Source: Acidimicrobiaceae bacterium (GTDB lineage: Bacteria > Actinomycetota > Acidimicrobiia > Acidimicrobiales > Acidimicrobiaceae). From it: DNA of 33,919 nt. The stretch spans positions 1-33,919 of the forward strand of contig JABEUM010000050.1 of assembly GCA_013044475.1 (NCBI GenBank), given 5' to 3'. This document shows positions 1 through 33,919 of the stretch, piece after piece. The first letter of the stretch is position 1. Each line of letters opens with the position of its first letter. The notes beneath the pieces are model-generated. The model saw nothing but the letters and a program-made list of their open reading frames with translations. It did no database searches and had not been told where the DNA came from. A program made the translations under genes and the position numbers.

Positions 1-815
1 ACTAATAGTATGCCGTCCGCGAAGACAATCCCGTAGCTGCCCGCTGAGACCTCTACTACACTTCCCGGCTCGGCGGCTATCCCCGAAGCCAACGAAGCTC
101 GGGCGACGATCACCTTCTTGCCTGATAGGAGCAGGTAGCCGCGCCCGAGCCGGACCCGACGAAGGGCAAGCTCTGCGCTGTCGGAGATCTCTATTCGATA
201 CTCTGAGGGATCAATCTTTGAGGCATATGAGACATCTCCCGACTGCTTTTTGGGCGCCACCTCCATGACCTTTGAGTCCTTCAACCAGTCCAAGAGCAGC
301 TCTACCCCAACTTCAGTCATCCCACGAGTGACCTCTTCGAGGGACTTGTTCGCCATTTCAAAGACTCTCTCTTCAAAGACGTCCCCGGTGTCGAGTCCCT
401 CGTCCATCGCCATTAGGCAGACCCCGCTCTTTTCATCTCCCGCGAGTATCGCCCTCTCCATCGGCGCTGCACCCCTAAAACGTGGCAGGAGGGAATAGTG
501 GATATTCAAAAATAGGCTCTCTTGGAGTAGCTCCTTAGGAATGATCCTCCCGTAAGCGACTACCACAGAGACATCGATCGGAGTCGACTCGGTCTTCTCT
601 GAAACCTCCGACAGTGAAGTGAGAACTTCGATCCCCATCTCGCCTGCAACCCGCTTTACCGGGGAGGGCATGAACCCAGCCCCTCTCCCCCGGCGCTTAT
701 CGGGTCTAGTTACTACGTATCTCACGTCATAACCTGCGTCAATTAGGGCAGACAGGTATACAGCAGAGAGCCCCGGAGTTCCGTAAAAAGCAACTTTCAA
801 CTTCTTCAGCTCCAC
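1..815 (-). CDS. fmt: Methionyl-tRNA formyltransferase, 3' end truncated by the window edge; start GTG at 815 or TTG at 800
   Basis: Minus-strand translation gives LKVAFYGTPGLSAVYLSALIDAGY...VVAYGRIIPKELL...LNIHYSLLPRFRGAAPMERAILAGDEKSGVCLMAMDEGLDTGDV, matching Fmt formyltransferase motifs. Directly downstream of def. Not in the ORF track because it runs off the window. Confidence 0.92.
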   Translation of the reverse strand, partial: MELKKLKVAFYGTPGLSAVYLSALIDAGYDVRYVVTRPDKRRGRGAGFMPSPVKRVAGEMGIEVLTSLSEVSEKTESTPIDVSVVVAYGRIIPKELLQESLFLNIHYSLLPRFRGAAPMERAILAGDEKSGVCLMAMDEGLDTGDVFEERVFEMANKSLEEVTRGMTEVGVELLLDWLKDSKVMEVAPKKQSGDVSYASKIDPSEYRIEISDSAELALRRVRLGRGYLLLSGKKVIVARASLASGIAAEPGSVVEVSAGSYGIVFADGILL

Positions 816-845
816 TTCACAACGGGTCTCTTCGGAACCGAAGCA

Positions 846-1343
846 CTAGTTGCCGGCCTCCATTGCCCTCTTGCGCAGTTCCTTCTTGGCGGCCTTGAGT
901 TGGACTTCATCAAGCCTCTCAAGCAGCAAAATCCCGTCTAAATGATCGACTTCGTGTTGAAATACCCGGCCTAAAAGCTCGGATGCTTCAATTGAGACCT
1001 CGTTTCCATCCAGGTCGATTCCCTCAAGGTGAACTTGAGCGGGCCGGAGGATCTCGAAATAGAGTCCCGGAACCGACAGGCAACCCTCTTCATAGACCCA
1101 TTCACCATCTGATTCGGTGATGCGGGGGTTGAGGATAGTTACCGGGCCATCGCCTATGTCGTAGACGAATAGTCTCTTTTCGACACCGACTTGCGGGGCG
1201 GCTAATCCGACACCGGGTGCCTCATACATCGTCTCGATCATGTCAGCGACTAACTTGGCTATCTTCGAGTCGATCTCCGCTACGTCGGTCGCCATGGTCT
1301 TTAGTACGGGGTCCCCGTAGGTACGAATGGGCTGGATAGACAT
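846..1343 (-). CDS. def: Peptide deformylase
   Basis: Motifs GVGLAAPQVG, EEGCLSVPG and QHEVDHLDG (Def metal-binding HExxH). Confidence 0.96.
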   Translation of the reverse strand: MSIQPIRTYGDPVLKTMATDVAEIDSKIAKLVADMIETMYEAPGVGLAAPQVGVEKRLFVYDIGDGPVTILNPRITESDGEWVYEEGCLSVPGLYFEILRPAQVHLEGIDLDGNEVSIEASELLGRVFQHEVDHLDGILLLERLDEVQLKAAKKELRKRAMEAGN

Positions 1344-1382
1344 GAACTATAGGCTAGCTGGTCTCTGAAGCTATGCGAATTA

Positions 1383-2045
1383 CTAGCCGACCACACCTTT
1401 TGGCATCAGCTCCAAGAGGTGCTTTGGAGGGTCAATCCCGTCTCTTAGCGCTGGATCGGCTATTAGTTCGCCTCTCACTTGATAAAGGGGAATCACACCG
1501 GCCCATACGTCGAGCAAAGCGTCTTCTCCAACGGAGTCTGACGGAGGTCCTTCGCTGGACTTTACGGAAAACTTATCCAACGCCAGTTTCTTTAGGGAGG
1601 TCTTTCTGATCTCCTTGGAGTTCGGTTTCCTTGCGTAGTCCCACTGACCGGGATTGGTATGTTCTGAGATAGCTTTTAGCCCTTCGAGCTTGAGATCTGG
1701 ATCAGATATCTCTTCGAGCTCGCCATATATAACGCAGCTGTGGTAGTTGACCGAGTGGTTGAAGACGCTTCGCGCAATGACGAGTCCCTCTACTATGGTC
1801 ACGACGAAAGTGGCTTCTAACTGGAAATCTTTCCGTAGGCTTACCGAAGCAACCGAACCGTGGAGGTAGATACAGTCCTGTCCGATTCCGTAGACCGTCG
1901 GGACAACAAATGGTTGGCCATTTTTGTCCAAGACTCCCAAGTGCCCGACGAATGCCCGCCTCAAAAGTGCGTCTAAGTCCGAGCGACTATGCGAGCCTTG
2001 ATCTGCGTGCCGCCGAAGCTTCGTCTTTGGATCCAACTGCGACAC
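1383..2045 (-). CDS. Pyridoxamine 5'-phosphate oxidase-like flavin-nucleotide-binding family protein
   Basis: N-terminal split-barrel pattern (GHLGVLDKNGQPFVVPTVYGIGQDCIYLHGSVAS...VNYHSCVIYGELEEI) typical of PPOX-class proteins. Confidence 0.75.
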   Translation of the reverse strand: MSQLDPKTKLRRHADQGSHSRSDLDALLRRAFVGHLGVLDKNGQPFVVPTVYGIGQDCIYLHGSVASVSLRKDFQLEATFVVTIVEGLVIARSVFNHSVNYHSCVIYGELEEISDPDLKLEGLKAISEHTNPGQWDYARKPNSKEIRKTSLKKLALDKFSVKSSEGPPSDSVGEDALLDVWAGVIPLYQVRGELIADPALRDGIDPPKHLLELMPKGVVG

Positions 2046-2122
2046 AGTTACTCCTTCTGGTCAGAAATTGCTCGAAGTCTCCGATACAGGGCCGGCTGGT
2101 CTTTACTCCACGTCCTTGCAGT

Positions 2123-3943
2123 TTAGAGACTCCTTGGACTCATCTCGATACGGACTCCGGCGGAAGGTCTTGTCGCAGCTTGTAGCGAACTTATCAGTCC
2201 CTGCTCGTCGTTAGCTCTAAGCAAAAAGTAGTCCTTGCCCATTTCGACGACCTCGTTATCTGCATTCTGAGGAGAGGATCGTAGACTGAGCTGATCAGCA
2301 TATAGCTGGGCCTTTTTGCCGGTAATTTTTGCAAAGAACCGATACGGAGCCAATCCCACCTCTTTTCGGTTCATTAGCTCGCTGCGGTAGATGGATCGAA
2401 TATCTTTCGCTTCGAGCGATTCTCTTATCTGGTCACCCGATCCTGAATGCTGGATTACCACCAGCCCTTTTGAACGGGAAACAAGTTTCGATGCCCTCGA
2501 ATAGAGATACGTAGCCCTCGGAGCCCTTTCGATGGTCAATGAAAAACTGAAATCGTCAAAGTCCAAAAAGACCACAACCGCAGCAGAGAGATCCCGATAC
2601 AGAAGTGCTTCGGTTCCAAGCACCACCTTCGATTGGGGGTGATCCCTCGTCTCCCTAGATATGCTGGCCACCGGTTCTGAGAGGACCCCTTCTAGGGTCG
2701 GTCCGAGCCTGTCAATCCCCGAGCGCCTCGGCCGAATTCTTCTCGATGCACACTTCATGCAAACGACTGGCCTGGTCGCATGACACTTTGCGCAATACAA
2801 CTCGTCGACGACAACCTTCGACCTGAGCGACTCGACCCTCGATCGCAGGGGGTTAATCCCGGCCTCAGCTACCCCATGAACAACCGATCCGCACGCTTCG
2901 CAAAGCTGAATCGACGAGCACGCTTGGCAGACGAGCTGGGAAGTAAAACCCTTCTGGTTGTGTATTACCGCCATCTCAAAATCGAGTGGGTACTCGGATC
3001 GTTTAGCAATACCGGCGGCGATCGAGCGGTACTCCCCAATCTTTTTGAATTGGTCTCCCTCCAGATCGATCAGCCTGGAGTAAGAGACGCTCGCACTCCA
3101 TCCCGAGGTATACCTACCCCTTTCCAGGCTCCGCTGGCGTAGCTCCTTGTTGAGCGCGTCGATCGGTGGCGCCGATCCTAAAAGCATTAGATCACAGCCA
3201 GAAATATCCGATCTAAGCTTCGCTAGTCTCCAAGCTTCCCAGTAGGGGCTCCGTTGATCCCGCATCGAAGGATCGCAAGCGTCGACGAGCAAGATTGCGC
3301 CGAGCTGGCCGACGGAGGCGACGATAGCGCTCCTCGACCCTAGGACCACCCGGGGGTCGCCATCTATCTTTTGGTAGTCTTCGGGATATCTCAACGCCTC
3401 GATGCCCAATTCGAGTAGTCGAGCATAGAGACCCCCGACTCGCGACTCGTTAGGCAGGACGACAATGATTGACCTAGCGCTTGATCTGTGAAACTCGAAC
3501 AAAGAGTGCACCCAGCTCGCTTCGTCAAAGTTCGGGGCCTCCCATATCACGCCTGCGCGCTCGCCATAGGTGTACTGCTGGTATCCCTTTTGATCCAGTC
3601 CCACCGGGCCTCTATCAAGTTTTGTCCGAATATTGACCTTGGGAGAAGCTAGTTTGAGAAACTGCGCAGCCGAGCAGCCCCACAGCTTCGAGGCGGCTAT
3701 GCACAGCTCGACTACATCGCTAGCTGGTCCGCTAGATACCGATTTCGTGATCTCTTTCAGCTTGCGATCACTTTCGCCGTTCGACTCCCTGATCTCCACG
3801 ATCCAGCCGTAGTCGATTCGCTTTCCGAATGGAACCTTGACCTTCGTGCCGACCTTGACCGAATCGAGCATCACATCTGGGATGGCATAGGAGAAGGGCG
3901 TGTGCAGAGCCGCCACATCTACTACGACCTCGGCGACCTGCAC
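2123..3943 (-). CDS. priA: Probable replication restart protein PriA (primosomal protein N'), helicase motifs degenerate; start probably GTG ~3943 or TTG ~3946
   Basis: N-terminal VAEVVVDVAALHTPFSYAIPD...VGTKVKVPFGKR, zinc-binding CQACxxxxLCEAC...YCAKC...VCMKC. The ORF track extends to 4060 but that would overlap metK by 86 bp. Confidence 0.85.
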   Translation of the reverse strand: MQVAEVVVDVAALHTPFSYAIPDVMLDSVKVGTKVKVPFGKRIDYGWIVEIRESNGESDRKLKEITKSVSSGPASDVVELCIAASKLWGCSAAQFLKLASPKVNIRTKLDRGPVGLDQKGYQQYTYGERAGVIWEAPNFDEASWVHSLFEFHRSSARSIIVVLPNESRVGGLYARLLELGIEALRYPEDYQKIDGDPRVVLGSRSAIVASVGQLGAILLVDACDPSMRDQRSPYWEAWRLAKLRSDISGCDLMLLGSAPPIDALNKELRQRSLERGRYTSGWSASVSYSRLIDLEGDQFKKIGEYRSIAAGIAKRSEYPLDFEMAVIHNQKGFTSQLVCQACSSIQLCEACGSVVHGVAEAGINPLRSRVESLRSKVVVDELYCAKCHATRPVVCMKCASRRIRPRRSGIDRLGPTLEGVLSEPVASISRETRDHPQSKVVLGTEALLYRDLSAAVVVFLDFDDFSFSLTIERAPRATYLYSRASKLVSRSKGLVVIQHSGSGDQIRESLEAKDIRSIYRSELMNRKEVGLAPYRFFAKITGKKAQLYADQLSLRSSPQNADNEVVEMGKDYFLLRANDEQGLISSLQAATRPSAGVRIEMSPRSL

Positions 3944-3974
3944 CAAGTGGCGGCGAGGTTCGGCCTGTTGTGAA

Positions 3975-5168
3975 TTAGATCCCAATTGCGGACTTGAAGT
4001 CGTCCAACTTCGAAGTGATCTCCCAGGTAAAGCCCTTTTCCATCCTTCCGAAGTGTCCATAGGCGGCGGTACGTCGGAAAATAGGTCGTCTTAGATCGAG
4101 ATCCCTAATGATTGCGGCGGGCCTAAGGTCAAATAGGTCCTTTATCGCTTTTTCGATCGACTCAACGGAGACCGCCTCGGTCCCGAATGTCTCGACCATC
4201 AGCGAAACCGGATGGGCGACCCCGATAGCGTAGGCGACTTGGATCTCACACCTCTTGGCGGCTCCCGAAGCTACGACGTGTTTTGCCACCCAGCGAGCCG
4301 CGTATGCTGCGGATCTATCGACCTTGGATGGGTCCTTGCCCGAGAATGCCCCGCCTCCGTGCCTAGCCGCACCGCCGTAAGTGTCCACGATGATCTTTCG
4401 TCCGGTTAGTCCGGTATCGGCGTGGGGTCCGCCTAATTCAAATCGACCCGTCGGGTTAGCAAGAATGTTCATGTGCGTGCGATCCAGATCATAAGGAATC
4501 ATCGGATTTATAACCGAGTCAGTCAGGTCGGGAAGGAGAAGGGTCTTGAGGTCTATCCCCGGCTGGTGCTGGGTTGAAATCAGCACGGTGTCCAGCCGAA
4601 TCGGCCGATATCCTTCGTACTCCACACTCACCTGTGTCTTGCCGTCTGGGCGCAGGTACGGAAGGACGCCAGCCCTTCTGACTTCAGCGAGACGTTGCGA
4701 CATCCTGTGGGCGAGCCAGATTGGTAAGGGCATCAGATCGGGGGTCTCGTCGCAGGCGAAGCCGAACATCATGCCCTGATCTCCCGCACCCAGCGAAGAG
4801 AGTTCGTCCTTGGTCGACTCCACCCGCTGCTCAAATGCTGAATCTACACCTTGGGCTATATCTGGAGACTGCTCGTCAATTGTTACGACCACCCCGCAGG
4901 TGTTGCCGTCAAATCCATAACTCTCCCGGTCGTAGCCGATATCGCAGATGGTATTCCGGACGAGGTGGGGAATGTCTACATAGCTGGTAGTACTAATCTC
5001 GCCAGCGACTACCACAAGTCCCGTCGTCAGAAGGGTTTCGCACGCAACCCTCCCCTTGGGATCGTCGGTGAGAATCGCATCCAGAATTGCATCTGATATC
5101 TGATCAGCCATCTTGTCTGGATGACCCTCGGTTACAGACTCAGACGTGAACGTATAACGACGGGACAC
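3975..5168 (-). CDS. metK: S-adenosylmethionine synthetase
   Basis: [55 protein letters not shown]. Confidence 0.98.
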
Positions 5169-5243
5169 TTATAAATCCTCCTGGCATCGACCTCGGCAGC
5201 ACCGAGCGTCACCGAGCTACTGGAATGAGGATAGTGGCAAATT

Positions 5244-6461
5244 CTAAACTTTTGGACCGGAGCGAAGTATCTCCAAGGCCCTAGCCAAGACAGCTTCCGC
5301 TACCATTTTCTTAGAAACTCGCTCCAAGAAGGTGGCCTCGCGATCTCGTTCTACGATGAAAACCGAGTTGGTTTCGGTCCCAAACCCGGCACCGGGTGCA
5401 GTGACATCATTTCCGACAATTATGTCCGCACCTTTTCGATCAAGTTTGTCTCGGGCGTACTTCTCGGGGTCTCCCGTCTCAGCTGCGAAGCCGACAACTA
5501 CCTGGCGGCGGCTCCGATTCTGACCTAGATAAGCCAGAATGTCTTCGGTATGGACCAGACGGATTTCCGGCAGACCATCGGTCTTCTTGATCTTCTCGGA
5601 CCTTTGCTCTTCAACCCTGAAGTCAGCTACCGCTGCGGCCATTATCACGATGTCTGCGGTCTTCGCCAGATCCTTCACCGCTAAAGACATATCCGAAGCC
5701 GACTCGACTTTTACCATCTTTGCGCCGTAGGGAAATGGGAGGTTTTCAACCGTCGAGACCAAAGACACATTTGCACCGGCCATCAGTGCTACCTCGGCAA
5801 ACGCATACCCCTGCCTGCCACTTGAACGGTTGCCGATAAACCTAACCGGGTCGATAGCCTCCCTAGTTCCGCCGGCGGATACGACGATCTCAAGACCCGA
5901 AAGGTCGAGGTCACTACCCTCTTCAAGCAGTCCTACCGCCCTGGCAACGATCTCTTGCGGCTCGGCCATCCTTCCGGCCCCAAAGTCTCCTCCGGCTAGC
6001 CTGCCAACTCCCGGTTCGACGATGACCACGCCAGAAGAGGCCAAAAACTCGACATTCCTCTTTACCGCAGCGTTATCCCACATTTCGCTGTGCATCGCTG
6101 GTGCAATGAGCACCTTTGACGTAGCTGCGATCAAAACGGCCGAAACCAGGTCGTCAGATGCCCCGTTGGCAAACTTGGAGATAACATTCGCCGTCGCCGG
6201 TGCTACTAGGACGAGATCAGCTCGACGAGATAGCGTGGTGTGGGGGACCGGGTCGTTCGAGTTCCACAACGAACTCCTTACCGGCTCGGAAGATAGGGCT
6301 GAAAAGGTCGTCTCACCGACAAATCTCTTTGCGTCTTCGGTCATAACCGGGACGACATGGTAACCGAGGTCGAATAGGCGTCTTGCAACCTCGACGGCCT
6401 TGTATGCGGCGATCCCCCCCGATATGCAGAGCACGACCGTCTTCTGGGTCGATCCAGACAT
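5244..6461 (-). CDS. coaBC: Bifunctional phosphopantothenoylcysteine decarboxylase / phosphopantothenate-cysteine ligase (start probably MSGSTQ at 6461; ORF open to 6488)
   Basis: CISGGIAAYKAVEVARRL, CoaC flavoprotein domain LIAPAMHSEMW, CoaB domain VVSAGGTREAIDPVRFIGNRSSGRQGYAFA. Confidence 0.95.
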   Translation of the reverse strand: MSGSTQKTVVLCISGGIAAYKAVEVARRLFDLGYHVVPVMTEDAKRFVGETTFSALSSEPVRSSLWNSNDPVPHTTLSRRADLVLVAPATANVISKFANGASDDLVSAVLIAATSKVLIAPAMHSEMWDNAAVKRNVEFLASSGVVIVEPGVGRLAGGDFGAGRMAEPQEIVARAVGLLEEGSDLDLSGLEIVVSAGGTREAIDPVRFIGNRSSGRQGYAFAEVALMAGANVSLVSTVENLPFPYGAKMVKVESASDMSLAVKDLAKTADIVIMAAAVADFRVEEQRSEKIKKTDGLPEIRLVHTEDILAYLGQNRSRRQVVVGFAAETGDPEKYARDKLDRKGADIIVGNDVTAPGAGFGTETNSVFIVERDREATFLERVSKKMVAEAVLARALEILRSGPKV

Positions 6462-6533
6462 CCGCAATCGGTCACCTCCAAAAATCATTCAAAAGCAGCC
6501 CTCAAAGAACCTCTGAGCTAAGTCTGAGTACGA

Positions 6534-6851
6534 CTACTCTACTTCGACTTCAGGCTGCTCGACGATTACGTCTAAGGAATCGGGTTCCAAGCTCACTTCA
6601 TCTTCCTCCTTGCGAGGAATGATCTTTCCCGCAGAGATCTCGTCGAAGGCGATCGAAAGGGGCTTTGTGGAGGTCGAATCGATCTGTGGCGGCACGATTG
6701 AGCCGAGCCCTTCCCCGAGGCGTGAATAGTAGGAGTTGATCTGGCGGGCCCGCTTAGCGCTCAAACTGACGAGGGAGAACTTCGAACCAGCGACCTCTAG
6801 CAACTTCTCCACAGGCGGGACCATCATAGAACGGCCCAATGTATCTGCCAA
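6534..6851 (-). CDS. rpoZ: DNA-directed RNA polymerase subunit omega
   Basis: MVPPVEKLLEVAGSKFSLVSLSAKRARQINSYYSRLGEG pattern and gmk-rpoZ-coaBC-metK synteny. Confidence 0.88.
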   Translation of the reverse strand: MADTLGRSMMVPPVEKLLEVAGSKFSLVSLSAKRARQINSYYSRLGEGLGSIVPPQIDSTSTKPLSIAFDEISAGKIIPRKEEDEVSLEPDSLDVIVEQPEVEVE

Positions 6852-7026
6852 TTCAATCTCCTCGATAGGGGTCGTAAGACCGCTTTTGGAATCCAGCCCG
6901 GCATCGACCAGCGGTGATGATCAACGTCGGGACCTAACAATCCTAGTTGCCCTGGGCGCTATAGCCGCTAAATAGCAATTTTGCCGTACCACGGTACGAA
7001 CCGCAGTTAGTGCTACTCCAGTCCGC

Positions 7027-7569
7027 CTACCGTCGGGCGGCACGTTCCTTGGTTATTATTTGCGCTACGGCTAACACTGCACTACGCGAGTCATCGTTCA
7101 CGACAACCGCATCGGCGAGGGCGCGGGCAAGGCCAATCTCTTCCTCGGCAATGGCAAGCCTGTGGGACACGTGATCGTCACTGTCCCCTCGAGACCGCAT
7201 CCGCAGCGCAAGCTCCTCCAATGACGGGGGTTCGATAGCTATCACTAACGAGCTGGGATAATTCTCCCTGATGCTCATTGCACCCTGAAGATCTATCTCA
7301 AGAATCAGATCGTCTTGATCAAGCGGGTCGGGAGCGGGAGTCCCATAGAGATTACCTAGATACTCCGCCCACTCAAGAAACTTTCCCTCGTCAATTGCGC
7401 GCAGAAACTCCAAACGACTCACGAACACATAAGCGTCTTCTGATTCGCCGACCCTGCGCGGACGAGTCGTCCACGACCTCGAAAGCTTAACTGAGTCCAA
7501 CTCTCGGACGAGTCCGGCGGTTATGGTACCTTTTCCAACCCCGCCAGGCCCACAGACTACGACAATCAG
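7027..7569 (-). CDS. gmk: Guanylate kinase; in-frame reading continues upstream of the annotated 7500 ATG through the P-loop to a probable CTG start at 7569
   Basis: Upstream in-frame translation (L)IVVVCGPGGVGKGTITAGLVRELDSVKLSRSWTTRPRRVGE contains the P-loop GPGGVGKGT. The in-frame stop upstream (TAG) precedes GGA CAC TGC AAA ACC CTG ATT GTC, so there is no ATG/GTG/TTG before the P-loop. Confidence 0.9.
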   Translation of the reverse strand: MIVVVCGPGGVGKGTITAGLVRELDSVKLSRSWTTRPRRVGESEDAYVFVSRLEFLRAIDEGKFLEWAEYLGNLYGTPAPDPLDQDDLILEIDLQGAMSIRENYPSSLVIAIEPPSLEELALRMRSRGDSDDHVSHRLAIAEEEIGLARALADAVVVNDDSRSAVLAVAQIITKERAARR

Positions 7570-7886
7570 GGTTTTGCAGTGTCCCTAATGAGGCGTTCTC
7601 TCTGATTGGCTCCAAGACCCTGTAGTCTTCTCGTATCGGCAATGCCAACTTCCGACATAATTTTTCGGGCCTTGACCTTTCCGATTCCTGGAAGACTTTC
7701 GAGTACCGAAACGACCTTCATCTTCCCGACCAATTCGTCAGATGAGGAACGCTCCAGGAGTGACTCAAGGGTAATTGAACCCATCTTGAGCTGTTCTTTA
7801 AGCTCAGCACGTGCACGTCGTGCATGTGCTGCCTTTTCGAGAGCGGCTTGTCGCTGCTCAGGTGTTAGAGATGGAGGCAATGGCAT
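7566..7886 (-). CDS. mihF: Actinobacterial integration host factor (mIHF-type)
   Basis: MPLPPSLTPEQRQAALEKAAHARRARAELKEQLKMGSITLESLLER...VLESLPGIGKVKARKIMSEVGIADTRRLQGLGANQRERL, immediately upstream of gmk as in other actinobacteria. Confidence 0.95.
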   Translation of the reverse strand: MPLPPSLTPEQRQAALEKAAHARRARAELKEQLKMGSITLESLLERSSSDELVGKMKVVSVLESLPGIGKVKARKIMSEVGIADTRRLQGLGANQRERLIRDTAKP

Positions 7887-8029
7887 AGTTGGAAAGATAA
7901 CCGAAAATTTTGCAGTTGGGTGCTTAAAATTACGGTTAATTAGCTTTTGAAGGCCAATTTCTCGAAAAAATGCCCGTTTTGAACCCATTTTGCCGCAACA
8001 GATTCGAATTTCAACTATTTTCCGGGGGC

Positions 8030-8725
8030 TCAGCCCGCCTCCATCACCGATTCTAAAATGGATTCAGCGGCCAAAATTGGGTCTTTCGCCTGGGTTACCG
8101 CCCTACCTATGACCAATAGATCAGCCCCCGACCTGATCGCTTCTTCCGGAGTTGCAGCCCTGACCTGATCGTTCCTATCGACGCCTTTAGGTCTGATCCC
8201 AGCGACAACCGCAAACAGATCGGGTCTAAGCAACTTCCCCTCTGCTACGTCTTCGGTTGCGCACACGTAGCCTTTGCAACCGCCCAATGCAGAAGCTTCG
8301 ATCCTCGCCGGGACGACGTGTTTAGGGGCTCCTCCATCCGAACTAAGCACGGTACCCCCGAGAGCCATCGGGATAGAAGCGCCAATCTCAGAAGCACCCT
8401 CCATTAGCCCCTCTACCCCCGCCCTCAACATATCGGTCCCGCCAAATGCGTGCATCGTCAATAGGCTCGCTCCGAGCCCTCCTACTACCCTTGCACTGCG
8501 GCGAACCGTATTTGGTATGTCGTGGAGCTTCAGGTCTAAAAAGACCTTGTATCCGAGCTCACAGAGGGCACCGACGGACTCAGGGCCGGTGGAGAGGTAG
8601 AGCTCGAGTCCAACTTTGACGTATTCGAAATAGTCTCCTAAGTGCCTCGCCATCCTGGTAGCCATGACCAGATCGTCGTAGTCGAGCGCAAGCGCTAGGT
8701 GGCCCTTTGCGTCACTCTCTTTCAT
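8030..8725 (-). CDS. pyrF: Orotidine 5'-phosphate decarboxylase
   Basis: LALALDYDDLVMATRM, VFLDLKLHDIPNTVRRSARVV, LVIGRAVTQAKDPILAAE. Confidence 0.97.
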   Translation of the reverse strand: MKESDAKGHLALALDYDDLVMATRMARHLGDYFEYVKVGLELYLSTGPESVGALCELGYKVFLDLKLHDIPNTVRRSARVVGGLGASLLTMHAFGGTDMLRAGVEGLMEGASEIGASIPMALGGTVLSSDGGAPKHVVPARIEASALGGCKGYVCATEDVAEGKLLRPDLFAVVAGIRPKGVDRNDQVRAATPEEAIRSGADLLVIGRAVTQAKDPILAAESILESVMEAG

Positions 8726-9726
8726 CTATCTTCCGCCTTCATATCGCTTAAAGTTTCAACAGCTGAAGTTATCTTCATACCCTTAGGGGCATATCCAACC
8801 ACATCAGAAAGTCTGGATATACCTAGTCTCGCACACAATTCGGTAAGCTCGCCGAGAACTCGCAGTGGTGCCTTGGGATCGGAAAATGTGGCAGTTCCGA
8901 CTTGTATCGCCGAAGCACCCGCCAACATCATCGCCAAGGCGTCCCGACCAGAGGAAATACCGCCAACTCCAATAATTACTATCTCTGGTATTCGCCTCTT
9001 TAGCTCATACACCGCCCGGAGTGCTATCGGCCTAATCGCTGGGCCGGAAAGGCCGCCTCCGCCTCCGCCAAGGTCCAACGAGGCGGTCAATGGGTCGATG
9101 CTCATCCCCAAGACGGTATTTATCATCGTTACCCCGCAGGCACCGGCTTCGACGGCCGCTTCGGCGACCTCGGCCACAGAATGGGTATTTGGGGACAGCT
9201 TGGCGAAGATCGGGATACCTATCGGCCGCACTGCCTCTATTACCGCTCGGGTCGCCCGAGCGGAGTGCGAAAAGATCTCCGACTTCGCCTTTAGGTTGGG
9301 GCATGAGACATTGACTTCTACTGCCACGATCCCATCTAGTCGGCCTGCGAGTAACTCGGATGCCTCAGCGTACTCCTCGACGGTTTTGCCCCAGATGCTG
9401 ACAATCGTCTTTGCGCCGGCTTGTCTTAGCCCCGGGAGGTAATCCTTCGCCCATGCGCCAATTCCAGGTCCAGCCAAACCCACCGAATTCAGCATCGCTC
9501 CAGCTAGAGGGGCTAGCCGAGGTCCGGGATTTCCTGGCCACGGATAAGCAGAGACACTCTTTACGACGACGGCCCCCAGCTTTGAGAGGTCGAAAAATGC
9601 CGATAGCTCTGCACCGTGCCCGGAGGTCCCGGCGGCAGTCATCACCGGATTATCTAGCTTCAACGAAGCTAGATTAGTCTCAAGGTCCACGCTAAACTGG
9701 CCATTTTTTCGATTCGGTATTCTCAT
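8722..9726 (-). CDS. pyrD: Dihydroorotate dehydrogenase, class 1B catalytic subunit type
   Basis: [26 protein letters not shown] (Cys catalytic base of class 1B), [26 protein letters not shown]. 4-bp overlaps with pyrF and carB. Confidence 0.96.
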
Positions 9727-12700
9727 AGCGCCTGGTGGTAGGATTGGATCGATCGGACATCAAACGGCGACTTCCTGCCCTCTCTGATTCCAGACGCGGC
9801 TGCCTTTGCGGCGGCCAGGGTCGTCAGGCATGCGACGTGGTTTTTTAGCGCAGCGCTCCTGATTCGATATCCGTCCGCCCTGGGCGTATTACCCCTAGGA
9901 GTATTTACGACAAGTACAACGCGTCCAGAGGATATCAGTTCTACTGCGTCGTAATGCCCTTGTGGCCTATCGCTTCGGGCTTCGCCGATCGAGCGCTTTT
10001 CGTCGGTGACCTTTGCGACTAAAATTCCGACCTCCACCCCGTGCTCTTCGAGCGACTTAGAAGTCCCGATGGTAGCGGCCAACTCGAATCCAAGGTCCCG
10101 AAATGCCTTCGCCACCTCAACTCCGTGATCCTTGTCCCGATCCGAGAGCGAAAATAGCACCACTCCTGAGTCGGCCAATCCCGATCCCGCGGCGAGTTGG
10201 CTCTTTGAAAATGCCATCGGAAAGCTTCTATCGATCCCCATGACCTCGCCAGTTGAACGCATCTCCGGGCCGAGGAGGGTGTCGGAGGTTGGAAATCTGG
10301 AAAAGGGCAGCACGGCCTCTTTGACTGCTACGTGGTCAATCGAAGAGGGAGGATCGAATATCTTGTCCTGCCGTAGTTCGTCGAGGGTCTTTCCCGCCAT
10401 TACCAAAGCGGCGAGCTTCGCTAAGGGCACTCCGGTCGACTTTGCGACGAACGGAACGGTCCTAGACGCCCGTGGGTTGGCCTCGATCACATATACCTGT
10501 TCGGCCTGTACTGCGAATTGAACGTTTATGAGGCCAATGACTCCAAGTTCGTTGGCTATCAGTATTGCATAGGCCCTAATCTGCTCTATCACCTCTTCGG
10601 AGAGGGTCTGCGGAGGAATCGCACAAGCCGAATCACCGGAGTGCACCCCAGCCTCTTCGACGTGCTCCATTATTCCGCCAATATAAGTTTCTCCTGCCTT
10701 ATCCCTGACCGCGTCTACGTCGACTTCGATCGCGTCCTCCAGGAACTTGTCTATCAAAATTGGCCTGCTTGAGGGCTGGCCGCCCTCCGTCTCAAGCTCT
10801 TTGAGGCGGGAAAAGCCGTTTTTAAGTTGGTTCTCGTCGTAAACGATCTCCATCGCCCGACCGCCCAGAACGTAACTAGGTCTCAAAAGTACCGGATAGC
10901 CGATGCCCTGGACCACATCGAGGGCCTCTTTGAGGCTAAATACCGTAGCCCCAGGGGGTTGGGCAATTCCGACCCTGTCGCAGAAGTCGGACCACTGCTT
11001 GCGATCTTCAGCAAAATCTATCGCCTTAGCAGAAGTACCTAACACCCACTCTGCAGGGAGCGACGATGCCAATTTCAGCGGAGTCTGTCCCCCCAAAGAG
11101 ACGATGACACCCAAGAAGTTGGGGTTCTTCGACTCGACATCCAACACCTCCATGACCTCTTCGATCATTAAGGGCTCCATGTAAAGCCGGTCCGAAGTGT
11201 CGTAGTCGGTGGAGACCGTCTCTGGGTTGCAGTTGATCATTACCGTCTTGTATCCGGCATCCCTGAGCGCAAAGCTGGCGTGCACGCAACAGTAGTCAAA
11301 CTCAATTCCTTGCCCTATCCGATTGGGACCCGAGCCAAGGATTACCACCGTGGGCGAATCGTCGCCTTCTACCTCACTCTCGTCGTCATAGCTCGAATAG
11401 AAATATGGTGTGTAAGCTTCGAACTCGGCTGCGCAGGTATCAACGGCCTTGTAACTCGGCCTTACTCCGACAGAACGCCGGTAGGCACTGACCTCCGTCT
11501 CTTCTACCGCAAAGAGGTAAGCGAGCTGTCCATCAGAAAATCCGAGCTGCTTTGCTTCGAAGAGGAGATGGGGGCCCAACCCAGACATGCCTTGCGATGG
11601 GTCGTAAGCAGCTAGTAGTGCCTCTCGCGCACCAACTATCAGAGCGATCTGATCCAAAAACCACGGGTCGACCTTTGAGGAGTCATAGATGGCCGCAATG
11701 GGAATCTTTCGCCTAATTGCGGCCTCAATCTGAAAAACCCGATCCGACGTGGCCTTTGAAACCGCCTTGATTAGTTCGTCGTCGCTCAGTGAATCGTAGC
11801 TAGCCTCGATGGGGTCACAGTTAAGGCCAAGTCTGCCACGCTCGATTGATCGAAGAGCCTTCTGCAGAGACTCTGGAAAGCTCCGGCCGATGGCCATCGC
11901 CTCGCCGACTGACTGCATTCGAGTCCCAAGCTCATCTTCGACGCCCGGGAACTTCTCAAAAGCCCACCGCGGCACCTTGGTCACGACATAGTCGATCGAT
12001 GGCTCAAAGCTCGCTGGGGTCAGCTTTGTAATATCGTTTTGCACTTCATCGAGCGTGTATCCGACGGCAAGTTTCGTGGCAATCTTGGCTATTGGAAAGC
12101 CCGTCGCCTTCGAAGCTAGCGCCGAAGACCTCGAAACCCTCGGATTCATCTCAATCACGACCATCTCGCCTGTGCAAGGATCTATAGCGAACTGGATGTT
12201 CGAGCCACCGGTCTCAACTCCTATCCTCCTAATCACTTTGAATGCAGCGTCTCTCATCAGCTGATACTCGACATCAGATAAGGTCTGAGCAGGGGCGACG
12301 GTGATCGAATCCCCGGTGTGGACACCCATCGCGTCAAAGTTTTCGATCGAACAGACAACTACTGCGTTGTCCTTGTGATCCCTCATAACTTCGAGTTCAT
12401 ACTCTTTCCATCCGGCGATAGAACGTTCGATGAGAATCTCAGAGATCGGCGAAGCGTCGAGTCCAGCGGCGGCCAAATCGAGGAATTGATCCAGGTCGGC
12501 GGCTATTCCGGTTCCGGCTCCCCCGAGGATAAAGCTGGGTCGAATCATCACCGGGAAGCCGATGCCCTTTCCGACAATAACAGCCTCGTCAAGACTATGT
12601 GCGAAACCAGATTGCGGCGTGGAAAGCCCGATCTCTTGCATCGCTATCTTGAAAAGCTCCCTATTCTCAGCGGTGTGGATCGCCTTCTCAGAGGCACCGA

Positions 12701-13052
12701 TCAGCTCGACATTGAACTCCTCCAAGACTTTCGCCTCGACTAACTCGATGGCGAGATTGAGTGCGGTCTGACCGCCGAGGGTCGGAAGGAGTGCATCTGG
12801 CCTCTCCTTCTCGATTATCTTGGCAATTATCTTGGCATCTAGTGGCTCGATGTAGGTAGCATCAGCGAACTCGGGGTCGGTCATGATCGTCGCAGGGTTC
12901 GAGTTAACCAAAATGACCCTATAGCCCTCCGCCTTCAGTACTCGGCAAGCCTGCACTCCCGAATAGTCAAACTCACAGGCTTGACCTATGACGATCGGAC
13001 CTGACCCAATGACGAGGACCGAAGAAATGTCTTGTCGTTTAGGCACTGACAA
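9723..13052 (-). CDS. carB: Carbamoyl-phosphate synthase large subunit
   Basis: [29 protein letters not shown]...; two ATP-grasp halves; [23 protein letters not shown]. Confidence 0.99.
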
Positions 13053-14175
13053 TCCCCGCTTCCATAACTTCGCTAAAACGATCGAACAGGTAATAAGAAT
13101 CGTGTGGACCGGGGCCAGCTTCGGGATGGTATTGAACCGAGAATGCCTTTAGCCTGGGGTAACTCAAGCCCTCTATCACTCCATCATTTAAGTTGGTGTG
13201 GGTAACTTCGACCTTGGTAGACATCTCGGGAAGGCTCGACTCCAAAACCGCGTAGTTGTGGTTTTGCGAGGTAACCTCGACTTTTTTAGTGCTGGTATCC
13301 GACACGGGATGATTTGCCCCGTGATGGCCAAAACCAAGCTTATAAGTTGTTCCGCCAAGGGCTCTGGCCATCAACTGGTGGCCTAGACAGATGCCAAAGG
13401 CTGGGACCCTTCCGATCAACTCAGAAATGGCATTCGTAGCGTATTCGACCGGTGCCGGATCGCCTGGGCCATTCGAAAAAAAGACCCCGTCTGGCGCCAT
13501 CGCAAGGACGTCAGTAGCGTCGGTTTGAGCAGGAACGACGGTGAGCTGAAATCTACTAGACAGTTCGCGAACCATAGAGCTTTTAATCCCAAAATCGTAG
13601 GCGACTACTTTTGGACCATCACCTTTATAGTGAACCACCCCTTTAGAGGACACCTCTTTGACTAGGTCCAGGCCGTCGGTAGTTGGTGCGGTCTTCGCTA
13701 ACTCCACAAGTTCGTCTTTAGGAAGTGTCCCAATCACTCCGGCAAGAGACCCGAATGCGCGAAGATGCCTCGTGAGTCGCCTCGTATCTAGGCCCAAGAC
13801 GAGAGGCGCCCCTTGGAGTTCCAAGATCTCGTGCAGTGGGGCCGATGCCCTCCAGTTGGAGGGGCTCGGCGTGTAGTTTCTCGCCACCACGGCCCTCGCA
13901 GAAACTCTAGTTGACTCCCAATCGAGCTCGGTAACCCCATAGTTTCCGAGATGAGGATAGGTGAACACGATCGCCTGACCAAAATAGGACGGATCGGTGA
14001 GGATCTCCTGGTAGCCGCTGAGGGAGGTGTTGAACACGAATTCAGCGGCTACGTAGTGATTTGCCCGCATCTCCTCGCCATTAGGAACCAAGTAGGCCCT
14101 AAAAGATGTACCGTCCGATAGTACTAGCCAACCCGGTTCGGCTCCTATGCGAGCGAGACTCCCGTCTAGAACCAT
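13039..14175 (-). CDS. carA: Carbamoyl-phosphate synthase small (glutaminase) subunit
   Basis: [36 protein letters not shown]; glutaminase [22 protein letters not shown]. Confidence 0.98.
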
Positions 14176-15533
14176 AATTTCCCTTCTTTTAGTATCTCTT
14201 TCCCCCGAACAAAACCCGCTACGACCTTTCCCCTCAATGTCCTTCCCTCGTAGGGGAAGTTGGTGGAATTCGAGGCGATGTCTTCAATTTTCCCAACCGA
14301 TTGCGCAGTTGGGTCGCAGATTACGATCGAAGCCTGCATATCGGGCTCTATCCCTATCCGCCTGCCGACGACCCTGGCCGCGCCTGGCCCCATCATTTCG
14401 AGTAGCCGATGAAGTCTCTGCAGCTCGTAAGGTTCCAGTCCTATCCGATCTGCCACCCGGTGGCTCCAATGGTCGGTAGCAATCGCAGTCTCCGTCGGGG
14501 ATGCCGGTGGCTCTGAGAAAGCGGTCCAGCTGGCCGAAAAGGCACTCTGGAGCCCGATCATACCGAAAGACGCCTGGCTGAATGGTCGCTGCTTGGAATG
14601 GTATGGGTGGGGCGCATGGTCAGTAGCTATTGCATCGAAGTCTCCCCTTATCGCAGATGCCACTATTGCCATCTGGGTCGACTTGGACCTAAGGGGCGGG
14701 TTGACCTTGAAACTGGTGTCAAAGTTGCAAAGGAGCGAGTCGTCCAACAGGAGGTGGTGAGGGGTTACTTCCGCTGAAATCCTAAGTCCTTCATTCCTCG
14801 CCATCCTGATGAGGTTGATGCTCTCCCGGGCCGAAACGTGAAGCACGTGCAACCTGCCCCCGGTAGCTTTCAGCAGCTCAATATCCCTCGCCACCATGGA
14901 GGATTCGGATGCTTCAGGCTCGCCGATCAGCCCTAGCCTCACCGACGTCGCCCCGAGATTCATCGAAGCGCCTTCGAAGAGGTATGGGTCTTGAGCGTGC
15001 TGAGCAACTGTGACTCCGAGAAGCTCCGACATCTTCAACGCTTCGTACATTATCTTGGTGGAGCCAACCCCGGTACCATCGTCGGTGAAGAAGCTCGCGC
15101 CGGCCTGTACTAGCGACACGAAGTCGACGAGCCTCTCTCCCTTTCGTCCAAGGGTGATCGAAGCGGCCTGATCCACCTCAATCGGGGCCTTGCGCAACTC
15201 CTCCCTCACGGCCTTCCAGATCGATACCGAATCTATCGTGGGTTCGGTATTCGCCATAGCCAAGAGGTACTGATAGCCACCGAGTAGGCCCTGTTCTGAA
15301 AGGGTGTCTATCGTCTCGGCTTCTGAGTCCCCAGGGTACCTGCTGTGGGTGTGGGTGTCATAAAAGCTCGTAGAGACGACGCAACCGGTTGCGTCAATTA
15401 CTCGACTACCGAAGGCGTCTATTGCTGGGGATACTTCGGTAATGACCTCCCCTTCGATCGCAATATCGAGGGCAAAGAGGCCAGCTGGCTTTAGTACAAG
15501 ACCGCCTTTGACGACTACCTTCTCCCCGCTCAT
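14166..15533 (-). CDS. pyrC: Dihydroorotase (class I)
   Basis: DTHTHSRYPG, FTDDGTG, VAQHAQD, LHVLHVSA, VNPPLR, IATDHAPH metal/active-site motifs. Confidence 0.95.
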   Translation of the reverse strand: MSGEKVVVKGGLVLKPAGLFALDIAIEGEVITEVSPAIDAFGSRVIDATGCVVSTSFYDTHTHSRYPGDSEAETIDTLSEQGLLGGYQYLLAMANTEPTIDSVSIWKAVREELRKAPIEVDQAASITLGRKGERLVDFVSLVQAGASFFTDDGTGVGSTKIMYEALKMSELLGVTVAQHAQDPYLFEGASMNLGATSVRLGLIGEPEASESSMVARDIELLKATGGRLHVLHVSARESINLIRMARNEGLRISAEVTPHHLLLDDSLLCNFDTSFKVNPPLRSKSTQMAIVASAIRGDFDAIATDHAPHPYHSKQRPFSQASFGMIGLQSAFSASWTAFSEPPASPTETAIATDHWSHRVADRIGLEPYELQRLHRLLEMMGPGAARVVGRRIGIEPDMQASIVICDPTAQSVGKIEDIASNSTNFPYEGRTLRGKVVAGFVRGKEILKEGKLWF

Positions 15534-15584
15534 CTACCGATCACCCTTTCGGGTTGACCCATAGGAGTTGTCATTTTCAGGTCG

Positions 15585-16571
15585 TCAGTCACCAGTTATT
15601 CCCCTTTGGGATCGCCCGTCGTCCGAAGCGGTAGCGAGGATTTTGGAAAAGACCGCCATCCTCATTAGCACTCCATTTCTAACCTGTTCAGAGATGAGGC
15701 TCCTTTCCTCTGGCAGCTTGACGGCTAATTCGACTCCACGATTTACTGGCCCTGGATGCATTACGATGCTCTTTGGCGCCATCTTCAAATAGCGCTTCTG
15801 ATCGAGCTGGAATCGCCTGGTATAGGAGTCGATCGAGGAGTGATAACCTCCCTGGATCCGCTCACGCTGGATCCTGAGTAGGTATAAGACATCGACTTCT
15901 CCGATAACTTCATCGAGATCGTAGCTGAATTCGGCGCCAAGGGCAGATGGTCGATCGACCATCATGTCGGGCGGCCCCACCAAGACTACCTTGACTCCAA
16001 AACGTCCCAAAAGGGCAGAAAGTGACCTGGCCACCCGCGAATGCAAGATGTCACCGACGATCGCTATCTTTTTAGTTGCGAGGTTTCCGACTCCCCCAAA
16101 TGCCGAAGAAAGACTAAATAGGTCTCCGAGTGCCTGAGTGGGGTGCTCGTGGCACCCATCCCCCGCATTTACAACCGCTAAGCTGGTCCAGCTCGCAATT
16201 TGAAGGGGTGCCCCCTCATTAGGATGTCGAACCACTACTGCGTCGGCTCCGAGGGCAGAAACGGTATCGCAGGTGTCCTTGAGGGATTCACCCTTTGAGA
16301 CAGAAGACGCAGACACCGCTAGATCGATTACCCTTGCACCCAGCCTCTCCGCTGCGAGGGTAAAAGAAAGTCGGGTCCGAGTGGAACCTTCAAAGAAAAG
16401 GGTCGCCACTACGAAGTCTTTCAGCTCGTCGCTGAAGCGCCTCGTCCCAAGCTCCTGCTTCCTATAGATCTCAGCCCGGCCCAGGAGATCGACGACTTCC
16501 GAATCGCTCAGATCGGAAATCTGCGTCAATGATCGCCGCCCCGAAACGGGATTCGAAAAGAACCCTGTCAA
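15585..16571 (-). CDS. pyrB: Aspartate carbamoyltransferase catalytic subunit
   Basis: FFEGSTRTRLSFTLAAERLGA, VVRHPNEGAP, HEHPTQALGDLFSL, MHPGPVNRGVEL. Confidence 0.98.
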   Translation of the reverse strand: MTGFFSNPVSGRRSLTQISDLSDSEVVDLLGRAEIYRKQELGTRRFSDELKDFVVATLFFEGSTRTRLSFTLAAERLGARVIDLAVSASSVSKGESLKDTCDTVSALGADAVVVRHPNEGAPLQIASWTSLAVVNAGDGCHEHPTQALGDLFSLSSAFGGVGNLATKKIAIVGDILHSRVARSLSALLGRFGVKVVLVGPPDMMVDRPSALGAEFSYDLDEVIGEVDVLYLLRIQRERIQGGYHSSIDSYTRRFQLDQKRYLKMAPKSIVMHPGPVNRGVELAVKLPEERSLISEQVRNGVLMRMAVFSKILATASDDGRSQRGITGD

Positions 16572-17140
16572 ATTCCCTCCCTTATCTCTTCGAGAATCAG
16601 TACGCCTTTAGGACCAACCTCTACAAATTCTGCCTTCGAAGTTGGCAGGTTCTTGCCGACGAAATCCGGCCTAATCGGAAGCTCACGGTGTCCACGATCG
16701 ACCAGTACGGCTAGTTGTATCGCCTTCGGCCTTCCCAACGCCCCTAATGCCTCTAGGGCCGCCCTGACGGTGCGACCGGTGTACAGGACGTCATCAACCA
16801 GTACTACAACACGGTCCGTAATCCCGAGATCCAGGCTCGGCCCGTCTCCAGCTTCCAAACGTGGTCTATCGTCGCGAAAAAAGCTCACATCGAGTTCGGC
16901 ACATCGCGGCGAATAGCCGTCGATCTCGAGCAGGTGGGCAGAGATCAGCTCGGCGATCCACACTCCCCCAGTTGCGAGGCCGAGGAGCACTACCTCTTTC
17001 GAGCCACGATTTCGCTCGGTGATCTCGTGGGCGATCCTTTTGATCGCCCTCTCAATGTCACCTCTAGTTAACACCTGGGCCTTAGGCCGCATAAATACCG
17101 GTGCAACTTCGCTAGAAGGCAGAGCCGAGTCGCCAGACAA
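16568..17140 (-). CDS. pyrR: PyrR bifunctional transcriptional/translational regulator and uracil phosphoribosyltransferase; probable TTG start at 17140 (ORF open to 17353)
   Basis: RGDIERAIKRIAHEITERNRG, PRPP loop VVLVDDVLYTGRTVRAAL, LVDRGHRELPIRPDFVGKNLPTS. AAGGAG Shine-Dalgarno 6 nt upstream of the in-frame TTG. Confidence 0.95.
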   Translation of the reverse strand: MSGDSALPSSEVAPVFMRPKAQVLTRGDIERAIKRIAHEITERNRGSKEVVLLGLATGGVWIAELISAHLLEIDGYSPRCAELDVSFFRDDRPRLEAGDGPSLDLGITDRVVVLVDDVLYTGRTVRAALEALGALGRPKAIQLAVLVDRGHRELPIRPDFVGKNLPTSKAEFVEVGPKGVLILEEIREGI

Positions 17141-17146
17141 ACTATT

Positions 17147-17179
17147 CTCCTTGTGCCGTGTAGACCTCTCTGGACCTAC
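17147..17179 (-). promoter_or_regulatory. Putative PyrR-binding RNA stem-loop in the pyr leader
   Basis: Minus-strand GTAGGTCCAGAGAGGTCTACACGGCACAAGGAG: hairpin GTAG...CTAC enclosing the TCCAGAGAGGT loop consensus of PyrR sites, immediately followed by the pyrR Shine-Dalgarno. Confidence 0.82.
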
Positions 17180-17257
17180 TTCACGGTTTTCTATAGAAGA
17201 TCCTATTACTGTCGAATAGTACCGACCGCACATATTTGAGGGGAACTGTCGTATCAA

Positions 17258-18790
17258 ATGATCGGGGATGAGAGGATTCCAAGCCAGAATGAAGTCACGG
17301 GACGTAAAAGTCGGCGGCATCGAATCCGCAAAGCGAAGCTGACGCTCGGCCAAAAGACCAGAAGGTCGGCACTCGTTATCCTTGTGATAATCGTCTTACT
17401 TGCTGGTGGAGTCGTATATTACGGGTTCAATCTCTACGGCCGGATCAAGAAACTGAATGTTTCCAACCTAAGCACGAACACCAATTCCCTCCAGCCTATA
17501 AATATCCTCCTCGTTGGGTCAAACTCTCGAGCTGCACTAAACGGAAAACAGGCCAAATACTTTGGAAGCGCCTCGCAGGTTGGCGGTGCCCGAAGCGACG
17601 TGACCATGATTGCTCACCTTGATCCAAAGACCCTAAAAGTCACGCTTCTTTCGATCCCGAGGGATCTCTTCGTCCCAATACCGAATTCAAAGAGTTCAAA
17701 TCGGGTAGACGACGCTCTGAACGTCTCCCCGTCCCAATTAGTAAAAACAGTCGAGCAAGACCTCGGCATCCCGATACAGCACTTCGTCGAATTGAACTTC
17801 GATACCTTCCAACAGGTGGTCCAAGCACTCGGCGGAATCAAAATGTACTTCCCGATGCCGGTGAAAGACGCCTACTCAGGTCTAAACATCACCACTACCG
17901 GATGCCTCCAGCTAAACGGTTTTCAAGCCCTTGAAGTGGTCAGGGCGAGACATCTCTACTACCAGCAGAATGGGGTCTGGATCGAGGACCCACTTGGGGA
18001 TCTAAGTCGAATAAGGCGAGACCACGAATTCTTGAAGGTGCTAGCGACCCAGGTCAAGCAGAAGGGTATCTCCAATCCTTTCACCCTCAACTCGATAGTT
18101 TCAGCTATGGTTCCCTATCTTCAGGTCGACAGCAGCTTTACCATTTCGGACATGCTGAGTCTCGCATCAAAGTTTCGACACATTAACCCCTCTGCCATTT
18201 CAAGTTTGACTCTCCCGGTAGAGTTGGTCAACAACTACGTGTATAAGGGCGCCAACTACGGTGACGTAGTTTTCCCGACCGAACCTCAGGACAGCCAAGT
18301 GATAACTAGCTTCTTGAACGGTCAAGGGACGCAGCCCTCCAAATCAAACAAGGCTCCAGTAGCGGTTTTGAATGGCAGTGGGATCGCCAATCAAGCGACA
18401 ACGGTCGCCAACACGCTCAAGGCAGACGGATACAAGATCGCCGAAGTTGGAAATACTCCCGTACTTTCTACTCCGTCCGAAACGATCATTCGGTATGAGC
18501 CCGGCTTTCTTTCCGAGGCACTCGCATTGAAATCGACCATGTCAGGTTCGATCATCATGGGACAGGCGCCGACGGTCTCTGGAGCAAAGGTCGAGATCAT
18601 AACGGGAAGCCAGCTTACGGCCTATAACTCCGCGACTTCGACCGGCTCTGGCCAATCTCCTTCGACAACGTCCGCATCGGCGGCAACCACACAGGCGGCA
18701 TCCACGGCTACGACAATCCCGATCACCGTTGCCTCTACGACCGCCAAAAATCCACTTAAGCCTTGGGACCCTAGGGCCTGTCCAGCGTAA
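17258..18790 (+). CDS. LytR-CpsA-Psr family protein with C-terminal LytR_C domain and Ser/Thr/Ala-rich tail
   Basis: N-terminal TM helix, NILLVGSNSR...GGARSDVTMIAHLDPKTLKVTLLSIPRDLFV, VRARHLYY, LytR_C-like APVAVLNGSGIANQATTVANTLKADGYKI. Confidence 0.92.
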   Translation: MIGDERIPSQNEVTGRKSRRHRIRKAKLTLGQKTRRSALVILVIIVLLAGGVVYYGFNLYGRIKKLNVSNLSTNTNSLQPINILLVGSNSRAALNGKQAKYFGSASQVGGARSDVTMIAHLDPKTLKVTLLSIPRDLFVPIPNSKSSNRVDDALNVSPSQLVKTVEQDLGIPIQHFVELNFDTFQQVVQALGGIKMYFPMPVKDAYSGLNITTTGCLQLNGFQALEVVRARHLYYQQNGVWIEDPLGDLSRIRRDHEFLKVLATQVKQKGISNPFTLNSIVSAMVPYLQVDSSFTISDMLSLASKFRHINPSAISSLTLPVELVNNYVYKGANYGDVVFPTEPQDSQVITSFLNGQGTQPSKSNKAPVAVLNGSGIANQATTVANTLKADGYKIAEVGNTPVLSTPSETIIRYEPGFLSEALALKSTMSGSIIMGQAPTVSGAKVEIITGSQLTAYNSATSTGSGQSPSTTSASAATTQAASTATTIPITVASTTAKNPLKPWDPRACPA

Positions 18791-19579
18791 CAAAGGTTAG
18801 TAAGTCGGCAATATTCAGCCTTCAGCTCAAAAGGTGCGGGCAATGGCTATCTCCGAACCCAGCAGTTCGCCGATGATGCAGCCGAAAAGTGTTTCCGTGG
18901 CGCAGCTGACGAGTAGATTCCCAAGAGACTGTCTCTATCCGAGCTGTATGGCCTTGCCACCATGCTTACAGCTGGCTAATTTCTGAAGGCTACGCAGTAT
19001 CACGACGTGAGCTGTCCGAAACCTGGAGGTGAATCCCTCTCCGCTCTTCAGGATGGAATCTTTCGGCACTTCTTGATAACTGTCCCCGAAGCGCTAAGAG
19101 TCAGGCTCACCTGCGAGAAGTAGGTAGTACAGCGTTATTCAACGGCCATTTCCCTCATGAGCTACAGATGATAGGTAATAGGTCAGACAACCAGAGAGTC
19201 CTCAAGTCGACAAGCTTTACTGAGAGATGCATGTCACCTGCGAGAGCGAATCGAGCTAGGCGGAGAATGATCAATTTACGGCCGCTCGTCGCCTCTTGGC
19301 TCAAACGTTATGATCCATAACTCCAGGGCACTTGGATGTCAAAATCCGCAAAAAATAATGCTGCATCACTTTTCTGCAAGCCAATCACATTGATCGGGAT
19401 GCTCAAACAGTTAAAAGCTATCGCGGTCTCTCAGGATGGTAGAAGCGAATCGGTATCGAAGCAGCGACGGCCGTACAGACCGTCCTCCCTTTCTTGAGCT
19501 CGGCTTCGAACTAGCTACTGCTTGGACCGCATATAACACGTTGATCTCGCCCCAGTCCACAATCGGATGGAATATAAAG

Positions 19580-19619
19580 GATCGGCGGGTTTAGCCTCGA
19601 AAGCCTAAACCCGCCGATC
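19580..19619 (-). terminator. Strong hairpin, probable terminator of the minus-strand NapH/GltD-fusion operon
   Basis: Perfect 15-bp inverted repeat GATCGGCGGGTTTAG-CCTCGAAAGC-CTAAACCCGCCGATC, 32 bp past the minus-strand stop codon. Minus-strand flank CTTTATATT is moderately T-rich. Confidence 0.75.
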
Positions 19620-19650
19620 TGGGACGTGTTGGAGATATTTAGATCTACTG

Positions 19651-21804
19651 TTATGCAGTTACCAACGAGCGGGCAACAGTCCTCGCAAAAGCCTTTGAAC
19701 CCTCCAAAATATCTTTGGAAGAGATTCCGGCGGAAGCGACGATCGACGCACCCTTATTGACAAAGGCCAAGGCGAGTTCGTCTTTTGCCCCGCGATAGCT
19801 AACAGCAAAGGTAACAAAACTAGCGACGGTCTTACCGTGCAGAGGCGGAAGTGACGCAATGAACCTCATTGCGTTCTTCGCCGGATGCACCTTGGCGACT
19901 ACAAGTCCCTCGACCCATGCGCCAAAGACCACTAGATCCGCTGCCATAATGTCGTTCGAACGTGCCATCTTCGTCGAAATAACTTGCGTCGAATAACCAT
20001 GACGCCTGAGTTCAACGGCGATAGCTTCAGCGGCCGCCTTGGTATTTCCACCGTTGGATTCATAGACCAATACCGCGCTCTGCATAGCAGGTGCCTCGAT
20101 ATAAGCCGGATTCTCCGGTGCTACGGGAGCCTTGTTGCCGAGCTGAGAGATAACGCCTCGGGCTGCACTCATACCCTGGGCCATAGCGGTAACTACCGTA
20201 GAAGGTCCAATCCTGGCATCACCAATAGACCAAACACGATCCGCTACTTGGAAGGCAGAGTCAAGCCTGGTCCTCTCCCGGTCCGAGGCTAGCTGCGCCA
20301 GCTTCGGGCTACCTGCGTAGACGCCGCTGGCCTGCCAGCGGCGATCAGGAACACCGGTAAAGGTGGGGAGCGATCCAAACTTGACATCGCCGGATACCTT
20401 TGTCCAGCCCGGATCGATCCGGTAGCCCATCGCTAGCACTACCATATCGACGTCGACTGAGTAGGTCTTGGCTTCATCCAGCTTCGGAATCGATTGAGCG
20501 TCAGACTGGCTGGTCTCACAGATAACCGCCGAATGGACCTTTGCATTTTCGTCGCCCACTAGTTGGGTAACGGTCCTACAGAAGTCGACTTGGACACCTT
20601 CATGGCGTGCTTCGGCGATCTCGTCTTTCCTGGCCCTCGAGAATCTCTCATCCATCCAGTCGATACAGACCGAAGTTCCGCCAAGGCGAAGCACCGTCCT
20701 AGCCACGTCCATAGCCGTATTACCGGCACCAAGAACGAGAACCTTCTTGCCTGCTAGTTCGATACCGTGAGGGGTCCCAAGTAGTTGGGCCTTGCCCCGA
20801 TCCAAGAAGTGGCTAGCGTCGATGACTCCCTCGAGCTCCACGCCACCAATTCTGGGAACTATAGGAGCGGTGGCGCCAGCGGATACAACTACACCATCGA
20901 AGTCCGCATACAACGAACGCCAAGTCTCGGTTTCGATCTTGGTCGAGTAGCGGAAGTCGACACCGGCGGCACTCAGGGCATCGACCGTCGGATGCCAAGC
21001 CGAGTTAGGCAGGACATACGCCGGAATACCCCAACGCATTACGCCACCTGCTTCAGCGTCAGCTTCGAAGACCGTCACCTTGGCACCGGACCTTGCGAGT
21101 TCGTAAGCTGCACCAAGTCCAGCAGGACCCGCTCCGACTACTGCGACCGAAACTCCGGCGTCAGCAGCTGGGACCAGTGGGATAGCCTCAGTATTGTCGG
21201 CGATGAAACGCTCCAAACGCCCTACGGCTACGCCTCGACCACCAGCCAGCGACCAGGTACAAGAACCTTCACATTGGGTCTGCCAATCGCAGACCCTGGA
21301 GCAAGCTCCCGGCATGCAACTGGTCAACGAGAGTACCTCACGGCCGTGCTGGAGGTCTCCATCAACGATGGCCTTAATGAACTCAGGGATATTGTTGTGC
21401 GTCGGGCAGCCCCTAACACACGTCGGATCTGGGCAAGATATGCACCTTGCGGCCTCGATCTGCGCCTCTTCCAAGGAAGCAAATCCTTGACGGACTTCGT
21501 GCGACGAATCGAGTAGCACCTCGGGAAACAGATCCGAAGGGACCAGTCCTTGAGTAGTCATCATCGGTCCCTCGATGACTATGGCGCTAAATGGACAGGT
21601 CCTCTGGCATTGCCTACATCCGACACACAGATCCTGGTTAGCCTTGGCGATCCAGTTGTCTGGATCTAGCGACAATGCCTCAGTTGGGCAACGGACTATA
21701 CATTCTTGGCACCCGGCGCAGCGGTCGTGCAAAACGTGCACTACCGGCCTATCCAGCACCTGCTTTTTACTTTGCGAGCTTGTGCGCTCTCCTATGACTG
21801 TCAT
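19651..21804 (-). CDS. Ferredoxin (2x[4Fe-4S])-GltD-like FAD/NAD(P) oxidoreductase-flavodoxin fusion protein
   Basis: CAGCQECIVRCP and CVGCRQCQRTCP; GltD-type CISCPDPTCVRGCPTHNNIPEFI...CSRVCDWQTQCEGSC; FAD GAGPAGLGAAYELARSGAKVTVFEA; NADPH-type VLGAGNTAMDVART; C-terminal flavodoxin-like VYESNGGNTKAAAEAIAVEL...VVFGAWVEG. Confidence 0.9.
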   Translation of the reverse strand: MTVIGERTSSQSKKQVLDRPVVHVLHDRCAGCQECIVRCPTEALSLDPDNWIAKANQDLCVGCRQCQRTCPFSAIVIEGPMMTTQGLVPSDLFPEVLLDSSHEVRQGFASLEEAQIEAARCISCPDPTCVRGCPTHNNIPEFIKAIVDGDLQHGREVLSLTSCMPGACSRVCDWQTQCEGSCTWSLAGGRGVAVGRLERFIADNTEAIPLVPAADAGVSVAVVGAGPAGLGAAYELARSGAKVTVFEADAEAGGVMRWGIPAYVLPNSAWHPTVDALSAAGVDFRYSTKIETETWRSLYADFDGVVVSAGATAPIVPRIGGVELEGVIDASHFLDRGKAQLLGTPHGIELAGKKVLVLGAGNTAMDVARTVLRLGGTSVCIDWMDERFSRARKDEIAEARHEGVQVDFCRTVTQLVGDENAKVHSAVICETSQSDAQSIPKLDEAKTYSVDVDMVVLAMGYRIDPGWTKVSGDVKFGSLPTFTGVPDRRWQASGVYAGSPKLAQLASDRERTRLDSAFQVADRVWSIGDARIGPSTVVTAMAQGMSAARGVISQLGNKAPVAPENPAYIEAPAMQSAVLVYESNGGNTKAAAEAIAVELRRHGYSTQVISTKMARSNDIMAADLVVFGAWVEGLVVAKVHPAKNAMRFIASLPPLHGKTVASFVTFAVSYRGAKDELALAFVNKGASIVASAGISSKDILEGSKAFARTVARSLVTA

Positions 21805-21859
21805 TTCAATACTCCAAATCTTGTCTTGTCAGAAACTTGCTTGCCTAGTTCAGATCTAC

Positions 21860-23413
21860 TTACGACGCTGCGTGCATCGGCATATAGATAATGGTCGCAA
21901 GCACGCTTATGGCAAAGACCATTACGAGAGTCGCTGTAACGACGGCCTTCGGACGGCTCGACTGTGGTCCAAGGTCTCTTAGCGAGATCCGGTATGCGGC
22001 GTAGAGGCTAGCGGCGGTGCCGAGACCCATGACTGCAAGCTGGACGGAGACGATCGAAGGATTGGTCAGGAGCCTCGTGTTGTAGATTCCTGGGTGCACG
22101 CCAATTGGGTTTACGATCGCAGATCCGACCCTGGCCACGTGCTTGAAGAACTTAGGAAGCTGGCGTGAGAAGTAGTCGGCACCGGTGATCGGGATAAGTG
22201 CATAGGCGATCGTGGTGAACCAGCTCGACTTCGACGAGGAGCCCGCTAATGGCTTGCCGATAGCTCTAACCAGCATCGTAAGTCCCCACACTGCGAGGGC
22301 ACCGAGGGCTATGCCACCTAGGTAAGCCACTGGATCCGGATAGTGTGGCCAATGCAGGATTGAGTTGAGCTTGTCGTCGATAGTACCGTACCATCCAAGC
22401 GCATTGTACTGCTGGTAGAAGACCAGCCCGAAGAGGGCGGCAACTGCGATTCCGATATCTAGCCTGCGCTTGACCGGTTGGATAACCGACGTCAGAGGGG
22501 CTTGAACATATAGTCCGATGTTGTCAGATGGGCAAGACTTGTAGCACTCAGAACATAGTCCGCAAAACGCATTAGAGTCCGCACTACCTGGCCAGGTATA
22601 CCATGGGCAGCCAAAACCATCTTCGGATCCACGCATGCAGTCCTTGGTCTGACACGACATGCAGACCTCGCGGTCACGGGTCCTGAAACCAGCGACCATA
22701 CCCATCGAACCGACCGAGCCTATCAACGAGGACAGCGGGCAGATGTAGCGGCAGAAGCTGCGGCGTTCAAAGACCAAGAAGGAGAGCAGCGCCGTAGTAA
22801 CGATCCCAATAACCATAAAAGAGGTGGCTATCGGGGCGCCCGGCCCTGCGATGTTGAAGTACTCCTCGATAAAGGTCAAGAGGATGAATGTCGCCACCGA
22901 GATAACTAGTCCGTATCCAGCCCAGGACTCCGGAACCTTTCGCCCAAGGCCCAGGGCCTTCTGGGTCCTCTTGAAGAAGGTCTTTCTTTGGATCCATTCT
23001 CCGAATCCACCGAAAGGACACATCGAGCACCACGCCCTACCGACGACAACCATCATCACGAAGACGAGGCAGAACCAGAGGTACCAGGTGATAGCTGGAC
23101 CGAAGTTACGTCCAGGATCGGCAACACCAAAGATGCCGACCGCGATAACTATCCAGAAAATGATCTGGTTAGGAACGATTAGAAGGAACTGGAACTTCCT
23201 GTCCTTCATAGCTCTGGCGAGAAACTTACCGACCAGTGGAAGACGAGTTACATCAACTCCTGGATCGGTGGTCTTGAAATGCTCTTTTGCTTTCTCGCCT
23301 TGATAAGGGCGGAGATTAACCGCCACCGATATCGGATCATTTCTCAGCCCAATCGGCCGATCCGACTCCACCTTGCCATCTTGGCTTGGTGAACTTCCTT
23401 GCTTAAGTGTCAC
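21860..23413 (-). CDS. NapH/NosR-like polytopic membrane 4Fe-4S protein; start probably GTG at 23413 (ORF open to 23527)
   Basis: CSMCPFGG, CRYICPLSS, CMSCQTKDC, CGLCSECYKSCP plus multiple hydrophobic segments. GGAGGG Shine-Dalgarno 4 nt upstream of the in-frame GTG. Confidence 0.88.
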   Translation of the reverse strand: MTLKQGSSPSQDGKVESDRPIGLRNDPISVAVNLRPYQGEKAKEHFKTTDPGVDVTRLPLVGKFLARAMKDRKFQFLLIVPNQIIFWIVIAVGIFGVADPGRNFGPAITWYLWFCLVFVMMVVVGRAWCSMCPFGGFGEWIQRKTFFKRTQKALGLGRKVPESWAGYGLVISVATFILLTFIEEYFNIAGPGAPIATSFMVIGIVTTALLSFLVFERRSFCRYICPLSSLIGSVGSMGMVAGFRTRDREVCMSCQTKDCMRGSEDGFGCPWYTWPGSADSNAFCGLCSECYKSCPSDNIGLYVQAPLTSVIQPVKRRLDIGIAVAALFGLVFYQQYNALGWYGTIDDKLNSILHWPHYPDPVAYLGGIALGALAVWGLTMLVRAIGKPLAGSSSKSSWFTTIAYALIPITGADYFSRQLPKFFKHVARVGSAIVNPIGVHPGIYNTRLLTNPSIVSVQLAVMGLGTAASLYAAYRISLRDLGPQSSRPKAVVTATLVMVFAISVLATIIYMPMHAAS

Positions 23414-23589
23414 TTGACCCTCCATACAGTACTGTCCCCAACACAACCCGGTCCCGCTCCCTGCCTGATACAAAGAGACCCAAGTCACGTTGATAAATTT
23501 GTAAGGGCAATGAAGCCTCAGAACCAAGGGCAGAATTGAGGTATTAGTAGGGACTTTCGACCCTTTACTAATATCTTTCCATCTTGCTT

Positions 23590-23626
23590 TTCGAATTTTG
23601 CGACGGGTCTACCCGCAAAATTCGAA
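23590..23626. repeat. Long inverted repeat in the divergent intergenic region
   Basis: TTCGAATTTTGCG-ACGGGTCTACC-CGCAAAATTCGAA, perfect 13-bp arms. Confidence 0.9.
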
Positions 23627-23801
23627 CCCAAATGAGGCAATCCCCCTATAGGGCCGTGCGTTTAGCCCTTTCCTCGGCGATTATCTACGACACCATTTGC
23701 CAACTCCAATCAAAATAACTGCGCATCTACCAGCACTAATCTCGAATTGATCCCACACTGATATCCTTCTACGCAGATTGAGCAAGCATTTCTGCGTTTT
23801 T

Positions 23802-23839
23802 ATGCAACTTCGCAATAATGCATTAATGCAATGAAGCAT
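23802..23839. promoter_or_regulatory. 38-bp imperfect dyad, candidate operator of the ArsR-type regulator
   Basis: ATGCAACTTCGCAATAATG|CATTAATGCAATGAAGCAT: 14 of 19 half-site positions are complementary about the centre, including the perfect core TAATGCATTA. Lies 56 bp upstream of arsR. Confidence 0.65.
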
Positions 23840-23894
23840 CTGCTATATTTGAGGAATTGACATTTCTCAGGACACTCACAGGAAGAGGGTTGGG

Positions 23895-24269
23895 ATGAGA
23901 AGGCAGGACGTGAATCATCCAACTCCCCTTTACGAAGTAAAGGCGGAATTCTTCAAGGCGTTGGGACATCCTTCTAGAATCCGGGTACTTGAACTTTTGA
24001 GTTCCGGGCAGAAGTCGGTTTCAGAACTTCTCCCCCTCGTCGGGATCAACCCGCCTCATCTATCACAGCAGCTCGCAATATTGAAAAGGGCGGGCCTCGT
24101 GCAAACTCAGCGCGAGGGGACTTCGATCTTCTATTCACTCGCCTTCCCTGAATTGATAGATGTCCTAGCGGTGGCGCGAAGGGTTCTCATCGATGTCCTG
24201 GCTGAAAGGGCCGGCCTACTCGTTGACCTCCAGGCATCGGCTCCCCTCCCCTACCCCGGAGAGCTCTAA
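23895..24269 (+). CDS. ArsR/SmtB-family winged-helix transcriptional regulator lacking cysteines
   Basis: KAEFFKALGHPSRIRVLELLSSGQKSVSELLPLVGINPPHLSQQLAILKRAGLVQTQREGTSIFYSL is a canonical ArsR HTH. Confidence 0.93.
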   Translation: MRRQDVNHPTPLYEVKAEFFKALGHPSRIRVLELLSSGQKSVSELLPLVGINPPHLSQQLAILKRAGLVQTQREGTSIFYSLAFPELIDVLAVARRVLIDVLAERAGLLVDLQASAPLPYPGEL

Positions 24270-24322
24270 CTGTCGATGTCGTCCCAAAGTCCAAAATTCC
24301 CTGGTAGGCCTCAAAATGATCG

Positions 24323-24823
24323 TTGGCTGATAAGCCCGTGATGCAGCAGTTATTGCGGCGGATTATCCGCCTCGGCAAGGTGACCGAGGATTTGGATTCG
24401 CCAGAAGAAGCCATTTCAACCGTAAGCGCACTGGCCACCGGTTCAATTAAGATGAGACACGTCGACTGCGGTTCTTGCAACGGCTGCGAAGTCGAACTAT
24501 CCATGTGCTTTTCTCCCATTTACGACCTGGAGAGATTTGGGATAAGCCTCACCGCATCGCCTCGACACTCAGACGGGTTGCTGGTCACCGGGATCGTGAC
24601 GATGAATATGAAAGGTCCGCTCATCGACGCCTATAGGGCGGTGCCGTCGCCAAAGGTAGTGATCGCAGTCGGTGACTGCGCTTGCGATGGAGGCGCATTC
24701 AGCGAAAGCTACGCTTACGCTGGCAACTGCGGAGACTACCTCGATGTCACGCTGAAAATTCCCGGATGCCCACCAGAACCGACGGATATCATTAGGGCAA
24801 TAAGACGGATATCGGCTAGATGA
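24323..24823 (+). CDS. Group-4 hydrogenase small subunit / NuoB-like protein (HyfI/HycG-like) of an Ehr-type complex; start 24323 (TTG) or 24341 (ATG)
   Basis: VDCGSCNGCEVEL...VIAVGDCACDGG...IPGCPPEPTDIIRAI: four conserved [4Fe-4S] ligand cysteines. Confidence 0.92.
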   Translation: MADKPVMQQLLRRIIRLGKVTEDLDSPEEAISTVSALATGSIKMRHVDCGSCNGCEVELSMCFSPIYDLERFGISLTASPRHSDGLLVTGIVTMNMKGPLIDAYRAVPSPKVVIAVGDCACDGGAFSESYAYAGNCGDYLDVTLKIPGCPPEPTDIIRAIRRISAR

Positions 24824-26811
24824 GCGAACTCGTCTTATCACCCATGGAAGCCGAGGAGGCCGAGAGGAGCGGCGGGGATCAGCTCTGGTACCTGATATCG
24901 AGCGTCGTTACCGTGGTAATTGGTGTCTTTGGACTTGCGGCCAGCTTGCGAATGATCTTCGGAACAAAAATCGCTCTGTCTTTGACTTCCGTACTGCCCT
25001 TAGCAGGACTCCACCTGTCGTCGGACGGTCTATCGGGGTTATTCGACCTCATAACTTCGATAGTCGCCATAACTGCTGGGATCTATGTATACCCCTACCT
25101 CTGTCATTCGAAGGCCTCAAGAACAACCGCGACCTTTATCCCACTTTTCGTGCTAACTATGTTGATGGTACCGATTGCGTCCACTTATTATGACTTTCTT
25201 TTCTTCTGGGAAGCCATGGCACTCATTTCGGCCGTTCTCGTCCTCGCAAATCACACCAAAACAGAGGCGTTCAAAGCCGGGATGTGGTACATATTCATGT
25301 CTCAGATCGGCTTCGCAATGATCCTGGGAGCACTTGCCTATCTCAGTGCTCACAGCGATGGCGGAGTCCTGATTGGAAACTCAGCCATCGGTAGGACAAT
25401 CTCTCCGATAGCTAGAGACCTGGTCTTTGTATTCAGCTTCTTCGGATTCGCATCCAAGGCCGGCCAACTCCCCCTCCATAGCTGGCTACCAAAAGCACAC
25501 CCTGAAGCCCCTACTCCGGTTTCGGCGCTGATGAGCGCAGCGATGGTCAATCTAGGCATCTACGGAATCATCCGGATCGATATAAAGCAGCTAGGCGCTG
25601 CGCCGATCTGGTGGGGAGTACTGATCATAACTATCGGTGCGACAACGGCCGTCTACAGTGCCCTTCACTCCTTAGTTTCGTCGGATATCAAGAGGCTCCT
25701 GGCCTGGTCAACGGGCGAAAACATGGGAATAGTAATCTGCGCTTTGGGAACCTTCGAAGTGCTCAATTCTGCCCACAATCCAGATATCGCCCAGGTTGCC
25801 CTGGCCGGGGCGATAATACAGCTCATCGGGCATAGCCTCTTCAAGTCTCTCGGTTTCATCTCGGCGGGCTCGGTCATCAGCTCGGCGGGCACCCGTAGCC
25901 TCGACAATATGGGTGGAATAATCCACCGAAATCCCGTCGCCGCCCTAGGTTTTTCAATAGCCGCATTGGGAGCGACCGGGCTGCCATTGGGAGCAGGATT
26001 TGTCGGAGAATGGCTGCTGCTCCAATCGCTAATTCATACACTTCCCACTCGATCGACCGTGCTAAATGTCCTCATGCCGAGCGCAGTTGGCATGCTTGCC
26101 TTGACTTTTGGCCTAGCGGTGGCGGCCATGACAAAGGCTTTCGGGGTCGGAATGCTCTCGAGACCAAGAAGCCAAGGTGCTGCAGAAAGTGCAAAGACGC
26201 CGGCGTGGGAAGCTACCACCATCTCCATCGCGTCGCTGCTTTGTGTTGTATTCAGCTTCAACCCCGCTTTTGTATCGAAGATTGTCAAATCCGCCAGCCA
26301 AGCGACACTAGGCGAAAAAGCAAAGGGTTCGGTCTCTATCCTCGGCCACATCACCCTGCGCGGGGTGGAGGGTTCGATATCTCCACTAAACCTTGGGCTT
26401 AGTGTTGTTATCGGTGTAATACTGTTCGCTTCGGTCACCGAGTGGAGAATACGAAAAAATTCCAGGCAGCTTGACGTCCCCCTTTGGGCCTGTGGAAGCA
26501 GCCAACCATCAGCGAAGATGCAGTACAATGCGGTCTCCTTCGCTCAGCCCTTGGAGAGAATCTTCAATTTGGTAGTCGCTACCGAAGAGTCGCTCGGGAC
26601 CGAACATGCAGACTCCGACATGCTCATTCTGCAAAGTGCGAGCTACGAAAGAACAAACTCGGATATCTTTGAAACTAAATTCTTCCCGGTGGTAGCCCGG
26701 GTGATGAGTACCCTCTCGCGTCAGGTGCAAAAGGGCCACTCGGGGAAGATCCGCAACTACTTGATCTACGGCGCTATAGGTTTCATCATCGTCCTGGTGG
26801 TGGCTAGGTGA
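24820..26811 (+). CDS. HyfB-like (NuoL/M antiporter family) membrane subunit
   Basis: FFWEAMALISAVLV, SKAGQLPLHSWLPKAHPEAPTPVSALMSAAMVNLGIYGIIRI; C-terminal WACGSSQPSAKMQYNAVSFAQPLERIF typical of HyfB. Confidence 0.93.
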   Translation: MSELVLSPMEAEEAERSGGDQLWYLISSVVTVVIGVFGLAASLRMIFGTKIALSLTSVLPLAGLHLSSDGLSGLFDLITSIVAITAGIYVYPYLCHSKASRTTATFIPLFVLTMLMVPIASTYYDFLFFWEAMALISAVLVLANHTKTEAFKAGMWYIFMSQIGFAMILGALAYLSAHSDGGVLIGNSAIGRTISPIARDLVFVFSFFGFASKAGQLPLHSWLPKAHPEAPTPVSALMSAAMVNLGIYGIIRIDIKQLGAAPIWWGVLIITIGATTAVYSALHSLVSSDIKRLLAWSTGENMGIVICALGTFEVLNSAHNPDIAQVALAGAIIQLIGHSLFKSLGFISAGSVISSAGTRSLDNMGGIIHRNPVAALGFSIAALGATGLPLGAGFVGEWLLLQSLIHTLPTRSTVLNVLMPSAVGMLALTFGLAVAAMTKAFGVGMLSRPRSQGAAESAKTPAWEATTISIASLLCVVFSFNPAFVSKIVKSASQATLGEKAKGSVSILGHITLRGVEGSISPLNLGLSVVIGVILFASVTEWRIRKNSRQLDVPLWACGSSQPSAKMQYNAVSFAQPLERIFNLVVATEESLGTEHADSDMLILQSASYERTNSDIFETKFFPVVARVMSTLSRQVQKGHSGKIRNYLIYGAIGFIIVLVVAR

Positions 26812-27773
26812 CCCGAGGATTTATATACGGCATCCTCCCGGTGCTGCAGCTACTTATGCTCGGTGCCACAGCACCGCTCGTATCCGGGCTAGCCAGGCAG
26901 ATTGGCGCAAAGCTTGAGGGTCGCCAAGGGGCCGGAGTGATGCAGCCCTATAGAGAACTCAGGAAGCTCTTTCAAAAAGAGACCCTGGAGCCGTCGACCA
27001 AAAGCGTATTCTTCACACTTGCACCGTATGTGCTCGCTTCATCCACCGCAGTGATAGCTATGGCTGGACCCTTTTTGGCTACCGAAAACTCCTTCAGCTC
27101 ATCCTCGGATCTACTAAGCGTCGTAGGCCTCCTCTTTCTGGGCAATATCGCAGTGGCATTGGCGGGACTCGACACTGGGACATCTTTCGGAGGAATGGGG
27201 GCTTCAAGAGAGTTGACGGTATCGTCGCTAGTCGAACCGACAATTCTGGTCGCCATATTCGCCCTCTCGATCCCGGCCCACTCGAGCAACTTGGGCGCTA
27301 TAGCCGCAAAATCGATCAGTAATCCGAACCTTATTTTCGCCCCTGGCTCGCTGCTGGCCCTCGCCGCTTTCGTAGTCGTCGTCTTGGCGGAGGCAAAAAG
27401 ATTCCCAGTAGATAATCCCTCCACTCATCTCGAGCTGACCATGATCCACGAGGCGATGCTCTTGGAGTACAGCGGTCCTCGTCTCGGAGTAATCGAATGG
27501 GCGTCGTCTTTACGGTTGACTATTCTTCTGGGCCTAGTTGCCAACCTGTTCTTCCCTATCGGTCTCTTTAGCACCGGTCAGAGTCCAATTCTTCTGCTCG
27601 TCTCTTGCTTGGTTTTCCTGGTAAAGGTCCTCGTACTCGGCTCAATCCTCTCCTTCGCCGAGGTGTTTATGGCAAAGCTGAGGCTCTTCCGAGTTCCCGA
27701 ACTACTGGCGAGTTCCTTCATCTTGGCGCTGCTGTCCGTGGTTACTTCCTACTTCTTCACGGCCACAAGGTAG
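26808..27773 (+). CDS. HyfC/HycD-like (NuoH family) membrane subunit, GTG start
   Basis: GRQGAGVMQPYRELRKLFQKE; FPVDNPSTHLELTMIHEAMLLEYSGPRLGVIEWASSLR. Confidence 0.93.
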   Translation: MTRGFIYGILPVLQLLMLGATAPLVSGLARQIGAKLEGRQGAGVMQPYRELRKLFQKETLEPSTKSVFFTLAPYVLASSTAVIAMAGPFLATENSFSSSSDLLSVVGLLFLGNIAVALAGLDTGTSFGGMGASRELTVSSLVEPTILVAIFALSIPAHSSNLGAIAAKSISNPNLIFAPGSLLALAAFVVVVLAEAKRFPVDNPSTHLELTMIHEAMLLEYSGPRLGVIEWASSLRLTILLGLVANLFFPIGLFSTGQSPILLLVSCLVFLVKVLVLGSILSFAEVFMAKLRLFRVPELLASSFILALLSVVTSYFFTATR

Positions 27774-27778
27774 AACTG

Positions 27779-28435
27779 ATGACAAACTCCTCACTGATCG
27801 ACCTAGCAAGTGCGGCGCTTTTATTAAGCGGCGTATTCATCGCCAGCTATAACGACCTAGCAAAACAGGGCAGCCTTCTTAGACTGCAAGGAATAGCGCT
27901 CTCGACGCTCCCGTTCCTTATGGCTTTCGAGCACAACTCCTTGGATCTCTGGATCGCCGGTTTTCTAGTCCTTGGTGTCCGCGGTATAGTGCTACCCGGC
28001 CTCGTAAAATCAGCTGCCAAGCGTATTCCAGCCGAGAAAGAAAGATCCCACTCTCGGATATCCACTACGACCTCCCTGCTTATTTCGGGGGCATCTACGA
28101 TCGTCGCCTACTTAGGCACCATCCCCTTGAGCCACCTTGACTCGTCGAGTACCACCAAGGCGTCGTCTATCGGTCTCGCCCTAGTTCTCATCGGGGTGCA
28201 AATCCTCATCTTCAAAAGGATGGCGGTAGGTCAGATAGTCGGGTTCCTAGTACTTGACAACGGGATAGCCGCTTTTGGTTTCTTGGCAACTCTTGGCGTT
28301 CCGCTGCTACTCGAACTCGGAGGCAGCCTCGATCTACTCTTTGCGATCCTGATCATGGGGGCACTTACCAGCAGGATGATAGTGAAGTTTGGCACAACGG
28401 ACGTCGACGAACTCTCCGAATTAGGCGATCGATGA
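27779..28435 (+). CDS. HyfE-like membrane subunit (NuoK-like region)
   Basis: ATG at 27779, 5 nt after the preceding stop (ORF track start at 27605 overlaps the upstream gene). Hydrophobic protein with MAVGQIVGFLVLDNGIAAFGFLATLGVPLLLELGGSLDLL typical of HyfE. Confidence 0.86.
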   Translation: MTNSSLIDLASAALLLSGVFIASYNDLAKQGSLLRLQGIALSTLPFLMAFEHNSLDLWIAGFLVLGVRGIVLPGLVKSAAKRIPAEKERSHSRISTTTSLLISGASTIVAYLGTIPLSHLDSSSTTKASSIGLALVLIGVQILIFKRMAVGQIVGFLVLDNGIAAFGFLATLGVPLLLELGGSLDLLFAILIMGALTSRMIVKFGTTDVDELSELGDR

Positions 28436-29919
28436 ACCAACTACTAGTATCTACGGCACTTTTACTTCCGATAGTCGCGAGTCTCATTAGCTTTAGCGTC
28501 AAAAGAGCGAAGGTCTCAGAAGCGATATCGATCGCTACGAGCCTGGTACTGCTGGCGATATCGATACTCGCGATGACTTCGGTAGTCGACCCGAGCCGAG
28601 TTGTCATCGACGGACTTTTCAGGCTTGACCGACTCGCTCAGATAATGCTCCTGGTGATCGGGTCGGTATCTACCCTCGCCGGATGGGCAAGTATCAGCTT
28701 CTTAGACAGCCTGATACTGAATCACGAGTTTTCCCGAAACCCACAGGGTCCCCCACCCAACCGGCGTACCTACTGGGCACTGTTCAATATTTTTAGTTTC
28801 GCGATGGTCTTGGCCGTTCTTTCCAACAACCTAGGCATCACTTGGGTAGCGATTGAAACGACCACAATAGCCACCACTTTCCTCGTCGGATTCAAAAGGA
28901 CCCCGCTTTCGCTAGAGGCGGCTTGGAAATACGCGATGATCTGCTCCTTCGGCATTGCTATTGCCCTTTTGGGTGTAAGCATTGTCTACTTCGCAGCCGT
29001 CCATGGTGGACTCAGTGGTTCGCAAGCGCTACAGATCAATGTCCTGACTACCCACTTTCGCCTGCTAGACCATTCCGCCATGAGACTCGGAGTCGGCCTG
29101 ATGATCTTGGGGTTTGGCGCAAAGGCCGGCCTCGTACCTTTCCACAGCTGGCTTCCAGACGCCCACTCTCAGGCCCCCGCTCCGATCTCGGCTCTGATGT
29201 CAGGGGTGCTAATCTCGGTCGCCTTCTCGGTCATTTTGCGAGTGGTATCGATCTCCAACCTTGTACTAGGGAGTTCTTACGCTCATACCTACCTAGCAGT
29301 CATGGGACTCGCCTCGATGGCAGTCGCATCATTGTTGCTCATCAACCAGCGGGACTATAAAAGGATGCTGGCACAGTCTTCGATTGAACAGATAGGTTTT
29401 GTGGCGGTAGCGGCGTCTTTCGGCACCGAGTTAGCCATCGCCGCACTACTCCTCCACGTGGTAGTGCACGGCCTAGGAAAGAGCCTCGCATTCATCTCGG
29501 TCGGCAGGGTAGAGTCGGGATTTCATAGCACGGAAATTTCGAAGGTCAAGGGACTCCTTAAGAACTCTCCATCGGTCGGGTTCGGCCTGATTGTCGCGTT
29601 GTGCATCCTCATTGGGCTTCCACCGTTCGGTCTATTTTGGTCCGAGACCGCTATCATCACCTCGGCTTCTGGAACGCACTTTGTACTGGTTTCGGCCGGA
29701 GCTATAGCTTTCATCCTGATCAGTTCGGTCGCTTTGGCTCGGTCGGTGCTAAAAATGACCCTCGGCCTAGGGGATTCCGGTTCAGCGATAGCCGTATCTA
29801 GGGGTTTTCTCCCGATAGCAGGTACAGCATTTTTGGCTTCGGTTCTCTTGGGAATCTTGGCCTCACCGACAAACGGTCTACTAATACGGGCTGCCCACTC
29901 AATCGTCGGGATCGGATAA
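28432..29919 (+). CDS. HyfF-like (NuoL/M/N antiporter family) membrane subunit
   Basis: GITWVAIETTTIATTFLVGF; GAKAGLVPFHSWLPDAHSQAPAPISALMSGVLISVAF; DYKRMLAQSSIEQIGFVAVA. Confidence 0.94.
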   Translation: MNQLLVSTALLLPIVASLISFSVKRAKVSEAISIATSLVLLAISILAMTSVVDPSRVVIDGLFRLDRLAQIMLLVIGSVSTLAGWASISFLDSLILNHEFSRNPQGPPPNRRTYWALFNIFSFAMVLAVLSNNLGITWVAIETTTIATTFLVGFKRTPLSLEAAWKYAMICSFGIAIALLGVSIVYFAAVHGGLSGSQALQINVLTTHFRLLDHSAMRLGVGLMILGFGAKAGLVPFHSWLPDAHSQAPAPISALMSGVLISVAFSVILRVVSISNLVLGSSYAHTYLAVMGLASMAVASLLLINQRDYKRMLAQSSIEQIGFVAVAASFGTELAIAALLLHVVVHGLGKSLAFISVGRVESGFHSTEISKVKGLLKNSPSVGFGLIVALCILIGLPPFGLFWSETAIITSASGTHFVLVSAGAIAFILISSVALARSVLKMTLGLGDSGSAIAVSRGFLPIAGTAFLASVLLGILASPTNGLLIRAAHSIVGIG

Positions 29920-29929
29920 GGAGAGCCAG

Positions 29930-31411
29930 ATGAACGTGACCCCGACATTATCTCAGACCGAGGTCTATCTTTCGATAAAGAGGTCCCTCGAAGATGGGGA
30001 CCGGCTGGCTTCGATCTTCGCCACGGACGATGTTGAAAACGGCCTTCTCAGGGTAATTTACCTGACCGTAAGCCCGGCTAGCGGCCGCATTACTCGGGCG
30101 ATGACCACAATTGACCGCTACAAACCTAAATTGGCTTCGCTAGCTGCCCTAGACTTCTCGGCGGGCCGCTTCGAACGAGAGATGGCCGACCTTTTTGGTG
30201 TCGAACTCATCGGCCACCCTCAGCCTATGAGGCTGGTCAAGCACGCTCACTGGCCCGAGGAGTACTACCCGCTTCGAAAAGACGCACCAAAGAAGGTCGA
30301 TTTTCCACCTACCAGCGGCGGCTATCCATTCGTCGAGGTAAAGGGCGACTCCGTCTACGAGATACCGGTCGGTCCGATACACGCGGGGATGATTGAACCG
30401 GGCCACTTTAGATTCTCTGCCGTAGGTGAATCTATCCTCAAAATGAAGGCGAGGCTATGGTTTGTCCATAGGGGGATAGAGAAGCTGATGGAGAATCAAC
30501 CCCTCAACGAAGCGATCACCCTCGCCGAGAAGATTTCCGGAGACACCTCCGCCGGGCACTCCGTCGCCTTGGCCAGGGCAATCGAAGACGCTCTTGGAGT
30601 AATAGTCGACCCAGAAATAGAAGAACTACGGATCTGCCTAGTCGAGCTAGAGGCCGCGTACAACCACATAAACGACGTAGGGGCCATTGCGAATGACGTT
30701 GGACTTGGGATCATAAACGCCCACGCACTGAATATCAAAGAGGCTCTACTAAGAATCAACAAGGAGTCGACCGGCACCAGGCTGCTAAGGGGAACGACCA
30801 AGGTCTCAGAAACAAAGTTCAATTCATTGCCAGACCCAGAAAAACTGGGTCGAATTGAAACGGACCTAGAGGAACTGGTAGAGATTCTCTTTTCCTCCTC
30901 GGTAGCGATGGATAGGTTCGTCGGAGCAGGATACCTTTCGAACCGAGACGCATTGAGGATGGGATGTACCGGTTACGTAGCCATGGCCAGCGGGATCAAG
31001 GACGACCTCCGAGACTGCCAGTACCCTACCTGGGCCAGACCTTCTCACGGTGTTGCCGCAGACGGTGATGTCCTAGCCAGGTTGAACCTGCGCATCGAGG
31101 GGGCAAAACAGGCCCTTGAGATAGTCCGCAATATTTCATCACGTATTGCCATAAAGCAACACACGCAGACCAGTATCCCGCTGCCCGACCCCCATGATGA
31201 GAAAATTGGTGTATCCGCTCTGCAGGGATGGCGAGGGCGAATCGTCCATAGCGTCATCGTCAAAGACCATCGAATCTTAAGGGCTAAGATCGTCGATCCC
31301 TCATTCATGAATTGGCCCGCTTTGGCCGTTGCCTTAGAGGGTTCTATTGTCGCTGACTTTCCACTCGTCAATAAGAGCTTCAACCTCTCTTATGCGGGAA
31401 ACGATCTCTAG
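29930..31411 (+). CDS. HyfG/HycE-like NuoC-NuoD fusion large subunit lacking the NiFe-binding cysteines (Ehr-type large subunit)
   Basis: NuoC-like FEREMADLFGVELIGHPQPMRLVKHAHWPEEYYPLRKD; NuoD-like IPVGPIHAGMIEPGHFRFSAVGE...RLWFVHRGIEKLME; L1 KISGDTSAGHS and C-terminal NLSYAGNDL* replace RxCGxCxxxH and DPCxxC. Confidence 0.93.
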   Translation: MNVTPTLSQTEVYLSIKRSLEDGDRLASIFATDDVENGLLRVIYLTVSPASGRITRAMTTIDRYKPKLASLAALDFSAGRFEREMADLFGVELIGHPQPMRLVKHAHWPEEYYPLRKDAPKKVDFPPTSGGYPFVEVKGDSVYEIPVGPIHAGMIEPGHFRFSAVGESILKMKARLWFVHRGIEKLMENQPLNEAITLAEKISGDTSAGHSVALARAIEDALGVIVDPEIEELRICLVELEAAYNHINDVGAIANDVGLGIINAHALNIKEALLRINKESTGTRLLRGTTKVSETKFNSLPDPEKLGRIETDLEELVEILFSSSVAMDRFVGAGYLSNRDALRMGCTGYVAMASGIKDDLRDCQYPTWARPSHGVAADGDVLARLNLRIEGAKQALEIVRNISSRIAIKQHTQTSIPLPDPHDEKIGVSALQGWRGRIVHSVIVKDHRILRAKIVDPSFMNWPALAVALEGSIVADFPLVNKSFNLSYAGNDL

Positions 31412-31488
31412 CTAGCCGCTTAGCGATGCTCCAAGTGCACTGCCAGCCCAATTAGTGTCACCAAATGGTCAATATGTCTCGTTTCTTA

Positions 31489-31502
31489 ATGCAACTTTGC
31501 AA
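31489..31502 (+). promoter_or_regulatory. Candidate second site of the arsR-upstream motif, upstream of amt
   Basis: ATGCAACTTTGCAA matches ATGCAACTTCGCAA (23802-23815) at 13/14 positions; internal near-palindrome TGCAA-CT-TTGCA. Confidence 0.5.
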
Positions 31503-31630
31503 AATTAACCGCCCCTCCAAGTGGTAGTTATTCTGCTCGTAACATTTGCGTCAAAGACCGGAAACAGAAGCTATTTAGCCTCGATTGCACCGAGGGTGTA
31601 AATCATCCGAGGATCGTAAAGGAGGCAACA

Positions 31631-33058
31631 TTGGTACCGTATCCGTCCTGGCTTCACGCTGGCGATAACGCGTGGCAGTTGACGGCGGCGACCCTAGTTG
31701 GACTGATGAGCGTCCCCGGGCTGGCGGTGCTCTACGGAGGAATCGTCCAGAAGAAGTGGGCTGTCAACACCATGCTGATGGCTTTTTCTGCGTTCAGTTC
31801 GGTTCTGATTGTATGGGTCCTGTGGGCGTTCAACATGGGTTTTGGAACACCGATTCACCTAGGACCTGGCATACTGGGTGGCCTAGTCGGCTCACCTCAC
31901 TCCGTACTAGGCCATGTGGGCGAACAGTCGCAAGCCAATATTCCGCTACTAAGTGGAATAGGGTTAATGCCCAAGTTTCGTTTCCCGCAGTCGTCGCTAG
32001 TCTACTTTCAGTTCGTTTTCGCCGGCATAACCCCGCTGTTATTCCTAGGCTCCGTCCTCGGGAGGATGAACTTCAGGGCATGGATGGTCTTCGTACCACT
32101 ATGGACCACTTTCGTCTACTCGGTAAACGCCATGCTCGTTTGGGGCGGCGGTTACTGGGCTGCTAAAGGTGCAGTCGATTATTCCGGTGGATACGTGATT
32201 CACCTTGCGGCCGGCGTATCTGGCTTCGTCGCTGCAGCAGTGGTAGGTCCACGACTCAAACGAGACCGAGAAAACATGGCCCCCAACAACTTGCTCCTCG
32301 TGGCGGTTGGAGCAGGAATTCTCTGGATGGGTTGGAACGGGTTCAATGGTGGAGACCCATACTTCGCAAGTGCTGACGCATCGGCTGCGGTCCTCAACAC
32401 CAACCTGGCGACTGCGGCGTCCCTGCTGACTTGGCTCTTCATGGACATGAGCATGCACACCAAAAAGCCCACCTTTTTGGGAGCCGTCAATGGAATGATC
32501 GTCGGCCTAGTGACCATCACCCCTGCGGCTGGTTATGTAAACGGATGGGGAGCCCTAACTATGGGAATCGTCGCCTCGTTCGTGGTCTGGTTCTCATTCA
32601 ACAAGCTCTCCACCAAGTGGATCTTCGCCAAGGTCGATGATGCTTTAGGCGTAGTTCACACCCACGGATTAGCCGGACTGATGGGTGGATTGATGGTCGG
32701 TCTGTTCGCCGATCCGAAGATGATCGTCTACTTGGGTCTCGGAAAGACTTCAAACGTGTCGGTCGCAGGCCTATTCTACGGCCACCCCTGGCAGGTGATG
32801 ATCCAGCTCTTTGCGGCATTGACGATCATCGTCTGGGACGCCACGGTAACCTTCCTGCTGCTCAAGCTAATTGGCTTGGTGATTCCGCTCAGGATGCCCG
32901 ATGACGTTCTCGAAATCGGTGACCTTGCGATCCACTCCGAACAGCTCGAGCCGTCCGAGTCTGCAAGGAGGCTCGTCACCTACGCTGAGTATGCCGACGA
33001 TCGTGAGCCGACTCAGACCAGGATCGACCCAGGGGTAAAACGGGTACCGCTGGAATAG
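31631..33058 (+). CDS. amt: Ammonium transporter (Amt family), TTG start
   Basis: GLMSVPGLAVLYGGIVQKKWAVNTMLM; GYVIHLAAGVSGF and GVVHTHGLAGLMGG (Amt twin-His regions); WMGWNGFNGGDPYFASADASAAVLNTNLATA; upstream AAAGGAGG. Confidence 0.95.
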   Translation: MVPYPSWLHAGDNAWQLTAATLVGLMSVPGLAVLYGGIVQKKWAVNTMLMAFSAFSSVLIVWVLWAFNMGFGTPIHLGPGILGGLVGSPHSVLGHVGEQSQANIPLLSGIGLMPKFRFPQSSLVYFQFVFAGITPLLFLGSVLGRMNFRAWMVFVPLWTTFVYSVNAMLVWGGGYWAAKGAVDYSGGYVIHLAAGVSGFVAAAVVGPRLKRDRENMAPNNLLLVAVGAGILWMGWNGFNGGDPYFASADASAAVLNTNLATAASLLTWLFMDMSMHTKKPTFLGAVNGMIVGLVTITPAAGYVNGWGALTMGIVASFVVWFSFNKLSTKWIFAKVDDALGVVHTHGLAGLMGGLMVGLFADPKMIVYLGLGKTSNVSVAGLFYGHPWQVMIQLFAALTIIVWDATVTFLLLKLIGLVIPLRMPDDVLEIGDLAIHSEQLEPSESARRLVTYAEYADDREPTQTRIDPGVKRVPLE

Positions 33059-33080
33059 TTCTCCCCTCACAAGCACCAAA

Positions 33081-33144
33081 AAGAGGTGCCCTTCCCCTTG
33101 ACGCCGTTGTGGCCGGCGAATAGGAGGAGGGCACCTCTTCTTTT
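33081..33144 (+). terminator. Probable terminator of amt with a nested stem
   Basis: AAGAGGTGCCCT (33081-33092) pairs with AGGGCACCTCTT (33128-33139), followed by CTTTT; the large loop contains a second GCCG...CGGC stem. Confidence 0.75.
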
Positions 33145-33919
33145 AGCCCATGTATTAGGCGACTCATTCGCCTGACTAAGACGACTAACGACATGCATGT
33201 TGACTTGTCCAGCGAGATTCTCAAAATTATTGGGAAGGAGGGCATACCAGAAATCCACTACCTTCGATAAACCAGAAGGCCCACCATGCGGCATCAAGAT
33301 CGTCACCGTTGACAAAAGGACGCACCGAGGCATTCGTGCATTCCGAAGGGAAGACACAAGATGTCGGCATACCAAGGTGACGATTGAATACTGGGACAAG
33401 ACCTGCAAAACCAATCGATCTCCCAGCAAACTACATGCGCTAGAGAAGAAACACGGGGAGGCTGGCAACATCGCTAAGGCTGACCGCATCAGACACAACG
33501 ACTGCGCCAGCAAGACGATCTGCGCCCATAAAACTAGGCTCAAAAGAGGGACCCGCTATATCTTCAGTGGATCTTTTGGCCATTCGGCCTCAAACGGCTC
33601 ACCGGTCATCGTCCAACCGCTAGGAACCTTCTCGCTGGCATCATCGCAGGGTTGCAACAATACACTGACAGACTCTACCGAGGCAGATATTGCTCAAAAT
33701 CCCGCCAACAATACTTTGGAGGTTGGTTTGCCATCATGAGAGATAGCCATGCCTCCGGTGAGATCAGAGGCACCCAGCGCCTGTACCTTTGTGCGCATAA
33801 TGACAATCATGCGCACACCGCATCAATAGCATCACTGAGCTTTGTTAGCAGCCGAACTGCGCAGTGGACAGTCATCACCGGTACCCAAATAGCATAAAAC
33901 GCAGGGAGTCCTTTTGGAG

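Follow-up and report, generated by a model that had tools for sequence, protein, structure and literature searches.

The closest described relatives of the locus analysed here are iron-sulfur flavoenzymes with a GltD-like core and membrane polyferredoxins of the NapH type. For the NfnB subunit of Thermotoga, the cluster ligands have been listed, including an unusual Glu ligand (Glu117), and a YRR motif is known to bind the 2'-phosphate of NADP(H) (PMC7596348). The same motif distinguishes forms of DsrL, being present in the NADP(H)-dependent type and missing from those that use NAD(H) (PMC7596348). NapH-like proteins, which are homologs of the putatively quinone-binding NapH, are described as electron carriers that link oxidoreductases to donors such as quinol (PMC8238504). 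The locus lies in a 33,919-nucleotide stretch of Acidimicrobiaceae DNA (here called the window), taken from an assembly of 2.38 Mb in 192 contigs; relatives in the same family include one single-contig genome (G010) of 2,158,157 bases. It holds a GltD-like gene next to a NapH-like one, and the former probably encodes the half that handles NADH in a respiratory module, so far uncharacterised, of acid-loving Actinobacteria.

The oxidoreductase is encoded on the reverse strand at positions 19651..21804, in an open reading frame that starts with ATG and specifies 717 residues. This is a real, conserved gene, with a reading frame that is unbroken in sister species (95-98% identity) and in a further species of the genus (63-64%). 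The initial annotation described the product as a fusion of a 2x[4Fe-4S] ferredoxin, a GltD-like oxidoreductase and a flavodoxin, and this architecture is borne out by invariant ligands and by Pfam matches that all exceed the curated gathering cut-offs. Residues 28-74 (21583..21723) form an N-terminal ferredoxin, matched by Fer4_7 at 38.7 bits against a cut-off of 27, with Cys 29/32/35/39 and 60/63/66/70 as the two sets of ligands. There follows a GltD-type two-cluster domain at residues 102-205 (21190..21501; Fer4_20, E 8.3e-30), with ligands assigned by homology, and then an FAD domain with an embedded pyridine-nucleotide domain at residues 219-467 (20404..21150; Pyr_redox_2, E 8.7e-23). A flexible linker at residues 559-573 (20086..20130), where pLDDT falls below 50 in a whole-chain model of mean pLDDT 85.1 and pTM 0.82, leads to the C-terminal flavodoxin domain at residues 575-716 (19657..20082), which is recognised by Pfam, profile comparison, structural model, Foldseek and alignment alike.

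Residue conservation was read from an alignment of 40 oxidoreductase homologs. All eight Cys of the N-terminal ferredoxin are invariant, as are C121, C124, C129, C133, C172, C178, C182 and E198 of the GltD domain. Cluster ligands were assigned by alignment to Thermotoga maritima NfnB using the published ligand list (PMC7596348), which gives one set of Cys 121/124/129/182 and a second of Cys 133/172/178 plus Glu198, the latter residue aligning with NfnB Glu117. The protein thus has the features that define the GltD-like superfamily, namely a two-cluster domain with seven Cys and one carboxylate/amide ligand, and an FAD domain with an embedded NAD(P) domain. In Foldseek searches of the PDB, the core finds NfnL, 5vj7 and GltD at TM scores of ~0.8 on the target (TMt), with NfnL 5jfc as the best match at 0.82. 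Fold and ligand set therefore agree with the kinship to GltD and NfnL that had been proposed from sequence. The nucleotide specificity is a different matter. At residues 382-388 (20641..20661) the window protein carries the segment DWMDERF in place of the NADPH-type YRR motif, and this replacement, of the form [DE]-W-[MLV], is seen in 40/40 sequences, with residue 382 always acidic and residue 383 always Trp. At this motif, YRR is present in each of five GltD relatives taken from other phyla. Because the motif is replaced, and because DsrL forms without it use NAD(H), the substrate is probably NADH rather than NADPH, so the earlier assignment to NAD(P)H can provisionally be narrowed.

The C-terminal domain adopts a five-stranded alpha/beta flavodoxin fold. 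Pfam places Flavodoxin_1 at residues 579-691 (34.8 bits, cut-off 25) and Flavodoxin_3 at 579-670 (31.6 bits, cut-off 27.5). When modelled alone the domain reaches a pLDDT of 94.8 with a complete b-a-b-a-b-a-b-a-b-a order, and this model is matched by solved flavodoxins at TM 0.7-0.84, the natural matches including that of Megasphaera (2fz5, TMt 0.84) and that of D. vulgaris (~0.78). A profile of 28 C-terminal domains matches the C. beijerinckii flavodoxin over nearly its full length (E 5.7e-12), and 23 of these domains individually match Flavodoxin_1. This establishes the flavodoxin-like assignment of the initial annotation. The FMN loops of the window protein are plausible, if non-canonical: the P-loop reads ESNGGNT, against the textbook (S/T)xTGxT, the second loop GAWVEG and the third VTFAV. 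They keep the family pattern, with Phe where most relatives carry Tyr, and the domain may hold FMN. In genus g6, which forms the sister clade of the window's genus (support 100/99), all three loops have lost the family pattern and read DGASETV (phosphate loop), GSQTQG and VVHTLS, making FMN binding there doubtful. The domain is nonetheless kept in g6 (L030:9121-9594, L038:10713-11186), possibly as a pseudo-flavodoxin with a structural role.

Across the 52 classified family members, the flavodoxin is absent from 13 and has degenerate FMN loops in six more. Full-length forms occur in most genera, while the proteins of genera g3, g8 and several other lineages end at about residue 560. A maximum-likelihood tree was built from the core only, with 54 rows (33 with flavodoxin, six degenerate, 13 without and two truncated). 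On this tree, in which 13 inner branches are left open and the root is placed by two paralogs, the presence or absence of the flavodoxin needs six changes. As the deepest split in the family has flavodoxin forms on either side of it, the simplest reading would be an early gain followed by several losses. The flavodoxin tail is in any case a dispensable, non-constant part of the enzyme.

Directly upstream, with ~55 bp between the two, lies the gene for a NapH-like membrane polyferredoxin (21860..23527, reverse strand; the true start is probably inside the open reading frame). The predicted protein has two Fer4_5 (PF12801) matches, hydrophobic stretches and soluble [4Fe-4S] motifs. Fer4_5 is found in 17/17 partner homologs, among which 12 Cys are invariant, enough for three [4Fe-4S] clusters, and a conserved C-terminal half carries the motif DYFxRQLPKF. 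The likeness to NapH/MauN is weak, at 31.1 bits against a cut-off of 213 for the curated model, and no relative better than E 0.058 was found in the PDB. The gene pair itself is strictly kept. In all 43 oxidoreductase loci a NapH-like gene stands directly 5' on the same strand, usually less than 60 bp away or overlapping, as the two open reading frames do in G010. Forms without a flavodoxin keep this pairing, and so does a distant genome of the phylum in which the identities are 37% and 51%. No third conserved gene accompanies the pair across the loci examined. We infer that the oxidoreductase is the soluble subunit of a two-gene module and that it makes physical contact with the NapH-like protein. 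The constant partner, together with the repeated loss of the flavodoxin, speaks against the 'self-contained' shuttle envisaged in the initial annotation. Six open reading frames that seemed to fuse the membrane protein to the oxidoreductase were set aside, since the extra part is an alternate frame over the upstream gene. Two genomes, G116 and G332, carry second, divergent copies of the whole pair (L170:6733-10181, L172:5662-9512) in addition to the main copy; these second copies have no flavodoxin.

Other neighbours are less constant. A complex-I/group-4-hydrogenase-like membrane operon of six genes, resembling Ehr, lies at 24323-31411 on the forward strand, divergent from the cassette. It includes a fused NuoC-NuoD-type subunit and has no NADH module; in its large subunit the NiFe-binding Cys motifs are absent by eye (ISGDTSAGHS). 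An ammonium transporter gene follows at 31631-33058. Between operon and cassette lies a divergent gene for an ArsR/SmtB-family regulator (23895..24269, forward strand; Pfam/NCBIfam), which among the loci examined is beside the cassette only in this genus. As its product contains no Cys, it is not a classical metal sensor. Just before this gene, at 23802-23839, there is an imperfect palindrome around GCATTAATGC that could be an operator. A second palindromic block, TAGGGACTTTCGRCCCTTTACTAATAT, is found upstream of the NapH-like gene at 23539-23576 and is kept in 4/4 relatives of the genus; it resembles a DosR/DevR box. G116 has GGGACATAAGTCCC at a similar place and most other loci have no such block, so that it was rejected as a general feature of the cassette and belongs only to the window's genus and G116. 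In G328 (L177:1324-3275), a flavodoxin-less cassette follows genes for a ferredoxin and for what is, by eye, a ferritin-like di-iron protein, which may hint at one electron acceptor.

Orthologs of the oxidoreductase occur across Acidimicrobiales. Of 396 genomes drawn evenly from the class, ~31 carry one (E <1e-200), nearly all within the order, and the other matches are mostly GltD-only. A scan of a collection of 85,462 species gave a similar picture among the matches listed, with Acidimicrobiia-type records ranking first, below which the matches fall off steeply to GltD-only proteins. The window protein extends ~355 aa past its GNTAMD motif; among the matches listed, none of the 66 GltD relatives checked has a C-terminal extension of more than 191 aa past this motif, and only one (L150, without flavodoxin) has an N-terminal ferredoxin. 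The Fer4-GltD-flavodoxin architecture is thus likely rare outside Acidimicrobiales, as judged from these sequences. A 3401 bp contig labelled Bacillota (L084) also carries the cassette, which is probably a binning error and possibly a transfer. The membrane partner is likewise rare in the phylum (10/398 genomes), and its distant relatives outside the order stand without an oxidoreductase, G622 excepted. The initial annotation had raised the prospect that the architecture might be common and already characterised. Inside the order the three-part form is indeed common, but no characterisation was found, and open-access full text yielded no description of either the Fer4-GltD-flavodoxin protein or the two-gene system.

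Taken together, the 43/43 pairing, the NfnL/GltD core with its invariant ligands and the dispensable flavodoxin lead us to a model of a two-gene NADH:(mena)quinone module, which we put forward tentatively as the best available reading, and which falls a little short of being probable. Electrons would run from NADH through FAD and four [4Fe-4S] clusters to the membrane polyferredoxin and quinone. NADH would deliver a hydride to FAD, from which electrons would exit singly, first by the pair of GltD clusters (with the Glu ligand on the proximal cluster) and then by the two clusters of the N-terminal ferredoxin, to reach the clusters of the membrane protein and finally the quinone pool. Tethered by a flexible linker, the flavodoxin may serve as an accessory one-electron store or outlet that has been lost or has decayed in several lineages. 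Quinone as the membrane acceptor is suggested by analogy to NapH (PMC8238504); the direction of flow is similarly conjectural, and the reverse could apply. Several observations weigh against this model. The closest annotated family match of the partner is weak, as described above, and the physiological use is not tied to a particular pathway: cassette presence does not track RuBisCO overall, nor 2-oxoacid:ferredoxin oxidoreductase in the genomes tested, so the cassette does not seem to be part of one carbon pathway. NuoF-like proteins are found in 74/75 tested genomes, including every cassette bearer, and for this reason the module is no obvious substitute for complex I.

It is conceivable, though unlikely, that the enzyme bifurcates instead, with the GltD-type FAD splitting the NADH pair so that one electron would reach menaquinone by way of the N-terminal clusters and polyferredoxin, and the flavodoxin would take up the other to become a low-potential carrier. 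The core is closest to NfnL/NfnB, in which the corresponding FAD is the bifurcating one (PMC8097209), the proximal cluster keeps its Glu ligand, and FixABCX provides a precedent with NADH as donor and quinone and flavodoxin as acceptors (PMC10734219). However, GOGAT and DPD share this core without being described as bifurcating (PMC8097209), so that bifurcation is not predicted by the core on its own, and neither an NfnS nor an Etf partner was identified beside the oxidoreductase. The flavodoxin, moreover, is absent or degenerate in about one third of the family while the rest of the module persists, and a component so often lost is unlikely to be an obligate acceptor. The more specific claim, of a new quinone-coupled bifurcating or confurcating NADH enzyme that feeds a NapH-like polyferredoxin/menaquinone and a same-chain flavodoxin from an NfnL-type FAD, and that would supply acidophilic Actinobacteria with low-potential electrons without resting on Rnf, Nfn or FixABCX, has in our estimate a rather small chance of being correct. 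We rate as similarly doubtful a role as cytoplasmic donor, whereby NADH would reduce flavodoxin or free ferredoxin for biosynthesis, with the membrane protein acting as an anchor or serving an unrelated periplasmic reductase. GltD-like modules do commonly supply a partner enzyme (PMC8097209), and a more distant NapH-like gene sits in an apparent molybdoenzyme cluster (L167, by eye), but such a role fits poorly with a strict two-gene pairing that has no third conserved member and with a flavodoxin that is frequently absent.

Reverse flow, from quinol through the membrane polyferredoxin to reduction of NAD+, could support CO2 fixation in iron-oxidising relatives. RuBisCO is present in 15 of the 21 tested genomes of family f1, all of which bear the cassette, and AvDsrL is a GltD-like enzyme able to favour NAD+ reduction (PMC7596348). 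Against this, all 22 genomes with a cassette that were tested outside family f1 lack RuBisCO, and the reaction would be uphill from menaquinol with a conserved pair that has no ion-pumping subunit, making this direction improbable. The initial annotation had looked instead to the adjoining Ehr-like complex, for which the oxidoreductase would be a dedicated donor or acceptor. The two operons do adjoin in the window, as they do in its close relatives G002 and G003, but these are the only such cases among 43 loci, the operons are divergent, and in L023, from a more divergent species of this genus, the cassette stands with no complex-I-like operon alongside. The operon was accordingly dropped as a conserved partner, and a dedicated link to it now seems highly improbable. 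Gene-neighbourhood conservation indicates that a membrane link is real, but that it is to the NapH-like protein and not to the complex-I-like operon.

If the NADH:(mena)quinone model is right, a route that links NADH to the quinone pool of the membrane independently of complex I is widespread, and unstudied, in Acidimicrobiales, an order that includes acidophilic iron oxidisers. The strict gene pair lends itself to a direct test of which way the electrons flow, and the lineages in which the flavodoxin was repeatedly lost or has decayed serve as a natural experiment on the contribution of such a fused domain. The pair also gives a recognition rule for genomes, a NapH-like gene followed by a Fer4-GltD gene, where curated models alone would only suggest a glutamate synthase subunit.

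In comparison with known systems, NfnL/NfnB is the best fold match and among the best sequence matches, sharing two [4Fe-4S] clusters with a Glu ligand, FAD and an embedded nucleotide domain. It differs in its NADP-type YRR motif, absent here, whereas the present enzyme has an extra N-terminal 2x[4Fe-4S] head, a C-terminal flavodoxin and a pairing with a membrane polyferredoxin; no NfnS-type (FAD/[2Fe-2S]) gene was identified beside the oxidoreductase, the constant neighbour being NapH-like. GltD, the small subunit of NADPH glutamate synthase, has the same Fe-S/FAD/NAD(P) core, but the NADP motif is missing in the window protein, which scores 269.9 bits on TIGR01316 (GltD) against a cut-off of 471.75, and there is no gltB-sized gene beside it. 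In DsrL, too, a GltD-like core is joined to an additional 2x[4Fe-4S] ferredoxin, and its NAD(H)-type DsrL-1 likewise lacks YRR. In DsrL, however, the ferredoxin is C-terminal after a linker and there is no flavodoxin, whereas here the ferredoxin is N-terminal and the C-terminus is a flavodoxin; DsrL is moreover defined by dsrAB, which was not seen within the window. AegA/YgfT, of formate-dependent urate utilisation, do combine a ferredoxin module at the N-terminus with a GltD domain behind it, but they lack a flavodoxin and have no described NapH-like partner, and the window protein stays well below their curated NCBIfam models (215 against a cut-off of 1003, and 202.6 against 1154 bits). The likeness to FixABCX/EtfABCX is a functional analogy only, in the use of NADH, quinone and flavodoxin as redox partners, as the Etf core is unrelated to the GltD core. 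The partner shares Fer4_5, hydrophobic stretches and [4Fe-4S] motifs with the NapH-like polyferredoxins (PF12801) of periplasmic nitrate reductase and of flavinylated NapH-like systems, but is longer, falls below the NapH/MauN cut-off and is paired with a cytoplasmic NADH-type enzyme. By these comparisons the enzyme appears as a variant of the GltD-like Fe-S flavoenzymes that lies outside Nfn, GltD, DsrL and AegA. Each of its modules is known, while no description was found, in the open-access papers searched, of their combination: a Fer4 head, an NADH-type GltD core, a flavodoxin tail and strict pairing with a NapH-like protein.
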